A stretch of 64,000 bases of DNA from Fidelibacterota bacterium (GTDB lineage: Bacteria > Fidelibacterota > UBA8477 > JABMPR01). Where the stretch lies: contig JAJRSW010000068.1 in the NCBI GenBank assembly GCA_024278595.1, forward strand, positions 1 through 64,000, read 5' to 3'. Position 1 is the stretch's first letter. Every line of letters begins with the position of its first letter. Position numbers and translations under genes: made by a program. Positions 1-64,000 of this stretch are shown piece after piece. The notes beneath the pieces are model-generated. The model saw only the letters and a list, made by a program, of their open reading frames with translations. It was not told the origin of the DNA and made no database searches.

Positions 1-145
1 AAGTTTTAAAAAATATATGCTTAGCAAAAATTATCACTCACAGATGCAAGTAATTCTGTTTAAAATGAACCTGTTCATAACTTTAATAATCTTCGTGGCT
101 TAGTGTTTTCGTGGCAATAATTCATGAATAATGCAGGCTAACTCA
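1..145. repeat. MITE-like repeat family A, copy 1 (cut by window edge)
   Basis: Closely matches 53473-53653 and 57162-57327, which share the same core and the same right end (GAATAATGCAGGCTAA). In full copies the two ends are imperfect inverted repeats of about 40 bases, so the unit could fold into a long hairpin. It encodes nothing convincing. The left end lies outside the window. Confidence 0.75.
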
Positions 146-156
146 ATACTGTAATA

Positions 157-184
157 AAAGCCTGGATTCGTCCGGGCTTTTTTT
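157..184 (+). terminator. Rho-independent terminator
   Basis: A ten-pair stem with one G-T wobble (AAAGCCTGGA / TCCGGGCTTT) closes a TTCG tetraloop and runs into seven T residues. The A-run on the other side means it could also act leftwards. The gene it serves would lie to the left of the window. Confidence 0.7.
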
Positions 185-342
185 ACATCGGTCCCGAAAC
201 TAAGAAGCCTATACCTGGCCTACTTTCACAAAACCCTTACTGGCTATGGTAATATATCCAATACACCTTTTTTTCGTCACCAAATCGTCACTATCTGGTG
301 TCCCACTTTGTCCCATTGGATAGATTAAGGATAAAACTGGCA

Positions 343-433
343 AAAACAAAAAACCCTCGTAAGTCTATGATATACAGGGGAATTAAGTAGTGGCCAGGGA
401 CGGAATTGAACCGCCGACACGGGGATTTTCAGT
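343..433 (-). repeat. Duplicated tRNA-Phe 3' half with flank (attachment-site-like)
   Basis: Bases 391-433 are identical to 4006-4048, the 3' half of the intact tRNA-Phe from the anticodon loop to the discriminator base. Past 433 the match stops abruptly. Leftward, the similarity continues more loosely through the flank (CTCGTAAGTCTA motif, A-rich run, GTCCC...GTCC motifs) to about position 300, matching about 3890-4002. The layout is what a tRNA-targeting integrative element leaves behind; homology outside the 43-base core suggests two related elements in tandem or a relic of them. No integrase is visible. Confidence 0.65.
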
Positions 434-512
434 AGTATGCAGACCCTTATACAGTAGGGGCTAGCGGGTTTTAGTTGCTAAAAAGTTGCTATTACAGATA
501 AACAAATATTAA

Positions 513-895
513 TTGGGGATATCAGAAATTGAATTTGAGTTGTCTATAATCTTGGAGGAGGGACAGCTTACCTATCTAGATATAATGCAGGAATTTTGGG
601 CCTTGCTGGAAAAATGGTTGGAAGATTCTTCCAAATCATATAGCAAAATAAAAAAATCTCTACAGCAGGATAGTGGAGAACTCTGTGAAAAATGTGGCAA
701 ACCAATGGTGATTAAATGGAGTAAGAATGGGCAGTTTCTGGCCTGCTCCGGTTTCCCCACCTGTCGCAATGCCCGCCCCCTGGATGGACCCAAACCGGGA
801 GAAGAGAACGAGGGTGAAGAAGCCAAGGACTATGGAAAGTGTGAGAAATGTGAATCACCTCTGATCCTGAGAGACGGTCGTTATGGTAAGTACAC
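513..895 (+). pseudogene. topA: DNA topoisomerase I C-terminal fragment
   Basis: The ORF reads from a helical stretch typical of the end of the TopA catalytic domain (ILEEGQLTYLDIMQEFW) into a topoisomerase C4 zinc ribbon (CEKCGKPM ... CSGFPTC) and the first half of a second ribbon (CEKCESPLILRDGRYGKY). The family is usually 700-900 residues, so most of the protein is missing at the 5' end. The 3' end breaks in the middle of the second ribbon, and a repeat shared with 53 kb follows at 901. The remaining ORF to 1022 has no family resemblance. No ribosome-binding site is seen. It is a non-functional remnant; an intact topA is expected elsewhere in the genome. Confidence 0.75.
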
Positions 896-900
896 TTTAT

Positions 901-925
901 GGGTCATGTCTATCCTAATATTGTT
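901..925 (+). repeat. Repeat family R1, single arm
   Basis: 25 bases identical to the reverse complement of 53004-53028. The core GGGTCATGTCTATCCT also forms both arms of the hairpin at 53013-53078. It sits exactly where the topA fragment loses homology, so it probably marks the insertion or deletion end point. Confidence 0.7.
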
Positions 926-1092
926 CTCAAGCATCAATGTATCTCCTCATTGTTCTAACACTCTTGGCTTGAATTGCAGATATTCTCCTCAAAAAAATGC
1001 CCCTCACATTGATCGCCGATGATTCCCTCTATCGCTACTATTAATTCTCTTCCTCCAAGATTGATGCAATACTTATGATACAAGAAATGGGA

Positions 1093-2448
1093 TCATCTTA
1101 AATAAATCATCTTGATAACCTGAGAGTAATTATTAGCATGAAGTCGTGCCACATACATTCCACCATTGACTTGTTTACCCGATTCATCAGTTCCGTTCCA
1201 CTTGGTTTCATATCTACCAGCTGGTTTTACCTCATTGATGAGTGTCCTGACGATTCGTCCCTGAATGTCGTAGACGTTTAGTGTCACTGTCGACCACTCG
1301 GGCAGCTCGTACTTAATGAACGTTGATGGGTTAAAAGGGTTCGGGTAAGCTTTATGAACCGTGAATTTTGTTATTGGTTTGTCTTCATGGTGTATTCCAA
1401 CAGTTACGCTTGTAAATATTAGTGAAACTTCGAAGCTATCAATATCCATAAGTTGAATGTCAGTTGAAATGCTATCAAATGGAACTTGAGGGAGCATGCT
1501 TGCCCTATATTCCCCAGATATATTTATAGGATCTGAATCAACGTCAATTGCACTAATGAACCTTTCATCAAGGCAATCTATATATTTGATTGTGTCTAGT
1601 GTCATCGACGTGATAGATGATTGGCTTGGATTAATCCCCCCTCCCCAGATGGTAGTGTTGATGCGATAAATTTCAGATCTTGGAGCTACACTAAATTGAA
1701 TGGCTCCGATTGTGCAACTCGTCCAGTTGTAATCCATTGGGTTGAAAACAAAATCAAAATTAAATCGATTATCGGTTGGGATGATCGTAAATTCAATTTG
1801 ATCTGGGGTAATTGTTACAGTATCTACAGCTGAGATATTGTAATCTCCGGAGAATATTTCTGCACCTATTTTAATTCTCTCCAAAAACTTTCCGTACCCT
1901 TCTGATATGTACTGTACTACTCCAATCCCAGGCGCGTATGCCTCTGTCCAGTACAAATAGTTTTCTAAGCGATATTGAATCCTTTTTGTATTCTCCTCAT
2001 AATACATTAGTGGAGGGATAAAATAGCGGTAGTAGTTTGAAAACAGATACCCATAAATGGAATCTGGAATATCTGGATAATAGCTAACCACCCATTCTCT
2101 ACTATCTGGCAGTAAATCCCAATTAAAAATGCAGAGTGTATCCTCTGCAAGCGTGTTCAAGTTTAAGTACAAAATATTTTCAACTGAGTCCTCCCGAACA
2201 TATGAACTTTCATATGCAATCAGGTTTACGGTATGCTGTTTTGAATAGACATGATTATTAAATTCAATTGTATCAATAACCCCTTCCCGGACCAATCCCT
2301 GTATCATTCCACCATCAGCATACACTGAATACTCTCTCCAATCACCAGAGATAAGAGGATAATAGGATTCATTGCTAATCTGAGAAAAAAGTACAGCCGG
2401 TAAAACAAGCAGCGTCAATAGGAAGTTTTGAGCAGGAGTTAATTGCAT
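1093..2448 (-). CDS. Secreted T9SS-sorted protein of unknown function
   Basis: The start at 2448 is chosen over the upstream ATG at 2490 because it is preceded by AAGGAT at good spacing and begins a signal peptide (MQLTPAQNFLLTLLVLP, cleavage near LFSQ). The middle 350 residues are Tyr- and Asn-rich beta-type sequence that I do not recognise. The last 85 residues are a type A T9SS sorting domain: YPNPFNPST, VYDIQGR, WNGTDESG, ending MIYLR. From that family's known behaviour the protein would be exported, moved across the outer membrane by T9SS and attached or released at the surface. It lies between two gene remnants in the tRNA-Phe scar region and is AT-richer than the housekeeping genes, so it may be acquired. 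The ORF appears intact. Confidence 0.8.
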   Translation of the reverse strand: MQLTPAQNFLLTLLVLPAVLFSQISNESYYPLISGDWREYSVYADGGMIQGLVREGVIDTIEFNNHVYSKQHTVNLIAYESSYVREDSVENILYLNLNTLAEDTLCIFNWDLLPDSREWVVSYYPDIPDSIYGYLFSNYYRYFIPPLMYYEENTKRIQYRLENYLYWTEAYAPGIGVVQYISEGYGKFLERIKIGAEIFSGDYNISAVDTVTITPDQIEFTIIPTDNRFNFDFVFNPMDYNWTSCTIGAIQFSVAPRSEIYRINTTIWGGGINPSQSSITSMTLDTIKYIDCLDERFISAIDVDSDPINISGEYRASMLPQVPFDSISTDIQLMDIDSFEVSLIFTSVTVGIHHEDKPITKFTVHKAYPNPFNPSTFIKYELPEWSTVTLNVYDIQGRIVRTLINEVKPAGRYETKWNGTDESGKQVNGGMYVARLHANNYSQVIKMIYLR

Positions 2449-2506
2449 AAAATAATCCTTTTTAAAAGTTGTAGGGATGTAAATATACACCCCTACAACA
2501 TTAAGG

Positions 2507-3545
2507 TCACCTAACTAATAGTACTTTCTGAACTTTTTGATAATGATTAGGTAAATCGTTTCTTAATGACGCTTCTTTCGATGTTATCAATATACGTATT
2601 ATATACAATCCAGAGCATACTCCACTGGAAGGCTGCCACAAATAGTTATGGTACCCAGCCTCAAATATTTTTGGTTCAATTTGTTGAACTAATCTTCCCA
2701 TAATATCGAGTACTTCAATAGATACTTCTGAAACTTGTGGTACAGCTAGGGTTAATTTTGTGGAGGGGTTAAAGGGATTTGGATATGCTTTTCCTACATT
2801 ATAGTTCTCGGGTATGTGAGGATTGTTACCATCAGCAAGCTTCTTCCATGCAAAGCCGGTACCAGTCTTACTTATGGCTGTAGAGTATGGGGATTCGTTA
2901 TTTGAATCGTCAACCGCCTTTACTTTGTAATAAATACGTAATGTTTTCCCAGGAGTGTCAATATAAGTATCAGTGTATGAGTTGGTATAAACATCTATTG
3001 TCCTGGTATAAGTACCTCCAGGAGGGCTTAACTCTGTGTATCTAGCATATAATACATAATGATCTAAATCAGTCTCGGTATTAGCTGTCCAAGATAGATA
3101 TGGGTGTCCACCGGAAGTACTATAATCAAAGTTTTGGGGTGTTTGTGGAGGAGAATCAACTAATAGATCTACTACTATCACTCCATTTGTTTCGCTTTGC
3201 ACGATAACTGAGATATCTGTAAATGATCCGGAGTCATTTTTTGTGTTTGGATTTGAGGAGGGAGTAAAATCTGGTGCGGAAGTATTCCAGAAATCCTCCT
3301 GATCTCCTGCCATCCCTGGATGAAATTGATGGAAAATTCTCACTCCATTATCACAAACCGTTTTGTTATATAGATCTAACTCATCTTCCCCATTATCTGG
3401 ATTACTTGAGGTGGTTGCGAATGGCCAACTATAGGTATTTGAGACTCCTTGACATGTTTCCTTTTCCCAATTCCACCTACCTTCAGCACTTTCTAAATCT
3501 GCATTCGAGTTTGTAATTCGGTGCCAAATGAGCAACCCTGTTCCT
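2507..3545 (-). pseudogene. C-terminal remnant of an M6-type secreted peptidase (FN3-like and T9SS domains)
   Basis: From about residue 33 of the ORF the protein resembles the region after the catalytic domain of M6/immune-inhibitor-A-type peptidases (GTGLLIWHR, then NADLESAEGRW). A fibronectin-III-like domain follows (PQTPQNFDYS...YLSWTANTETDLDHYVLY) and then a T9SS type A sorting domain (YPNPFNPST, VLDIMGRLV, ending VLLVR). The catalytic HExxH domain and signal peptide are absent: upstream of about 3545 the frame runs out of frame into a different gene remnant. The ORF-track start at 3640 is therefore an artefact of the fusion. As it stands it cannot be a working peptidase. Confidence 0.7.
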
Positions 3546-3692
3546 CTACTTAACCTGCCCATCCATACCATTAAAACGCTTATGCATCGTTTCAGCATAG
3601 CAGTTTTTACACCCACTAGAAATTTTGTGACAACCAACAACAGGGTTCCAGGTAGTGTCAGTCCACTCTATTTTGGTTTTTCTGGTAGGCAT
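3546..3692 (-). pseudogene. N-terminal remnant of a DUF5131 (phage Gp37/Gp68-like) protein
   Basis: An ATG at 3692 opens [21 protein letters not shown], the hallmark N-terminus of DUF5131 proteins found in phages and mobile elements. After one frameshift near the GCH/GCT codon the family sequence resumes ([18 protein letters not shown]) and ends at a TAG at 3546-3548, where the M6-peptidase remnant begins. Members are normally well over 200 residues, so this is a short head only. It supports a mobile-element origin for the region next to tRNA-Phe. Confidence 0.7.
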
Positions 3693-4002
3693 CAACTATA
3701 AGTTCAATTCATTACTCCCAAAATTAGTTAGCAGTGTGCTCTAGAACATAAATTTGTACTAACTGGATAGGTAGCACAATTACGCGGTATCCAAATCACT
3801 ACGATTGTAATGCCAAAATATTTTGAGAGTGTTTATGGGGATTTTGAAAGAAGCGCACGGACTGAAAACGGTTATTAAATGTGGCTAAAAAATGGCTATT
3901 GATGTCCCGATTTGTCCACGATTGTCCATTACTGGATAGAAAACTTGAAAGTGGCCTAGAAACAAAAAACCTCGTAAGTCTAATGATAACAAGGGATTTA
4001 TG
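3693..4002. other. Gene-free flank of tRNA-Phe, partly duplicated at 300-390
   Basis: No supported gene. The part from about 3890 to 4002 has a diverged partner left of 391 (shared CTCGTAAGTCTA, GTCCC and TGGATAGA motifs). The ORF called across 3799-4035 on the minus strand runs into the tRNA and is the usual tRNA-overlap artefact. Confidence 0.5.
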
Positions 4003-4078
4003 TGGTGGCCAGGGACGGAATTGAACCGCCGACACGGGGATTTTCAGTCCCCTGCTCTACCGACTGAGCTACCTGGCC
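4003..4078 (-). tRNA. tRNA-Phe (GAA)
   Basis: The minus strand reads GGCCAGGTAGCTCAGTCGG ... with a seven-pair acceptor stem (GGCCAGG/CCTGGCC), D-arm AGCTCAG, anticodon loop CTGAAAA (anticodon GAA), T-loop GGTTCAATTCC, discriminator A and an encoded CCA (4003-4005). All four arms pair. Its 3' half is duplicated at 391-433, so it looks like an integration target. Confidence 0.97.
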
Positions 4079-4172
4079 TAAGTCAATTCATAATTACGAA
4101 TTAGGAATTACGAATGACTCTATCAAAAATTAAGCGCGCAATAATAAGCTACGGGTCACCGTAGCACAATAG

Positions 4173-5009
4173 CTATTTTAGCACCACTCCGTCAATAGCC
4201 TGCCAGGGGATCTCCGCCATCCCGAAGATGTATTGCCAGCCCTGAAGATTCCTTCGGCGACTGATCCAGCTGAAGAGACCGATCAACTCGCCCCTCCCAT
4301 CAAAAATCGGAGCCCCACTGATACCCCTGATAGGGATGGCTCCGGCCCGGGGTGTAAGCGTGTGCCGATTGATCAGATTTTGGCTGCAGACCACCCCCAG
4401 GGGATAGATCTGACCGAATTTTGTCTCCGGAACACGCATGACATTCCCTGCGCTATTGACGCCAAGTGCTCCAGGATATCCCAGCAATAGAGTTTTGTTC
4501 CGGTCATTCACAATGGGTAATGATTCCGCTTTACGGTAGGAGAGCGGTCGGACAGGACGCAAGAGTGCCCAATCATCAACCAGATTCTTCTGCTTGTCGT
4601 ATCTCAGCTCCATGATCTCAACCCTGGATTCGTGACTGGAAGCGTCACGGACCCGAACCTCCAGGATCTTACCATCGTCAATGGCGAATCCGTGCCCAGC
4701 CGTGAGGATGAGCTGCCCCTCCCGGACCATGATCCCACTCTGCTGAGCCTGTTCTCGTTCACCATCATCCCACTCAATGTCGATAAATACCAGCACGACC
4801 TGTTCGCGCCGCTCCAACAACACCTGGTTGAGCACATGGTCTTGCTCAAGCGCCGTTTCAAGCTGTTGTTGTCCGGTCTGAAAAAGATCTGTGATCTCCA
4901 CGATCTGCTTCACTTCTGGAGCAACTGAGATGGCCGCTGAGGGCATATCACAAGCTATGATGGCTAACGCTAATGCTGTGCTTACAACAATTAATTTGGT
5001 TCTGGTAAT
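4173..5009 (-). CDS. Trypsin-like serine protease, probable lipoprotein
   Basis: Counting from the first ATG (4946), a trypsin-type triad is visible: His85 in LTAGHGF, Asp125 in DDWALLR, Ser210 in GISGAPIFDG. About 257 residues cover the protease domain only; there is no PDZ. The frame stays open upstream and encodes TRTKLIVVSTALALAIIAC, an almost perfect lipoprotein signal with lipobox IIAC, but has no ATG, GTG or TTG. The only plausible start is an ATT at 5009, 14 bases after the stop of the upstream gene; a mutated or mis-sequenced start is the alternative. If the ATG at 4946 is used, the signal is lost. Translational coupling to the membrane protein at 5024-5476 is likely. Domain call is firm; start is uncertain. 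Confidence 0.8.
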   Translation of the reverse strand: MTRTKLIVVSTALALAIIACDMPSAAISVAPEVKQIVEITDLFQTGQQQLETALEQDHVLNQVLLERREQVVLVFIDIEWDDGEREQAQQSGIMVREGQLILTAGHGFAIDDGKILEVRVRDASSHESRVEIMELRYDKQKNLVDDWALLRPVRPLSYRKAESLPIVNDRNKTLLLGYPGALGVNSAGNVMRVPETKFGQIYPLGVVCSQNLINRHTLTPRAGAIPIRGISGAPIFDGRGELIGLFSWISRRRNLQGWQYIFGMAEIPWQAIDGVVLK

Positions 5010-5023
5010 GCTAAAACCCGGGT

Positions 5024-5476
5024 TTAGAATTTCTCACCTCGCTGCTCCCGGATCTGACTCCCCACTGGTCTGATCCGGCCCCAGATGCTGTAAATGATCA
5101 GTACTGCAGCAAAAACCTGGAAGACCGAACTCCAGAACCCAATACTATCCGCAATACCCCTGACGTACATGCCTTGAAATATTTCTACTACAAAACGCAC
5201 CAGAGTAGCGCTGGAATACACCCAGAAACTGGCGCGAACAACATCAGGATTGTATTTCTTGTCATCCTTGCTGGCCCGGGGAAAAAACCAGACTCCCACA
5301 CCCAGAATCATCATGAATACACCGCCCATGAGCAGAACATGAAAATGTGCCTGGATCAGGGTGTAGGGAAGATCCCAACCATAAATTTTTGCTCCATATA
5401 TATAAAGCCCGGAAACCAGGCCCAGGATAAAAAAGGCAAACGAAGTTTTTATAAAATAACGAGCCGTGGTGAACAT
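5024..5476 (-). CDS. Small four-helix heme-copper-oxidase subunit I-like membrane protein
   Basis: The 150 residues form four transmembrane helices (about 7-27, 36-65, 79-103, 107-135). The second carries QAHFHVLLMGGVFMMILG with His44 and His46, resembling the HAHxxLLG segment of cbb3/NorB-type oxidase subunit I. The full twelve-helix oxidase core and the other heme and copper ligands are absent, so this is not a terminal oxidase by itself. It may bind one heme or act as an assembly or sensing protein; that is inference. The start has no strong Shine-Dalgarno beyond AGGAGG-like bases (CAGCAGGAGG) upstream. It precedes the lipoprotein-like protease, and the pair reads as an operon divergent from rlmN. 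Confidence 0.65.
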   Translation of the reverse strand: MFTTARYFIKTSFAFFILGLVSGLYIYGAKIYGWDLPYTLIQAHFHVLLMGGVFMMILGVGVWFFPRASKDDKKYNPDVVRASFWVYSSATLVRFVVEIFQGMYVRGIADSIGFWSSVFQVFAAVLIIYSIWGRIRPVGSQIREQRGEKF

Positions 5477-5751
5477 AGTTTAAAACCTCCTGCTGAGTTA
5501 AGTGAAACTGATGGTATAATTCAGATCCTCCAAGGTAACAATCATTTTAGCAGGAGATGAATGAATTACATAAGTTTTTATGACTTTCAGATCAGCCCTA
5601 AACGCATCACCTTTGGCCGCCCCGATATTGTACTTTGTAGTAGAGATAAGGCACGCATTGTCTCTCTCAGAATCACTAAACTGCGCATAATTCGTGGGGA
5701 ATGACAAAAAAGAACCTGTTTCACTCTTCCTAACTGAGCGTATTTTCAAGC

Positions 5752-6804
5752 ATGAGCAATACCCCGGTCCAACTCAAGAACTTTAGCCAGCTCGAACTCG
5801 AGAACTGGGTGCAGACCCGTGGTGAAAAGGCCTTTCGTGGTCGTCAACTCTTCCAATGGATCTGGCAAAAAGGGGTGGAAGAATTCAAAGAAATGACCAA
5901 CCTATCTAAATCCCTGATAACAGAATTAGAGCAAAATTGCAGCTTGAATCTGTCCACGGTCCACCAGGTACAAACTTCCGCTACCCAGGGGACCTCAAAA
6001 TTTCTGATCCGCTTGAATGATGGTAAGTTTGTAGAGACCGTCCTGATCCCAGAAGGTAGCAGGGTCACGGTTTGTTTATCCTCCCAGGTCGGGTGTGCGT
6101 TGGATTGTGATTTTTGTGCCACGGGGAAGATGGGGTTGAATCGGAATCTCACCAGTGGCGAGATAGCTGATCAACTGCTGCATGTCAGACGGTTTAGTGA
6201 TTGTCCAATTACCAATATTGTGTTCATGGGCATGGGAGAACCCTTCCATAATTATGAACCGGTTATCCGGGCAGCTGACATCCTCAATGCTAAACTGGGT
6301 TTTGCCCACGGTGCGCGGAAGATCACCATCTCAACCAGTGGACTGGTTCCGCAGATCAGACAATTTGCAGATGAAGGTCACCGCTACAAATTGGCCGTGA
6401 GTCTCAATGCCAGCGATGATACCTCACGGACCCAGCTTATGCCCGTCAATAAAAAATGGAACATTGCTGATCTGGTGACGGCCTGTCAGGTTTATACCAA
6501 AGCATCCAGCAATATGCTGACCTTTGAATACGTATTGATGGCCGGGATCAACGATAATCTGGGCGATGCCCGGCGTCTCATAAATATTGCCAACAAGGTG
6601 TTTTGTAAGGTGAATGTGATCCCCTATAATGAGGTTGCTGAGGACTACCAGCGTCCCTCAAAAACCAGGATCAATAAATTTCTTGAGGCTCTGGAAGGCG
6701 CCAGATTTGGCGTGACGGTTCGCTGGAGCCAGGGCGATGATATCGACGCGGCCTGTGGACAATTGAGTACGGTCGCCCAGCTTAAAAATGAGAACACAGA
6801 ATGA
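5752..6804 (+). CDS. rlmN: 23S rRNA (adenine-2503-C2)-methyltransferase RlmN
   Basis: A radical-SAM enzyme that methylates A2503 of 23S rRNA (and A37 of some tRNAs). The cluster motif CALDCDFC gives Cys115, Cys119 and Cys122. The SAM-binding GMGEPFHNY, the ISTSG motif and the methyl-carrying Cys of the C-terminus (GDDIDAACGQL, about Cys335) are all present. Length 350 matches the family. The stop overlaps the punA start by ATGA, so the two are translationally coupled. The upstream gap to the divergent oxidase-like gene should hold the promoter. Confidence 0.97.
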   Translation: MSNTPVQLKNFSQLELENWVQTRGEKAFRGRQLFQWIWQKGVEEFKEMTNLSKSLITELEQNCSLNLSTVHQVQTSATQGTSKFLIRLNDGKFVETVLIPEGSRVTVCLSSQVGCALDCDFCATGKMGLNRNLTSGEIADQLLHVRRFSDCPITNIVFMGMGEPFHNYEPVIRAADILNAKLGFAHGARKITISTSGLVPQIRQFADEGHRYKLAVSLNASDDTSRTQLMPVNKKWNIADLVTACQVYTKASSNMLTFEYVLMAGINDNLGDARRLINIANKVFCKVNVIPYNEVAEDYQRPSKTRINKFLEALEGARFGVTVRWSQGDDIDAACGQLSTVAQLKNENTE

Positions 6805-7595
6805 TCAATAAAATGATAACCGATACCATTAACGAGATCCAAAAGCACGGCGATTTTAAAGCTGACATTGCTTTGGTGCTGGGCTCTGGATTGGGTAACT
6901 TTGTTGAGTCTCTGAGCCAAACTTCCCGTCTGTCCTTTTCAGATATCCCCGGGTTTCCAGTGTCAACAGTTGAGGGTCATTCAGGGCAACTGGTCCATGG
7001 TTTTTTGGGTGATGTTCCGGTCCTGGTCAATTCAGGACGGGTCCATTTTTATGAAGGCTATACGCTGGAGCAAGTGGTGTATCCCATCCAGATCCTCCAG
7101 GCGTTAGGAGCCAAAACTATCATCTTGACCAATGCAGCCGGTAGTATCCGCAAGGATTATACCCCAGGTGATCTGATGCTCATCACCCGGTTTTTAAACC
7201 TGACCGGTCATTCTGTCTATTCCCATCAACCCGAACCAGAACAGGTCTTCGATCCCCACATCCTGGAAATTGTTCAGCAGATCGCCAACAAAAAAGATAT
7301 TCCACTAAAGCTTGGATCCTATGCAGGACTAAATGGGCCCAGCTATGAAACCCCGGCCGAGATCCGCTTTCTCAGGTTAAAAAAAGCTGATGCTGTGGGC
7401 ATGTCCACGGTCCATGAAGCAATGGCAGCTTTCCAGGCCGGCATACAGGTCCTGGGAATCAGTTGTCTCACCAATTATGCGGCGGGCATTCTGGATCAAC
7501 CGTTGAACCATGCTGAAGTCATGGAAACCGGGCAGCGGGTTCGTGAGGACTTTGCCAAATTACTCACTGCCCTGGTCCAATCCCTGTCCCGATAA
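6801..7595 (+). CDS. punA: Purine nucleoside phosphorylase (trimeric, inosine/guanosine type)
   Basis: Splits purine nucleosides into base and ribose-1-phosphate in purine salvage; cytosolic. Family motifs in order: LGSGLG (phosphate loop), VEGHSG, GRVHFYEG, LTNAAGS, GPSYETPAE (purine site), VGMSTVHEA and CLTNYAAG. The usual VGMSTVPE has His for Pro here. Length 264 is standard. It begins inside the rlmN stop (ATGA overlap). No terminator is obvious downstream, only a small ATATCA/TGATAT hairpin. Confidence 0.93.
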   Translation: MINKMITDTINEIQKHGDFKADIALVLGSGLGNFVESLSQTSRLSFSDIPGFPVSTVEGHSGQLVHGFLGDVPVLVNSGRVHFYEGYTLEQVVYPIQILQALGAKTIILTNAAGSIRKDYTPGDLMLITRFLNLTGHSVYSHQPEPEQVFDPHILEIVQQIANKKDIPLKLGSYAGLNGPSYETPAEIRFLRLKKADAVGMSTVHEAMAAFQAGIQVLGISCLTNYAAGILDQPLNHAEVMETGQRVREDFAKLLTALVQSLSR

Positions 7596-7775
7596 TCACC
7601 CTGTTCAGCAAGCATAATTATCACGATATTACAAAAAAAATCAGGGCACATATCAATCTGATATGGCGCTATATCGAATTGATGCTAAATTAGGCCGGTT
7701 TTGACCTGTATTTACAGTGAAACGTGAGCATAAAATACTGTATATATAATACGTTATCATCGTTTCCTTTCATTG

Positions 7776-7791
7776 TGGCATGGCAATTGTC
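7776..7791 (+). promoter_or_regulatory. Possible sigma-54 (-24/-12) promoter
   Basis: TGGCATGGCAATTGTC has GG and G at sigma-54 spacing (GG, ten bases, then GT instead of GC). It lies upstream of the preferred start of the PDZ protein (7863) and leaves a leader of about 60 bases. The -12 element is imperfect, so this is weaker than the site at 15697. Confidence 0.4.
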
Positions 7792-7862
7792 CTTGTGAAG
7801 AGCAAATGAATTGGACAATAATAATGAAAACGGAAAAAGATAGATCGGAAAGGAAGCAGAAA

Positions 7863-9221
7863 ATGACTAACAAAACAGATCACTCAACGAATTGGAGCAC
7901 AATCTCAGGGGCCATCGTCGTGTTTGCAAACATCGGAGCATTACTTAGTGTAATTGTCCTGATCGTGACGCTATTGATCGCCACTCCTGCATTTGCCCAG
8001 GGGGCAGGTCAGCAGATCAGTATTAATCTTCATGACCTGGCAAATTTCGACCAGGGTCTTACTCAGGATATGAAAGAAGTTGAAAATGAACTCAACCAAG
8101 TAGCCAAAGAAGTTCAAGCAGCCCTGGATGAGGTCGGTATCGAAACGGGTATCAAGATCAATTTTGGTGACGATGAAGGTGGTTCACGTCCCAAACTGGG
8201 TGTGTACCTCAATAATATGGATTTTGAAGACGCCTATAAAATGCGCTACCCCTATGCTTTTGGTGTATTGGTAAATGGCACAGTGAACAATGGTAGTGCC
8301 GACAGAGCCGGGATAATCGAAGATGATATTATCATGTATTTTGATGACACAAAAGTACTGTATGAAGATCATCTGGTCCGGTTGATCCGCAGTAAGCATT
8401 TTGGTGACGTGGTAAAGATTGTTTACTACCGCGATGAAGCCAAGGATTCAACAATGGTGACATTTGTTGAACCGCTAAAAAAGGACCAAGGAACCGCCCT
8501 GTCCATGGTTGATGAAAAGGAAAAAGAGAAGAAAAAGCGTAACTCTCGCGGTTATGGTGGCGGTGGTTTTACCCCTATGCTGGTTGAAGATCAGTTTACT
8601 GATGTAGGCGATTTGATGGAAGAGCTTGGTCTTAATTCCTCACCTTTCAAACCCGCAGGAATCGTTCTCTGGGGTGGCTCTGGTCAGGGATATGTCGGTA
8701 ATGGATGGTTCCTGGGTGGTTTTGGCAATGGTGGTGGTCTTTCCAATACTGTTACGGTGATGGATGGAACGATTCCAGTAGTGCGGAAAATCAACTTTGC
8801 AATGGGATTTGGTGGGTTGACAGTAGAAAAACGTCTGGCACCCTTTTCATGGGCAACCCTGGGTGCCGGTGTCGGTCTTGGCGGTGGTGGAATAGAACTG
8901 GCTGTCTCTCAAGATGACGGTAACTTTTCCTGGACAAACCTGGGAACAGAGTTGCTTAACACCAATAGTACGACCGTAAGGTTTTCGAAAAAATATGCCA
9001 TCGTCCATCCCCGAGCCAGTCTCATGCTTAAGCTCACGAGCTGGATGCGACTAAAGGCAGAGTACGGATATCTTTATGGTTATTCATTCAGTGAAGGCTG
9101 GAACACGACGCTGGGAAATTCTTCCATCGATATGGAACAGGACTCATACGAACTCGTCGGAAGTCCTAATACAGCACTGGAAGCCAGTACGATCTCACTG
9201 GGATTGTGGTTCGGATTCTAA
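7863..9221 (+). CDS. Exported PDZ-domain protein with a C-terminal beta-rich domain
   Basis: The start at 7863 has the best ribosome-binding site (AAAGGAAG, seven bases); ATGs at 7806 and 7824 are possible, while the ORF-track start at 7773 would overlap the putative promoter. A long hydrophobic segment (IVVFANIGALLSVIVLIVTLLI) ends in ATPAFAQ, a signal-peptidase-like site. Next comes a coiled, acidic region (MKEVENELNQVAKEVQAAL), then a PDZ domain (VLVNGTVNNGSADRAGIIEDDIIMYF) without any protease domain, a Gly-rich linker and a Gly/aromatic C-terminal half resembling outer-membrane strands, ending in GLWFGF. Such proteins bind other envelope proteins; the partner is unknown. Followed by a hairpin terminator at 9243. 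Confidence 0.7.
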   Translation: MTNKTDHSTNWSTISGAIVVFANIGALLSVIVLIVTLLIATPAFAQGAGQQISINLHDLANFDQGLTQDMKEVENELNQVAKEVQAALDEVGIETGIKINFGDDEGGSRPKLGVYLNNMDFEDAYKMRYPYAFGVLVNGTVNNGSADRAGIIEDDIIMYFDDTKVLYEDHLVRLIRSKHFGDVVKIVYYRDEAKDSTMVTFVEPLKKDQGTALSMVDEKEKEKKKRNSRGYGGGGFTPMLVEDQFTDVGDLMEELGLNSSPFKPAGIVLWGGSGQGYVGNGWFLGGFGNGGGLSNTVTVMDGTIPVVRKINFAMGFGGLTVEKRLAPFSWATLGAGVGLGGGGIELAVSQDDGNFSWTNLGTELLNTNSTTVRFSKKYAIVHPRASLMLKLTSWMRLKAEYGYLYGYSFSEGWNTTLGNSSIDMEQDSYELVGSPNTALEASTISLGLWFGF

Positions 9222-9242
9222 GCTAACACAAACCATCATCAG

Positions 9243-9285
9243 ATCATGATGCCGTTATCAACTCGATATCGGCATCATGATTTTA
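9243..9285 (+). terminator. Hairpin terminator after the PDZ gene
   Basis: A perfect twelve-pair stem (ATCATGATGCCG / CGGCATCATGAT) with a 15-base loop and a short T-rich tail (TTTTAACTAATT). Confidence 0.6.
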
Positions 9286-9303
9286 ACTAATTGTGGAGGA
9301 AAT

Positions 9304-9604
9304 ATGAGCACAATATCAACCAGCTTATTGGTTCTGATCGTCCTTGCCTCTCCACTGTACCCTGCCATGCTGACTCAAGAGCTGCAGGTGATTATGCCCA
9401 CCGGTGAACCAAACTCATCAGATGGGTTATCGGTTCTATGAGAAGCCCTGTCATCTGTCTTCAGGAGTGGCCTGGCACTGGAAGAAGATCTCTGGTGATC
9501 TTGAATATTTCAAACAGTACTCAACACTGGACCTGGATCGATCTGCCCCGGACATTGAACATTAGTACTTCGAGAAATTCCAGGCTAAACCAGAGCTTTT
9601 TTGA
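9304..9604 (+). pseudogene. Decayed small secreted-protein gene
   Basis: TGGAGGAAAT precedes an ATG at 9304 that opens a signal peptide (MSTISTSLLVLIVLASPLYP) but stops after 45 codons. The overlapping next frame (from 9422) carries protein-like sequence (MGYRFYEKPCHLSSG, VAWHWKKISGDLEYF) to a TAG at 9563-9565, and the frame beyond still reads YFEKFQAKPELF. A strong ribosome site followed by a frameshift and an in-frame stop suggests a recently broken gene, or a sequencing indel. No family recognised. The segment 9605-9733 holds nothing else I can support. Confidence 0.4.
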
Positions 9605-9733
9605 GAGCTGAACTTTAAGCAGAAAAAATTAACAATTAACGTGATCCTGGAATAGACAGGGTCCTGTATAGGCGACATCAGACAATGACACTCACGATGC
9701 ACCTAAAGAAAAATAGATCGAAAAGACCAGCCC

Positions 9734-10306
9734 TTGCTGCAGTTTCTTGCTGACAAAGTGGGCGCGGGAGCTCTTTTCATTTCCCAGCTACTTCTCACTG
9801 TAGTTGTCGGGACCGAACCCTATTTCCAGGATGTTGTTCTGGAAGTGAGCGGGGATCGCTTGTTCTGTTCGGGAAGACTTGTGGAAAGTTTCACCCCTGA
9901 TCTGAATCTGTTGCTCCAATCAGGCGATACCGTCATCATTCACTTCGAAGTCGACCTGGTGAGTACCACGAATGACTCAGTCGTTGCCAGAGCGAATTGG
10001 GAGCACCAGTTTCGTTATTCACTTCTGGAGGATAATTATTACGTTTATCGAAGTGAACACGATCGCCAGGAACAATTCTATAACTTTGAACAAGCGAAAC
10101 GGGAGTGGGTCAAGATTGAGAACGCTTTTTTCAGCAGAATGCGAGTCATGGATGATGATAAAGCATACTTTCTGAGAATATCAGCATTTATGGAAGAGAT
10201 GGATATGCCAGGCATTACAAAAAAGATAAATCTCATGTCGTTCTGGAATCGAGTCAGACCGGTCCATGTCTCAGAACCTTTTAAAAAAACACAGTTGATC
10301 CTATGA
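9734..10306 (+). CDS. DUF4390-like protein
   Basis: The protein starts with a hydrophobic segment (ALFISQLLLTVVVG) and then reads like DUF4390 proteins: VSGDRLFCSGRLVESFTPDLNLLLQSGDTV, a W..QFRYSLLEDNYYVY block, a Tyr-Phe helix and a C-terminal NLMSFWNRVRPVHVSEPF block. In many bacteria DUF4390 lies directly before an NtrY-type kinase, as here, where the stop overlaps the kinase start by ATGA. The start is unclear: this frame offers only a TTG, while an ATG with a basic n-region (MHLKKNRSKRPALAAVS) lies in another frame at 9697, so a frameshift near 9740 is possible. Its biochemical role is not known. Confidence 0.6.
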   Translation: MLQFLADKVGAGALFISQLLLTVVVGTEPYFQDVVLEVSGDRLFCSGRLVESFTPDLNLLLQSGDTVIIHFEVDLVSTTNDSVVARANWEHQFRYSLLEDNYYVYRSEHDRQEQFYNFEQAKREWVKIENAFFSRMRVMDDDKAYFLRISAFMEEMDMPGITKKINLMSFWNRVRPVHVSEPFKKTQLIL

Positions 10307-11499
10307 GATTAGGCATGCCCTCGTTTCGACTGCAAATTATAGTGTTGGTTAGCTTGGTCACGCTCATCGCTGCATTGTTGATGCGTGAATTTTTCATCAG
10401 CAATCTGAGTTCATATCAGGATCAGATCATCGACCTTTCAACCAAGGAAAAGGTCCGCGATCTATATATGAATTACAGCACAGTTTTAGATTCCAATCAG
10501 TCCACAACCTTTAATAGTGAGGTTGAAAGCATTCTTAGAGATCTGCATAAGATCGAGATCGCCGGAGACTTTTATAGTCGTGATATTCGACGCTATTCGG
10601 TGGGAATTGTCATCCTGATGGTCATTTTAACGGGGAGCATCTTTTTACTGCTATTCATGGTCATCACGCGACCCCTGGCACGTCTGCTTTTGGCCACGGA
10701 TCAATTGAAAAGTGGTGATTTTGAGATCCAAATCAGGGAGAGCCGTTTTTCACCCCTGAATGTTCTCATTGTGTCTTTCAATACCATGGTCAATGAATTG
10801 AACCAAAATCGGGAGCGGCTCATCGAGGCTGAAAAACAGACGATCTGGCAGGAAATGGCCAGGGCTATGGCCCATGAGATCAAGAATCCACTTACCCCCA
10901 TTCGCCTGGCTGCCCAGCGCCTGGAGGCAAAATACTACGAAGGCGCCCAAAATCTGCCTGAGGTCTTGGAGAAGTCCATGCGGGTCATCAATGAAGAGGT
11001 GGATAATCTGCAGGCCCTGGTGAACGCCTTCTCCGGTTTCGCAAAAATGCCGGAAGCCCAATTTGAACAGTACGATCTTAATCAACAGTTAAGAGATATC
11101 AGTGACCAATATTCAGATGATGCTCAGATCGAATTAAAACTAGATCCTGAATTGAAAGTGATCCACGCGGATACGATGCAGATGAAGCAGGTGCTGGTCA
11201 ATCTGATCCAGAATGCCATTCAGGCTTGCCCGGGTGAATCACATCTCAAACTGTCAACAAAAGTTCAGGACAGAGCCTGTTTGATCCAGATCACTGATCA
11301 CGGTCAGGGTATCTCTGATGCAGATCTGGTCAAGATATTTGAACCCTATTTTACCACCAAGAAAAAGGGCACGGGTCTGGGGCTGGCCATCGTAAGACGC
11401 ATCATTCGCCAACACGGTGGAGACATCAGGGCTTTTAGTGCCCTGGGGGAAGGATCTACGTTTGAGATAAGTCTTCCCTGTAATCGTGTGACTGAATAA
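10303..11499 (+). CDS. NtrY-like membrane sensor histidine kinase
   Basis: Autophosphorylates on a histidine and passes phosphate to the response regulator encoded next. Two transmembrane helices (about 11-28 and 100-121) bracket a short periplasmic loop of about 70 residues, followed by a HAMP region (ITRPLARLLLATDQLKSGDF). The H-box MAHEIKNPLTPIRLAAQRLE gives His191. The N-box (LVNLIQNAIQAC), G1 (DHGQGIS), F-box (FEPYFTTKKKG) and G2 (GTGLGLAIV) are complete. The NPLTPI form of the H-box is typical of the NtrY/NtrB group. It is coupled to the DUF4390 gene and 28 bases from the regulator gene. Confidence 0.9.
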   Translation: MRLGMPSFRLQIIVLVSLVTLIAALLMREFFISNLSSYQDQIIDLSTKEKVRDLYMNYSTVLDSNQSTTFNSEVESILRDLHKIEIAGDFYSRDIRRYSVGIVILMVILTGSIFLLLFMVITRPLARLLLATDQLKSGDFEIQIRESRFSPLNVLIVSFNTMVNELNQNRERLIEAEKQTIWQEMARAMAHEIKNPLTPIRLAAQRLEAKYYEGAQNLPEVLEKSMRVINEEVDNLQALVNAFSGFAKMPEAQFEQYDLNQQLRDISDQYSDDAQIELKLDPELKVIHADTMQMKQVLVNLIQNAIQACPGESHLKLSTKVQDRACLIQITDHGQGISDADLVKIFEPYFTTKKKGTGLGLAIVRRIIRQHGGDIRAFSALGEGSTFEISLPCNRVTE

Positions 11500-11527
11500 T
11501 ATGAACGTAACTGGATAGGATGAGACA

Positions 11528-12898
11528 ATGGCTGACCATAAGATCAAAATACTAATTATTGATGATGAAAAGAATATTCGTCTCACGCTCCGGGATATCC
11601 TGGAGGATGACGGTCACCTGGTATTGGATGCCGCCAGCGGTGAAGCTGGCCTGGAGACCCTTAAACGGGAGAGCGTTGATCTGGTCTTATTAGATGTCCG
11701 TTTACCGGGCATGGATGGTATTGAAGTTTTAAAAGCAATTCGGAAGATCGCAGAAGATCTGGATGTTATTATGATCTCCGGCCATGCCACAGTAGGGACT
11801 GCGGTTGATGCTCTCCGAATTGGTGCGTATGATTTTCTGGAAAAACCATTATCCCTGGCTCGTGTGAAGCTGGCCATCAGGAATCTTTCTGAAAAGCAGT
11901 CCCTTACCAAACGGACTACTCTGATCAAGCAATCCGAGTCGATCAAGTACCGGCTTATCGGGGATTCGCCCCAGATCAATCTGGTCTTGGATACAGCTCG
12001 GCGAGTGGGGCCCACTCAGGCAAAAGTGCTTATTCGCGGTGAGAGCGGTACCGGAAAAGAGCTGGTCGCCCACGCCATTCACGCTGCCAGCTCACGGGGC
12101 GAAGATGCTTTTGTGAAATTCAATGCCGCCGCCATCCCCTCCGAGTTGGTAGAAAGTGAGCTGTTTGGACATGAAAAGGGAGCCTTTACCGGCGCCGTGG
12201 GACAAAAAAAGGGCAAGCTCGAAATGGCCAATGGCGGCACCCTATTCCTGGATGAGATCGGGGATATGAGTCTCTCCGCCCAGGCCAAGATCCTTAGAGT
12301 TCTGGAAGATGGGAAATTTGAACGGGTGGGCGGAACCCAGACCCAATCAGTAGATATTCGTCTGCTGGCTGCTACCAACAAACCGCTGGAGGAAATGGTG
12401 TCTACCGGTTTGTTCCGCGAGGATCTGTTTTATCGCTTGAATGTCGTCCCTATTAATTTACCTCCGCTGAGAGAACGGGAGGGTGACATCAAAATTTTAT
12501 TGAATCATTTTTTAGCCCACTATGCTGCAGAACTTAGTCTCAGCCCAAAACATTTCTCGCGGGATGCCATGACCATGCTGGTGGCTTACCCCTTTCCTGG
12601 GAATATCCGTGAATTACGAAACTTGATCGAGCGTCTTTACATTCTGAGTCCCAATACCGAGATGGATATTCATGAAATCAAACCGCATCTGAATCAGGTC
12701 ATCTCCGCCGAAGGTGATGCTGCGATCTTTACTGAAACCCGTCCTTTTTCCGAGGCCAAACGTATGTTTGAAGAACGATTTCTGGAGTCCCAGTTACGTC
12801 AACATGCCGGCAATATCAGTCGCACGGCTAAAAGTCTTAGCATGCAGCAATCCAATCTATCACGCAAACTGAAGGAACTCGGTCTGGGCAAGCCCTGA
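11528..12898 (+). CDS. NtrX/NtrC-family sigma-54-dependent response regulator
   Basis: Receiver domain with Asp56 in LLDVRLPG (acid pocket IDDE; Lys in EKPLSL), then an AAA+ domain with Walker A GESGTGKE (171-178), the sigma-54 contact loop GAFTGA (218-223), Walker B GGTLFLDEIGD and an arginine-finger region, then a Fis-type helix-turn-helix (GNISRTAKSLSMQQSNLSRK). All residues needed to remodel sigma-54 polymerase are present. AGGATGAGACAATG gives a ribosome site. Its kinase is encoded just upstream. A strong -24/-12 promoter lies 2.8 kb downstream (15697), a reasonable but untested target. Confidence 0.93.
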   Translation: MADHKIKILIIDDEKNIRLTLRDILEDDGHLVLDAASGEAGLETLKRESVDLVLLDVRLPGMDGIEVLKAIRKIAEDLDVIMISGHATVGTAVDALRIGAYDFLEKPLSLARVKLAIRNLSEKQSLTKRTTLIKQSESIKYRLIGDSPQINLVLDTARRVGPTQAKVLIRGESGTGKELVAHAIHAASSRGEDAFVKFNAAAIPSELVESELFGHEKGAFTGAVGQKKGKLEMANGGTLFLDEIGDMSLSAQAKILRVLEDGKFERVGGTQTQSVDIRLLAATNKPLEEMVSTGLFREDLFYRLNVVPINLPPLREREGDIKILLNHFLAHYAAELSLSPKHFSRDAMTMLVAYPFPGNIRELRNLIERLYILSPNTEMDIHEIKPHLNQVISAEGDAAIFTETRPFSEAKRMFEERFLESQLRQHAGNISRTAKSLSMQQSNLSRKLKELGLGKP

Positions 12899-12931
12899 TA
12901 AGTCTCTCTCTAAATAAAGAAACCACACCCT

Positions 12932-15376
12932 ATGAACATTGCTCGTTTAAGTTTTTTAACACTGCTTTTTTTATCAGTAACCCTCTCTGATACAGCGAAA
13001 AAACAAGTCTTTACAATGAAAACGCCAATCCCGCCAACCATCGATGGTGTCATCGATGAAGATGTTTGGGGTCTGGTTCAACCAGCCACTGAATTTTTTC
13101 GGTTTCAACCGGAGGGTGGGGGTCCTGCTCCAGTAAAGACCGAGATCAAATTTCTTTACGATGATGTGGCCCTCTATGTGGCAGCCATTATGTATGATCC
13201 TGAACCAACTGGTATTCCCACTCAGTTGGGCAAACGAGATAATGACGGTGTCGTCGCTGATTGGATCGGTCTCTGGATCAATCCCTTTAATGATGGTTCC
13301 AATGAGTTGAATTTTGCTGTGACCGTTGCCGGCGCCCAAATAGACCGGAAATTCAGTCCGGAGAATGTTGACGGCAACTGGAACCCCGTTTGGTCCAGCA
13401 GGGTTACCATTCACGAATTGGGGTGGTCCGTAGAAATGGCAATTCCTTTCAGTCAGATCCGTTTTCCGGCGAAAGATGTTCAGACCTGGGGTATGAATAT
13501 GGCACGTAGTCGCGCCGCTGTACAGGAGGTCTATACCTGGACCGACCTGGATAAAGCTGGTGAAAATTTTGCCCAACAGGCAGGTGTGCTGCATGGGATC
13601 CGAAATATTCAAACCCCTTTGAGACTTTCATTCACACCCTATGCCGCAGCCTCACTGGAACACTATCCCTATGATGAAGCAGGCAAAAGCAATTTTTCCA
13701 GTATTTACCGTGGCGGCATGGACCTTAAATATGGTATCAATGAGAGTTTTACGCTTGATATGACCCTGATCCCGGATTTTGGGCAGGTTCAATCCGATAA
13801 CCAGGAGTTAAATCTGACCCCCTTTGAGATCCGTTATGATGAGCATCGACCTTTCTTTACCGAAGGGACTCAACTCCTTCAAAAAGCTGGTCTGTTCTAT
13901 TCACGTCGGGTGGGATCGATGCCTGTGCGGTACTGGCAGGTCGCCAGTGAGGGGCTACTGGAAGCGGGAGAAACAATTCTTCACAACCCGGATGTGGTTC
14001 AATTGATCAATGCCACCAAGGTAACCGGGCAGACAGTAAATGGTATTGGTTTGGGTTTCTTCAACGCCATCACAGCAGAAACCCATGCCATCATCAGTGA
14101 TTCTTTGGGGGTTGAGCGCGAATATATGACAAATCCTCTGTCCAACTACAACCTGCTTGTTGTGGGTCAGAATCTCAGGAATGGATCTGATTTCAGCGTG
14201 GTCAACATCAATGTGCAACGTTTCTCTGGAGCTGACTCCACCGATGATTTTCGAGATGCCAATGTCCTTGGTTTTCAAACCCGCTTGTTGACGAAGGATT
14301 CGAAATGGGTTTTAAATGCCAGTGGCGCCCATGATTGGTTAATGTATTCAGATAGTGTCTCAAAGGGCTATAAATATAATATTGAGATAGCAGAAGCGCT
14401 GGGAATCCTGCAGTATGGTTTGGGCCACTATGTGGAGAGCGAGTTCTATGACCCCAACGATCTGGGTTTTCTCAGGCAGCCCAATGAGATCAGCCAGAAT
14501 GGCTGGATCAGCTTGCGTACACTGAATCCCGTCTGGAGGGTTAACCAGGCGAACATTAAAATAAGAGCTAATTATTCCAGCCGGTTTAACCCCCGGAAAT
14601 ATTCCAGCTTTAACTTGAATCTTAATTACAACATGACATTTAAAAATTATATATCCTGGGGTGGGGGTGGATCCTGGCGACCCAGGGAATCACACGATTA
14701 TTATGAACCCCGCATTGATAACCGTTATTTTGCCATCCCCACAGGCCTCAATTTACACACCTGGTTGTCCTCAAATAAAAATAAAGCCTTTTCCATGAGT
14801 GGATGGACGGGGGCTTCAACAAAAAATATCAGGGACTCCCAATGGCATGGTGGTGGCATCTCACCACGCTGGAGGGTGAATAATCGCTGGTTCATGCGAT
14901 ATAATCTCGAAATGCATTTTAATGATCATGATTATGGATTTGCGAGTTATGATGCTATGGGTGACCCGGTCTTTGGTGAACGTGATCAGGTTACCATTAC
15001 CAACAGTTTCTATTCCAGCTATATTTTCAGTCCTGACCTGGAGTCTGATATCCGGATGCGTTATTACCGGTCAGCTGTGGAATACCTGGACTTCTTTGAC
15101 CTGCGTGAGGATGGCAATCTAGACCCCAGCTCATATAGTGCTGAGCTGAATACCGTGTTTGGTGCCTTTACCATTGATGCAGTCATGACCTGGCGCTTTT
15201 CCCCGGGAAGTGAGTTGAACGTTACCTGGAAGAACGCCATTTTTACCTATGGGGATGATCCTGGGATCTCCTATCTTCAGGATGTCAGGGACTTGCCTGA
15301 CCTGGATCAGAACAATAGTATTTCAGTCAAATTACTGTACTACATAGATACCTGGGATCTGAAACACAAACTCTAG
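12932..15376 (+). CDS. DUF5916 outer-membrane protein with N-terminal CBM9-like domain
   Basis: Signal peptide (MNIARLSFLTLLFLSVTLSDT), then a carbohydrate-binding-family-9-like domain (IPPTIDGVIDEDVWGLVQPATEFF ... DWIGLWINPFNDGSNELNFAV), then about 550 residues of alternating aromatic strands (for example DFGQVQSDNQELNLTPFE and YDEHRPFFTEG) typical of DUF5916. Length 814 fits the family. These proteins are thought to be outer-membrane barrels with a surface or periplasmic sugar-binding-like domain; substrate unknown. It starts 33 bases after the regulator gene with no promoter visible between, so it may be read from the same transcript. A terminator follows. Confidence 0.82.
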   Translation: MNIARLSFLTLLFLSVTLSDTAKKQVFTMKTPIPPTIDGVIDEDVWGLVQPATEFFRFQPEGGGPAPVKTEIKFLYDDVALYVAAIMYDPEPTGIPTQLGKRDNDGVVADWIGLWINPFNDGSNELNFAVTVAGAQIDRKFSPENVDGNWNPVWSSRVTIHELGWSVEMAIPFSQIRFPAKDVQTWGMNMARSRAAVQEVYTWTDLDKAGENFAQQAGVLHGIRNIQTPLRLSFTPYAAASLEHYPYDEAGKSNFSSIYRGGMDLKYGINESFTLDMTLIPDFGQVQSDNQELNLTPFEIRYDEHRPFFTEGTQLLQKAGLFYSRRVGSMPVRYWQVASEGLLEAGETILHNPDVVQLINATKVTGQTVNGIGLGFFNAITAETHAIISDSLGVEREYMTNPLSNYNLLVVGQNLRNGSDFSVVNINVQRFSGADSTDDFRDANVLGFQTRLLTKDSKWVLNASGAHDWLMYSDSVSKGYKYNIEIAEALGILQYGLGHYVESEFYDPNDLGFLRQPNEISQNGWISLRTLNPVWRVNQANIKIRANYSSRFNPRKYSSFNLNLNYNMTFKNYISWGGGGSWRPRESHDYYEPRIDNRYFAIPTGLNLHTWLSSNKNKAFSMSGWTGASTKNIRDSQWHGGGISPRWRVNNRWFMRYNLEMHFNDHDYGFASYDAMGDPVFGERDQVTITNSFYSSYIFSPDLESDIRMRYYRSAVEYLDFFDLREDGNLDPSSYSAELNTVFGAFTIDAVMTWRFSPGSELNVTWKNAIFTYGDDPGISYLQDVRDLPDLDQNNSISVKLLYYIDTWDLKHKL

Positions 15377-15389
15377 AGCTGACTTTCAT

Positions 15390-15427
15390 ACCTTGCGAGG
15401 GTGCTAAACCTTCGCAAGGTCATTTTT
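15390..15427 (+). terminator. Terminator after the DUF5916 gene
   Basis: Stem ACCTTGCGA / TTCGCAAGGT closes an imperfect loop and is followed by CATTTTTAAT. The same CCTTGCG...CGCAAGG arms recur at 63233-63265, so the hairpin is also a dispersed repeat. Confidence 0.6.
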
Positions 15428-15437
15428 AATGACTTAT

Positions 15438-15613
15438 CCTCCCACTTTAGTCTCTCTGAACAGAGTGAAGAATCTCCCGAATCAAACCAGCAGATCCTTC
15501 GGTCTACGACCTCCAGGAAGACAAAATATAAGACCCTCCCACTTTAGTCTTTCTGAACAGAGTGAAGAATCTCCCGAATCAAACCAGGATATCCTGCGAC
15601 CTCTAGCAAGACT
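15438..15613. repeat. Tandem direct repeat, two units
   Basis: A 97-base unit (15438-15534) is followed at once by a second, shorter unit (15535-15613); both open with CCTCCCACTTTAGTCT and contain GAACAGAGTGAAGAATCTCC. The GAACRGAGTGAAGAATCTC word resembles dispersed junk repeats common in uncultured FCB genomes. No coding potential is credible. Confidence 0.7.
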
Positions 15614-15696
15614 TAATCAAAATATTCAGCATGAAAACGGTAATTTCCCACTAGCAACCAATACCCATTTATATCTTCTGAATTTCACCGGCTTTG

Positions 15697-15712
15697 TGGC
15701 ATAGAGATTGCC
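15697..15712 (+). promoter_or_regulatory. Sigma-54 (-24/-12) promoter of the NfnAB-like operon
   Basis: TGGCATAGAGATTGCC matches the TGGCAY-N5-TTGC consensus exactly, with GG and GC ten bases apart. It lies about 30 bases before the start codon at 15742, leaving a short leader containing AGGAGAG. A sigma-54 activator (11528-12898) is encoded nearby. Confidence 0.72.
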
Positions 15713-15741
15713 TCAGGTTTGGCTGAAAACAGGAGAGTTCT

Positions 15742-16608
15742 ATGTATAAAATATTAAAAGCTGAGTTCATTGCCCCCAATGTAAAAAGCTTCATTATTGA
15801 AGCCCCTCATATAGCAAAAAAGCGCCAGGCTGGCCAATTCATCATTCTTCGCGTTCATGATAAAGGTGAGCGAATCCCCATCACCATCGCTGATTCCAAT
15901 CCTGATGAAGGCTGGATCAATATCATTGTTCAAGGCCTGGGTAAAACCAGTGCCCATCTGAATACACTGGAGACCGGTGACCATCTCCAGGATCTGGTGG
16001 GGCCACTGGGACTCCCCACTCACATTGAAAACTGGGGCACCCTGGTCTGTATCAGTGGCGGCGTGGGAACGGCTGAAGCACTGCCCATCGCCGCTGCCGG
16101 AAAAGCAGCTGGAAACCGGGTTATCTCCATTATTGGAGCGCGGAATAAGGATCTGATCATTGCTGAAAACCACATGGCAGAGTTGGTGGATGAAGTCCGT
16201 ATCTCAACTGATGATGGATCTGCCGGACGCCATGGCCTGGTTACTGATGTGCTTCAGGATCTCATGGATGAAGGTGTTAAACCGGATATGATCGTTGCCA
16301 TTGGCCCCCTGCCCATGATGGCAGCTGTTTCCAACCAGACCAAAGCAATCGGAATTCCAACCATGGTGAGCCTGAATGCAATTATGGTAGATGGTACTGG
16401 AATGTGCGGCGCCTGTCGGGCAACTGTGGGCGGTAAAACAGTCTTCGTCTGTGTAGATGGACCTGAGTTTGACGGTCATCAGGTAGATTTTAAGGAACTG
16501 GGAATGCGTCAGAAGATGTACCAGAAACAAGAGGCCGAATCACATAAGTGCTTCCTCGAAAGACAAATGAAAAAGCTTAAAGCTGAACAAGTGCTAGCGG
16601 AGGTTTGA
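15742..16608 (+). CDS. FAD/NAD-binding, [2Fe-2S] subunit of an NfnAB/SudAB-type oxidoreductase
   Basis: A ferredoxin-NADP reductase-like subunit: FAD domain with RIPITIAD, NAD domain with ISGGVGTAEALP, and a C-terminal [2Fe-2S] site (GMCGACR ... FVCVDGP). In NfnAB it couples NADH, ferredoxin and NADP by electron bifurcation; in SudAB the homologue reduces polysulfide. Sequence alone does not separate these. AGGAGAG precedes the start. It is the first gene of a three-gene operon behind a sigma-54 promoter; the next gene encodes the large subunit 2 bases on. Length 288 is normal. Confidence 0.88.
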   Translation: MYKILKAEFIAPNVKSFIIEAPHIAKKRQAGQFIILRVHDKGERIPITIADSNPDEGWINIIVQGLGKTSAHLNTLETGDHLQDLVGPLGLPTHIENWGTLVCISGGVGTAEALPIAAAGKAAGNRVISIIGARNKDLIIAENHMAELVDEVRISTDDGSAGRHGLVTDVLQDLMDEGVKPDMIVAIGPLPMMAAVSNQTKAIGIPTMVSLNAIMVDGTGMCGACRATVGGKTVFVCVDGPEFDGHQVDFKELGMRQKMYQKQEAESHKCFLERQMKKLKAEQVLAEV

Positions 16609-16610
16609 GC

Positions 16611-18068
16611 ATGAAACGTGAAAGACCTCAGTCATTTAATACAGTGCCCATCAAAGAACGCCTTACCATTCCCCGTCAGGATATGCCGGAACAGGATGCT
16701 TTACAGCGTAGTACAAATTTTCTGGAAGTAAATCTTGGCCTCAATCCGGAACAAGCAGTCATCGAAGCCCAACGTTGCATAGAATGTAAAAACCCAACCT
16801 GCATGGATGGCTGTCCCGTCAATATCAAGATCCCTGATTTTATTCAATTGATCTGCAATGAAGATTTCCTGGGCGCTGCTGACAAGATCAAGGAAGACAA
16901 CTCGCTGCCGGCGGTCTGTGGCCGGGTCTGCCCTCAGGAAACTCAGTGTGAAGAGGTCTGTGTCGTTGGAAAACGTTTTGAAGCTGTAGCAATCGGCCGC
17001 CTGGAACGCTTTGTCGCAGATTATGCCATGATCCACGGAAACGGTTCTACCAAAGTATTTGATAAGCCCGAACCTTCTGGACAAAAAGTTGCCATCGTAG
17101 GATCCGGTCCGGCTGGATTGGCCGTTGCCAGTGATCTCATCAAAGAAGGTCACGAGATTACCGTATTCGAGGCTCTGCACGAATTTGGCGGAGTTCTGGT
17201 TTATGGTATCCCTGAGTTTCGTTTACCCAAAGCCATTTTACGGGAAGAGGTCGCCAATCTGGAAGCAATGGGTGTAAAATTCGTTAAGAATTTCATTGTT
17301 GGACGCACCATGACCATCCAGGAATTAATGGCTGACGAAGGTTTTGATGCAGTCTTTTTGGGATTGGGAGCAGGTTTGCCACGTTTTATGAATATCCCTG
17401 GCGAAAATCTTAACGGTGTCTATTCTGCCAATGAATTCTTAACGCGTTCGAATCTCATGCGTGGCTATGAATTCCCGGAATGGGACACACCGCTCTATCG
17501 GGCGAAACACGCCATTATCGTTGGTGGGGGAAATACAGCCATGGATGCAGTGCGAACTGCCAAACGGCTTGGAGCCGATGAAGCCTCCATCGTCTATCGC
17601 CGTTCTGAAGAAGAAATGCCCGCTCGTAACGAAGAGATCCATCACGCCAAAGAAGAAGGCGTAGCCTTCCTGAACCTGGTAAATCCCATAAAGTTTATTG
17701 GCGATGAGCAAGGCAATGTGATCGCTGCAGAATGCTTACGCATGGAGCTGGGGGAGCCAGATGGATCCGGGCGTCGGCGTCCCATCCCCATGAAAGGCTC
17801 TGAGTTTACCATGAAAGTTGACATGGTGGTCATTGCCGTCGGTAACGGATCCAACCCGCTCATCGCCCAGACCACACCTGAGATCGAGACCAATAAATGG
17901 GGCAATATTGTGGCCGATGAAGATGGAAAAACCTCCATGGAAGGGGTCTACGCCGGGGGGGATATTGTCAGTGGGGGTGCTACTGTCATTCTCGCCATGG
18001 GTGCCGGCCGAAAATCTGCCGCTGCCATCAGTGAGTATTTGAAATCAAAGGTTGGGAGTGTTGTATGA
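16611..18068 (+). CDS. Large subunit of an NfnAB/SudAB-type oxidoreductase (glutamate-synthase small-subunit family)
   Basis: The ATG at 16611 has GGAGG seven bases upstream; the ORF-track TTG at 16605 is less likely. The N-terminal domain carries two [4Fe-4S] sets (CIECKNPTCMDGCP and CGRVCPQETQCEEVC). Then come a FAD Rossmann fold (VAIVGSGPAGLAVA), an NADP fold (AIIVGGGNTAMDAVR) and the C-terminal FAD motif (GVYAGGDIVSGGATVI). Annotated elsewhere as homotetrameric glutamate synthase, NfnB or SudA; the adjacent NfnA/SudB-type subunit favours the last two. Its stop overlaps the ferritin-like gene by ATGA. Confidence 0.88.
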   Translation: MKRERPQSFNTVPIKERLTIPRQDMPEQDALQRSTNFLEVNLGLNPEQAVIEAQRCIECKNPTCMDGCPVNIKIPDFIQLICNEDFLGAADKIKEDNSLPAVCGRVCPQETQCEEVCVVGKRFEAVAIGRLERFVADYAMIHGNGSTKVFDKPEPSGQKVAIVGSGPAGLAVASDLIKEGHEITVFEALHEFGGVLVYGIPEFRLPKAILREEVANLEAMGVKFVKNFIVGRTMTIQELMADEGFDAVFLGLGAGLPRFMNIPGENLNGVYSANEFLTRSNLMRGYEFPEWDTPLYRAKHAIIVGGGNTAMDAVRTAKRLGADEASIVYRRSEEEMPARNEEIHHAKEEGVAFLNLVNPIKFIGDEQGNVIAAECLRMELGEPDGSGRRRPIPMKGSEFTMKVDMVVIAVGNGSNPLIAQTTPEIETNKWGNIVADEDGKTSMEGVYAGGDIVSGGATVILAMGAGRKSAAAISEYLKSKVGSVV

Positions 18069-18529
18069 GCTTTAAAGAACAGGTCAGCTCCATGAATATG
18101 GAAGCAATTGTGGAAATGTGTATCGATCAGGAGCAGCAGGCTATCGATCTCTACACCATGGCTCGGGATCAAGCCAAAGACAAGAGCGCCCGACAGAAAT
18201 TCCAGGAACTCATTGACATGGAAACAGAGCACAAGGTTGCGCTGAAAGATTTTGAGCTGGAGCGTTATCTTGAACTCCCCCCAGCCGATCTGAAAGTGAC
18301 CGATTATCTTATGGCGCCTAACACGCGGGAAAATATGACAACCCAGCAGATTCTCATTCTGGCAGCCAAGCGAGAGGGTAAAACCGCCCGTATGTATCAG
18401 GAACTCGCTGACCTCTTTGTCCAGGATAAAAAATTGAATACCTTTTTTCAAATGATGGCTGATGAAGAACTGCGTCATAAACACGATCTGGAAACTGAGT
18501 ATGAAAATGAGTTTTTACAGGAAGGATAA
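18065..18529 (+). CDS. Ferritin-like (rubrerythrin-type) diiron protein
   Basis: A 154-residue all-helical protein with ferritin-like ligand motifs: an early Glu (DQEQQAIDLY), EliDMETEH (ExxH), a third-helix Glu (AAKREGKTARMY) and MADEELRHKHDLE (a second ExxH-like set). There is no C-terminal rubredoxin domain. It may store iron or reduce peroxide; which one cannot be told. The ATGA overlap with the upstream oxidoreductase gene implies tight coupling, so that enzyme may supply its electrons (inference). A terminator follows. Confidence 0.8.
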   Translation: MSFKEQVSSMNMEAIVEMCIDQEQQAIDLYTMARDQAKDKSARQKFQELIDMETEHKVALKDFELERYLELPPADLKVTDYLMAPNTRENMTTQQILILAAKREGKTARMYQELADLFVQDKKLNTFFQMMADEELRHKHDLETEYENEFLQEG

Positions 18530-18569
18530 GTCCTTTATCTGGATTAAATTCTTATGAATAAGCAACGAG

Positions 18570-18600
18570 AAGCCTCGGCCAGTCTGGGGCTTTTGTTTTT
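18570..18600 (+). terminator. Terminator of the NfnAB/ferritin operon
   Basis: Seven-pair stem AAGCCTC / GGGGCTT (one G-T pair) and a T-rich tail (TTTTGTTTTT). Confidence 0.8.
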
Positions 18601-18681
18601 CTTGAATAGATACTTGCAGTGGTTTTGACCCCCCATTGATGATATCTTTCACTCTCAGTTTTTTTAGTGAAGGAAATAAGC

Positions 18682-19188
18682 GTGATCATCGAAAAATTAA
18701 TCTCCCTGCTGGAGAGTCAAGCTGATAGTTTATCAGAAAGTTGGATCCAGCTGTTGAAAGAAAATGAGAATACAGCAGCTTACCAGAATCTGGATGATGA
18801 AAGCCTGTCTCAATATTCACATTTTGTCTACCAGCAGTTGAAACTATGGTTGGATTGGCAGATAACTTCAGCAGAGGTAGCAAAGCTATTCTGGCAGGTA
18901 GGCGTGGAACGCAAGGCCCAACAGGTTCCACTTTCAGATATTTATTATGCAGTTGTGCTGGCCAGACGCAATCTTTTTATCAATATTTTGGAAAAATTAG
19001 GCGCTGATGAAAAAGTTGATATGGTGGAACTCATCGCCTTCACCAGCCGGATCACCTACTTTTTTGATAAGATCGGCTACTATGTGGTCAAAGGCTATGA
19101 AGGGGCTGGAGAACCCTCAGCTGAAGACGAGGAATCTCTGGATAAGATCCTGAAAGCTTTTCGGGCTGGAACCAGCTCCAAGCCTTAA
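18682..19188 (+). CDS. RsbRD_N-like sensor-domain protein
   Basis: The GTG at 18682 is preferred (AAGGAA six bases before); the ORF track starts five codons earlier. The single domain (LLESQADSLSESWIQLL ... YHFVYQQLKLWLDWQ ... VGVERKAQQVPLSDIYYAVVLARR) resembles RsbRD_N, the N-terminal sensing domain of RsbR-type and some kinase proteins. No STAS, kinase or HTH domain is attached, and the C-terminus is acidic and probably disordered. Its own transcription unit lies between two terminators or convergent ends. Likely a stand-alone regulator; partner unknown. Confidence 0.55.
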   Translation: MIIEKLISLLESQADSLSESWIQLLKENENTAAYQNLDDESLSQYSHFVYQQLKLWLDWQITSAEVAKLFWQVGVERKAQQVPLSDIYYAVVLARRNLFINILEKLGADEKVDMVELIAFTSRITYFFDKIGYYVVKGYEGAGEPSAEDEESLDKILKAFRAGTSSKP

Positions 19189-19206
19189 AAGATACATGTG
19201 GATTTG

Positions 19207-20838
19207 TTACATCTGATCCGGAGCACTGATCCCCAGGATATCCAGGCCATTCCTCAGGGTGATCTGGATTGCTTCCAGTAAGGCCAGTCTGGCCTTGGAA
19301 AGATCCGGTTGATCCAGATCGATGACCTTGTACTCTGTGTAAAACTTATGCAAAGCTGTAGCCAGACCGTATAGAAAAACCGGGAGATGGTGAATCTCTA
19401 AAGCACGCCGGCAATGGTCAATCACCTCCGGAAATTCAAGGGCTTCATTGATCAATGCAATAGTATATTCCTCATTCAGTAGGGACAGATCAGCCTGCCG
19501 GATATCAGTATCCAGACCACGTTCTTTAGCCCGGCGAAAAATGCTGGAAATACGAGCGTGAGCATATTGCAGATAGAATACTGGATTCTCTTCAGTTTGC
19601 CGCTTTGCCAAATCAAGATCGAAATTGAGATGACTCGAAGCACTCCGCATGATATAAAAATAGCGGACTACATCGACCCCGACTTCATCGATCAATTCAT
19701 CCAGGGTCACAAAGTTAGCTTTACGGGTTGACATCTTTACCACTTCCCCGGAGCGTAGCAGGGTGACAAACTGATGGATCACCACATGAATATGCTCATA
19801 CTCTAAGCCCATTACCCGCAGGGCAGTCAATACATCTGGATAGGCATCAATGTGATCCGCCCCAAAAATATCAACCACCAGATCAAAACCCCGAGCGATC
19901 TTTTCTCTATGATAAGCAATATCCGGTAACCGATAGGTGGGCTCACCGCTGGATTTTACCAGGACCCGATCTTGTTCTATGCCCAGTTCAGAGGTCTTAA
20001 ACCAGGTGGCACCGTCCTTTTTATAGAGGAGATCTTGCTCCTTCAGGATGGCCAGAACCTCATCGATCTTGCCGGTTTCATAAAGTGAACGCTCATTGTA
20101 AAAGACATCATGAATGACCCCGATCCGTTTCAAACTGGATCTGATTATGGCAAATATCGATCTTTCAGCATAGTCCTTGAAAATATTTACATCGCTTTCC
20201 ACATCAAGGTCAGGTTGCTCTTCCAACAGACGCTTGGCCACGTCGATAAGATAATGACCCTCATACCCACCATCCGGAAGCGCGATGGACTGTCCCTTGA
20301 GACCCAGATAACGACTTTTCAACGATTCACCCAGGAGCCGCATCTGGCGACCGGCATTATTGAAATAGTATTCGCGGGTCACATCATAGCCGGACCAGGT
20401 CAGAATAGCAGCCAGGGTATCTCCCAGAACGGTCTGACGTCCGTGTCCAACAGTCAGCGGACCAGTGGGATTAGCACTGACAAATTCTACCTGAGCGGTT
20501 TTCCCGGCGCCGATGGCATTTTTGCCATAATTTTCACGAAGTTCTAGAATATGCTTTAGTTGGGTGGTCAAATATGATGCGGATTGGAAGAAATTGATAA
20601 AGCCCGGTTTAACGATCTCATATTTTTCTACGATTTCCGGATCAAGATTGATCTCTGCCAGCAATTCTTCAGCGATCTGCATGGGCGCCCGTTTGAGATC
20701 CCGAGCCAGGGTCATGGCTATGTTGCTGGCCCAATCTCCATTTTCAGCTTTTTTGGGACGGGATAGTTGAATTTGTTTGGCAGGCCAATCCAGTTGAATC
20801 AGACGAGCACGGATCTGTTCTTCTAAATAATCAAGCAT
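19207..20838 (-). CDS. argS: Arginyl-tRNA synthetase
   Basis: Class I synthetase that charges tRNA-Arg. The N-terminal Add1-like domain is followed by the HIGH region SANPTGPLTVGHGRQ, the YFNNAGRQ block, the IFGADHIDAYPDV region, the KMSKS-like VKMSTRKANFVTLDELIDEVG and the C-terminal DALR anticodon domain. Length 543 is within the family range. It is the last gene of a minus-strand cluster and ends convergent with the RsbRD_N-like gene without a clear terminator. Confidence 0.97.
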   Translation of the reverse strand: MLDYLEEQIRARLIQLDWPAKQIQLSRPKKAENGDWASNIAMTLARDLKRAPMQIAEELLAEINLDPEIVEKYEIVKPGFINFFQSASYLTTQLKHILELRENYGKNAIGAGKTAQVEFVSANPTGPLTVGHGRQTVLGDTLAAILTWSGYDVTREYYFNNAGRQMRLLGESLKSRYLGLKGQSIALPDGGYEGHYLIDVAKRLLEEQPDLDVESDVNIFKDYAERSIFAIIRSSLKRIGVIHDVFYNERSLYETGKIDEVLAILKEQDLLYKKDGATWFKTSELGIEQDRVLVKSSGEPTYRLPDIAYHREKIARGFDLVVDIFGADHIDAYPDVLTALRVMGLEYEHIHVVIHQFVTLLRSGEVVKMSTRKANFVTLDELIDEVGVDVVRYFYIMRSASSHLNFDLDLAKRQTEENPVFYLQYAHARISSIFRRAKERGLDTDIRQADLSLLNEEYTIALINEALEFPEVIDHCRRALEIHHLPVFLYGLATALHKFYTEYKVIDLDQPDLSKARLALLEAIQITLRNGLDILGISAPDQM

Positions 20839-21047
20839 GTGTGGATTCGATCAATTCTAAAGGATCAGTTAATAAAAAGTCAGGAAATATCATTGAGATC
20901 CATAATATTTCAACTGGTAGAATATGGTATTTCAAGGAGTGGCGCAGTCTATGGTCAGAAATCAGATTATTAAACTGAAGTATGACACTACTATTTTCAC
21001 TCGGTTAACTTCGGCCATACTAATATCTATCCAAATCGCAAACAGTG

Positions 21048-21449
21048 CTATAGATCTTCAAAAAGTGGAGTATCAGCATTGGGGAGCTGATCCTCATCAG
21101 ATAGTTCGGTGATCTTTGCATCAACCCAGAGGCGTTCCAGGTCATAGTAATCACGACTGGCATCGTGAAAAATATGCACGACCACATTAACGTAATCCAG
21201 CAGGATCCATTCACGGGTAGCATAACCTTCCCGACTATAAGGTCGTTCTACCGCAGCGAGTTCATCCACAATATGGTCGGTTATGGCTTTGACCTGCACA
21301 TCTGAGCTCCCGGAGCAGATCACGAAAAAATCAGTCATGGATGTGAGCTTCTGTACATCCAGAATCTTTACTTTATTTGCTTTTTTTTGCTGGGCGAGTT
21401 CACCGATCTCAAAAGCCAGCTTTTTTGAATCCAGGTAGTTATTAGGCAT
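21048..21449 (-). CDS. rsfS: Ribosomal silencing factor RsfS
   Basis: Binds ribosomal protein uL14 and blocks subunit joining when nutrients are short. Motifs: KANKVKILDVQKLTSMTDFFVICSGSSDVQVKAI and GYATREWILLDYVNVVVHIFHDASRDYYDLERLW, the core of the family. 133 residues with a short acidic tail. It lies between the LytR_C gene and argS in the minus-strand cluster. Confidence 0.93.
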   Translation of the reverse strand: MPNNYLDSKKLAFEIGELAQQKKANKVKILDVQKLTSMTDFFVICSGSSDVQVKAITDHIVDELAAVERPYSREGYATREWILLDYVNVVVHIFHDASRDYYDLERLWVDAKITELSDEDQLPNADTPLFEDL

Positions 21450-21506
21450 AGATCATTTCATTTTTTAATTGATTGGGGTTGGAACAATTGTGGCAAGCCT
21501 GGCAGC

Positions 21507-22073
21507 CTAAGACTTCTTATCTTTATAGGCTGGAACCGATTTGTAATCATGACCGATGATCATGGTTATATCCACTGCCAGACTGGCATCCACTTCAATA
21601 CTGACCCGATCTCGTTGGATACCCAGTTCCTCAGCCAGCTTAAAGGCAGCATCTGTATTGTTAGTTCGAGCAATAATGATGGTGTTGTCATAACGAAAAT
21701 GAGCAGCGTTCTCAGTATTCAGGACATCAAAGGTCTTTTCATGAACGATATCTTTAAACAGGGCCGCCACTCCGCTCACACCACAGCCATTCAGGATCTC
21801 AATCGTCACATTAGGGTACTTTTTACTGGCAATCAGCGTTTCAGGGGTGACCTCTTCAGGGATCTCTGCATAATAGCGCATTTCCTCCGCCACAGCCCGG
21901 TTATTGGTGTGCCGGTTCCAAAATGACCAGATAAAGGTGAGCACCAACACAGAGAGTGCCAGCATCAGAAAATTCACCAGCATATCAGCTGATTGGGCAG
22001 GTCGTTTTTTACGGTTTTTTTTGGTAGCGCGTCGGGATTGTTTGGAGGTTTTGCTGTTCAGAACTTTTGCCAT
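21507..22073 (-). CDS. Membrane-anchored LytR C-terminal-domain protein
   Basis: A basic N-terminus (SRRATKKNRKKRP), one transmembrane helix (MLVNFLMLALSVLVLTFIWSF) and a periplasmic LytR_C domain (VTIEILNGCGVSGVAALF ... VLNTENAAHFRYDNTIIIARTNN ... LGI). The catalytic LCP phosphotransferase domain is absent. Such domains are often linked to wall or envelope assembly and commonly sit just before rsfS in bacterial genomes, as here. Start at 22073, a few bases after the preceding gene's stop. Confidence 0.78.
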   Translation of the reverse strand: MAKVLNSKTSKQSRRATKKNRKKRPAQSADMLVNFLMLALSVLVLTFIWSFWNRHTNNRAVAEEMRYYAEIPEEVTPETLIASKKYPNVTIEILNGCGVSGVAALFKDIVHEKTFDVLNTENAAHFRYDNTIIIARTNNTDAAFKLAEELGIQRDRVSIEVDASLAVDITMIIGHDYKSVPAYKDKKS

Positions 22074-22079
22074 TTAAGA

Positions 22080-22583
22080 TCAGTATCCTCGTGGTCGATA
22101 AATGTTGGGTCTAAAAAATTGGTTATAACTATTAGCCGGTTGCTGACTGAATCCAAAATGAAAATACAGATTTTCTTTTGGTTGATACGTGATCTCACCG
22201 CCATACAGGATATTTTCTTTGTTAAAGCCATTGATAAATGAATACTGCTCATCCACCGGTGTGATCGTTGAGAAGGGGGAGTGCATCAGACCAACAAATC
22301 CCCTAACACTCAGTTGAGGGTTGATCACATAATCAAAACTGGACCTCAGGAGACCCATGGCAACGGCCTCGCCACCGGCAGAGCTCATCTGCATGGAATA
22401 ACTGTTGTGAAAATTGACCCGGGACAGATCGATACCAAGGATACTGGGGGCTCCGTTCGAGCTCTTTATATTGAGACCGGGAATGTTGGGCACATCCTGT
22501 TTGTACTGTGCCTGTAGCAACAGAGGAACCAGCACTAAGATTGCACTCATGATCAAGATATATCTGTTTTTTTCAGCCTTCAT
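22080..22583 (-). CDS. Secreted protein of unknown function, probably beta-rich
   Basis: Signal peptide (MKAEKNRYILIMSAILVLVPLLLQAQ), then 140 residues with features of a small outer-membrane or periplasmic beta protein (NSYSMQMSSAGGEAVAMGLL, ILYGGEITYQPKENLYFHFGFSQQP). No family recognised. AGGAG inside the end of the upstream gene sits nine bases before its ATG, and the next gene starts six bases after its stop, so it is embedded in the operon. The position next to a LytR_C protein hints at an envelope role. Confidence 0.6.
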   Translation of the reverse strand: MKAEKNRYILIMSAILVLVPLLLQAQYKQDVPNIPGLNIKSSNGAPSILGIDLSRVNFHNSYSMQMSSAGGEAVAMGLLRSSFDYVINPQLSVRGFVGLMHSPFSTITPVDEQYSFINGFNKENILYGGEITYQPKENLYFHFGFSQQPANSYNQFFRPNIYRPRGY

Positions 22584-22586
22584 ATA

Positions 22587-23333
22587 CTACTCCTGCGCGG
22601 TCAAAATCTTTGCTTCCACTGTTTTTAATTCATCCACAGTGTTGATACCCTGAATTTCAGAAAAAGTTTCACAGATTTCAACCCCTACCTTTGCTCCCGT
22701 GTTTTGCATCAAGGGCAGGACATCCGGCAGGTAATATTCACCCTGAGCGTTGCTGTTGCCCACTTTGTTGAGTTCGGCAAAGAGTTTTCTGCTGTCAAAA
22801 ACATAAATACCGGAATTGATCTCATTGATGTTTAGCTGCTCTTTACTGGCATCCTTGTGCTCCACCACCCGATCGAACAGATCTTCCCCGGTGCGCAGGA
22901 CCCGTCCATAACCTTTGGGATTATCAGCTAAGGCAGTGAGCACTGTGGCGGCAAAATTGCCCCTGTGGTGTTTGTCCAGCAAAGCCGCTAAAGTACTGCC
23001 CCGCAGGAGCGGAACATCCCCGGATAATACGATGACATCACCCTCAAAATCTTTGAGTAGTTCCGCCGTTTGCAGAACGGCATGACCCGTACCCAGTTGT
23101 TCCAATTGTTCAGCAAAAAGTACCGCTTCGTTTTTTAGAGAGTCTCTTACAACTTGCTGTTGATGACCAACGATGCAAATGATACGGGTCGCTGAAAGAC
23201 TTTTGGCCTGATCCACCACATATTGGATCAGCGGTTTGCCTAAAACCAGATTGCAGACTTTCGGAATATCGTCACGCTGCATGCGGGTGCCTTTTCCGGC
23301 TGCCATGATCACTACTGCTAATTGTTTACCCAT
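22587..23333 (-). CDS. GlmU-type nucleotidyltransferase domain protein (single domain)
   Basis: The N-terminal signature AAGKGTRMQRDDIPKVC, the GTGHAVLQT loop, LSGDVPLLR, GYGRVLR, VEHKDAS and NEINSGIYVF match the uridylyltransferase half of GlmU, which makes UDP-GlcNAc. The left-handed beta-helix acetyltransferase half is missing (250 residues against about 450). It may be a UDP-sugar pyrophosphorylase working with a separate acetyltransferase. Start at 23333 fits AGGG six bases upstream; 23339 is an alternative. Confidence 0.85.
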   Translation of the reverse strand: MGKQLAVVIMAAGKGTRMQRDDIPKVCNLVLGKPLIQYVVDQAKSLSATRIICIVGHQQQVVRDSLKNEAVLFAEQLEQLGTGHAVLQTAELLKDFEGDVIVLSGDVPLLRGSTLAALLDKHHRGNFAATVLTALADNPKGYGRVLRTGEDLFDRVVEHKDASKEQLNINEINSGIYVFDSRKLFAELNKVGNSNAQGEYYLPDVLPLMQNTGAKVGVEICETFSEIQGINTVDELKTVEAKILTAQE

Positions 23334-23393
23334 ATTCATCCCTATTCATCGTCAACTTAACCGCATGAGCTGTAAAGAATACGAAATTATAGT

Positions 23394-24494
23394 TTAGACC
23401 GAACTTATGATCCCGCCACCAACCACATTCCTATCCTGAAAAAAAACAGCTGATTGTCCTGGCGTAATGGCATTTTCCGGTTTTTCAAAGACCACCCTGA
23501 GCTCATCCTCAGAAATGCGGGTGATGGTTGCTGCTGCTGCCGCATGATTATAGCGTATCTGAACATCAACAGGATGATCGATGATGTGATCCTCAGGGAT
23601 CAACCAATTACACGAATTTACCGTAAAAGAAGTGGCGTCAGCATCTGCCCTGTTTCCAATATGAATGATGTTCCGTTCCCTATCGATCTTATTGATGAAT
23701 ACGCGCTCTCCTGTTGCCAGGCCCAGGCCTTTACGCTGTCCCACTGTATAGTTGAAGATACCCAGGTGTTGACCAATCACTTTTCCCTCTGAATCAACAA
23801 AATCGCCTGAAGGAGCAGCCCTGACTATTTCTGGATACTGCTCATTGAGAAAACGCCGATAATCGTTATCCGGTACAAAGCAAATCTCCATGCTTTCCGG
23901 TGTTTCTGCCGTTCTCATATCAGCCTGGGCAGCCAGGTGGCGAACATCTTTTTTTGAAAGATCCCCCAGGGGAAAAAGCGTTCGCTCCAGATCCGCTTGA
24001 CGGATCCCCCAGAGTGCATAGGACTGATCCTTATGTAGGTCTTTTCCACGTTTGATCACCCAGCGTCCGGAGGCTTCATGCTTAACTTTTCGCGCGTAGT
24101 GTCCGGTGGCCAGAAAATCTACTCCCAGGTCGTCCAGCTTATTGAGGAGTGCATGCCACTTGATCTCAGTGTTGCAAATAATACAGGGATTGGGAGTTCT
24201 GCCGACTTTGTATTCCGACACAAAATTTTCAATAACGATCTGTTTGAACTCGGCTGACATATCCAATGTATAGTGAGGGATACCCAAAGCGGCACATTCA
24301 GCTTTGGCATTGTTGATGTCATCCAGGGAACAACAGTTACTGTCATGGGTGGGCCGGCCACCTGTATCAATGTAGCCCCAAAGCTTCATGGTAACTCCCA
24401 TGACGTCATAACCCTGTTCCACCAGGAGCCGGGCTGCCAGAGAGCTGTCTACACCACCACTCATGGCGATGACTACTTTATATTTGGATTCCAT
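23394..24494 (-). CDS. mnmA: tRNA-specific 2-thiouridylase MnmA
   Basis: Thiolates U34 of tRNAs for Lys, Glu and Gln using sulfur from a cysteine desulfurase. The PP-loop SGGVDSS, the NCCSLDD block, the first catalytic Cys in GRTPNPCIICN, the ATGHYAR motif and the second Cys in PESMEICFVPD are all present, along with the C-terminal beta-barrel domains. Length 366 is typical. It overlaps the end of the cysteine desulfurase gene by 17 bases, matching their shared pathway. Confidence 0.96.
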   Translation of the reverse strand: MESKYKVVIAMSGGVDSSLAARLLVEQGYDVMGVTMKLWGYIDTGGRPTHDSNCCSLDDINNAKAECAALGIPHYTLDMSAEFKQIVIENFVSEYKVGRTPNPCIICNTEIKWHALLNKLDDLGVDFLATGHYARKVKHEASGRWVIKRGKDLHKDQSYALWGIRQADLERTLFPLGDLSKKDVRHLAAQADMRTAETPESMEICFVPDNDYRRFLNEQYPEIVRAAPSGDFVDSEGKVIGQHLGIFNYTVGQRKGLGLATGERVFINKIDRERNIIHIGNRADADATSFTVNSCNWLIPEDHIIDHPVDVQIRYNHAAAAATITRISEDELRVVFEKPENAITPGQSAVFFQDRNVVGGGIISSV

Positions 24495-25644
24495 CAGGAT
24501 CTCTTTGAATTGAATAAATGATCATTCCCAGTTCATCACAGAAATGATCGATCTCGGCTTTAGTCGTTTGGAGACCCAGAGAGATTCGCAAGCTGGCTTG
24601 AGCCAGGGTGTCTTCCAGACCCATGGCAGTCAGGACATGTGAAGGTGCCTGGGAACCGGAGCTGCAGGCCGAACCATTGGAGACAGCAATTTTGGCCATA
24701 TCCAAACGAATAAATAGGGCCTCTCCATCAACATGGTGAAACGAGCAGTTTAAAATATGCGAACTATAGCTAGCTTGACCCCGATTGATCTGGATCCCGG
24801 GAATGCTCCGTAATCGGACTTGCAGATGCTGAATAAGACTCTCATAATGCTGCTGTGATTCGGCATATTTTTCCAGAATAATCTCTGAAGCCCAGGCAAA
24901 TGATTTAGCTCCCAGGGTATTCTGCGTACCAGCCCGCAGGTTATTTTCCTGGCCTCCCCCAAAGCTGATTCCCTGGAGCGTTGTCCCACTCCGTAGAAAC
25001 AGCACCCCAATACCAGCTGGCGTTCCGATCTTGTGCCCTGATAACGCGAGTGAGTCTACCCCAATTGTGTCCAGCTGGAGCGGGATGTGTCCCAGGGCTT
25101 GCACCCCATCACAATGAAATTTAACACCTTGTTCACCGGCGATCCTGGCTATCTCGGATACGGGATGGATCAAACCAGTTTCGTTGTTGACCCACATGAG
25201 GGCTATCAAGGTGGTGTCAGCGCTGATACTCTTAGCCAGCTCATCCAGATCGATCTGTCCCTGAGCATCGGTGTGCAAATAACTCACCCTGAACCCATCC
25301 TGTTCCAATTGCTGGAAACTTTCCAGAACGGAGCGGTGTTCTGTCCGACAGGTGATAACATGCTTACCTCGCTGGGACTGAGATCGAGCTAAACCGGCGA
25401 TGGCCAGATTATTTGCCTCCGTACCACCAGAAGTAAAGAGGATCTCGCTGGGTTTGCAGGCTAAGCCCTCAGCGATGTTTTGGCGTGCCAGGTCCAGCTC
25501 TGCGGCTGCTGCCCGGCCAAGACTATGGATGCTGGAAGGGTTGGCCGTGGGTCGATCCAACCAGTGGGCAAGCTTGGCTCTCAGCTCTGGCAACAGGAAG
25601 GTCCCGGCTGCATGATCCAGATATATGTTCTCGCCACGCTTCAT
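24478..25644 (-). CDS. Cysteine desulfurase (NifS/IscS family)
   Basis: PLP enzyme that frees sulfur from cysteine for Fe-S clusters and tRNA thiolation. The ATG at 25644 opens MKRGENIYLDHAAGTFLLPE, a standard N-terminus; the 30 extra upstream codons in the ORF track are not family-like. The PLP lysine is in LSGHKIGTPAGIG; the His of TCRTEHRS, the Asp of HCDGVQALG, and the catalytic Cys in NGSACSSGSQAPSH are present. The SACSSGSQ form and short loop resemble group II-like NifS/IscS enzymes. First gene of the minus-strand operon and coupled to mnmA. Confidence 0.93.
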   Translation of the reverse strand: MKRGENIYLDHAAGTFLLPELRAKLAHWLDRPTANPSSIHSLGRAAAAELDLARQNIAEGLACKPSEILFTSGGTEANNLAIAGLARSQSQRGKHVITCRTEHRSVLESFQQLEQDGFRVSYLHTDAQGQIDLDELAKSISADTTLIALMWVNNETGLIHPVSEIARIAGEQGVKFHCDGVQALGHIPLQLDTIGVDSLALSGHKIGTPAGIGVLFLRSGTTLQGISFGGGQENNLRAGTQNTLGAKSFAWASEIILEKYAESQQHYESLIQHLQVRLRSIPGIQINRGQASYSSHILNCSFHHVDGEALFIRLDMAKIAVSNGSACSSGSQAPSHVLTAMGLEDTLAQASLRISLGLQTTKAEIDHFCDELGMIIYSIQRDPDGIQI

Positions 25645-26034
25645 CCTCTGAACATAGTCGAAAGCACAGGGAGAGGGAAATATTATTGGAAGTATAAATA
25701 TGAAACTCGAAAGTTTAGACACGATTAATACCAATCAGACACGAGCTGTTCACGAATAAAAAATTGATGTGCCACTATTGACCGGCATACGGCTATTTAC
25801 TTCCACCGGGTTACGCTGGCTCAGAGAAACATATTGATTGGTGTGCAGAAATAATAATCCGTCCTGAGTCTCAGCGCTGAGTGTCGCTTCTGAAACCACG
25901 CGAATTGTTGCCAGAATCCATCAGCGTTCATCTGTGGTCAAAAGAGAACTGCTCCAGCCAGGTATTGGGCCTATTGCCTGGCTCCTTTTCCTCCTTCCTT
26001 ATTTGTGATTCCCGCTTAATTTCAGGGCAAGTTT
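25645..26034. other. Intergenic region between the divergent operon and mgtE
   Basis: No gene is supported. It should hold promoters for both directions. The only distinct structure is the hairpin at 25956-25989. I see no M-box or other known magnesium riboswitch core. Confidence 0.5.
25956..25989 (+). terminator. Hairpin with T-rich tail just before mgtE (possible attenuator)
   Basis: AGCCAGG / CCTGGCT close a 14-base loop and are followed by CCTTTTCCTCC, 45 bases before the mgtE start. In a leader with no gene before it on this strand, it could stop transcription before mgtE. No alternative pairing was established by eye. Confidence 0.4.
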
Positions 26035-27408
26035 ATGAAAGACCTTCACCTCCATATTGACACCGTAAGACGACTCCTTCGGCGCCACGCCAAGAGCAAT
26101 CTGGAAAATATGTTGGCCAAATTACACGCCGCTGATGTGGCTATGATCTTTCGTCATATCACTACTGAGGAACGTGAAGAAGTCTTTTTAACCATCGCCT
26201 CAGTGGAACATGCTGCTGAAGTTGTCTCCGAAATGGATGAGCATCTCATTGAAGAATTGTTGATCTCGCTCCCCATTGAAAAGATCATGCAGTTGATGAA
26301 AGCCATGTCTCCCGATGATGAGGCTGATATCCTGCAACTACTCCCGGAAGAATTGGCTACCGAGATATTGGACCGTCTCAAGGATAGTGAATCCGAGGAG
26401 ATGGAGAGTCTCATGGCCTACCCGGAAAATTCTGCCGGTGGGTTCATGATTCCGGATGTGTTTGCCCTCCATGAGGACACCACCGTAGGACAGGCAATTG
26501 CATCCATCCAAAATCAGGATGAGCAGGAGATGGTCTTCTACCTTTATGTGGTAGATGATCGTCAGCATCTGGTGGGTGTCATATCTCTACGAGACCTGAT
26601 CACCTCCAAACCCGATAAGAAATTAAGCCAGATGATGATTACTAAGGTGCATGCCGTACAGCCCCTGACCGATCAGGAAGAAGTGGCTCATATCGTTTCG
26701 CAATACAACATTCTGGCAGTTCCTGTAATTGATGGGGGCAATAAACTCATGGGAATCATTACCGTGGATGATGTCATTGACGTGATCCGCGAGGAAGCCA
26801 CAGAAGATTTTCTACAAATGGCTGGTGCTGGGCGAGACCGTGATATCCTCATGAAGAGTGCCTTTTCGAATGCAAAAACTCGCGTGCCCTGGCTTTTTGC
26901 TAGTTGGCTTGGAGGCCTGGTAGTTGCCGGTATTCTCAGTAGCCATGAGAAAACCCTGAGTCAGGTCATGGGTTTGATCGCATTCTTACCGATAGTTCTG
27001 GGTATGGCTGGTAACGTTGGTACACAGACCGCCACCATAATCATACGTGGTATTGCTACGGGTAGAGTCCAAACCAAGGGCACTTTAAGGCTGGTATTTA
27101 AACAACTGCAGGTCGGGTTGTTGCTGGGTATCACGTTTGGCCTACTCCTGGGAGGTGCGGGATATTTTCTAGGCTTTGCTGGATATGTGGATACAGGAGT
27201 TATCAGCACTTTGGAGCTGGGTATTACTATTGGGAGCTCCATTGTTTTGGCCATGTTATTTTCTGCTTCCCTTGGCTCGCTGGTGCCAATAATCTTGAAT
27301 CGTATCAATCTTGATCCCGCCGTTGCAACAGGTCCTTTCGTTACAACGAGTTCCGATATTATCGGAGCCCTGGTCTACCTGCTCGTTGCCGGATTCTTTA
27401 TACTATAA
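26035..27408 (+). CDS. mgtE: Magnesium transporter MgtE
   Basis: A Mg2+ channel of the inner membrane gated by its cytosolic domains. An N-terminal MgtE_N helical superhelix (LLISLPIEKIMQLMKAMSPDDEADILQLLPEE), two CBS domains (about 130-255; DRQHLVGVISLRDL and NKLMGIITVDDV) and a C-terminal five-helix pore domain with PIVLGMAGNVGTQTATIIIRG are present. Length 457 matches the family. The glycosyltransferase gene begins 3 bases later, suggesting co-transcription, though the functions seem unrelated. Confidence 0.96.
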   Translation: MKDLHLHIDTVRRLLRRHAKSNLENMLAKLHAADVAMIFRHITTEEREEVFLTIASVEHAAEVVSEMDEHLIEELLISLPIEKIMQLMKAMSPDDEADILQLLPEELATEILDRLKDSESEEMESLMAYPENSAGGFMIPDVFALHEDTTVGQAIASIQNQDEQEMVFYLYVVDDRQHLVGVISLRDLITSKPDKKLSQMMITKVHAVQPLTDQEEVAHIVSQYNILAVPVIDGGNKLMGIITVDDVIDVIREEATEDFLQMAGAGRDRDILMKSAFSNAKTRVPWLFASWLGGLVVAGILSSHEKTLSQVMGLIAFLPIVLGMAGNVGTQTATIIIRGIATGRVQTKGTLRLVFKQLQVGLLLGITFGLLLGGAGYFLGFAGYVDTGVISTLELGITIGSSIVLAMLFSASLGSLVPIILNRINLDPAVATGPFVTTSSDIIGALVYLLVAGFFIL

Positions 27409-27411
27409 AAA

Positions 27412-28515
27412 ATGAGTTTCATGATCACCGGACTATTGGTCCTCTCGACGCTCATTTATACTATCTACACACTTGTTATCACCCGGGGACTTCTCTCCAT
27501 TCCATCCAGCTCACCTAGAGTAGATCACCCAACTGTGGCCATTGTGATTGCAGCCCGCAATGAAGAGCAAAATCTGCCCCAATTATTATCAGATCTTGTA
27601 GCCCAAAATTATTTGGGTCCTCTGGATATTTATATCGCTGATGATCGATCAACCGATTCGACCTGGAGTATTTTAGAACAATTTTCCAGAAAACATAACA
27701 ACCTGCACCCCGTGCGGGTTAGCGCTTTAGCCCAACACATGACTCCTAAAAAGAACGCACTGACGGAATGCCTGAAACAGACAACTGCCGAGCTTATTCT
27801 TACTACGGACGCTGATTGCCGGGTGGGTCCTGCCTGGGTAGCCAGTGCAGTTTCCCAGTTGGGTGAAGACGTGGGAATTCTCATCGGTTACTCTCAGGTT
27901 GAAGCCAACACATTCTTTCAGCGGTACCAGGCACTCGATTTCGTCGGCATCATGGCGGCCAATGCGGGCATGATGACCCAGGGGCGGGTTTGGAGTGGGT
28001 CGGGTCAAAATCTGGCCTATCGGCGATCCGCCTTCACAGCCATCGGAGGTTTTAATCCGGTTGCCCACAAGATTTCAGGAGATGATGTCTATCTGGTCCA
28101 GACGATTCCGGCCAAGACGGGGTTACAAGCCAGATTTAATTTTGACCCGGATCATTTTGTACGAACAATGCCCATGAATTCTCTCAAAGAATTTATCAAC
28201 CAGCGGATCCGCTGGTCATCGAATTCCCGGGGGCTGGAGAAAAGTAAACCGTGGTTCTTTGCTTTCCTGGTCAGTGCCTTTTTAACCAACCTGTTACTGT
28301 TGATCTCAGTGGTGAGTGGCTGGTTCATTTTTGCTTTCTGGTTTGCTCTGGTGCTCAAGTTTCTGGCTGAAGGTGTGGTGTTGGTGAGCGGCGCCAGGCG
28401 GTTTGGGTATTGGTCACTGCTACCGATCTACCCGGTTTGGTTTTTCTTGCAGCCACTTTATATCAGCTATGTTGGGCTCAGGGGATTGCAGGGCAAGTTT
28501 AGCTGGAAGCCCTGA
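27412..28515 (+). CDS. Membrane glycosyltransferase, family 2
   Basis: An N-terminal helix (MITGLLVLSTLIYTIYTLVI), then a GT-A domain: VAIVIAARNEEQNLPQLL, the first acidic motif ADDRSTDST, DxD-like TTDADCRVG, an acceptor-side acidic motif (SGDDVYLV) and QRIRW, then three C-terminal transmembrane helices. The arrangement is that of processive or lipid-glycosylating GT2 enzymes facing the cytoplasm; donor and acceptor are unknown. A second possible start (ATG, four codons in) gives the same protein. Confidence 0.88.
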   Translation: MSFMITGLLVLSTLIYTIYTLVITRGLLSIPSSSPRVDHPTVAIVIAARNEEQNLPQLLSDLVAQNYLGPLDIYIADDRSTDSTWSILEQFSRKHNNLHPVRVSALAQHMTPKKNALTECLKQTTAELILTTDADCRVGPAWVASAVSQLGEDVGILIGYSQVEANTFFQRYQALDFVGIMAANAGMMTQGRVWSGSGQNLAYRRSAFTAIGGFNPVAHKISGDDVYLVQTIPAKTGLQARFNFDPDHFVRTMPMNSLKEFINQRIRWSSNSRGLEKSKPWFFAFLVSAFLTNLLLLISVVSGWFIFAFWFALVLKFLAEGVVLVSGARRFGYWSLLPIYPVWFFLQPLYISYVGLRGLQGKFSWKP

Positions 28516-28524
28516 GTACTGACC

Positions 28525-29250
28525 ATGAATTATAAAACGCTATTGATCCTGTGGCTGACCTGGAGTACAATTTCTGCGACGCCGACTGATCAAGTGATCC
28601 AATACGAGGTCTCATATATGGGGATTCCTCTGTTGGATATGCAGCTAACCTGGGTAGAAGATGATACCAGTGTCCAAATATCGTATGACAATAGACTGAA
28701 GCCGTGGATCGCCTACTTTCATCCGATACACAATATTTACCGGGTTCATTTCCGACGGACGGATTTTGCACCGATTGATTGGTCCAAAACGATCTCAGAA
28801 GGGAAAATGCAGTTTCAACTTGCTGCTAAATTGGATCCTGATAGAAAAACAGGTCGCTTCTCGAATGGACAGCGCTTTGAATTCCCAGCCGGGGGCTTGA
28901 CTGTTTTTTCAGCAACTCATTATTTAGCTGCCAGAGCGCACGATCCTGATTTTTTCCCGGTGAAACTACCGGTATTCATCGATGGCCAGGTATGGGAAGC
29001 GGCGGCTCGCCGATTTGATGAGCTTCATCCCCACCCAGAATACCGCTCAGCACCCGGGCAGGTCCTGATAGAAGCCAGTTTACATTATCTTTATGGAGCA
29101 AGTGTGGTGGCGCATAACGATATTCTTACCTCGGTGATTGCCACGGAAGGAACCCGGTTTATCCTGTGGGTTGCCCCTGATGGGCATTATACCAAAGCGC
29201 AATTCGGTCGATTTCCCAAAGCCGTGATCATGGATCAGCTGAAAAACTGA
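28525..29250 (+). CDS. DUF3108 domain protein, secreted
   Basis: A weak signal peptide (MNYKTLLILWLTWSTISATP) precedes a lipocalin-like all-beta domain of the DUF3108 type: VIQYEVSYMGIPLLDMQLTW, then SYDNRLKPWIAYFHPIHNIYRV, WSKTISEGK and a C-terminal RFILWVAPDGHYTKAQFGRFP block. Such proteins are periplasmic and of unknown function. It lies 9 bases after the glycosyltransferase gene in the same orientation and is probably co-transcribed. Confidence 0.75.
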   Translation: MNYKTLLILWLTWSTISATPTDQVIQYEVSYMGIPLLDMQLTWVEDDTSVQISYDNRLKPWIAYFHPIHNIYRVHFRRTDFAPIDWSKTISEGKMQFQLAAKLDPDRKTGRFSNGQRFEFPAGGLTVFSATHYLAARAHDPDFFPVKLPVFIDGQVWEAAARRFDELHPHPEYRSAPGQVLIEASLHYLYGASVVAHNDILTSVIATEGTRFILWVAPDGHYTKAQFGRFPKAVIMDQLKN

Positions 29251-29287
29251 GTTGATCGGGTGGTCAAGATAATACTGTAATCAGGCA

Positions 29288-29668
29288 ATGTTCCAGCGCA
29301 CAAAAACCATACTTGTTGAACATTGGAAGGCGTTCGCCTTTTTGATCCTGGCTGGTGGTTTTGTTTATATCGGGCTCATTCTTGAATGGGATAAAGAGAT
29401 CATGGCTGGTCTGGTTTTGCTGTTTGGAATTCTCTCACATGCTTTTGCCGGGCTGGTGGCCTTGGTGGCGCTGGTGCCGTTTATCGGTCCCCTTTTGATC
29501 AAAGTTCTGTCCATCCCTATTTTCTGGTTACTCAATGCAGGTGGCTATTTTGTTTCCATCATTTTTGTAAAAAAGGGTTACGGCTCAAGTGTGGTGAAGA
29601 GCCGGGTACTGACCATTGTCCTGCTGGTCGGAGTGGTGATCGGCTTTATTCTGGGTAAGATCATCTAA
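29288..29668 (+). CDS. Small membrane protein of unknown function
   Basis: 126 residues with about four hydrophobic segments (FAFLILAGGFVYIGLIL, MAGLVLLFGILSHAFAGLVALVALVPFIGPLLIKV, WLLNAGGYFVSIIFV, VLTIVLLVGVVIGFILGKII). A charged, soluble patch (KKGYGSSVVKSRV) joins the last two. No family recognised. Same strand as the three genes before it, 37 bases on. Confidence 0.6.
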   Translation: MFQRTKTILVEHWKAFAFLILAGGFVYIGLILEWDKEIMAGLVLLFGILSHAFAGLVALVALVPFIGPLLIKVLSIPIFWLLNAGGYFVSIIFVKKGYGSSVVKSRVLTIVLLVGVVIGFILGKII

Positions 29669-30073
29669 CCCGCGTATTTCGTTTCAGGGCGCAGGTTTAC
29701 TTGTCAAGCCTACCAGATGTCGTCTATTGGTGCGGACTGGAGTATGACCAGTTTCTCCTCTAAGCTGGCTATCATACCATTTTCAGTTCTATATCAGCCA
29801 TAACTTGTGCATCTTTTCCATTTTCACGCAACTTCGATGAACTCAGTAGGACACACTTTATATTTTTCCATAATCCGGCTATGTGGAAAATATCAGGTAA
29901 AGAAGAGCTGGAAAAGATGCAAGTTAGGTCCCAGTTGGAAGTGTAACTGGTATAAATCAGTTTAATCCCAGTTCTCACTTCTGATAACCTTTCGTAATAT
30001 CAATTATTTTGCATCTGGATTATCTACGCTTATTTTAGGTTTTTTAGACTCATATCATTCAAGGAGCATATTC
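29669..30073. repeat. Intergenic region with a diverged inverted repeat
   Basis: No gene supported. TGCATCTTTTCCA (29808-29820) is repeated inverted at 29909-29921 with more pairing outside (AACTTG / AAGTT), about 125 bases end to end, MITE-like. The word GCATCTTTTCCATTTTCAC recurs at about 57032-57050. A leader with TTCAAGGAGCAT precedes the next gene. Confidence 0.5.
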
Positions 30074-31747
30074 ATGTTTATCAGAAAAATAATATTGATT
30101 ACGGTGTTGGCGATCATGGGTAATTTATGGGCCTCAACCACGATCAGAGCCATTGATGAAGCCTTCGCCCGTGGTGAATTAAGCCCTGATGAAATGATCC
30201 TCAATAAGATATATGCCATTTTTGAGCCCCAGAGTATTGATTCCCGTTTCCGGGTTGATAATATTCAGGACCTTAAGTGCGGTACACCGATCTTGATCCA
30301 ATATGAAAATATGCAATCGGATCTGTTGGAATCTACAGTAAGCATCGTTGAAAGTTTCCTGGAAGTAAATCGTGATCTAAGAGATATATATGATAGTCCC
30401 GGTGGTCACTTTCGTTTCAACTATAGCACCACAGGTGGTGATGCTGTTCCCAGTGCCGATGCCGATATGAACGGAGTGCCTGATTTCGTGGAGTGGGCAG
30501 GTGATTATCTTGACTTTACCTGGTCTCGGGAAGTTGATGCAGCCGGATTTGCCGGCCCAGATCATTCCGGAGGAGATGGCTTTTATAATGTGTCCTTTGA
30601 AAATATGGGCCCCTATGGGTATTGTACCACAAGTGGTGTTGATGGTGGAGAATTAACTCGCCTGGTGCTGCATAACAGCTATGTCGGATTTGGTGCGAAT
30701 CAGGATCCTGATGGAAATATTAAAGGTGCCATGAAGGTCACCTGTGCGCATGAATTCAAACATGCCAGTCAACGGGTCCATTCATACTGGTCAGAAGGTG
30801 GGTGGGTCGAGCTGGATGCCACCTGGGCTGAAGAATTTGTGTATGACTATGTGAACGATTCCATGTTGAATTTTATGGGTTATGGCGATCCCTTTTCCCA
30901 TCCGCATTGGGGCCTGGATCATGGTGGAACAGGGTCATACGAAGACTTTGCCTGGGAAGATTTTATGCACCAGCGTTTTGATGATAATTCATATAGTTCA
31001 GCTCCGGTGATCCAGTATTTTTGGACCTGGCGTGAGACCCACACAGGCCAAAACACCATGGACAGTTATGCTCAGGCGCTTACAAATGCCGGGAGTTCCC
31101 TGACCGAGGCTTTCGAAGAATATGTTGTCTGGAATTTTTTCACCGGTGCTCGGGCAGTGATGAGCGGTGGCATTAGTCAGTTTGGCTATGATGAATCAGG
31201 TGTAGCCGGTTTCCCCACAGCAACCCTGGCCGCCACTCACAGTAGCTACCCGGTATCCGCCTCGGTTTCCGGAATAGAGAATTTGGGTGCAAAAATGATC
31301 CGTCTGAACCCGGCTGGTGAAGCTGGTCTGGAGATCATCTTTGATGGTCAGAATAGTGTAGCGATGTCGGCCATGTGGGCCATCCGCTATGTTGACAACA
31401 CCGTTGATTGGGGCAGTATTGAGCTGGACGCCAGCAATGATGGATCTATAGTTTTGGATGTAAGGGAAGCAACTATGGCTGCTCTGATTCCGGTCGTTAC
31501 CCAGATCAATGGGTCGAGCTATAGCGCAAGCTACACCATCGATCCCCACGCCATGACCGTTTGTACTGCTGGTGACCTTAATGATGATGGTGCCTGGGAT
31601 GTCTCAGATCTGGTCCGATTAGTGGCCGTGATCCTGGGAAACGGGGCAGAGCCAAATGATATTGAATTGTGTGCTGGGGATGTAAATGCCGATGATCAAA
31701 CCACTGTTCAGGATGTGGTAACCCTGGTGGGTATTATTCTACAATAA
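30074..31747 (+). CDS. Secreted MXAN_6640-like putative metalloprotease with dockerin-like repeats
   Basis: AAGGAG precedes the start. Signal peptide (MFIRKIILITVLAIMGNLWAS), then a metallopeptidase-like domain: a hydrophobic helix ending AHEFKHASQ (HExxH at 226-230), followed by a WVELDATWAEEF block that could give the third Glu ligand. Before it lies a DADMNGVPDFVEWAG calcium-type loop. A beta-sandwich region follows, and the last 60 residues hold two dockerin-type repeats (GDLNDDGAWDVSDLVRLV and GDVNADDQTTVQDVVTLV). There is no T9SS tail, so sorting differs from its neighbours. Proteolytic activity is inferred from the motif only. Confidence 0.75.
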   Translation: MFIRKIILITVLAIMGNLWASTTIRAIDEAFARGELSPDEMILNKIYAIFEPQSIDSRFRVDNIQDLKCGTPILIQYENMQSDLLESTVSIVESFLEVNRDLRDIYDSPGGHFRFNYSTTGGDAVPSADADMNGVPDFVEWAGDYLDFTWSREVDAAGFAGPDHSGGDGFYNVSFENMGPYGYCTTSGVDGGELTRLVLHNSYVGFGANQDPDGNIKGAMKVTCAHEFKHASQRVHSYWSEGGWVELDATWAEEFVYDYVNDSMLNFMGYGDPFSHPHWGLDHGGTGSYEDFAWEDFMHQRFDDNSYSSAPVIQYFWTWRETHTGQNTMDSYAQALTNAGSSLTEAFEEYVVWNFFTGARAVMSGGISQFGYDESGVAGFPTATLAATHSSYPVSASVSGIENLGAKMIRLNPAGEAGLEIIFDGQNSVAMSAMWAIRYVDNTVDWGSIELDASNDGSIVLDVREATMAALIPVVTQINGSSYSASYTIDPHAMTVCTAGDLNDDGAWDVSDLVRLVAVILGNGAEPNDIELCAGDVNADDQTTVQDVVTLVGIILQ

Positions 31748-31794
31748 TTCAATAGCTTTATACCACCACATATTTAAGTTGGAATTCGTTGACA

Positions 31795-31814
31795 TCAGGC
31801 TGGTAACAGCCTGA
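31795..31814 (+). other. Short perfect hairpin after the metalloprotease gene
   Basis: TCAGGCTG and CAGCCTGA pair around a GTAA tetraloop. There is no T-tract, so it is a weak terminator at best, or a leader structure of the next gene. Confidence 0.35.
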
Positions 31815-31905
31815 ACAGCTTCCTGTGATGCTTCATGATTACTGAAGAAAACGCATCGGGGGTAAACAAGGTCTGTCAGAGTAAGTATTAATCCGGAAGG
31901 TTCCC

Positions 31906-32460
31906 ATGATCGCTAAGCCCAAAGTATCCTATCCCATGTTTGAGAGTTTTAAGGACAAACTGAAGCCCAAACGCAGTCAGGCCCAGTTGACCCTCTCTCA
32001 GGTTGAAATATTCAGCCGGATGTCCTGGCGGGAGATCAAGATCATTGAGCATGCCATACATATTCGCAACTATGCACCCAACGAGCCGATCTTTAAGCAG
32101 GGTGACCCGGGAAGTGGTATGTATATTATCATAAACGGTCGTGTTGGAATCTTTTTTGAGGTCCCCAACCAGGAACCCACTCAATTGCCGGTACTGGGTG
32201 AAAGTGATTTCTTTGGTGAGATCGCCCTCTTGGATGATTCCCCTCGCACAGCCTCAGCCACGGCCCTTGATAATTGTACTATTATTGGCTTCTATCGTCC
32301 CGATCTCATGCAGATCCTTAAAACCAAACCGACCCTGGGCAGTAAGATCCTCTTGTCACTTTCTGAGGTATTGGCAACCCGCTTGCGTGGTACCAATAGT
32401 GAGCTGCTAAAATTGAATCTATGTCTGGAAGAACAGGCTGCGGCGGGAGATCATGCATAA
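31906..32460 (+). CDS. Cyclic-nucleotide-binding domain protein
   Basis: A single cNMP-binding beta-barrel (EPIFKQGDPGSGMYIIINGRVGIFF ... ESDFFGEIALLDDSPRTASATA) with the phosphate-binding cassette FGEIALLDDSPRTA intact. Short helices flank it, and there is no HTH or kinase domain. The C-terminus (QILKTKPTLGSKILLSLSEVLATRLR) resembles the helix that follows in regulators. It overlaps the AI-2E-family gene by 8 bases, so it is probably a cytosolic partner of that permease, or a cNMP-responsive adaptor. Confidence 0.85.
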   Translation: MIAKPKVSYPMFESFKDKLKPKRSQAQLTLSQVEIFSRMSWREIKIIEHAIHIRNYAPNEPIFKQGDPGSGMYIIINGRVGIFFEVPNQEPTQLPVLGESDFFGEIALLDDSPRTASATALDNCTIIGFYRPDLMQILKTKPTLGSKILLSLSEVLATRLRGTNSELLKLNLCLEEQAAAGDHA

Positions 32461-33577
32461 CCAGGACCCCATCGAGATCGCCCCGCAATCGGTCCGTTTC
32501 TTTCATCAGAATCTATTCAAAACCCTGGTCTATTTCTTCTTGTTGATCCTGGTGCTGGTAGGAGCATATAAAGCGCTGCCACTGGTCTTAGATGCTATTT
32601 TTCTGCTGGTCATCGCTTCGATCCTCACAGTAGTCCTCAATCCCATGGTTGACCGCATGGAGTCTTCGGGAATTAGTAGAATTATTGGGGCACTCATCGT
32701 TTTTGGCGGCATTTTTTCCACTGTTGGGATTGGGATAGTCAAAGGGATTCCAGCTTTATTGATTGAGATCGGTCGCATCAAAGATGTGATCCAACGCCAC
32801 ACAGCAGCAGACTCTCTGGATTCATTCATGAACGGGATCAATACCACTATTTCTCAATATCTGCCGGATTTTCAATTGGATACGGACATCATTTCCAACT
32901 TGTCTGCCCAATTCTTTGGACAACTCGGATCGATACTGGGGGGCGCTATCAACACACTCACCACCATTATATTTATCCTGATCATCACCATGTTCTTTCT
33001 GGTGGATGGTTCGCGGATGATGAAACGATTGATCGAAGTCGTACCCAATCGTTATTTTGAGATGTCACTGAATATCAGTTATAAAACGAAGAAGCAATTG
33101 ACCAATTTTCTAAGGGGCCAGTTACTGGCAGCTCTGGGCGTAGCTGTTCAGTCAGTTATTGGATTGAGTCTACTGAACTGGATCTTTGATGCCAACATAT
33201 CAGGTGTTTTTCTTATCGCTTCCATCGCCGGCTTGGCCAATATGATTCCTTTTGTGGGACCTTTCATGGGTATGGCACCAGCAATTATTGTGAGTCTTTT
33301 TAACAACCTGGGTGACCCGGTGGCAGCCGCTAATTTTTATTACATCTTTCATATCGTAGTCATGTTCTTTATCGTACAGATGATCGACAATAATGTGATC
33401 TCACCCATCGTGGTTTCCGGATCCATGGAAATGCATCCACTGACTGTGATACTTTTGATCCTTATCGGGTCACAGATCGGAGTTCTGGGTATGTTTTTGG
33501 CAGTACCTGCCTGGGGAATCTCTAAGGTGGTGGTTCAGGAGGTCTATCAGGGTTTAAAGGGGCATCGCCTGATCTGA
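32453..33577 (+). CDS. AI-2E family transporter
   Basis: 374 residues with eight or so hydrophobic helices: an N-terminal pair (LVYFFLLILVLVGAYKALPLVLDAIFLLVIASILTVV), the LNPMVDRME motif, a central soluble loop, and C-terminal helices with IAGLANMIPFVGPFMGMAPAIIV, the hallmark PxxG block of the family, and VLGMFLAVPAWGISKVV. Family members export varied substrates (AI-2, Na+ or K+/H+ exchange); the name does not settle the substrate. Overlap with the upstream cNMP gene suggests nucleotide-linked regulation. Confidence 0.9.
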   Translation: MHNQDPIEIAPQSVRFFHQNLFKTLVYFFLLILVLVGAYKALPLVLDAIFLLVIASILTVVLNPMVDRMESSGISRIIGALIVFGGIFSTVGIGIVKGIPALLIEIGRIKDVIQRHTAADSLDSFMNGINTTISQYLPDFQLDTDIISNLSAQFFGQLGSILGGAINTLTTIIFILIITMFFLVDGSRMMKRLIEVVPNRYFEMSLNISYKTKKQLTNFLRGQLLAALGVAVQSVIGLSLLNWIFDANISGVFLIASIAGLANMIPFVGPFMGMAPAIIVSLFNNLGDPVAAANFYYIFHIVVMFFIVQMIDNNVISPIVVSGSMEMHPLTVILLILIGSQIGVLGMFLAVPAWGISKVVVQEVYQGLKGHRLI

Positions 33578-33586
33578 CCAGTTTAG

Positions 33587-33859
33587 CCCGCATATTTCAT
33601 GAAGCAGCACAATCTGACTTGTTATTTTGATTTCTGACTGCGTTGTTCGGAATAAATCCGTCCTCAGCGGTCATACAGACCGCTTGCGGATGGTCCCTGA
33701 GCCAGGTCGAAGGGTGATTTATCCTCTCGCCTTGTCAGAAATCAAAATTCCAGCGTCAGAACTACCTTGGGTACAAAGTGTATTTTTGATTATCTTATGT
33801 AACTAACGTAAACACATCATGTTATAATCGTTATTGCACTCCCTCATGAAATATGCGGG
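33587..33859. repeat. MITE-like element B with nested palindrome
   Basis: CCCGCATATTTCATGA (33587-33602) is mirrored exactly as TCATGAAATATGCGGG (33844-33859), with partial pairing beyond. Inside, TTTTGATTTCTGAC near 33627 is mirrored by GTCAGAAATCAAAA near 33735. The 270-base unit could fold into one long cruciform. No ORF of note. Confidence 0.65.
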
Positions 33860-33994
33860 TTAGAACGGGATGATAAAGATTCCCAATTCCGCCAGCAGGT
33901 CTGCATCAACCTGACCAGCTAATGCTTCCAAAGTTCTACCGCCAGCGCTGACCTCACCAGCCGTACACATATTTCCCGGAAGTATGAAGGACAT
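33860..33994 (-). CDS. Possible 44-residue protein, unknown
   Basis: Below the ORF-track cutoff. CAGGAG lies four bases before an ATG at 33994; the frame stays open for 44 codons (MSFILPGNMCTAGEVSAGGR ... LLAELGIFIIPF) to a TAA at 33860 and uses codons like the neighbouring genes. It lies 62 bases after the stop of the barrel-TPR gene on the same strand. Its stop overlaps the inverted-repeat end of element B. No family recognised; it may be a real small protein or the tail of a lost gene. Confidence 0.4.
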   Translation of the reverse strand: MSFILPGNMCTAGEVSAGGRTLEALAGQVDADLLAELGIFIIPF

Positions 33995-34056
33995 TGATCT
34001 CCTGGATCATGATTCCATTTCGAATCTACACAGCGCATCTTGAACTGAAATTGGAT

Positions 34057-36504
34057 TTAATCCTGGTACTCAATCCTCTCGATCAAACCATCTCTAAGAT
34101 ACAGCCAAAGCTCTACACTCTCCGGTCGCGGGTAGACCCAAAGCTCATATTCACCCTCTTTGAACCGACGTTCGGGCGGACCAACGTAGCGAGCGATAAT
34201 GGAGCCTTGCATGCCTAGTTGGGGTGTAAATTTTTCAGGATCCAGACCAGCCACATCATCCAATAGATTGTCCAGAGCCAGGCGCTTTAATGGCTCGATC
34301 TGTAGTTCCTCTGCCCGTACCATAGCCTGTTTCAGATCCGAGAGATGTTCATCAACAATATCTGCCAGGACGGGATTGAGCTTTTTTGCATCCCGCATGG
34401 ATTCGTAAACCATTTGCCGGTCTTCTTTTAGAATACCCTCATTGGCATCATCCAGTCGGCCATCACCGATCTTTTGACGCAGCTCTGCCGTTACCATCTT
34501 GTAGCGGTCAGTATTACTGTCGGCTTTCTTTAACCAGAATAGACTGCGTTGAAAAACGCCGGATTGATATAGAATAGTGGCCCGAATGATATAGGATCGA
34601 GCCAGCAGTACCTGCGCGATCTGAAACGAAGTTGGATCACTTTTAAGAGCCAGCAGGATCAGATCCTCAGCACTTTCATAATCAAGATTATTCAGCGCTG
34701 TACCGGCTCTCATCAAGGCCTGATCAGTCAGGCGGATCTTCATCTCACTCACAGCCCTGGCAACTTCCGCCCCTGGTGGCGTCTCACCCTGCTCGATCAA
34801 AGCCAGGGCGTTGGCCAGGTTGCCCCTGGTCAAGATCGTATCCACATCGCGATAGTAGCGGGTCACCAGTGAATCTTCGATCATCTGTTTTTGCAGGAGG
34901 ATCGTTTTTCGGTTGTGATGATCAGGGTACAGCTTCAGCATTTCATGCTGGAGCTCCAATGCCCGGGTATAGTTTTTCTTTTTGAATTCAGAATGAGCTT
35001 TAAATGCTGCATTGGAATTACCGCCAAAAATGAGACCGATGTCCAGGGAGATGATCGGTTGACTCAGGTCAATATATGTGATGGGCAGGATCTCAGCTGG
35101 ATTGACTGCAGACACATTTGAACCAGCCATGTCGATCTTAAAGGCTTGGTGATAATAACCGATATTCAACCCGAGATCGACCTTTGAGCTTCCGTCCCCT
35201 TTAAAGGTATAACCTAATCCGGCGCCAAGTTGCCAGGTCATTCCGCTGGCATCAATCAGTCGGTCATTGTTGCCATTTTCATACAGGGTCATGGTGGCGA
35301 ACCCATTCCCTGCGCTGAATTTGGCATGCAGTTTGGGGCCGAGCGGATAAATGAGTTCATGGTTCAAATATAGGTCAATGATCCTGGGGGAAAACCTCAT
35401 CCCCGGGAATATTGCGCTACCGTCTGTTAACTGGCGCGCCCAACGGTTAGGCAATACAGTTCTCTGAAAGGTCTTCCAGTATCGAATGCCCAGGCCACTC
35501 AGAACATCAATGTTAGCTTGTCGGACAAAATGAAAGGGCCAGTTATATTTAAAAAATTGCAGGTCGAAATCTTGAGAGAGGGTTGCCAGGAAGGGGACGC
35601 TGAGACTGGTGCCCGTGCTATCAAATTGCAGGGATGTTCCAGCCTGATAATTGAGCACTCCTGCACCAAAACTCAGGCTGATGAGCCCCAATCTATAGGG
35701 TTCACGGTAGGGTGTGAAGGCTGCATATAAGGCTTCCCCGAATTCTATGCTAAATTTTAGATCAGGAGTACTGAAGGCAATGGTTTGGATGGGAGAAACT
35801 GCTCCGGCCGACCCATCAGCCAACTTCAGGGCTTCCTCTTGAACAGTCAGATCAAAGCTGCGCAGTGAGTAGCCCAGATCAAGGCCGATGCGAATCCGTT
35901 CTCCAACTCGGCCCAGCAAAGTTGTTTTCCAACCCAGGCCAAAATGCAGCCCCAAACCATTTGACTCAAGCAGGCGAATGCCCGCTGCATTCTTGTAGAG
36001 TGTTAAATGGGTAAGGCCGGCGGCCAGGCTGGCACTTACCGTACCCCGTCTGCTGTAATCATAGCTAAAATGGTTATCCAGGTAGAATTCCCTGATTAAA
36101 GCGTTCATGCTAAACCCATTTATCACGGTGTTATTCAATTCGAAGTTCACAGGATAATTTGGCGAAAGTTCAACGGTGCCCAATTGATTGAATACGGAAT
36201 ATCCCAAACTGGAATAAGCCCCCATTTTTGAAGGGGCGAATAAATGATCCCACCACCGGTATCGAACCAGTTCCAGATCCAGTGTAAGGGCTACTCCGCG
36301 CATGGTATCCTGAATGGTCCATCCAGAGGGACTGGAATTAATTTGAGGGTTTATGGTGGGAATCAAGGAATAATATGAGATTCCTCCGCTTACAGCAGGG
36401 AGGGGGATGAGCCAGGGGTTCTGGATGGGTACTTGCTGGGCGAAACCGAATACTGCCAGGAATAGCCCCGAAATAAACACTTGCTTGAAAACACGGTTAA
36501 CCAT
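34057..36504 (-). CDS. Predicted outer-membrane barrel protein with a TPR-like helical C-terminus
   Basis: Signal peptide (MVNRVFKQVFISGLFLAVFGFAQQ). Residues of about 30-490 are amphipathic beta strands with aromatic girdles (GISYYSLIPTI, RYRWWDHLF, LGLHFGLGWKTTLLGRVGERI, GLGYTFKGDGSSKVDLGLNIGYYHQAF), consistent with a PorV/OmpA-sized barrel. From about 500 the chain becomes helical with TPR-like repeats (AAFKAHSEFKKKNYTRALELQHEML, ALMRAGTALNNLDYESAEDLILLAL), and ends with a small compact domain (RRFKEGEYELWVYPRPESVELW). This barrel-plus-helical fusion is not one I can name. Single gene with a divergent or separate promoter above 36504. Confidence 0.7.
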   Translation of the reverse strand: MVNRVFKQVFISGLFLAVFGFAQQVPIQNPWLIPLPAVSGGISYYSLIPTINPQINSSPSGWTIQDTMRGVALTLDLELVRYRWWDHLFAPSKMGAYSSLGYSVFNQLGTVELSPNYPVNFELNNTVINGFSMNALIREFYLDNHFSYDYSRRGTVSASLAAGLTHLTLYKNAAGIRLLESNGLGLHFGLGWKTTLLGRVGERIRIGLDLGYSLRSFDLTVQEEALKLADGSAGAVSPIQTIAFSTPDLKFSIEFGEALYAAFTPYREPYRLGLISLSFGAGVLNYQAGTSLQFDSTGTSLSVPFLATLSQDFDLQFFKYNWPFHFVRQANIDVLSGLGIRYWKTFQRTVLPNRWARQLTDGSAIFPGMRFSPRIIDLYLNHELIYPLGPKLHAKFSAGNGFATMTLYENGNNDRLIDASGMTWQLGAGLGYTFKGDGSSKVDLGLNIGYYHQAFKIDMAGSNVSAVNPAEILPITYIDLSQPIISLDIGLIFGGNSNAAFKAHSEFKKKNYTRALELQHEMLKLYPDHHNRKTILLQKQMIEDSLVTRYYRDVDTILTRGNLANALALIEQGETPPGAEVARAVSEMKIRLTDQALMRAGTALNNLDYESAEDLILLALKSDPTSFQIAQVLLARSYIIRATILYQSGVFQRSLFWLKKADSNTDRYKMVTAELRQKIGDGRLDDANEGILKEDRQMVYESMRDAKKLNPVLADIVDEHLSDLKQAMVRAEELQIEPLKRLALDNLLDDVAGLDPEKFTPQLGMQGSIIARYVGPPERRFKEGEYELWVYPRPESVELWLYLRDGLIERIEYQD

Positions 36505-36640
36505 AGCACTGAAAGTAGCGCTGAGCCCTGTTACTCAAAAGCCCAAATTGACAATTGTCGCGCCGTAGCGTATGGAAAATTCCGACTGCAGCGGAACAAC
36601 GGCCCTCCACCATCACATGATGATCTCAGAGAGAGCGGGT

Positions 36641-37213
36641 TTATTTGGTGGCGGGTTTAATCTGGATCGACCGGGTGTAAATATAATCCCCGGTTTTTTT
36701 CCTATTCCCATTGGCTGCGTTAAATGCGAAATAGAACTCAGCAATAGCCGCGCTGCTGTCAGGGGCTTTCCATTGAATTTTCCAGGTCGGAGATTCGCCC
36801 TTTTTTGGACCAGTGATCCCTTTCAGGGTATGAGTAAGATATTGACGATCGGTCTTTGATTTGTAGCGGGCATTGTCCAGGAGTCGGGTTTCATGACCCT
36901 CAACGGTCAGTAAGGTTCCCAGGGCTTTACCCTGAGTGTCAGCCACTGTTGCTTGAAAGCCAAACTTTTTTGCACCGGTCTGTTCCAGGCGTAGGGCTAT
37001 TTCGTAGATTTCGTTGGGGATATAAACCTCAGGGAGTCCCTCAATAAATATTTTGGCCTGATCAGTATTTAGATCATTGGTGGCATGACACTTACTGGTG
37101 TTGCAGGTTCGGTCTCCTGGTGCACCTGAGGCCATGGGTGGAGACCCCTTCTTCTTTGCCTGGAGATTAATTGATAGTATAAGTACCAAACCGAATATAG
37201 CAATAAAACGCAT
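36641..37213 (-). CDS. Choice-of-anchor-V-like secreted protein
   Basis: Signal peptide (MRFIAIFGLVLILSINLQAKKK), then GAPGDRTCNTSKCHA, the short Cys-rich entry to this domain type, and a reeler-like beta domain (IPNEIYEIALRLEQTGAKKFGFQATVADTQGKALG ... WKIQWKAPDSSAAIAEFYFAFNAANGNRKKTGD). In family members a CxxC-H or longer CH motif suggests heme or metal binding; here it is CNTSKCH (four residues between the Cys), an atypical spacing. Strong ribosome site (GAAAGGAAAT). Function unknown. Confidence 0.75.
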   Translation of the reverse strand: MRFIAIFGLVLILSINLQAKKKGSPPMASGAPGDRTCNTSKCHATNDLNTDQAKIFIEGLPEVYIPNEIYEIALRLEQTGAKKFGFQATVADTQGKALGTLLTVEGHETRLLDNARYKSKTDRQYLTHTLKGITGPKKGESPTWKIQWKAPDSSAAIAEFYFAFNAANGNRKKTGDYIYTRSIQIKPATK

Positions 37214-37278
37214 AATATTTCCTTTCGAACAATTAGTTGTTAAGGGAAAGTAAGCGGGATGTTAGCGGATAAAACAGA

Positions 37279-37305
37279 AAACCCCGCTGGGAGGCGGGGT
37301 TTTGA
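37279..37305 (-). terminator. Terminator before the TPR lipoprotein gene (downstream in minus strand)
   Basis: AAACCCCGC / GCGGGGTTT with a short loop. On the minus strand it follows the TPR gene stop and runs into TTTTCTGTTTT. Confidence 0.75.
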
Positions 37306-37325
37306 AGGTCTGAAAAGGAATCGGT

Positions 37326-38375
37326 TTACTTGAGACTTTTTTCGATCTTTTCCATGGTCTTGAACTTCTCAGATTTGGTACCATGGTTATGATAGTAGGC
37401 CATTTTCAGCTCATGGACCACATCCAGTGATTCTGGCGTCAACTCAAAAGCTAATTCAAGATATTTCTCAGCTTCAGTGAAGTCCTTCATGCGACCATAG
37501 GCCAGACCGGCGTTAAATAGACCATCTACTTCAAGGGGAGAGAGCTCAGTTACTCTAATAAACTCATTGGCGGCATCCTGCCATTTTTCCTGCTGAAAAT
37601 AAAGCACACCTAAATTGTAGTGTAGGTCAGTATTTTCAGGATCAGCTTTGATGGCCTCCAAATAGGCTTCAGATGCTCTGTCTTTTTCACCTTTGGCATC
37701 GTAAACAAAGGCGATCTGCTTAATTGCATTGAGGTTGGTGGGGTCTACTTCCAAGGCCTTGTTCAAGTACACAAGTGCGTCATCATATTCACTATCGCGG
37801 AAAAAGATGTTACCTAGATTTACCAGGGAAGTGATGTCTGTCGGGTTTTTTTCAGTTGCCAGGATCATGAATTCTTTACCCTTGGCAAAATCTTCTTTGA
37901 ATAGATAGACCTGAGCCATGGTGCTGTAAGCCTCAGGTTTTGCAGGGTTGAGCAGGATACAATTTTCGAAAGCCTGGATCGTGCTGTTGAAAACTTTTTC
38001 GGCATCTATTGCGGTTCCATTGATCAGCCCGTTATAGCCATTGGCACCCTGGTTAAAGTTATCAACCCAGTATTTTTCACGAGCCTGTTTGATCTTATCA
38101 GCGAATTTTGGGCCAATAGCTTCGGACATGCTCAGGTATTGGGCCACTTTATCCCAGGACTTGTTCCTGGAATAGATCTCAACAGCCAGCAAATAGGAAG
38201 GCTCAGGATTGATCGACTCTTTCTCAGCAGCCAGGAGTAGCATCTCTTCAGCTTTAGCATAATTTTTCTGCTGCAGGTATACTTTGGCAGAGGTCATGTC
38301 GGTGGAATCACATCCCAGGATTGAGAGCAGCAAGAGCCCCACAACCCAGACCAACAGATTTCTTGACAGTTTCAT
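37326..38375 (-). CDS. TPR-repeat lipoprotein
   Basis: The ATG at 38375 has AAAGGAG at ideal spacing; the 30 residues before it in the ORF track are spurious. Signal peptide with lipobox (MKLSRNLLVWVVGLLLLSILGC) and Cys acylation expected. The mature protein holds about eight tetratricopeptide repeats (for example DITSLVNLGNIFFRDSEYDDALVYLNKALEVDPTNLNAIKQIAFVYDAKGEKDRA). Such lipoproteins act as scaffolds in the periplasm or at the outer membrane; its partner is not evident. A terminator follows. Confidence 0.88.
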   Translation of the reverse strand: MKLSRNLLVWVVGLLLLSILGCDSTDMTSAKVYLQQKNYAKAEEMLLLAAEKESINPEPSYLLAVEIYSRNKSWDKVAQYLSMSEAIGPKFADKIKQAREKYWVDNFNQGANGYNGLINGTAIDAEKVFNSTIQAFENCILLNPAKPEAYSTMAQVYLFKEDFAKGKEFMILATEKNPTDITSLVNLGNIFFRDSEYDDALVYLNKALEVDPTNLNAIKQIAFVYDAKGEKDRASEAYLEAIKADPENTDLHYNLGVLYFQQEKWQDAANEFIRVTELSPLEVDGLFNAGLAYGRMKDFTEAEKYLELAFELTPESLDVVHELKMAYYHNHGTKSEKFKTMEKIEKSLK

Positions 38376-38614
38376 TGAATCTCCTTTTACGAATTTAGCG
38401 GTATTTCTGACAGTCATTCTCATGCAGCCGCAAATATATCCGACCAGCCTGCCCAAGGCAACCATTTCACAGGCTTCCTTACAAGATTATGACATAGATC
38501 CGCCAGCTTTTAAAAGGATTGGATTTTGGGGTAGAAATGAGATATTTATGCCCTGGTGTCATGATACAATGCAACGAATAACTATATATTAATTACAATT
38601 CGGGAATCTGATGC

Positions 38615-39415
38615 ATGCCAAAAGTTGATGGCCAATCTGTGACATTTGCGATTCTTACAGATATTCATGGGAATATATTTGCTCTGGATAAAGCGTTAGA
38701 AATTATTGAACGGCATAAAAATGTGGATCGCATCATTTGTCTTGGCGATAATTTCTCACTGGGGTCATCACCGATGGCCGTCTTAAAGAAATTGCAGCAG
38801 TTGAAAAAGAATACGGTGTTTATTCGTGGCAATCATGATCGCTACCTGGTGGAAGGTATCTGGAACTATGATCGACCCACCATTGAGGGCATGGATCCCG
38901 ATGATCCGGTTTGCATTGATATTATTGCCAATGAGAAATGGACCGCCGAACAGTTGGGTGATGCAGGACTGAAATTCATTCGAAATATGAAAATGTCCTA
39001 TTTTGTGAGTATCCATGGTACCTATATAGATTTTACACATGCCTGGTTTGGTCGTGATGAGCTGCCACCGACCCTGGAAGAAGCCAAGAAATGGCGGGAT
39101 CATGAGCAGAAAAAGCATTCTCAGGCCAGTCGTTTCATCTTTGTCCATGGTCACACTCACATTCCCCGGAATGAATATTTTGGAAATTTACAGGTTTTCT
39201 GCCAAGGTTCCACTGGTCTACCCTTTGATGAAGATCAACATGGTGCAGTAGCTTTTCTAAAGATCCGAGGCGATTCCATCGATCTGGACGTGAATCGTTT
39301 TGTATATGATCACCAGGCAGCCATGAACCACCTGGAAGAAGTAAAACCACCGTTTTATCGGAATTTATGCTCCACCATCAAATATGCTGGTATCCGCAAC
39401 GACCTGGTAGAATAA
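38615..39415 (+). CDS. Metallophosphoesterase (calcineurin-like)
   Basis: Family motifs in order: D-x-H in LTDIHGNIFAL, GD in CLGDNFSLGSSP, GNHD in IRGNHDRYLV, a late His (FTHAWFG) and GHxH in VHGHTHIPRN. Length 266 fits small cytosolic phosphoesterases of the YfcE/DUF2437-like group. The start could be the ATG at 38615; a TG-rich spacer and no strong Shine-Dalgarno precede it. Substrate unknown. Confidence 0.88.
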   Translation: MPKVDGQSVTFAILTDIHGNIFALDKALEIIERHKNVDRIICLGDNFSLGSSPMAVLKKLQQLKKNTVFIRGNHDRYLVEGIWNYDRPTIEGMDPDDPVCIDIIANEKWTAEQLGDAGLKFIRNMKMSYFVSIHGTYIDFTHAWFGRDELPPTLEEAKKWRDHEQKKHSQASRFIFVHGHTHIPRNEYFGNLQVFCQGSTGLPFDEDQHGAVAFLKIRGDSIDLDVNRFVYDHQAAMNHLEEVKPPFYRNLCSTIKYAGIRNDLVE

Positions 39416-39492
39416 CTTTTTAGCCCACTCCTGGAATTACTTCGATTTTGCTGATCATTTTTTAGCGACTACGCTGCTTTTTCATATATTGT

Positions 39493-39529
39493 CTTCGTGA
39501 CTTAGTGGCTATTAATTATTCAGGTTAGC
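39493..39529 (-). repeat. Fragment of repeat family A
   Basis: The minus strand reads GCTAACCTGAATAATTAATAGCC..., matching the left end of family A copies at 53473 and 57162. It overlaps the last codons of the adjacent glycosyltransferase gene. Confidence 0.7.
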
Positions 39530-40363
39530 TTCAGTCTGTAGTCGGTCCCGGTACTGGTTCTGCTTGTCCAGATAACGTTCAGCAAGTTCTGGATTGTCAC
39601 GTTTGCGGGCACCCTCGGCAACGATACCACATTTGAAAACCAGTTCCTCGATGAGGGATTTCTTCCAGTCGGAGTTGAGCTTACTCTCCAGGTGCTTTTC
39701 CATGGCAGTAATGCGAAAGCGATCCATACCCCAGTATTTTTTGCTTAATTGATCTTCGTGACCGCCATAGCGCGTTACTAATTTTTTGTCCAGGAATCCA
39801 ATTTCATAAAAAGGCGCGATTCTAAGCCAGAGATCATAATCTTCGCAAGCCATAAGGTGCGGATCAAAAGCACCAACTTTTTGGAACACCCCTTTATGAA
39901 TAATAACCGCGCTGGGGCTTATGATACACCTGGGTAAACAAGCTTCAAAGATCCACCCGCCCTGTTTGGCGTGCTTTACCATGGGATTTACCCGGACACC
40001 GTTGCGCAGCCAGATCTCATCGCATTGGCTGAGAGCCAGATCTGGATTGGCAGAGTGGAATAGCTTTTGGGTCTCCAGCTTGTGTTTATCCCAACGGTCA
40101 TCCGAATCCAGAAATGCGAGCCACTCGCCGGTGGCCGCTTCGATCCCCACGTTTCGGGAAAAAGAGACGCCTCGATTACTTTCATTGGTGAGAATCTTGA
40201 TCCGGTCCTCGTATTCCAGCAGAATCTCGGCCGTGGCATCATCAGAGCAATCGTCAACCACGATAATTTCCAGCGCCGGCAGCGTTTGACGCATAACTGA
40301 GATCATAGCCCGTTCAATGGTGCGGGCCCGATTGTAAGTGGGGATGATCACTGAAATGTTCAT
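39512..40363 (-). CDS. Glycosyltransferase family 2
   Basis: A soluble GT-A transferase: ISVIIPTYNRARTIERAMISVM, IIVVDDCSDDAT, SFSRNVGIEAATGEWLAFLDSDDRW (the DxD-equivalent), CEDYDLWLRIA as the catalytic acid segment, and a C-terminal helical tail. No membrane helix. It overlaps the following nucleosidase-like gene by 4 bases (ATGA). The last codons (NLNN-stop) are encoded by the inserted family A repeat fragment, so the original C-terminus may have been longer. Confidence 0.88.
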   Translation of the reverse strand: MNISVIIPTYNRARTIERAMISVMRQTLPALEIIVVDDCSDDATAEILLEYEDRIKILTNESNRGVSFSRNVGIEAATGEWLAFLDSDDRWDKHKLETQKLFHSANPDLALSQCDEIWLRNGVRVNPMVKHAKQGGWIFEACLPRCIISPSAVIIHKGVFQKVGAFDPHLMACEDYDLWLRIAPFYEIGFLDKKLVTRYGGHEDQLSKKYWGMDRFRITAMEKHLESKLNSDWKKSLIEELVFKCGIVAEGARKRDNPELAERYLDKQNQYRDRLQTEANLNN

Positions 40364-40980
40364 GCCTTTATTTTCGGCCGTTTAAGCAAGTTATTCAATA
40401 AATAATTCTGCAGCTTGTGTGATGCCTGAAGGTAATTGCGGCGGAAATCCTTAGCTGCTGATATACCCGCCCGATCAGAAATACAACGCAAGGCTAGCAG
40501 GGGTAGCTGATGGATCAGACAGAACTCAGCTACGGCATACGATTCCATATCAACCGCTCCAGCACCACTCCCCATGATCAAATTCCGGGAGCTCTCATCA
40601 GTCACCGCCTCGGCACTACTAAAAAATGGCGTAATTTTCACTTCAGGCAGGGCTGGATCACTAAAAAGTTCCAACACGATGGGCTCCTTATCCCGGGCCA
40701 GAAACCTGTGGCACTGAACCAGGGATTGGACGGCGAGTCCATCGTCCAGAGAGCCACTAACACCCCAATGAATTACCCGGTTATAGATGGATACATCTGT
40801 GAGCTTATTCAGAATGGTTCGGGTGTTTTTCAACCCGATACCGGTCCTGAGGAGATCGTGATCATGATTAAGTTCGACCTGATCCAGCTCAGGTTGGCGG
40901 GGAATTTTAGCTGGCGGTGGAAAATGTTGTTTCACAATTCCCGCTTCTGACCTCAAGGCATGAATAAGTAGGGTTTTCAC
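40360..40980 (-). CDS. Nucleoside phosphorylase/nucleosidase-like protein (PNP_UDP_1 family)
   Basis: 206 residues. VIHWGVSGSLDDGL, the GxGAGAVDMESYAVAEFC block, with its purine-site MES, and ALRCISDRAG, where the family has the catalytic Asp, place it with MTA/SAH nucleosidase or futalosine-hydrolase-type enzymes. The N-terminal half is shorter and diverged, with no clear GIG phosphate loop other than RTGIGLKNT. Substrate cannot be told. Overlaps the glycosyltransferase gene by 4 bases. Confidence 0.7.
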   Translation of the reverse strand: MKTLLIHALRSEAGIVKQHFPPPAKIPRQPELDQVELNHDHDLLRTGIGLKNTRTILNKLTDVSIYNRVIHWGVSGSLDDGLAVQSLVQCHRFLARDKEPIVLELFSDPALPEVKITPFFSSAEAVTDESSRNLIMGSGAGAVDMESYAVAEFCLIHQLPLLALRCISDRAGISAAKDFRRNYLQASHKLQNYLLNNLLKRPKIKA

Positions 40981-41223
40981 GTTGAAATCTAGACCTGCGG
41001 CAACAAAATCCTCATATTAATTCACTTTCCATAGTTTTCTTGCTTGTGTTCTGAAGGCTTTACGTCTATTTGTGACCCATTGAAAATTCGAGTATGAGTC
41101 GCTTGAAATTACTGGTAAGTAGGGTAGAGAAATATTTAATTCAACGCATGGACATTCGTCACTCAGACGTGAGACACGATTCAATAAAATTTATATATAG
41201 TGATGTGAAAGGATGATTTGATC

Positions 41224-43932
41224 ATGGCAAAGCATGTATACGCATTTGGCGGGGGCCAGGCTGAAGGAGATGCCTCCTATCGGAACCTGCTCGGTGGTAA
41301 AGGGGCAAACCTGGCTGAGATGAGCGGTCTGGGGATTCCGGTTCCGGCCGGATTCACCATTACAACTGAAGTATGTACTGAATATAATAAAACTGGCCAG
41401 GATCAGACGGTCGCTTTGATCAAGTCCGAAGTGGAAGAAGCCATCCGGAAAACTGAGACTATCATGGGTGCCAAATTTGGTGACCCGGAGAATCCCCTAC
41501 TGATCTCCGTTCGTTCCGGGTCCCGAGTCTCCATGCCAGGTATGATGGACACCGTTCTGAACCTGGGACTAAATGATACTGCCGTGGAAGCTCTGGCGAA
41601 AAAAGCCGGTAATGATCGCTTTGCCTGGGATTCATACCGTCGTTTTGTCCAGATGTATGGTGATGTTGTGCTGGGTATGAAACCAGAGTCCAAAGAAGAT
41701 ATTGATCCCTTTGAAGCCATCATGGAAGCGCTTAAAGAAACCCGTGGTCTTGAACTGGATACGGAGTTCACTGTTGAAGATCTTAAAAGTCTCGTAATAA
41801 AATTCAAAACTGCCGTTACCCAAAAAACAGGCAAAGAATTTCCGGATGATCCCTGGGACCAACTCTGGGGAGCAGTTATGGCTGTGTTTGATTCATGGGA
41901 AACCCCGCGGGCTATTTATTACCGTAAAATGAATAAGATCCCTGGTGACTGGGGCACCGCAGTCAATGTCCAGGCCATGGTCTTTGGGAACATGGGTGAC
42001 AATTCGGGAACAGGTGTTGCTTTTACCCGTGATGCTGGAACGGGCGAGGATGTTTTTAATGGTGAATACTTGATCAATGCCCAGGGTGAGGATGTGGTTG
42101 CTGGTATTCGGACACCGCAGCAGATCACCAAATTAGGCTCAGAACGCTGGGCGGTTCTAGCTGATGTGAGTGAGGCGGATCGGGTTAAACTCTATCCCTC
42201 GCTGGAAGAACTAATGCCTGAGATCTATGCTGAACTGGACGCCATTCAAACCAAGCTTGAAGATCATTACAAAGATATGCAGGACGTTGAGTTCACCATG
42301 CAGGATGGTAAGCTCTGGATGCTCCATACCCGCAGCGGAAAACGAACAGGCGCCGCCATGGTGCGCATTGCCATGGAGATGCTGGACAACGATGAGATCG
42401 ATGAAAAAGACGCCCTGATGCGCGTTGAACCAAACAAATTGGATGAATTGTTACACCCGGTTTTTGATAAGGCGGCCATGGCTTCAGCCAGGTTGCTGAC
42501 CAAAGGTTTGCCGGCCTCTCCTGGGGCAGCAACCGGCCAGTTGGTCTTTTTTGCTGATGAGGCTGACAAGTTTGAAAATACCATCCTCACCAGAATGGAA
42601 ACTTCTCCTGAAGATCTGGAAGGCATGAATATCGCCAACGGAATTCTGACCGCCCGTGGTGGTATGACCTCGCATGCCGCAGTTGTGGCTCGTGGAATGG
42701 GTAAATGTTGTGTGTCCGGTGCCGGCGAATTAAAAATAAACTACAAAACCCGCACCCTTACCACTAATGGTGAGGTCTTTAACGAAGGTGATTGGGTCTC
42801 ACTTAATGGCTCAACCGGTGAAGTATTCCTGGACAAGATCAAGACTATCGATCCTGAGGTCAGTGGTGATTTTGGTAAACTGATGAGCATCACCGACAAA
42901 TATGCCAGGATGTATGTCCGTACCAATGCTGATACCCCACGCGAAAGTCGTATCGCTCGTGAATTCGGGGCAAAGGGTATCGGTCTGTGTCGTACAGAAC
43001 ACATGTTTTTCGAAGGTGACAAGATCGTAGCCATGCGTGAAATGATCCTGGCCAAGGATGTCGCAGGTAGAGAAGCTGCCCTGGAACGACTTTTACCCAT
43101 CCAGCAAAAGGATTTTGAAGGCATTTTTGAGGCCATGCAGGATCTGCCGGTTACGGTTCGTCTCCTGGATCCGCCACTGCATGAGTTTGTACCACACGAT
43201 GAAAAGGGTCAGCAGGAAATGGCTGATGTCATGGGCGTCTCAGTGGCTGACATCCAGGCTAAAGTTGAAGATCTTTCTGAATTCAACCCCATGTTGGGTC
43301 ACCGGGGCTGTCGTTTAGGGAATACCTATCCTGAGATCACAGTTATGCAGACCCGGGCTATTATGGGTGCCGCCTTGGTACTTAAAGCCAAAGGAATTGT
43401 TGCCAAACCGGAGATCATGATCCCGCTCACCGGAACCTTGACTGAGATGAAAATGCAGGAAGATATTGTTAGGGATACCATCAAAACCTTATTCGCTGAA
43501 ATGGGTGATTCCATCGACCACCTGGTTGGTACCATGATCGAAATTCCCAGAGCTGCGTTAACAGCTGATAAGATTGCTACCAGTGCTGAATTTTTCTCAT
43601 TTGGCACGAATGATCTGACCCAGATGACCTTTGGTTATTCTCGAGATGATGCCGGTAAATTTCTGCCGGTATATCTCGAAAAAGGCATCCTGAAGAATGA
43701 TCCCTTCGAAGTCCTTGATCAGGAAGGTGTGGGTCAGTTAGTAGAGATGGCCTGTGAAAAAGGCAAGCAGACACGTCCAGATATCAAATTGGGAATTTGC
43801 GGTGAACATGGTGGTGAACCAAGTTCAATTGAGTTCTGTCATCGGGTTGGCCTGGATTATGTAAGTTGCTCACCTTACAGAGTGCCCATCGCCCGTCTCG
43901 CAGCAGCTCAGGCAGTTATTCGCGAGAATTGA
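41224..43932 (+). CDS. ppdK: Pyruvate, phosphate dikinase
   Basis: Interconverts pyruvate, ATP and phosphate with PEP, AMP and PPi. ATP-grasp N-domain (YRNLLGGKGANLAEMSGLGIPVPAGFTIT, SVRSGSRVSMPGMMDTVLNLGL), phosphohistidine domain (ARGGMTSHAAVVARGMGKCCVSG) and the PEP barrel (LCRTEHMFF, FGTNDLTQMTFGYSRDDAGKF, GICGEHGGEPSS). Length about 902 is standard. The ATG at 41224 is preferred over the ORF-track TTG at 41218; AAAGGATG precedes it. A strong terminator follows, so it is a single-gene unit. Confidence 0.97.
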   Translation: MAKHVYAFGGGQAEGDASYRNLLGGKGANLAEMSGLGIPVPAGFTITTEVCTEYNKTGQDQTVALIKSEVEEAIRKTETIMGAKFGDPENPLLISVRSGSRVSMPGMMDTVLNLGLNDTAVEALAKKAGNDRFAWDSYRRFVQMYGDVVLGMKPESKEDIDPFEAIMEALKETRGLELDTEFTVEDLKSLVIKFKTAVTQKTGKEFPDDPWDQLWGAVMAVFDSWETPRAIYYRKMNKIPGDWGTAVNVQAMVFGNMGDNSGTGVAFTRDAGTGEDVFNGEYLINAQGEDVVAGIRTPQQITKLGSERWAVLADVSEADRVKLYPSLEELMPEIYAELDAIQTKLEDHYKDMQDVEFTMQDGKLWMLHTRSGKRTGAAMVRIAMEMLDNDEIDEKDALMRVEPNKLDELLHPVFDKAAMASARLLTKGLPASPGAATGQLVFFADEADKFENTILTRMETSPEDLEGMNIANGILTARGGMTSHAAVVARGMGKCCVSGAGELKINYKTRTLTTNGEVFNEGDWVSLNGSTGEVFLDKIKTIDPEVSGDFGKLMSITDKYARMYVRTNADTPRESRIAREFGAKGIGLCRTEHMFFEGDKIVAMREMILAKDVAGREAALERLLPIQQKDFEGIFEAMQDLPVTVRLLDPPLHEFVPHDEKGQQEMADVMGVSVADIQAKVEDLSEFNPMLGHRGCRLGNTYPEITVMQTRAIMGAALVLKAKGIVAKPEIMIPLTGTLTEMKMQEDIVRDTIKTLFAEMGDSIDHLVGTMIEIPRAALTADKIATSAEFFSFGTNDLTQMTFGYSRDDAGKFLPVYLEKGILKNDPFEVLDQEGVGQLVEMACEKGKQTRPDIKLGICGEHGGEPSSIEFCHRVGLDYVSCSPYRVPIARLAAAQAVIREN

Positions 43933-44302
43933 GCCCAGAGCTTTAAAGCTGAAGATCCAACCAAAAGCCCCCTCAGTATTTTCCGAGGGGGCTTTTGGTT
44001 GGAAGTCCAATTGGTATAACTGGTATAACTCGTGCCAGTTTAGCAGCCTTCCTGCGTGAGGGAATACCCGGATACCGAAGGCTAATGATGGTTTGAAAGT
44101 TGTCATTCAGGATTACTTTAGGACGTATTAGTGAGGGATCCAAAACGGCAACTTTTATCAATGATCACAAGGTGTTTTCTACCGGCCTTTGGTGGGAGTT
44201 CCACTGAACGGAAACAGGTTTGTTTTGGCATCAGAAGGCTCCACAACAAACCGGCTTAATTTTACCATGATCACGAATTTGTCTAATAAGAGCGGATAGC
44301 AT
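43933..44302. other. Intergenic region after ppdK
   Basis: Contains the ppdK terminator (43957-44002), then a short direct repeat (TGGTATAACTGGTATAACT) and otherwise unremarkable sequence. Similar TTGGAAGT...ACTGGTATAA words occur near 29935, suggesting a worn dispersed repeat. No gene supported. Confidence 0.5.
43957..44002 (+). terminator. Strong terminator of ppdK
   Basis: A perfect 18-pair stem (CCAACCAAAAGCCCCCTC / GAGGGGGCTTTTGGTTGG) with a ten-base loop. The AAAA/TTTT stretches lie inside the arms, so it could terminate in both directions. Confidence 0.85.
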
Positions 44303-45541
44303 ATGAAGCTGTTAGAGAAGCCCCCTTTTGAAGAGCTTGAAAATTGGAAAATCTTTGAGCACATCCCAGAGTCTGAGTTACACAACATTTTAAACAAACT
44401 GGAATACCGTCATTACAATCATGATGAGTCTATTATTCGAGAGGATACTTTAGGGGATCACCTCTTTATCCTTGCATCCGGTAAAGTCAGAATAGAAAAG
44501 AAAGTCAGTAGCAACAGATCGGAATTGCTTGGCTTCTATGATAAGGTAGGTGGTCTTTTCGGTGAGATGGCGCTTCTGGAGGATAAGCCGCGTAGTGCTG
44601 GGATGATCGCAGATACTGATTGTGAAGTGTTGGCCGTTTCCAAAGATGATTTCCTGGAATTGGTGAACTCTGTTCCCCTCTTTACCCTGTCTGTTGCAAA
44701 GAATATTGCTCAATTTCTCAGAGAAACAGATGATCGACTCATCAATAAATTAAAAAAAGAGAATGATGACCTGCGACATATGAATTATTTATTGCAGGAG
44801 ACTCAGGAAGAACTCATCGGCAAAGAACGTCTCTCTCTCATCGGTCGGATGGCGTCCACGATCCTGCATGATATGAAAAACCCCATGTCGACCATTGGCG
44901 GATATGCCCAGCTGATCAAAATGAAAAAACATAGTAGTGAACAACTGGCAAAATATGCTGACATTATTGCCAAACAAGTGATCCAGTTTACCAGCATGAC
45001 CCAGGATCTGTTGTCTTTTGCCCAGGGCGGTGAGCAAATGCGCTTAAAATCCGTTCAGATGGCCGACTATCTTCAAGAGTGTTGTGATTCACTGGTCCTC
45101 CGGTTTGATGAGCAAGGCATTGCTTTTGAGCGGGATCTTGCCTTTAAAGGTGAAGCTCGGATCGATAATGGTCGATTTTTCAGAGTCCTGGAAAATATTG
45201 CCATCAATGCACTTGATATTCTGAACGGGGAAGGAACTTTCACCGTACGCAGCCAGGAAGTTGAGACCGGAGTCCGGATCATCCTGGAGGACAATGGTAT
45301 CGGGATGTCTGAAGAGGTGAAGGAGAATGCCTTTAAAGAGTTCTACACTTTTGGAAAACGCAAAGGTACTGGTCTGGGACTGGCAATCGTTAAACGAATC
45401 ATTGACGAGCATGACGGAATTATCTCAATCGAGACAGAAGAGGGGGTCGGGAGTAAATTTATCATTGATCTTCCAGCAGTAGGTTACAACCTGTTGCCCA
45501 AATCCAAACACCAGATCCCCATACCATTTGATAACCATTAA
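44303..45541 (+). CDS. Soluble cNMP-sensing histidine kinase, copy 1
   Basis: An N-terminal cyclic-nucleotide-binding barrel (about 15-135) carries an intact phosphate-binding cassette (FGEMALLEDKPRSAG). A coiled-coil linker (KLKKENDDLRHMNYLLQETQEELIGKERL) leads to a HisKA domain with His189 in MASTILHDMKNPMSTIGGYAQLI, and an HATPase domain with N-box (LENIAINALDIL), DNGIGMS and GTGLGLAIVK. There are no membrane helices and no receiver domain. The protein should be a cytosolic kinase switched by cAMP, cGMP or a similar ligand. No cognate response regulator is adjacent. The next gene encodes a paralogue with the same layout. Confidence 0.88.
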   Translation: MKLLEKPPFEELENWKIFEHIPESELHNILNKLEYRHYNHDESIIREDTLGDHLFILASGKVRIEKKVSSNRSELLGFYDKVGGLFGEMALLEDKPRSAGMIADTDCEVLAVSKDDFLELVNSVPLFTLSVAKNIAQFLRETDDRLINKLKKENDDLRHMNYLLQETQEELIGKERLSLIGRMASTILHDMKNPMSTIGGYAQLIKMKKHSSEQLAKYADIIAKQVIQFTSMTQDLLSFAQGGEQMRLKSVQMADYLQECCDSLVLRFDEQGIAFERDLAFKGEARIDNGRFFRVLENIAINALDILNGEGTFTVRSQEVETGVRIILEDNGIGMSEEVKENAFKEFYTFGKRKGTGLGLAIVKRIIDEHDGIISIETEEGVGSKFIIDLPAVGYNLLPKSKHQIPIPFDNH

Positions 45542-45574
45542 TGCATTTCTATTAGCTGATATTAGATTATCCCC

Positions 45575-46762
45575 ATGCGTACTTTAGCACCCCCGCCCAT
45601 TGAGCTGTTAGAGCAGTTAGAACCCCTAAAGGGGATTCATCGGCATGAGCTTGAAAAGATGGGCAACCTCATGGAAAGGCAGCTCTACGAGCCTGGTGAA
45701 ATACTTATTCGCGAGGCTGCCATTGCATCTCAGTTCTTTGTCCTGATCAAGGGTCGTCTGGAAGTAATAAAAGCGATTGAAGGAAATACAGTTGAAGTCC
45801 TGAATGTGATTGACCAGGCCGGTGAACTTTTCGGCGAGATGGCTTTGGTTGAGGACATACTACGTAGTGCCAGTATCGTTGCCCGCGAGGAAAGTGAAGT
45901 TCTGGTGGTTCAGAAGGAAGGTTTTCTGGAACTGGTAAACCACTTTCCCCAATTTACCCTGGAAGTTGCCAAAAGTATCTCCACCTATCTGCGTCGTACT
46001 GATAGTACCCTGATCGGGGCTCTTGAATTAAAGAATCGAAAACTGTTGGAGACGATCCAGGAATTGCATGAAACCCAGGAAGCTCTGGTAGAAAATGAAC
46101 GCCTATCGATCATAGGGCGGATGGCTTCCACCATTCTGCATGATTTGAAAAACCCCATGACCACCATCGCCGGGTTTGCCCAGTTGATCGGGTTAAAAGA
46201 GCTACCCTACCCGGAAGTGGTCAAGTACACCAATATCATTGCCCAACAGGTAAAGCAGTTTAATACCCTGGCTCAGGAACTATTGGCTTTTGCCCGGGGA
46301 AATACCTCACTTCAGCTGCACACCCTGGATTTCCCCAGTTGCATACATGAAGCCCTGGCAGGAATCCACTTTAATCTATCTCAGCAAAAGATGAGCCTTG
46401 TCACAGACATTCAGGGGCAGGCCAAGATCAGTATCGATCCCAATCGATTTTACCGAGTCTATGAGAATCTGGCGAATAATGCCATTGAGGCCATGGATGA
46501 GGGTGGTGTTCTGAACATCAGCACCTTAGTTGAAAAGAATCATTTGCTGATGAAAATCTCAGATACGGGACATGGTATGGAACCCGCCATCATGGATAAA
46601 ATCTTTGATGAATTTTTCACCTATGAAAAGCATGGCGGAACCGGTTTGGGGCTGGCTATTGTTAGGAATATTGTGACGGATCATCAAGGTAAAATTAGCG
46701 TGATCAGCACCGTTGGCAAAGGAACAACCTTCACCATCAAGCTGCCCCTGGTGCAGGATTGA
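45575..46762 (+). CDS. Soluble cNMP-sensing histidine kinase, copy 2
   Basis: Same domain order and even the same His position (189, MASTILHDLKNPMTTIAGFAQLI) as the gene just upstream. The barrel's cassette reads FGEMALVEDILRSAS, so the Pro-Arg pair of copy 1 is Leu-Arg and ligand choice may differ. The coiled-coil linker (ELKNRKLLETIQELHETQEALVENERL), N-box (YENLANNAIEAM) and GTGLGLAIVR are intact. 33 bases separate the two genes, so they are co-transcribed. A tandem duplication that has diverged is the simplest reading; heterodimer formation is possible. Confidence 0.88.
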   Translation: MRTLAPPPIELLEQLEPLKGIHRHELEKMGNLMERQLYEPGEILIREAAIASQFFVLIKGRLEVIKAIEGNTVEVLNVIDQAGELFGEMALVEDILRSASIVAREESEVLVVQKEGFLELVNHFPQFTLEVAKSISTYLRRTDSTLIGALELKNRKLLETIQELHETQEALVENERLSIIGRMASTILHDLKNPMTTIAGFAQLIGLKELPYPEVVKYTNIIAQQVKQFNTLAQELLAFARGNTSLQLHTLDFPSCIHEALAGIHFNLSQQKMSLVTDIQGQAKISIDPNRFYRVYENLANNAIEAMDEGGVLNISTLVEKNHLLMKISDTGHGMEPAIMDKIFDEFFTYEKHGGTGLGLAIVRNIVTDHQGKISVISTVGKGTTFTIKLPLVQD

Positions 46763-46766
46763 AATT

Positions 46767-47543
46767 CTACTCAGGCTGCGGTCGGGTAAAGACCCAGTTT
46801 GACGGGCTGGAATCAGCCTTCGAATATTTATAATCTGCTAGATCAAACGCTTTAATATCCTCAGGTTCGGTTAGCTGGTTTTGGATGATATGGTCAGCCA
46901 GCATCCCGCGGGCCCATTTTGCAAAAATGGCAATTACTCTGGCTTTACCCTGGTCTACTTCCTTGAAAACGATGGTGATAACGGGTGCTTTAACCTTATT
47001 GAAATCAATAACTCTGGCATACTCCATTGAGGCCAAATTGATCAAAGCCGGGTTGGGGGCTGCTTTTAGATCCCGATTCAGTGCCTGTGTGATCCGGTTC
47101 CCCCAGAACTGATAGAGATCTTTTCCGCGGGCATTTTCCAGTTGGGTTTTCATCTCCAGCCGATAAGCCTGGATCAGGTCCAGGGGTCTTAAATATCCGT
47201 AGAGCCCAGAGAGAATACGCAGGTTTCCCTGAGCAAACGCCAGAGTTTCAGCAGCATAAGTGCGCATGCGCATGTGCCGGTAAACATCTCCCGTAAATGC
47301 AAAAAGGGCCTGCTTTGAGTTTTCAAGATCGAAGGGTGGCTTAAAGGCTTGATAACGTGCTACATTCAGCTCGGCAAGTCGCTCACTAATTGACATGAGT
47401 TCCTGCAACTCGGTTTGATCATAGCGTTTTAGAAGTTTGACCAGTTGTTTGCTCTGATTGAGCAGTCTGGGAATGCTGTAAGATTCCGTCGGCGCCAGTT
47501 CAGTAAAGTTGACACTTTTGGCAGGGGAGAGTATGGTGATCAT
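46767..47543 (-). CDS. yaaA: YaaA family peroxide-stress protein
   Basis: Full-length (258) member of the YaaA/DUF328 family: MITILSPAKSVNFTELAPT, ISERLAELNVARYQAF, ALFAFTGDVYRHM, LRILSGLYGYLRPLDLIQAYRLEMKT, FWGNRITQAL, FAKWARGMLADHII and FNKVKAP. In other bacteria YaaA limits free iron under peroxide stress and binds DNA. It ends 4 bases from the convergent kinase gene and shares no terminator. Confidence 0.93.
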   Translation of the reverse strand: MITILSPAKSVNFTELAPTESYSIPRLLNQSKQLVKLLKRYDQTELQELMSISERLAELNVARYQAFKPPFDLENSKQALFAFTGDVYRHMRMRTYAAETLAFAQGNLRILSGLYGYLRPLDLIQAYRLEMKTQLENARGKDLYQFWGNRITQALNRDLKAAPNPALINLASMEYARVIDFNKVKAPVITIVFKEVDQGKARVIAIFAKWARGMLADHIIQNQLTEPEDIKAFDLADYKYSKADSSPSNWVFTRPQPE

Positions 47544-47576
47544 TATTTATCCAGTTATTATCTATGTTGAATACCG

Positions 47577-48218
47577 TTATAAGTTATAGAAACTCCTGAC
47601 CAGTTCAACTGCCAGCGGTGCTGAGGGAGCATAAGCATCTGCTCCTATGGACTGGGAAAACTGCTGACTCACAGAGGCTCCCCCAATCATGATCCGGGTA
47701 TTATTAAGCTGACCAGAGCTTCGAAATAATTGCACCACTTCGCGCATATTGTTCATGGTTGATGACAATAAAGCTGAAAGACAGACAACAGCAGCCTGGT
47801 GCTCAGCAGTGGCATCCAGGAAGTGTTGAGCTGGAACATTGACCCCCAGATCGATCACTTCAAAACCGGCCCCTACCAACATGATGCGCACCAGGTTCTT
47901 GCCAATATCGTGCATGTCACCTTTTACAGTGCCAATGATAATAGTTTTCCTGCTAGAGCTGTCTGCATTTTGGATGAGAATGGGTTTCAGGATATCAATG
48001 GCTGTCTGCATGGCTTGAGCAGACATAAGGATCTGGGGCAGGAACATCTCATTGCGTTTAAACCGTTCACCGACCACTTCCATGCCGGGCAGGAGCTGAT
48101 CATCAAGGATTTGTTGTGCGGTGTGTCTCTGCTCCAGCAGGTGCTTAACAATTTTGGTGATTGACCCCACATTCCCCTGGATCACGGCCTGTTGGATGCT
48201 CTGATTTGTCTTGATCAT
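47577..48218 (-). CDS. Corrinoid (B12-binding) methyltransferase protein
   Basis: N-terminal four-helix cap (VKHLLEQRHTAQQILDDQLLPGMEVVGERFKRNEMFLPQILMSAQAM), then a B12-binding Rossmann domain with the DxHxxG signature (VKGDMHDIGKNLVRIML), the lower-axial His in DMHDIG, and GASVSQQFS. This is the MtbC/MtaC-type corrinoid carrier of methyl-transfer systems. It begins right after the UroD-family gene (stop and start touch), so the two form a pair. No activating reductase (RamA-like) is in the window. Confidence 0.9.
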   Translation of the reverse strand: MIKTNQSIQQAVIQGNVGSITKIVKHLLEQRHTAQQILDDQLLPGMEVVGERFKRNEMFLPQILMSAQAMQTAIDILKPILIQNADSSSRKTIIIGTVKGDMHDIGKNLVRIMLVGAGFEVIDLGVNVPAQHFLDATAEHQAAVVCLSALLSSTMNNMREVVQLFRSSGQLNNTRIMIGGASVSQQFSQSIGADAYAPSAPLAVELVRSFYNL

Positions 48219-49274
48219 TTATAGTAATTCCTCGTGGGCAACAGCATACATGGCTTTTACATTCTCAGGTTTACAATAGGAAGCGACAACATTGCTGGTG
48301 CTCAAAATAAAACCACCACCCGTTCTGGCCTCCCGGATCAAATTACGGGTTGTTCCCTGCACCTCCTCCACGCTTCCATTGGCCAACAGGTCTACATCCA
48401 TATTACCCATGAATACCAGGTCGTTTCCATATTCCCGCTTCAGGCTGGGGATATCCATATTGGCGTTAGGGTCACATGATTGGAGGACATCAATACCGCA
48501 ATTGATCAGGTCAGGGATCAGGGAACGGAGATCACCATCTGAGTGAAAGAAGACCGGCAGACCGGTTTTTTTGATCGCTGTGATCATATTTTTCAGCAGC
48601 GGGAAATAGTCCTGACGCAAGTAGACCGGATCCACAAAAGGTCCGGTGTTGAAAGCCAGATCATCTGCGATCAGGACGGCATCGACACCCGCTTTTGCGC
48701 TCATCAAGGCCAGCTCCAAATTGGTCTGGATCAGTTTTTCATAGTAACCCTGCATGACGTCCGGGGCCTGAATGGTCCACATCATAAAGCGCTCAAATCC
48801 AAGCAGCTCATAACCAAGATCAAATCCAGCATTCAGGGTGGCCATCACAAAGAGATCTGTTTCCATTTTCCAGCGTTTCAGCAGGGAGTTATCAAAGTTA
48901 TGGACCAGGGGTGCTTGCCATTGATCAAGGGTTACAGGTGTGTCGGCGATCGGTTCTACCAGTTGAACCGTAGCATCGGGCGGCTGGGTGTAGGTGGCAC
49001 CCCAGAAATCGCGAAATAGTGGCGTTCCCCAATCGTCATGCGTACCCAGAAGCTCATTCGCTGGTCCGGTTACCCGGGCACCAACGATATCCGCTCCCAG
49101 CTTTTGCCGGATCCTCAGATGGTTTTGAAAACTGGCATCTCCACCGGTTTCATAAGTATTGCCCAGGATCGCCTGGACAATGCTATCGGTATAACCCCCG
49201 CCGATCTCACCGATGGGAACTCGGGAAGTTTCCTGCCGAGACAGGGCGGCCAAAACACGTTCTCTACCAGTCAT
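48219..49274 (-). CDS. Uroporphyrinogen-decarboxylase-family methyltransferase
   Basis: A (beta/alpha)8 protein of the UroD family in the methyltransferase branch (MtaA/MtbA-like): TGRERVLAALSRQETSRVPIGE, FHSDGDLRSLIPDLINCGIDVLQ, a Cys-rich NPNANM turn and STSNVVASYCKPENVKAMY with a possible zinc His/Cys set (His in FFHSDGD, Cys near the C-terminus). It lacks the arginine pattern of true HemE. With the adjacent corrinoid protein it probably moves methyl groups between a substrate and a carrier; the methyl donor is unknown. Confidence 0.85.
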   Translation of the reverse strand: MTGRERVLAALSRQETSRVPIGEIGGGYTDSIVQAILGNTYETGGDASFQNHLRIRQKLGADIVGARVTGPANELLGTHDDWGTPLFRDFWGATYTQPPDATVQLVEPIADTPVTLDQWQAPLVHNFDNSLLKRWKMETDLFVMATLNAGFDLGYELLGFERFMMWTIQAPDVMQGYYEKLIQTNLELALMSAKAGVDAVLIADDLAFNTGPFVDPVYLRQDYFPLLKNMITAIKKTGLPVFFHSDGDLRSLIPDLINCGIDVLQSCDPNANMDIPSLKREYGNDLVFMGNMDVDLLANGSVEEVQGTTRNLIREARTGGGFILSTSNVVASYCKPENVKAMYAVAHEELL

Positions 49275-49748
49275 GGAAGCAAACTAATCAGTGTCTGTCT
49301 TTAAAATCATTAAATCTCTATAAATTCTTTACCATCAAGCGATTCTGCCCATTGAATTCTGTGTTCCTGATTAAGATGGTACCGGTGTCCTCAAAAAACG
49401 AAATTTCAGCATCCTGCTGAGCACTAGGCTGATCTAAGCACGTGATAAAAATAGACTCACCGACTAGCTTAAGCCACGAAAACCAACAACCAGGCTAACT
49501 CGAAATGGAACCATCAATACAGGAGTTTTCAGCTTATGCGGAACCGTATAAATCCTCCTGATAAAATGACAATTACTGGTAAAGTGTTAGTTTCAGAGGG
49601 ATTAGGGAGATTTAAAAATATTGCTTATGCGCCAAAAACGCCGCCTATCCAAAATCAGGCGGAACCGTATATATATTGTTATAGAGAAAATCAAGCTTGA
49701 TAGTAAATAAAAGGTTATGTTGTGAGTATAAGTGAGCATTAGCAGAGT
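49275..49748. other. Gene-free border of the accessory island
   Basis: No gene supported. TTATGCGGAACCGTATAA (49534-49551) is an 18-base near-palindrome. The same word recurs at 49625-49672 split by an inserted 27-base segment that itself can form a CCGCCT/AGGCGG hairpin. A family-A-like remnant (GCCACGAAAACC ... GGCTAACT) lies near 49473-49497. Confidence 0.5.
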
Positions 49749-49793
49749 ATGCTGAAACAATCTAAACTATCGAATTATTATTCGGGTACCCAC

Positions 49794-50972
49794 ATGACAA
49801 TTATCGTTCGTCTTATTCTCATTTGCTCTTTATCTGGATATTCACAACATTTTGACAGAATACCGAATATTAGTAGGCAGATTGTGCATTTTGAAGATAA
49901 TGCATATGAAATATTTGCTTCGGATTTAATATTTGGCTCTCCAGATAAGTCAGGGTTGCAGCAACCAATATATAGAATTGAGTCATTTCAAGATTATTCG
50001 AATCGAGTAGTTGATATCGAATCAGGATTTGTGTTGAATTCCTATCGGTCTGATGGATTTATTCTCTATTCAAGATTTGCGAAATATTGGGCATCAAATC
50101 ATCCTGAGACCCCTGAATACAGCATCATTTCGGGTGTTGGTAAAGAGGGACCAATAGATTTTCACAAATCTGATATTTTAGTTGAAGGTGAATTATTCTT
50201 CATAAGTGAAATGGGAGAACAGTATCTCACCATCTATTCTAGTCAAACACTTAACTGTTTTTCACTCTCCGGGCAGCTATTGTGGTCTTTCAGGTATTCT
50301 TATGGTGACATTAGCTCTGATGAAATGTTTCTAAGTTCTGATGAATCGATACTTGTTATCAACAATCCAGGGAAAAGAGTGATAGCAATTGATATGAACA
50401 CTGGAAGGAAGAAATGGCAACGAGATGGGCGATATAGTGCAACGTCCGTTCCTTTTCAATTGAGTCCACTAACGGTTCTCTTTGACCAGCTATTTGAAAG
50501 TGCATTAATTTTGGATCGGAATGGTCAACAACTATTTGACTTAAATAAATGGCAGAATATCCAGAGGGAATTTTTCATAAATGATAAACAGCTAGTGACT
50601 GATAACTTAGTTATTCCAAATCTGCGTTATGAAGAGAATAGAGTAATTCTGCCAAAAAGATTAGCATCAAATCGATCATTCAAACCTGTAACACCAACAA
50701 GATGGTCAACAAAAGGAAAATATTCCGCCAGTGTCTTTGCATATTTAAAAAATGTTGAGCCACCGGACTCAGTTGCCTTAGAGGAGTACAGGATAGATAT
50801 TGTTTCAGCTGATGGAAAATCTATGGGGTTTTTCTATCCACGAATAAGATCAAAATTGGATCACTCAAAAATCAACGTCCAGGTATCCGATGATGGAACA
50901 AAGATTCTGTTTATCGGGAAGCAGGAAAATGGTGTTCAGTTTATTTGTAGAGAATACGAGATTTCGCTCTAA
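49794..50972 (+). CDS. Secreted protein with PQQ-like beta-propeller repeats
   Basis: The ATG at 49794 opens a signal peptide (MTIIVRLILICSLSGYSQ); the ORF-track start at 49749 adds 15 polar residues. Neither has a strong ribosome site. Repeats such as LNCFSLSGQLLWSFRYSYGD and VIAIDMNTGRKKWQRDGRYS resemble PQQ/WD-type beta-propeller blades. The rest is not recognised. AT-rich compared with core genes and next to repeats, so it may be part of the acquired island. Followed directly by repeat D. Confidence 0.6.
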   Translation: MTIIVRLILICSLSGYSQHFDRIPNISRQIVHFEDNAYEIFASDLIFGSPDKSGLQQPIYRIESFQDYSNRVVDIESGFVLNSYRSDGFILYSRFAKYWASNHPETPEYSIISGVGKEGPIDFHKSDILVEGELFFISEMGEQYLTIYSSQTLNCFSLSGQLLWSFRYSYGDISSDEMFLSSDESILVINNPGKRVIAIDMNTGRKKWQRDGRYSATSVPFQLSPLTVLFDQLFESALILDRNGQQLFDLNKWQNIQREFFINDKQLVTDNLVIPNLRYEENRVILPKRLASNRSFKPVTPTRWSTKGKYSASVFAYLKNVEPPDSVALEEYRIDIVSADGKSMGFFYPRIRSKLDHSKINVQVSDDGTKILFIGKQENGVQFICREYEISL

Positions 50973-51068
50973 CACCTTTTAAAAGTTATAAGTCAATAGT
51001 TAAAAAGAGTCTTACTCAATAAGAATCATTGATCCGTTTTTCTCAATTTTAGAACAACTACTAAACCC
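50973..51068. repeat. Repeat D, copy 1 (intact site)
   Basis: Opens AACACCTTTTAAAAGTTATA and contains TCAATAGTTAAAAAGAG uninterrupted. Diverged copies at 54279-54593 (split by an insert) and 55739-55814. In copies 1 and 2 it is followed by group II intron remnants. Confidence 0.75.
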
Positions 51069-51090
51069 CGTCAGCAAGTCGGAGGATAAA

Positions 51091-51368
51091 ACTGTGGATC
51101 AAGTATAACCGACATTTGCCTGGGCGTCAGTTTTTCAAAGGGCTTAATGCTCGACTGATCGGGCATTACAACTACTATGGAATAGTTGGTAAATATGGAG
51201 CTATTGTTTTGGGCTATTGAAGGTTCTTTCAAATGGCTTAATCGTAGAGGTGGCCAGAAAAATAGTTTCAATTGGGACAAGTTTATTCGTATTCTCGACT
51301 ATGTTAGAGTTACGCGTCCACGGATCACTGAAGCTTGGCGTAGCAATACCGTTGCTTACCAGAATTGA
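51091..51368 (+). pseudogene. Group II intron reverse-transcriptase/maturase C-terminal remnant
   Basis: From about 51091 one frame reads KLWIKYNRHLP ... FFKGLNARLIGHYNYYGIVG, the conserved linker before the maturase X domain of group II intron proteins. One extra base in the TAAATATGG run shifts the frame, after which NMELLFWAIEGSFKWLNRRGG and NWDKFIRILDYVRVTRPRI continue the family to a stop at 51368. The reverse-transcriptase core is entirely missing. Joined directly to the intron RNA 3' domains. Confidence 0.8.
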
Positions 51369-51468
51369 CTTGCGCGAAAGCGAGTACGACTGAGCCGTGA
51401 GGAACCGGATCAGGGAAAACTGCACGTCCGGGACTGTGCAGGGGGCGCTGGGTAACCAGCGTTCCTAC
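51369..51468 (+). ncRNA. Group II intron 3' end, domains V-VI remnant
   Basis: After the ORF stop come CCGGATCAGGGAAAACTGCA and CGTCCGG, a hairpin like intron domain V, then GGCGCTGGGTAACCAGCGTTCC, a domain VI-like hairpin, ending in TTCCTAC. The intron 5' half and the ORF front are missing, so it cannot splice alone. A 142-base match recurs at 54584-54725. Confidence 0.7.
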
Positions 51469-51539
51469 CGCGAGATACGCATAAATAATATAATTATAAT
51501 TAACAGTAGCTGTGCATTAAAATATTGGATATTGTAACA

Positions 51540-51881
51540 ATGGATATTACATTCGCTGATAAGAAATTAAAAAAATATGCAAATGATAATAAGGCGGCGA
51601 TCAAAAAACTAGGCAACAAACGTGCTGGAATTTTCCAAACTAGATTAGAAGATATGGCCGATACGGATAGTTTTGCTGATTTGGAACATTTGCCGGGTCG
51701 TTTTCATCAATTGAAAGAGGATAGAGCAGATCAATGGGCATGCGATTTAGACCATCCCAAGCGACTATTATTTAAGCCTGGCGAGGATCCAATTCCAAAA
51801 AACAAAGATGGACGACAATTGCTTGCTGAAATTAAAACCGTAGAGATATTAGAAATAAACAATTACCACAAAAAGGGATAA
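51540..51881 (+). CDS. HigB/RelE-like toxin
   Basis: 114 residues (ATG at 51540, preferred to the TTG at 51525). The fold and motifs (ITFADKKLKKYANDNKAAIKKLGNKRAGIFQTRLEDM, DLEHLPGRFHQLKEDRADQWACDLDHPKRLLFKP) match HigB-type ribosome-dependent mRNA interferases of the RelE superfamily. The antitoxin gene starts 3 bases after its stop; toxin-first order is typical of HigBA. Together they form a type II toxin-antitoxin module. Shine-Dalgarno weak. Confidence 0.82.
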   Translation: MDITFADKKLKKYANDNKAAIKKLGNKRAGIFQTRLEDMADTDSFADLEHLPGRFHQLKEDRADQWACDLDHPKRLLFKPGEDPIPKNKDGRQLLAEIKTVEILEINNYHKKG

Positions 51882-51884
51882 ACG

Positions 51885-52979
51885 ATGGCCACTTTAAACG
51901 AATATTATCCTGAAGAAGTTCTCCACCCGGGTCACACTTTAAATGAAAAATTAAGTGAGCTTGGAATGAGTAAAAAAGAATTTGCCTTGAGAACCGGTAA
52001 GCCTGAGAAGACGATTATAGCAGTTCTTCAAGGTTCGAGTTCAATAACGCCAGAGATGGCAATATTATTTGAAAATGTGACAAAAATCCCAGCGCACTTT
52101 TGGATTAATAAACAATCTCGGTACAATGAATTCAAGGCAAGAAAGCAGAGAAAACTTGCTGTAGTGGAAGCAGAATCATGGGCAAGAAAGTTTCCCTACC
52201 CAGAGATGGCAAAACATGGTTGGGTACCTCAGACAAGGAAAATTGAAGAGAAAACAATATACTTATTTGAATATTTTGCCATTTCAACGCACCAAGCATG
52301 GGATAGCCTATATATTGAACGGCAACTTAAAGTCGCTGCATATGCTTCTCTAAAGCATACTCTGGAACCTCAAGCAATCTCTGCTTGGCTCCGTCAAGGT
52401 GAGTTACAAGCCCAGGGTTGTTCTTGTCCAGTGTTTGACAAAAAGAAACTTAGATTGATTATCGAACCTCTGAAATCAATAATGGCAACCCACTCTACAG
52501 ATTTTTTCAAGAAAATTCAAAAGCTCTGTTTGGAGTGTGGTGTAAAGGTTTTCTTTACCCCTAAGTTACCAAAGGTCCCGATAAATGGGTCTACCCGTTG
52601 GATTAAAGATACGCCAGTAATTCAAATGACTGCACGGTACAGGCAAAACGACCGTTTTTGGTTTACATTTTTTCATGAGGTTGGTCATATACTTCTTCAC
52701 GGGAAGAAATATATTTCATTAGAAGGGATTGATTTCTCTGAATCAGACCCTCTCAAAGAACAAGAAGCTCATGCGTTTGCTGAAGAGGTTACATTCTCCC
52801 AAAAAGCAGAAAAAGAAATGTTATCAAACAAGCATATTGATGAAAACCTTATCCTCGAATATGCACAAAGGTATAACACGCATCCTGCACTAATAATTGG
52901 AAGGCTACAGCACAAACGTTTAATTCCTTATTCAGTCGGACATCAATTTATTGAACCAATCGACCTATCAGGTAATTGA
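51885..52979 (+). CDS. HigA-type antitoxin fused to an ImmA/IrrE metallopeptidase domain
   Basis: N-terminal HTH of the HigA/XRE kind (HPGHTLNEKLSELGMSKKEFALRTGKPEKTIIAVLQGSSSITPEMAI), then a long helical linker and a C-terminal ImmA/IrrE zinc-peptidase-like domain with FFHEVGHILLHG (HExxH 264-268) and EQEAHAFAEEV (third-ligand region). AAAGGGA precedes the start at good spacing. It follows the HigB-like toxin by 3 bases. The peptidase domain may cleave a repressor or the antitoxin itself when triggered. 364 residues against about 100 for plain HigA. Confidence 0.85.
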   Translation: MATLNEYYPEEVLHPGHTLNEKLSELGMSKKEFALRTGKPEKTIIAVLQGSSSITPEMAILFENVTKIPAHFWINKQSRYNEFKARKQRKLAVVEAESWARKFPYPEMAKHGWVPQTRKIEEKTIYLFEYFAISTHQAWDSLYIERQLKVAAYASLKHTLEPQAISAWLRQGELQAQGCSCPVFDKKKLRLIIEPLKSIMATHSTDFFKKIQKLCLECGVKVFFTPKLPKVPINGSTRWIKDTPVIQMTARYRQNDRFWFTFFHEVGHILLHGKKYISLEGIDFSESDPLKEQEAHAFAEEVTFSQKAEKEMLSNKHIDENLILEYAQRYNTHPALIIGRLQHKRLIPYSVGHQFIEPIDLSGN

Positions 52980-53003
52980 CCTCCCCAGTTTCTGGCAGTG
53001 TAT

Positions 53004-53086
53004 AACAATATTAGGATAGACATGACCCCAAGACGAGTCTGAGCATCAAAAAAGCAGGGTTGGGGTCATGTCTATCCTGCTGTTCG
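53004..53086. repeat. Repeat R1 hairpin
   Basis: AGGATAGACATGACCCCA (53013-53030) and TGGGGTCATGTCTATCCT (53061-53078) pair perfectly over 18 bases with a 30-base loop. The left arm plus AACAATATT is identical to 901-925 (reverse complement), and a worn copy lies near 56979-57008. REP- or MITE-like; no transposase present. Confidence 0.8.
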
Positions 53087-53472
53087 ATAAGGCGCGGTGG
53101 CTATCAGGGGCTTGGTTGTGGGGCTGAGGTTTATAAAGTGGGTTTTTTTAGATTTCAAGCAGCTTTAATCCACCGGTTTAGCTGCTAAACTGCTCAGTTC
53201 AATTATACGTTGGTACCAATACTGAGTGGTTTTTGTCTCTTTTGTCATAATGCGTCTCTTTGGATTGTGTTTTTCCGGCACCATGCGGGAAATGGAAACG
53301 TATATTATTGGATCATGGTCGTCAATCGAAACCGCAGAATTGCTTTTCCGCTGCGGAGCGGCTTACTTGAACAGACACTTCCACCTGACTTGAACGGTGA
53401 TTGTTCTATGAATATGAATAGAAACGACACAAATTTAATAATTTACGGCCACGTAGGTTAAGCAGAGGGGTA

Positions 53473-53653
53473 TTAGCCTGAATAATTCATAGCCACTAAG
53501 TCACGAAGGCACAAAGTTCTAAAATATATATGCTTATCAAAATTTATCACTCACAGATGCAAATAATTCTGTTTATAATGACCTTGTTCATAACTTTAAT
53601 AATATTCGTGGTTTAGGGTCTTTGTGGCAATAACTCATGAATAATGCAGGTTA
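53473..53653. repeat. Repeat family A, copy 2 (full length)
   Basis: Starts TTAGCCTGAATAATTCATAG and ends in the imperfect inverse (CATGAATAATGCAGGTTA). Core matches copies at 1-145 and 57162-57327. Confidence 0.8.
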
Positions 53654-53742
53654 GGTAAACATTAAATATTCTATTGGAATACACAGTGTTCTTTTGTATT
53701 CTTATGTTGTACTTGTGAAGAATCTAATATATGAGGTGAATT

Positions 53743-53981
53743 ATGTCTAAAACTGTAACTCTTCGATTAAAAGAAGACACATATTTAAAATTTCAGAAAC
53801 TAGCAAAACAGGACAATCGACCACTATCAAATTTATTGAAACTGCAGCACTTAGATTCATCGATGATTCAGAATATATCGATAGTTTTGAAATGAGTGAA
53901 ATTCAGCAAAATGAAGAATTAAATGCCAGCATCAATCGTGGTCAGAATGATGCCAAATCTGAAAGAGGTCGTTTTGTCTGA
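53743..53981 (+). pseudogene. Ribbon-helix-helix antitoxin with frameshift
   Basis: GAGGTGA precedes the ATG. MSKTVTLRLKEDTYLKFQKLA and RPLSN match RHH antitoxins. One T appears to be lost in a short T-run near 53832; restoring it gives FIETAALRFIDDSEYIDSFEMSE and a stop at 53981 that overlaps the toxin start, as normal for these modules. Either a broken antitoxin or a base-calling error in a homopolymer. Confidence 0.7.
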
Positions 53982-54255
53982 GTTTCGAATTTATGAAACA
54001 GATGAATTTATTAAAAAACTTAGTAAAATGTCACCCACCGATGCATCACGCATGCAGAGAAAATTGAAGTCATACGTGTATCCACAATTAAAACAAGATC
54101 CTTTCTGGGGTGCAAATATCAAAAAGTTGAGAGACTACAAACCAAGTACCTGGAGATATAGATTTAATAAGTTCAGGCTCTTTTATACTGTGGATATTGA
54201 CGAGCGTATTGTTTTTATCTTGACCATCGATTTTAGAAAGAATGCATATAGATAG
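53974..54255 (+). CDS. RelE-family toxin
   Basis: The start is probably the TTG at 53974 (AAAGAGG five bases before), overlapping the antitoxin stop; the ORF-track ATG at 53923 lies inside the antitoxin. FRIYETDEFIKKLSKMSPTDASRM, the core WGANIKKLRDYKPSTWRYRFNKFRLFYTVD and the last-strand VFILTIDFRKNAYR are complete for a RelE/YafQ-like mRNase. Intact while its antitoxin is shifted. Confidence 0.78.
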   Translation: MSEFRIYETDEFIKKLSKMSPTDASRMQRKLKSYVYPQLKQDPFWGANIKKLRDYKPSTWRYRFNKFRLFYTVDIDERIVFILTIDFRKNAYR

Positions 54256-54278
54256 CTGGTTAAAACTGTTGCCCAACA

Positions 54279-54593
54279 CCTTTTAAAAGTTATAAGTCAA
54301 TAGTTGACGCCCCCGCAGAAAGTCCCTCTCGCAGAGCGTTGCATTGAGTCCTTCGACTGAGCTCAGGAACCGCCCTTCGACTGAGCTCAGGAACCGCCCT
54401 TCGAAATGACGCAAAATGGTGTTATTTATTGCTTTACGTGTATTCGTTGTAAGCAGTTGTATTTAAAGGTTATAGGGCATATTATGTGATTTTCTAAATA
54501 CTTTTTGCGAGCTCATCAATAGTTAAAAAGAGTCCTGCTCAATAAAAATCGTTGATCCGTTTTTTCTCAATTTCAGAACAACTACTGAAGCTT
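54279..54593. repeat. Repeat D, copy 2, interrupted
   Basis: Left part 54279-54305, then an inserted element, then the remainder from 54516. TCAATAGTT stands on both sides of the insert (54297-54305 and 54516-54524) but once in copy 1 (50994-51002). Confidence 0.75.
54306..54515. mobile_element. MITE-like element C inside repeat D
   Basis: About 210 bases flanked by a 9-base direct repeat TCAATAGTT. Its left end (GACGCCCCCGCAGAAAGTCC) matches the reverse complement of the right end of element C at 55956, and its right end (GTGATTTTCTAAATACTTTT) matches the reverse complement of that element's left end. Internally it carries the tandem CCTTCGACTGAGCTCAGG (two full units, 54350-54402). No transposase; would need one in trans. 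Confidence 0.72.
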
Positions 54594-54725
54594 GGCGTAG
54601 CAATACCGTTGCTTACCAGAATTGACTTGCGCGAAAGCGAGTACAACTGAGCCGTGAGGAACCGGATCAGGGAAAACTGCATGTCCGGGACTGTGCGGGG
54701 GGCGCTGGGTAACCAGCGTTCCTAC
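54584..54725 (+). ncRNA. Second group II intron 3' remnant
   Basis: Nearly identical over 142 bases to 51327-51468 (maturase tail, domains V-VI). It joins repeat D directly at ACTACTGAAG, so the roughly 265 bases of maturase sequence between repeat D and this point in copy 1 are deleted here. Non-functional. Confidence 0.75.
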
Positions 54726-54815
54726 CGCGCGAGCCACACTTTACTTCTTGCCGAATCAAATACTTGCCAATCCCTATGAATAGAAGTACATTCAGGCATA
54801 CAGTAGGAGGTAACA

Positions 54816-55091
54816 ATGAATACAATTCCACCCATCATTCCAATCAGCGATCTACGTCAAGATGCAGCGGCAGTCCTGAAAAGTATTAAGAATTCAGATC
54901 AACCCGTGGTTATTACGCAGAGAGGACGTGCAGCTGCAATTATGTTAAGCGTTGAATCGTACGAGCAGAGTTTGCACGAAAAAGAGCTTCTCATGTTACT
55001 CGCAAAGGGCGAAAAGGAAATTGAGGTTGGCGAAGGATATGACCTGGAAACTATTCTCGCGGATGCAGATTCTATTCTATCGGCAAAATAA
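54816..55091 (+). CDS. Phd/YefM-family antitoxin
   Basis: A strong TAGGAGG precedes the ATG. PISDLRQDAAAVLKSIKNSDQPVVITQRGRAAAIMLSVESYE is the Phd/YefM DNA-binding domain; the acidic C-terminal tail (EKEIEVGEGYDLETILADADSIL) would wrap the toxin. The stop shares one base with the toxin start (TAATG), giving coupled translation. Confidence 0.9.
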   Translation: MNTIPPIIPISDLRQDAAAVLKSIKNSDQPVVITQRGRAAAIMLSVESYEQSLHEKELLMLLAKGEKEIEVGEGYDLETILADADSILSAK

Positions 55092-55381
55092 TGAAGATAA
55101 AGTTCACACCTTCAGCTAGAAGTATGTTTCTTGATGCGGTTCTTCACATAAAAAAGGAGAATCCTCAAGCAGCTACACGATTTAGGTCGAAAACAGACAG
55201 TGGACTAGTTCGATTAATTGAATTTCCTGAATCAGGTAAACGAGTTCAAGAATTTCCAGCTCTCGCATTTCGTGAAATATTGATTTCGCCTTTTCGCTTT
55301 TTTTATAAACCAAAAGCTGAAACAATTTGGATTATTGCTGTGTGGCACAGCGCACAACTTCCTAAGAGATCAACAAAATAA
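55091..55381 (+). CDS. ParE/RelE-family toxin
   Basis: KIKFTPSARSMFLDAVLHIKKENPQAATRF, then SGLVRLIEFPESGKRVQEFPALAFREILISPFRFFYKP and a last strand with IWIIAVWHSAQ match ParE-type toxins, which block gyrase, or RelE-type mRNases. 96 residues. It follows its antitoxin with a one-base overlap. Confidence 0.88.
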   Translation: MKIKFTPSARSMFLDAVLHIKKENPQAATRFRSKTDSGLVRLIEFPESGKRVQEFPALAFREILISPFRFFYKPKAETIWIIAVWHSAQLPKRSTK

Positions 55382-55429
55382 TTGGCTGACTTAGTGTCAA
55401 GGACATTCAGGAAAAACGGATCATGTGAT

Positions 55430-55693
55430 ATGTCACATTGGAATACTAGAGTTATCAGGAAGTATGATCAGAAAACGGATACAACTATTTTTGAAATGCA
55501 TGAAGTCCATTACGATGATAATAATCGAATCATAGCTTGGACTGAATCTTCTGTTGGACCCTTTGGTGAGACATTAGCGGAATTGAAAGAGGATATTAAA
55601 CATTTTCTAGAAGCAGTTCAAAAACCGATACTTCAGGAGAATTGTCATGAGGCTGGAGAAATCTTGGTTGAGGTAAAGGAATCTGAGCGATAA
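55430..55693 (+). CDS. Small conserved-type hypothetical protein next to the ParE module
   Basis: The ATG at 55430 is preferred to the TTG at 55382, because MSHWNTRVIRKYDQKTDTTIFEMHEVHYDDNNRIIAWTES looks like a family often annotated as a hypothetical (WNTR/R core, HEVHYDD, P-GE loop, ELKEDIKHFLEAVQKPIL). About 87 residues. It runs on from the toxin gene and may be a third gene of the transcript. Function unknown. Confidence 0.6.
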   Translation: MSHWNTRVIRKYDQKTDTTIFEMHEVHYDDNNRIIAWTESSVGPFGETLAELKEDIKHFLEAVQKPILQENCHEAGEILVEVKESER

Positions 55694-55738
55694 TTTTCTA
55701 TTTTGCTTGTTCAATTGGAAGAAAAACCAGGTGGCTAA

Positions 55739-55814
55739 CACCTTTAACAGGTTTCTAGTAATAGCTAAAAATAGTCCTACTCAATAAAAATAATTGCTCC
55801 GCTTTTTCTCAATT
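55739..55814. repeat. Repeat D, copy 3
   Basis: A diverged copy (AACACCTTTAACAGG ... CCTACTCAATAAAAATAATTG ... TTTTTCTCAATTTT), ended by element C. Confidence 0.65.
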
Positions 55815-55956
55815 TTGACGCCCCCGCAAAAAGTATTTGGAAAAACACGGAATATACCTATGTGTAATAAATACAGTTATTTATGATAAATACACCTAAA
55901 CCTATAAATAACAACGCTCTGCGCTCTGCGAGAGGGACTTTCTGTGGAGGCGTCAA
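55815..55956. mobile_element. MITE-like element C, second copy
   Basis: Terminal inverted repeats TTGACGCCCCCGCA and TGTGGAGGCGTCAA with inner pairing (AAAAAGT / ACTTTCT). 142 bases, no ORF. Flanks CAATTTT and CAATATT may be a worn target duplication. Confidence 0.65.
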
Positions 55957-56018
55957 TATTCGTGTGCGAAGCAGCTCAACTCAGTGTGAGAGGCAGGAAA
56001 GAAAGGATTTCAAAATAA

Positions 56019-56879
56019 ATGTGGCTAAAGATATCTATATTGGCACCTATATCGCTCATCGTCCTAATATCGGGAGCAGTCATCTTTGGTGAGTTAAGTT
56101 GGAAAAGAAAAACCAATGCGCTGCAGGCCCAAATGCAGACTTCACGAATACCGATCACCACCACAACCTATGACGCAACCGAGATAGAATCTCTACCAGA
56201 ACCAGTGAAAAGGTACTTTCAGGCAGTGCTCAAAGATGGGCAAAAAATAATCACCTCTGCGCATTTTTCCCATGAGGGAGAATTCCGAATAAATGAATCG
56301 GAGGATCGCTGGATTCCCTTCACTTCTATCCAGACCTCAATCACACATCCTGCTGGCTTTGTTTGGGATGCGCGTATGCGTATGGCACCAGGTATAAATG
56401 CATTTGTGTATGATGCATACGTTGCTGGGGAAGGGCTATTGCATGCGGAAGCCATGGGCCTTATCACCGTTGCTGATGTGCGTGGTACGTCTGCCGCTGC
56501 ACAGGGTGAACTCTCTCGCTATTTCGCAGAAGCAGCGTGGTACCCAACAGCACTGTTACCCAGTCAGGGTGTTGAATGGGAAGAGATTGATGATTCAACT
56601 GCAAGGGCTAGTTTTACCGATGAAGAAACAACTGTTTTGTTAAAGTTCCATTTTGATTCAGCTAATTTAATATCAGAAGTAAAGGCTGAAGCACGTTATC
56701 ATGGGGATATAAATGGTATTCCTGAGTATTTACCGTGGGCCGGACGCTTTTGGGATTATGAGTTTCAATCTGGTATGCAGATTCCCCTGCAAGGTGAGGT
56801 CTCCTGGCAATTGCCTGAGGGACTATTGCCGTATTGGCGAGGGCGTATCAATGAAATTGACTACGAGTTCACTCAATAA
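56019..56879 (+). CDS. DUF6544-like membrane-anchored protein
   Basis: One N-terminal transmembrane helix (ILAPISLIVLISGAVIFGEL) then about 250 residues with a signature close to DUF6544: LPEPVKRYFQAVLKDGQKIITSAHFSHEGEFRI, AGFVWDARMRMAPGINAFVYDAYVAGEG, LSRYFAEAAWYPTALLPSQGVEWEEID and the C-terminal YWRGRINEIDYEF. Function unknown; predicted periplasmic or cell-surface. GAAAGGA lies 13 bases before the ATG. It is in the repeat island but has normal codon use. Confidence 0.75.
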   Translation: MWLKISILAPISLIVLISGAVIFGELSWKRKTNALQAQMQTSRIPITTTTYDATEIESLPEPVKRYFQAVLKDGQKIITSAHFSHEGEFRINESEDRWIPFTSIQTSITHPAGFVWDARMRMAPGINAFVYDAYVAGEGLLHAEAMGLITVADVRGTSAAAQGELSRYFAEAAWYPTALLPSQGVEWEEIDDSTARASFTDEETTVLLKFHFDSANLISEVKAEARYHGDINGIPEYLPWAGRFWDYEFQSGMQIPLQGEVSWQLPEGLLPYWRGRINEIDYEFTQ

Positions 56880-57601
56880 TGCGACTTGTTTAACAGTGAA
56901 ATTTCTGTCTGCCGCTTCGGACTCATCCCGACACTTCGGGTTTCCCTGCGGCGGGATCTACGACAAAAAAGCAGTGACGGGTCATTTCTAGTCTGCTGTT
57001 CGATAATACCCTACTCACTTCCCAATTAGCCCTAACTCCGGCATCTTTTCCATTTTCACTTCATCCCGGACAAGCCCAGATACTCTGGGTTTCTGAGGCG
57101 GGATGGATCTTGCCGGGATTTGTAAACCAGAAAAGTATTTTGAATTTAATATACTTTAGAGCTAACCTGAATAATTCATAGCCACTAAGTCACGAAGGCA
57201 CCAAGTTTTAAAAAATAGATGCTTAGCAAAAATTATCACTCACAGATGCCAATAATTCTGTTTAGAATGACCTTGTTAATAACTTTAATAATCTTCGTGG
57301 CAATAATTCATGAATAATGCAGGCTAAATATGGTATGACTCATCACCAGGACTACCCATTTCAGACAAATCAATACTACATCAGGAGGCTACTCAGGTAC
57401 GGAATTTTCGTGTGTGCTAGACTGTGATTTTGAATCATTTATGAAAGTGGCCGCTCGATAAACAGCCAGGCTTATTCAATGTGGTGACTTCTCATTTAAT
57501 CTTCTTCCTCCCAGTATTCATTATGATTCATTAAATAAAATTGCCTGAAACCTTTCAAGATACTCGGCATTGAAAGGGATATAGAAATTGGAGAGATTTG
57601 C
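56880..57601. other. Intergenic region with several repeats
   Basis: Holds a worn R1 copy (56979-57008, ACGGGTCATTTCTAG then TGCTGTTCGATAA), two CATCCCG...CGGGAT hairpin-like units (about 56924-56951 and 57053-57103), the GCATCTTTTCCATTTTCAC word shared with 29809 and family A copy 3. The 270 bases before the Deg gene show no further structure. No gene supported. Confidence 0.55.
57162..57327. repeat. Repeat family A, copy 3
   Basis: Starts CTAACCTGAATAATTCATAG, ends GAATAATGCAGGCTAA, and lacks a 16-base piece (CTTAGTGTTTTCGTGG) present in copy 1. Confidence 0.8.
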
Positions 57602-59035
57602 ATGAAAAGACATATACTACGATTTATCCCACTGCTAATTATTATCCTGCTTATACCTGCTCAGATACAGGCCTCTGATATCAGCGTGGCCAAAGCAGTG
57701 AGTAATGCCTTCGCAGATATAGCAGAACGCGTTTCCCCTTCCGTGGTCACCATCACCAGCGAGCACGTTTTTAAACATCCCGCAGCGGAACAGTTCAGAA
57801 GCTTTCAGGATATGTTTCCTGACCAGTTCAGACAATTTTTCCCGGAGGGGCAGCGTGAGTTGCGCAGCACTTCGCTGGGATCAGGCATCATTATCAGTCA
57901 AGATGGCTATATCATTACCAACAATCATGTGATTGAAAAAGGTGAAAATATAAAAGTACAATTTTCTGATAATACAGAAATGGATGCTGAGATCATCGGA
58001 AGTGATCCCAAAACTGATGTGGCTTTGATCAAGGTGGATGCTAAAGATCTTAAGCCCATAAAAATGGGCGACTCTGAAAAAATCCGGGTCGGGGAATGGG
58101 TGTTAGCTGTTGGCAGCCCGTTTTCCGGTAGCCTCTCCCAGACTGTAACCCAGGGTATTATCAGCGCTATAGGTCGTTCCGCCGTTGGCTTGGTTGATTA
58201 TGAAGATTTCATTCAAACCGATGCCGCTATTAATCCGGGAAATTCAGGGGGGCCCCTGGTCAATCTGGATGGCAAGTTGATCGGAATGAATTCGGCCATT
58301 GCTTCCCGGAGTGGAGGATCCCAGGGAATTGGATTCGCCATTCCCATCAATCTGATAAATCGCATCATCGAAGATCTGCGCGAAAATGGCCGGGTGACCC
58401 GCGCCTGGCTGGGAGTCTGGGTCCAGGAAGTAGACGGGACCATGGCAAAAACTCTGGGGATGAAAAATGCTCGCGGAGCCCTCGTGGGACAGGTTGTGGA
58501 AGATAGTCCTGCTGATAAAGCCGGTTTACATGAACTTGATGTCATCCTGGAGTTTGATGGCCATGAGGTTGAGAACAACCGCAGATTGCCCATCATCGTT
58601 TCCACCCAGCGCCCGGGAGATAAGAAGAAGATCAAGATATTGCGGGAAGGAAAGTTTAAAACCCTTACTGTAAAATTGGGTGAAATGCCTGAAGAGGCTA
58701 TTGCTGCCGGTCCCTATGAATTTGATGACTCCGATATTGGTATTACTGTGGAAACCGCCAGTGCTGAGAGACTTAAATACTATGGGTATTCCCGGGGGAC
58801 AAAGGGAGTTTTGGTGACCTCCGTGGACAACAACAGTGAGGCCTATAAAAAGAATATCCGGGTTGGGCAGCTGATCCAAAAGATGGGTCCGAATGTCCGC
58901 AACCTTGACAAAGTAGTTTCGCGGCAGGGCTTTGAAGCAGCGCTCAGCGATTATAGTGCTGATGACCCGATCCTACTATTGATCCGACGTGATGCAAACA
59001 GCACCTTCTTTGTGGCCTTGACCATTCCAGAATAA
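57602..59035 (+). CDS. Deg/HtrA-type periplasmic serine protease
   Basis: Signal peptide (MKRHILRFIPLLIIILLIPAQIQA), protease domain with the full triad (His109 in ITNNHVIE, Asp139 in KTDVALIKV, Ser215 in NPGNSGGPL), and two PDZ domains (ARGALVGQVVEDSPADKAGLHELDVILEF and TKGVLVTSVDNNSEAYKKN). The Q-linker (FKHPAAEQFRSFQDMFPDQFRQFFPEGQ) before the triad is the DegQ/DegP form. Length 477 is typical. It degrades or refolds damaged envelope proteins. A terminator follows. Confidence 0.93.
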   Translation: MKRHILRFIPLLIIILLIPAQIQASDISVAKAVSNAFADIAERVSPSVVTITSEHVFKHPAAEQFRSFQDMFPDQFRQFFPEGQRELRSTSLGSGIIISQDGYIITNNHVIEKGENIKVQFSDNTEMDAEIIGSDPKTDVALIKVDAKDLKPIKMGDSEKIRVGEWVLAVGSPFSGSLSQTVTQGIISAIGRSAVGLVDYEDFIQTDAAINPGNSGGPLVNLDGKLIGMNSAIASRSGGSQGIGFAIPINLINRIIEDLRENGRVTRAWLGVWVQEVDGTMAKTLGMKNARGALVGQVVEDSPADKAGLHELDVILEFDGHEVENNRRLPIIVSTQRPGDKKKIKILREGKFKTLTVKLGEMPEEAIAAGPYEFDDSDIGITVETASAERLKYYGYSRGTKGVLVTSVDNNSEAYKKNIRVGQLIQKMGPNVRNLDKVVSRQGFEAALSDYSADDPILLLIRRDANSTFFVALTIPE

Positions 59036-59083
59036 CTGAAAAAGATCTCCCGTGTTTTCACGCGGGGTATGTACATCCCAACC

Positions 59084-59120
59084 AAGAGACTCCAGGAACA
59101 TCCTGGGGTCTCTTTCTTTA
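59084..59120 (+). terminator. Terminator after the Deg protease gene
   Basis: AAGAGACTCCAGGA / TCCTGGGGTCTCTTT forms a 14-pair stem with one G-T, a 3-base loop and a T-rich tail (TTTCTTTAA). Confidence 0.85.
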
Positions 59121-59189
59121 ACCCGGAGGCTGAGTACTTCAAGAACCTCAGCAACCATCCACCGAGGCCTTTTGATATTGTAGTATGGA

Positions 59190-59219
59190 CCGGACATTTC
59201 GGCCAGGCTCAATGTCCGG
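59190..59219 (+). other. Hairpin in the ileS leader
   Basis: CCGGACATT and AATGTCCGG pair perfectly around a 12-base loop, 126 bases before the ileS start. No T-tract. I see no T-box core (GGGTGG), so a T-box is unlikely. Confidence 0.35.
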
Positions 59220-59345
59220 AATCACTTAACTTTTACCGCAACAACATTGGCATGCTGAAAAGTCGGCGATTATATTGCGCGGCTTTTACCGGGCTTGAAC
59301 GGTAGTGAGATTGATTGAAAACATAGTACAGGAACATATAGCACC

Positions 59346-62300
59346 ATGATGAAAGAAGTATCCAGCAAAGTAGATTTTATCGCCCTGGAGCACGACATGC
59401 TCGATTTCTGGAAACAGGCCGATATTTTTAACAAACTCAGAGCTCAAAACGCTGGCAACGAACCTTGGTCTTTTCTCGATGGTCCGATCACTGCCAATAA
59501 TCCCATGGGTGTCCACCACGCCTGGGGTCGAACCTATAAAGATCTTTTTCAGCGCTTTCATGCCATGCTGGGCAAAGAATTGCGTTACCAGAATGGCTTT
59601 GACTGTCAGGGATTATGGGTGGAAGTCGAAGTCGAAAAAGAGTTGGGCTTCAAATCCAAAACTGATATCGAAGCCTACGGCATCGAAGAATTTGTCAATA
59701 AATGCAAAGACCGCGTGCGAAAATATTCAGCGGTCCAGACGGAACAGTCCAAGCGCATGGGCTACTGGATGGATTGGGACAATTCCTACTTTACCATGTC
59801 TGATGAAAACAATTATACCATTTGGGGCTTTCTGAAAAAATGTTTTGACCGGGACCTGATCTACAAGGGCTATGATGTGATGCCCTGGTGTACTCGCTGT
59901 GGCTCAGCGCTCTCCGAACATGAAATTGCTACTGAGGGTTATAAAGAATTGACCCACACATCCATTTATTTAAAATTTCCCCTGAAAGATCGTGAGCAGG
60001 AATCACTGCTGGTCTGGACCACCACCCCCTGGACCCTGTCATCCAATGTTATGGCGGCGGTTCATCCGGATCTTGATTATGTGAAGGTCCGGCAGGGCGC
60101 TGAAATTTACTATCTGGTTGAGGGTCGCCTCTCCATCCTGCAAGGGGATTATGAGCTGCTGGAGACCCTTAAAGGCCGGGATATGCATGGTTGGGAATAT
60201 CATGGTCCGTTTGATGAATTACCCATCCAGCAGGATATCCATCATGCCATCATATTCTGGGAAGAGATCTCGGAAAATGATGGTACCGGAATTGTCCATA
60301 TTGCCCCCGGTTGTGGAAAAGAGGACAACGCCTTAGCCAAGGAAATGGGTTTTCAGGTCATTAAGCCCATTGATGAATTCGGCAATTATCTGGAAGGTTT
60401 TGGAGCATGGACCGGGACCAATGTCATGGGCAACGGTGACCAGGTCATTGACGATCTCTCCCAAAAGGGTCTGCGCTATAAACGTGAACCAATTACTCAC
60501 CGCTATCCCATCTGTTGGCGGCACGGTACCGAATTGGTTTTCCGACCGGTGGATGAATGGTTCATTGCCATGGATGAACTGCGGCCCGAGATCGCCGAAG
60601 TCACGAAACAGGTAAACTGGATTCCTTCCTACGGCAAAGAGCGGGAGCTGGACTGGCTCAAAAATATGCATGATTGGATGATCTCCAAAAAACGCTATTG
60701 GGGCCTGGCTTTACCTATTTGGACATTTGAGGATGGTTCATTTTTCGTGGTGGGTTCAGAAGCTGAATTGAAAGATTTAGCTGTGGAAGGTTGGTCAGAA
60801 TTTGAAGATAAGAGCCCCCATAGACCCTGGATTGATCAGGTTAAAATAAAACATCCAAAAACCGGGCTAATTGGCACCCGGGTCCCTGATGTGGGAAACC
60901 CCTGGTTGGATGCGGGAATTGTGCCCTACTCTACTATGGATTACCGCAAAGACCCGGAATACTGGGAAAAATGGTTTCCGGCTGATTTTATTGTTGAATC
61001 TCTTCCCGGGCAGTTCCGTAACTGGTTCTATGCTATCCTGGCCATGAGTACTGTCATGGAAAACCGTCCACCGATTAAAACCATCATGGGCCATGCTCTG
61101 GTAAAAGATGAAAACGGTGATGATATGCACAAATCCGCCGGTAATGCCATCTGGTTTGATGATGCTGCTGAGGAAATGGGTGTGGATGTTATGCGCTGGA
61201 TGTATGCCGCTCAGGTGCCTGTCAACAATCTGAATTTTGGGTATGGGGTAGCAGATGAGGTTCGGCGCAAGATTCTAACACTCTGGAATACCTACTCCTT
61301 TTTTGTAACCTATGCTCGCTTGGATGAGTTTGAGCCACTGTCAGAACTGGATGAAACCACTTTAACTGAGTTGGATAAATGGGTTCTGGCTCGTTTGAAC
61401 CGTCTGGTGGGGCTGGCTCGTAAGGACTATGATTTATTTCAAACCGATAAGCTCATGCTCAAAATAAACCGTTTTGTTGATGATCTTTCCAACTGGTATG
61501 TTCGTCGTTCCCGGCGACGTTTCTGGAAGAGTGAAAATGATACGGATAAATGGGCGGCTTATCATACCCTTTATCAGGCTTTGGTCACCCTGACCAAATT
61601 GCTGGCACCGGTTGCTCCGTTTTTTACAGAGGCCATCTACCAGAATCTGGTGGCAGCTTCAGACCCTGAAGCCCCTCAGAGCATCCATCTCTGTCGTTTC
61701 CCTGAAGTAGAGGAACAGTGGCTGGATGAGGATCTCCTCCGACGGGTCGATGTGGTGATCAAGGCGGTTGAATTGGGCCGGGCGGCCAGGAATAAGGCCA
61801 ATCTCAAAGTTCGTCAACCCCTGGCCGGTGTATCGGTATATTTCCCGGATGAAACGGATCGCTCTTATGCTCATGATCTACGGGATCAGATTTTGGAAGA
61901 GCTAAATATTAAAACCATGACCGTGGTTGAGACCGCTGATGATCTGGTTCAATACGATATCAAACCAAACCTGGGGTTGCTGGGTCCCAAGTATGGCAAA
62001 GATATGGGAACCATTCGGAGCTTGATCGCTACTGCAGATCCTCAAGAACTGTTGCAGAGATCCAAATCAGGTAAAATTATTCACTTGAGCGATGGTTCGG
62101 TTGCATTTGAATTACTGCCCACCGAATTATTGGTCACCAGTATTGAACCTGAAGGACAGGCTGTGGTCGAGGAAGCCGGGATAGTGGTTGCCGTTGATAC
62201 TGAACTAAGCCCTGCTCTTATCAGTGAGGGTCTGGCGCGAGATTTTATCCGGAATGTGCAGAATATGCGCAAGGATGCTGAATTCGATGTCTCCGATCGG

Positions 62301-62477
62301 ATTCATATTTTTATTGATACCGTTGTTGAACTCCAAAACGTGATTCGTGAGCATCAGGAATATATCGCCAATGAAACTCTGGCAGAGGAAATCAATTTTG
62401 CACCTAATGCAGCCACTTATCAAGCTGATTTCAAATTAGGCGGGAGCATTTGCAAGGTAGGTATCGAACGTCACTAA
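59346..62477 (+). CDS. ileS: Isoleucyl-tRNA synthetase
   Basis: Large class I synthetase (1043). The HIGH motif is in the variant form NPMGVHHAWGRTYK, and KMSKS is DMHKSAGN, so the first Lys is Asp while the second Lys and GN are kept. The editing domain (WTTTPWTLSSNVMAAVHPDLDYV), GTGIVHIAPGCGKED, WRHGTELVFRPVDEWFI and the C-terminal anticodon region (VRRSRRRFWKSE) are complete. A variant signature of this kind is known for some IleS of uncultured phyla; I cannot rule out that it belongs to a sister subfamily. Confidence 0.93.
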   Translation: MMKEVSSKVDFIALEHDMLDFWKQADIFNKLRAQNAGNEPWSFLDGPITANNPMGVHHAWGRTYKDLFQRFHAMLGKELRYQNGFDCQGLWVEVEVEKELGFKSKTDIEAYGIEEFVNKCKDRVRKYSAVQTEQSKRMGYWMDWDNSYFTMSDENNYTIWGFLKKCFDRDLIYKGYDVMPWCTRCGSALSEHEIATEGYKELTHTSIYLKFPLKDREQESLLVWTTTPWTLSSNVMAAVHPDLDYVKVRQGAEIYYLVEGRLSILQGDYELLETLKGRDMHGWEYHGPFDELPIQQDIHHAIIFWEEISENDGTGIVHIAPGCGKEDNALAKEMGFQVIKPIDEFGNYLEGFGAWTGTNVMGNGDQVIDDLSQKGLRYKREPITHRYPICWRHGTELVFRPVDEWFIAMDELRPEIAEVTKQVNWIPSYGKERELDWLKNMHDWMISKKRYWGLALPIWTFEDGSFFVVGSEAELKDLAVEGWSEFEDKSPHRPWIDQVKIKHPKTGLIGTRVPDVGNPWLDAGIVPYSTMDYRKDPEYWEKWFPADFIVESLPGQFRNWFYAILAMSTVMENRPPIKTIMGHALVKDENGDDMHKSAGNAIWFDDAAEEMGVDVMRWMYAAQVPVNNLNFGYGVADEVRRKILTLWNTYSFFVTYARLDEFEPLSELDETTLTELDKWVLARLNRLVGLARKDYDLFQTDKLMLKINRFVDDLSNWYVRRSRRRFWKSENDTDKWAAYHTLYQALVTLTKLLAPVAPFFTEAIYQNLVAASDPEAPQSIHLCRFPEVEEQWLDEDLLRRVDVVIKAVELGRAARNKANLKVRQPLAGVSVYFPDETDRSYAHDLRDQILEELNIKTMTVVETADDLVQYDIKPNLGLLGPKYGKDMGTIRSLIATADPQELLQRSKSGKIIHLSDGSVAFELLPTELLVTSIEPEGQAVVEEAGIVVAVDTELSPALISEGLARDFIRNVQNMRKDAEFDVSDRIHIFIDTVVELQNVIREHQEYIANETLAEEINFAPNAATYQADFKLGGSICKVGIERH

Positions 62478-62520
62478 ATGTCTCATAACCCCCTTAATAG
62501 TGCTTGCGAATTTGGACTAA

Positions 62521-62550
62521 ATCCCCTCCTGGGAGGGGCAAGGGGTGGGT
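62521..62550. repeat. G/C-rich hairpin-like repeat
   Basis: CCCCTCCTGGGAGGGG followed by CAAGGGGTGGGTTT, a word widely repeated as junk in environmental bacterial genomes. Partial inverted repeat; no T-tract. Confidence 0.5.
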
Positions 62551-62559
62551 TTATCAATG

Positions 62560-62585
62560 GCAAGTCGAAGATATCTTCCACTTGC
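62560..62585. promoter_or_regulatory. 26-base palindrome upstream of lspA
   Basis: GCAAGTCGAAGATATCTTCC followed by ACTTGC pairs with itself except for one C/C mismatch. It lies 70 bases before the lspA start. Could be an operator or simply a repeat end; not tested. Confidence 0.35.
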
Positions 62586-62654
62586 TTATTCTGAAAAGTG
62601 AATTAGCCTTCACCACATCTGCTATACATCGAAAGGGTTCATAAAATTAAATCA

Positions 62655-63152
62655 ATGTTGAAATATCTGGGGATTTCTGCCATCCTGGTCCTTTTGGATC
62701 ATGGAACCAAGTACTGGGCGATTGTGGCGTTAAAAGGCAAACCGGCCTGGCCACAAGGCTGGACCCTGTTTCGTTTTGATTATGCCGAGAACTACAATAT
62801 GGCTTTTAGCATGACTTTTATTCCCATGCCTCTAGTGAATGTTTTGGCAATTGGGGCCATGGGTTTACTGTTCTATCTACTCTGGGAATACAAAGATAAA
62901 CATATCTTGCCCAGTATCGGTCTGGCTTTCATTCTGGGAGGTGCTTTCGGAAATATTCCAGAGCGCTTGATGCGAGGCTATGTCGTGGACTTTATCAGTG
63001 TGGATTGGCCGGATTGGTTGTTTTTTACCCGCTGGCCTACCTTCAATATTGCTGATAGTGCTGTTAATGTTGGCATGGTTCTTTACCTGGGTTATGTCTT
63101 TTTTGTAGAGGGTAAAAAGAACAAACCAGTGGTTCTTGAGATAGAGCAATAG
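62655..63152 (+). CDS. lspA: Lipoprotein signal peptidase (signal peptidase II)
   Basis: Cuts the signal peptide from lipoproteins in the inner membrane. Four transmembrane helices; LVLLDHGTKYWAI (first conserved Asp), FRFDYAENYNMAF (family ENxGxAF here ENYNMAF), GGAFGNIPERLMRGYVVDF (catalytic Asp of VVDF) and WPTFNIADSAVNVG (catalytic Asp of NIADS). 165 residues is normal. It serves the lipoproteins predicted here, such as the TPR protein. Confidence 0.94.
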   Translation: MLKYLGISAILVLLDHGTKYWAIVALKGKPAWPQGWTLFRFDYAENYNMAFSMTFIPMPLVNVLAIGAMGLLFYLLWEYKDKHILPSIGLAFILGGAFGNIPERLMRGYVVDFISVDWPDWLFFTRWPTFNIADSAVNVGMVLYLGYVFFVEGKKNKPVVLEIEQ

Positions 63153-63232
63153 ATCGACCTGGTTCTATACCAAATATAGATAATCCAAATTCCCTCCCCA
63201 TCTGGATCCTGCTGAGTCTTCGTCTATGTAAT

Positions 63233-63265
63233 AACCTTGCGGTGGCTCTAAGCCTCCGCAAGGTT
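63233..63265. repeat. Dispersed CCTTGCGG hairpin
   Basis: AACCTTGCGG / CCGCAAGGTT around a 13-base loop. Shares arms with the terminator at 15390. Lies between the ends of lspA and the converging T9SS gene, with no good T-tract. Confidence 0.6.
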
Positions 63266-63284
63266 ACAAGGTTATGTGGTTGGA

Positions 63285-64000
63285 TTATCGCAAGTAAATC
63301 ATTTTTATCGTTTCATTAAACTCACTGGTTTGCAATACACAGAAATAGACCCCACTACTAACAGAGTTACCCATTTCGTTAGTGCCAGCCCATTTGACAC
63401 CATAGGTCCCGGCGGGTTGAGTCCCATCTACAATAGTCAAAACTCTACGACCTGTGAGATCATAGATAGTTAGACTTACATCTGCTCGCTCAGGTAATTC
63501 ATATTGGATTGTTGTACTTGGATTGAATGGATTAGGATAACTTGGTTTAAGGTCAAAAATGACAGGCTTGGGGCTATTATCACTTATGAATGACGGATTG
63601 TATGCCGTACACTGCTGAAAATTGAAATCAACACCCCCCGTGATGCCATCTGCACTTACTACAACGATTGAGGCATCTTCGAAATTATCCGTACCACCAT
63701 TCCATAAGAAGTTGGGATAATTATATCTTCCAGCATAGGATACGCTGATTTTGTATTCTCCAGCCAGTAGATCTACTGAATACGGTCCTGGGGGTGTCTC
63801 CAGACTGGTAACATAATCGTACGCACCACTATTGGAAATCGTCAAGTAGACCAATGCTCCATCTTCAATGTCACCTGAAAAGCTAATTGTGCCACTAACG
63901 GTTCCAGAATCGATGGGAGTCTCAGCAAAGTCTACATTTTGAATCAGGGTGTCCCCAGAGACGATTGAAATTATCTCAGCTACATTCAGGTTGGTAGTTC
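63285..64000 (-). CDS. T9SS-sorted secreted protein, 5' end beyond the window
   Basis: The frame is open to the window edge, past the ORF-track TTG at 63854, reading NVAEIISIVSGDTLIQNVDFAETPIDSGTVSGTISFSG. That resembles repeated carboxypeptidase-regulatory-like domains (SGTISFSGDIEDGALVYLTISNSG). The C-terminal 85 residues are a T9SS type A sorting domain (YPNPFNPSTTIQYELPERADVSLTIYDLTGRRV, WAGTNEMGNSVSSGVYF, ending KMIYLR). It is a surface or secreted protein of unknown function whose N-terminus and size cannot be judged here. Confidence 0.85.
   Translation of the reverse strand, partial: TTNLNVAEIISIVSGDTLIQNVDFAETPIDSGTVSGTISFSGDIEDGALVYLTISNSGAYDYVTSLETPPGPYSVDLLAGEYKISVSYAGRYNYPNFLWNGGTDNFEDASIVVVSADGITGGVDFNFQQCTAYNPSFISDNSPKPVIFDLKPSYPNPFNPSTTIQYELPERADVSLTIYDLTGRRVLTIVDGTQPAGTYGVKWAGTNEMGNSVSSGVYFCVLQTSEFNETIKMIYLR

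Follow-up and report, generated by a model that had tools for sequence, protein, structure and literature searches.

A probable HigB-like toxin paired with a HigA-M78 peptidase fusion recurs in restriction-modification operons: a possible proteolysis-triggered switch in phage defence

Relatives of a gene pair that encodes a HigB-like protein (A) and a HigA-type helix-turn-helix (HTH) protein fused to an M78 (ImmA/IrrE) zinc peptidase (B) are recurrently embedded in restriction-modification (RM) operons, which suggests a phage-defence switch that is triggered by proteolysis. Conservation of the pair extends over several phyla, far beyond chance. The copy studied here lies in a window of 64,000 nucleotides from a Fidelibacterota bacterium, by which we mean the whole stretch of DNA that was analysed. 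The original prediction had named a HigB gene followed by a 364-aa HTH/zinc-peptidase gene with an HEVGH motif, and open reading frames, profiles and fold comparisons confirmed both; the polarity of decay, with A as toxin and B as antitoxin, and the recurrent embedding in RM operons go beyond it. M78-antitoxin fusions recur in phage defence, as in PD-lambda-2 and RosmerTA, and how the peptidase triggers or restrains the toxin is the question that they raise. The branch found in the window joins the peptidase to the structurally best understood type of HigB, that of Proteus. That it recurs within RM operons (type I and type III-like) points towards restriction being coupled to abortive infection, which could be tested in cultured relatives, e.g. 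Muricauda sp. M10 or Kordia algicida.

The gene pair and its genomic setting

Both genes lie on the + strand. Gene A (51540..51881) encodes a HigB-like toxin of 113 aa with a BECR/RelE fold, as judged from the open reading frame and its translation, profile, fold and conservation. It starts with an ATG at 51540, an in-frame TTG at 51525 being a possible alternative, and ends with TAA, leaving a gap of 3 bp to B. Gene B (51885..52979; open reading frame, profiles, fold and conservation) encodes 364 aa, in which a HigA-type HTH domain (residues 11-88, 51915..52148; sequence and fold matches) is connected by a linker to an M78 peptidase, the core of which comprises residues 206-300 (52500..52784; profile, fold and conservation). 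The HEVGH zinc-binding and catalytic motif (sequence and conservation) corresponds to residues 264-268 (52674..52688).

The GC content of A (0.365) and B (0.387) is lower than that of the window (0.454), and the pair is located in a stretch of low GC, between about 49.5 and 56 kb, which also contains repeated non-coding segments and further toxin-antitoxin genes. Because of this combination of low GC content, neighbouring toxin-antitoxin genes and repeats, the stretch looks like an acquired accessory region. An Rfam scan of the A-B locus yielded no RNA, its two weak miRNA-like matches corresponding to a hairpin at 53005-53084. Sigma-70 promoter-like sites showed no excess, and none was found on the + strand upstream of A.

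Protein A has the fold and active-site residues of HigB

The match of A as a single sequence to PF05015 was weak (E 0.018, under the Pfam cut-off), so that the label HigB is insecure when based on this one sequence; NCBIfam profiles gave no match to it and a sequence search of the PDB no relevant one. Two relatives (L019 and L014) exceed the PF05015 cut-off, and a profile built from 46-47 relatives of A matched Proteus vulgaris HigB with an E value of 1e-6. The AF2 model of A reached a pLDDT of 93.7, and its top PDB matches in Foldseek were chains of P. vulgaris HigB (TM 0.57-0.76), including the Y91A variant and the delta-H92 form on the ribosome.

Apart from the start Met, G25, H56, L58, R75 and H110 are invariant among 51 sequences of the A family, and the conserved core consists of H56, L58, R75 and (N/D)108-Y109-H110. 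In the profile alignment, H56 and R75 align with H54 and R73 of P. vulgaris HigB, within H-x-L-K and W-R respectively. The C-terminal N/D-Y-H of A presumably corresponds, by its position, to D90-Y91-H92 of the P. vulgaris toxin. GraT, a relative of HigB, has been described as having an active site around His92 (PMC6393540). Position 59, a lysine in A, is variable in the family (T, K or S). The window copy has asparagine at position 108, in its NYH motif; we rejected this as a sign of toxin decay, since 15/51 homologues contain N at this position and the remaining 36/51 contain D. Inactivity of the toxin at key residues would have spoken against the original prediction; H56, R75 and H110 are all retained in the window copy. 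Based on the modelled fold and the active-site residues, A can firmly be regarded as a HigB-type toxin, with toxicity as a predicted property.

Protein B combines a HigA domain with a conserved M78 peptidase

B matched PF01381 (HTH_3) and PF06114 (Peptidase_M78; 39 bits, cut-off 22), and reached 45.2 bits with the HigA profile TIGR02607, which is 2.5 below the curated cut-off of 47.7. Residues 11-88 superimposed on solved HigA antitoxins with TM values of mostly 0.7-0.9, normalized by target length, and the fold neighbours of the C-terminal domain were CapP (7t5t) and PprI/IrrE (8sln, 3dti). The metal-binding motif reads F263-H264-E265-V266-G267-H268 and is followed 24 residues later by E292, within ExEAxxFA (52758..52760, + strand), which we presume to be the third metal ligand, rather than E294, on account of its invariance (48/48) and of the M78 fold. 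Comparison with homologues, as proposed in the original prediction, showed H264, E265, H268 and E292 to be unchanged in 48 diverse sequences, and the loss of the third ligand, which had been named as a possible objection, was not observed.

Mean conservation along B was 0.68 in the peptidase core, 0.63 in the HTH, 0.57 in the middle part, 0.48 in the linker and 0.47 in the tail, and identity to the nearest relative amounted to 83% in the peptidase core and 77% in the HTH. Since the peptidase core is more conserved than the HTH, proteolysis by B is probably under selection. The putative metal site also makes it extremely improbable that the peptidase domain persists only as a non-catalytic structural remnant, a reading for which we found no supporting observation and against which the four invariant residues and the rank of the peptidase core as the best conserved part of B both argue. 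Neither a cleavage site nor a surface for binding of ssDNA was identified in B. A recognised counterpart of the GAF-like C-terminal domain by which PprI is helped to bind ssDNA was not found either, and the trigger may therefore differ from that of PprI.

B repeatedly ended just behind the ExEAxxFA helix, lacking its last ~50 aa but retaining the HTH and the metal site, in five loci (L054, L057, L059, L061 and L134) and likewise in G595, G392, G445:C60, G449 and G389, which belong to different lineages. Programmed frameshifting was rejected as an explanation of the truncated proteins (~305-325 aa) in these five loci, as the downstream DNA does not encode the tail in any frame.

Pairing and decay point to A as toxin and B as antitoxin

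In 79/80 homologous loci that were fetched with B as search bait, A was located immediately upstream of B. With A as bait, 393 genomes were searched, all from the phylum to which Parabacteroides faecalis (genome G246, locus L041) belongs; B lay directly downstream of every A match (40/40), and 21/61 B matches had no A that was detected at that threshold. Among those of the B-only cases that were re-read, five proved to have a divergent A, and in three genomes A was cut to a stub of ~17 aa beside an intact B, which probably represents a single event; others had a broken or undetected A. A was disrupted next to a full-length B in seven of the 80 loci (L020, L023, L048, L051, L082, L085 and L093), and in loci with an intact A, changes in B were mainly C-terminal truncations sparing HTH and metal site (L054, L057 and L059); no intact A was seen beside a B with a lost HTH in the loci examined. 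An apparent A-B fusion at G364, with an open frame of 486 aa, was rejected because it consists of two ordinary genes. The polarity of decay, which was observed mostly in metagenome-assembled genomes, suggests the role of toxin for A and that of antitoxin for B, because A never occurred without B (40/40) while B survives a dead or deleted A.

Relation to known toxin-antitoxin and defence systems

The architecture of A and B has already been described, and sequence comparison places the window branch as a distinct sister branch of PD-lambda-2, an experimentally defined anti-phage system of E. coli (Vassallo 2022, PMC9519451). The gene order is the same in both, with a HigB-like gene followed by one for a HigA HTH and ImmA/IrrE peptidase, and the PADLOC profile PD-lambda-2_B matched B of the window along the greater part of its sequence (E 6e-30, 102.8 bits), whereas proper members score 402-464 bits. 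In contrast, A of the window is PF05015-like, of the Proteus HigB type, and A of PD-lambda-2 belongs to PF09907. The PD-Lambda-2_A profiles gave no match to A of the window and four relatives, while proper members reached E values of 1e-19 to 1e-41. Proper PD-lambda-2 B proteins additionally have an N-terminal extension of ~50 aa that B of the window lacks. The third gene of PD-lambda-2, C, which is P4 antitoxin-like, is required for defence against lambda (PMC9519451), and in the window, PADLOC profiles matched none of four genes examined among those in the 2.8 kb downstream of B. Judged by these profiles, the pair may work like PD-lambda-2 and yet is not a member as defined, because its A has no PD-Lambda-2_A match and its B scores only 103 bits. 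Proper PD-lambda-2 A and B were found outside E. coli, in the genus of the host (L137, G002) and in its phylum (L138, G099); their HigB belongs to PF09907 and their B scores 402-464 bits. The genome of the window itself contains a remnant of a PD-lambda-2-type B, a 126-aa piece beside a nuclease gene resembling sbcD (G000:C51, L228 1805-2185).

In the sections of Makarova 2009 (PMC2701414) that concern HTH-COG2856 fusions, such fusions next to RelE are listed and predicted to form a three-component toxin-antitoxin system. The general architecture of fusions next to RelE or PIN toxins in these sections is common to the window pair, and the Microscilla plasmid pSD15, which they name, carries a member of the A-B family (L012). 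A separate family, an analysis of active site or decay and embedding in RM operons are not given for a HigB/HigA-M78 pair in these sections.

RosmerTA likewise combines an HTH-ImmA antitoxin, RmrA, with diverse adjacent toxins, and phage defence has been demonstrated for several such pairs (PMC10440598). However, RmrA profiles matched B weakly (best E 5e-11) and only in the peptidase (~residues 211-343), and the toxins described for RosmerTA are not HigB-like as the partner in the window is; the pair thus has neither a full-length RmrA match nor an RmrT toxin. With P. vulgaris HigBA it shares the toxin fold, the active-site core, the HigA fold of the N-terminus of B and the toxin-first order, but canonical HigA has ~100 aa and no peptidase. 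The pair displays what characterizes type II HigBA, namely a HigB fold with catalytic core and the gene of a HigA-type HTH antitoxin directly downstream, and B has the HEXXH and downstream acidic third ligand, the latter inferred, of an M78 peptidase fold. In CapH/CapP, PprI(IrrE)/DdrO and ImmA/ImmR, an M78 peptidase cuts an HTH repressor, and the C-terminal domain of B resembles CapP and PprI in fold; unlike in B, protease and repressor are separate proteins in these systems, and what they govern is CBASS, DNA repair or an integrative element instead of a fused toxin-antitoxin.

Association with restriction-modification genes

When neighbours in the family loci were clustered and typed with Pfam, HsdM, HsdS, HsdR, N6_N4_Mtase and SNF2/ResIII helicases were found, and further neighbours were a Piwi protein, a Fic protein, a KAP NTPase and an Abi_C protein. 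A co-directional RM gene lies no more than 250 bp away in 26/80 loci, with orders such as hsdM-hsdS-A-B-hsdR (L024), hsdM-A-B-hsdS-hsdR (L042) and helicase-A-B-mod (L089). In a matched comparison of loci from the same genome set, RM matches within ~3 kb were obtained for 19/40 family loci and for 0/40 canonical HigA loci (Fisher p = 2e-7); the RM queries were taken from loci of the family, and some of these loci recurred in the test set, but the queries represent conserved families, so that divergent copies should have been detectable in the controls as well. On the tree of the family, the RM label required 14 changes and was no more clustered than in shuffles, which led us to reject embedding as one old event; for these reasons the association must, on the tree, have arisen or been lost many times. 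A conserved third gene downstream of B was not found in the family, where only RM genes recur. In one locus (L036:5109-7160), the gene of a Piwi-domain (argonaute-like) protein follows B at a distance of 23 bp, and hsd genes lie upstream.

The window copy groups with a locus from Prolixibacteraceae (L019), next to L021 and L022, which are both RM-associated. No RM genes lie beside A and B in the window, and profiling of the neighbours for RM or other defence genes established none. Among the candidates, 57602-59032 was rejected because protease-bearing defence profiles matched it only via trypsin/PDZ domains, and 44303-46762 encodes cNMP-binding histidine kinases.

Regulated proteolysis as a model for toxin control

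Control of the toxin through regulated proteolysis by the putative peptidase of B is plausible. In the reading that we prefer, with a probability of roughly 0.5, A and B form a horizontally mobile two-gene type II module in which B is neutraliser and repressor and its M78 domain a conditional switch that frees A. A would be a ribosome-dependent mRNA endonuclease of the HigB type; B would neutralise it and repress the operon through the HigA domain. A stress- or phage-related signal would set off the live metallopeptidase, which would cut B, either the same molecule or a partner subunit, in the HTH/linker region (in cis or in trans). Cleavage would derepress the operon and free A, and the resulting stop of translation would amount to abortive infection. 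The model builds directly on both folds, intact invariant active sites, near-obligate pairing, decay polarity and the RM association of the family, and predicts toxicity, neutralisation, autorepression, peptidase activity, substrate and trigger. As far as the available accounts extend, M78 proteases with known substrates, i.e. ImmA, PprI and CapP, cleave the HTH repressors ImmR, DdrO and CapH, and ssDNA activates PprI and CapP. Against a release switch speak the missing counterpart of the ssDNA-binding GAF-like domain of PprI, the window copy that lacks adjoining RM genes, the large share of metagenome-assembled genomes in the decay evidence and the use of B as bait for the 80 loci.

The reverse assignment of roles in PD-lambda-2 argues against the model as well: overexpressed B is toxic there and the HigB-like A rescues (PMC9519451), and the roles of toxin and antitoxin therefore cannot be assumed here. 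B might thus be a growth-inhibiting effector that A restrains or co-regulates, in accordance with the nearest characterised system and with the peptidase core as the best conserved part of B. We consider this rather unlikely, as B persists intact in loci with a broken or deleted A, a state that should not be tolerated at native expression if B were an unrestrained toxin, and as A never occurs without B and retains the full active-site core of HigB; moreover, the toxicity in PD-lambda-2 may be an effect of overexpression, and its A belongs to another HigB family.

An extension of the release-switch model, which we regard as speculative and doubtful, is that A and B are a built-in fail-safe of RM systems. 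The peptidase would sense failed or overwhelmed restriction through DNA ends, ssDNA or the loss of an RM subunit, cut its own HTH and free HigB for abortive infection, and stand-alone copies like that of the window would do the same job without RM.

It is less probable that B neutralises A enzymatically, by binding and degrading it or by degrading a factor that A needs, with no release switch. An invariant active site and obligate pairing would fit any role that requires constant activity, but canonical HigA neutralises HigB by binding alone, the known M78 proteases (ImmA, PprI and CapP) act on HTH repressors, and we found no earlier case in which an M78 protease degrades a toxin of the RelE fold. 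Slightly more improbable still is that B mainly serves as a protease-controlled repressor setting the expression of RM genes in neighbouring defence operons, with A as accessory. The position of the pair inside hsdM-(hsdS)-A-B-hsdS/hsdR and helicase-A-B-mod operons and the precedent of DarTG2/RptR, in which a type I RM operon incorporates toxin-antitoxin genes together with a repressor, are in line with such a function; about half of the loci, including the window, nevertheless have no RM genes nearby, and the tight co-conservation of A argues that it is essential to the function.

Repeats, mobile elements and further toxin genes

Direct repeats at 51327-51475 and 54584-54732 (97% identical) bracket the A-B pair and the next toxin gene, and a third copy is present at G000:C15:2554-2625. 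The repeat at 51327-51475 and an upstream 60-aa ORF (51186-51368, containing FKWLNRR) resemble what we take to be a group II intron at its 3' end, with the maturase; neither was matched by Rfam or Pfam. The hairpin at 53005-53084 has two near-perfect arms of ~20 bp (AGGATAGACATGACCCC) and is MITE-like. The genome contains 8 near full-length copies of it (86-100%) and two partial matches, and several copies lie on contigs with integron-integrase-like fragments (C63, C17 and C39); an integron integrase above the curated cut-off is encoded at C47. Repeated non-coding segments are interspersed between the accessory genes (50971-51065, 54275-54589 and 55760-55831; 53474-53653 and 57163-57326) in a cassette-array-like manner. 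Downstream of the pair, a stretch of toxin-antitoxin genes (53743-55693) comprises a weakly RHH/CopG-like ORF with a ParE-like one (53743-54255), Phd/YefM with ParE (54816-55381) and then a 103-aa ORF that was assigned to no family.
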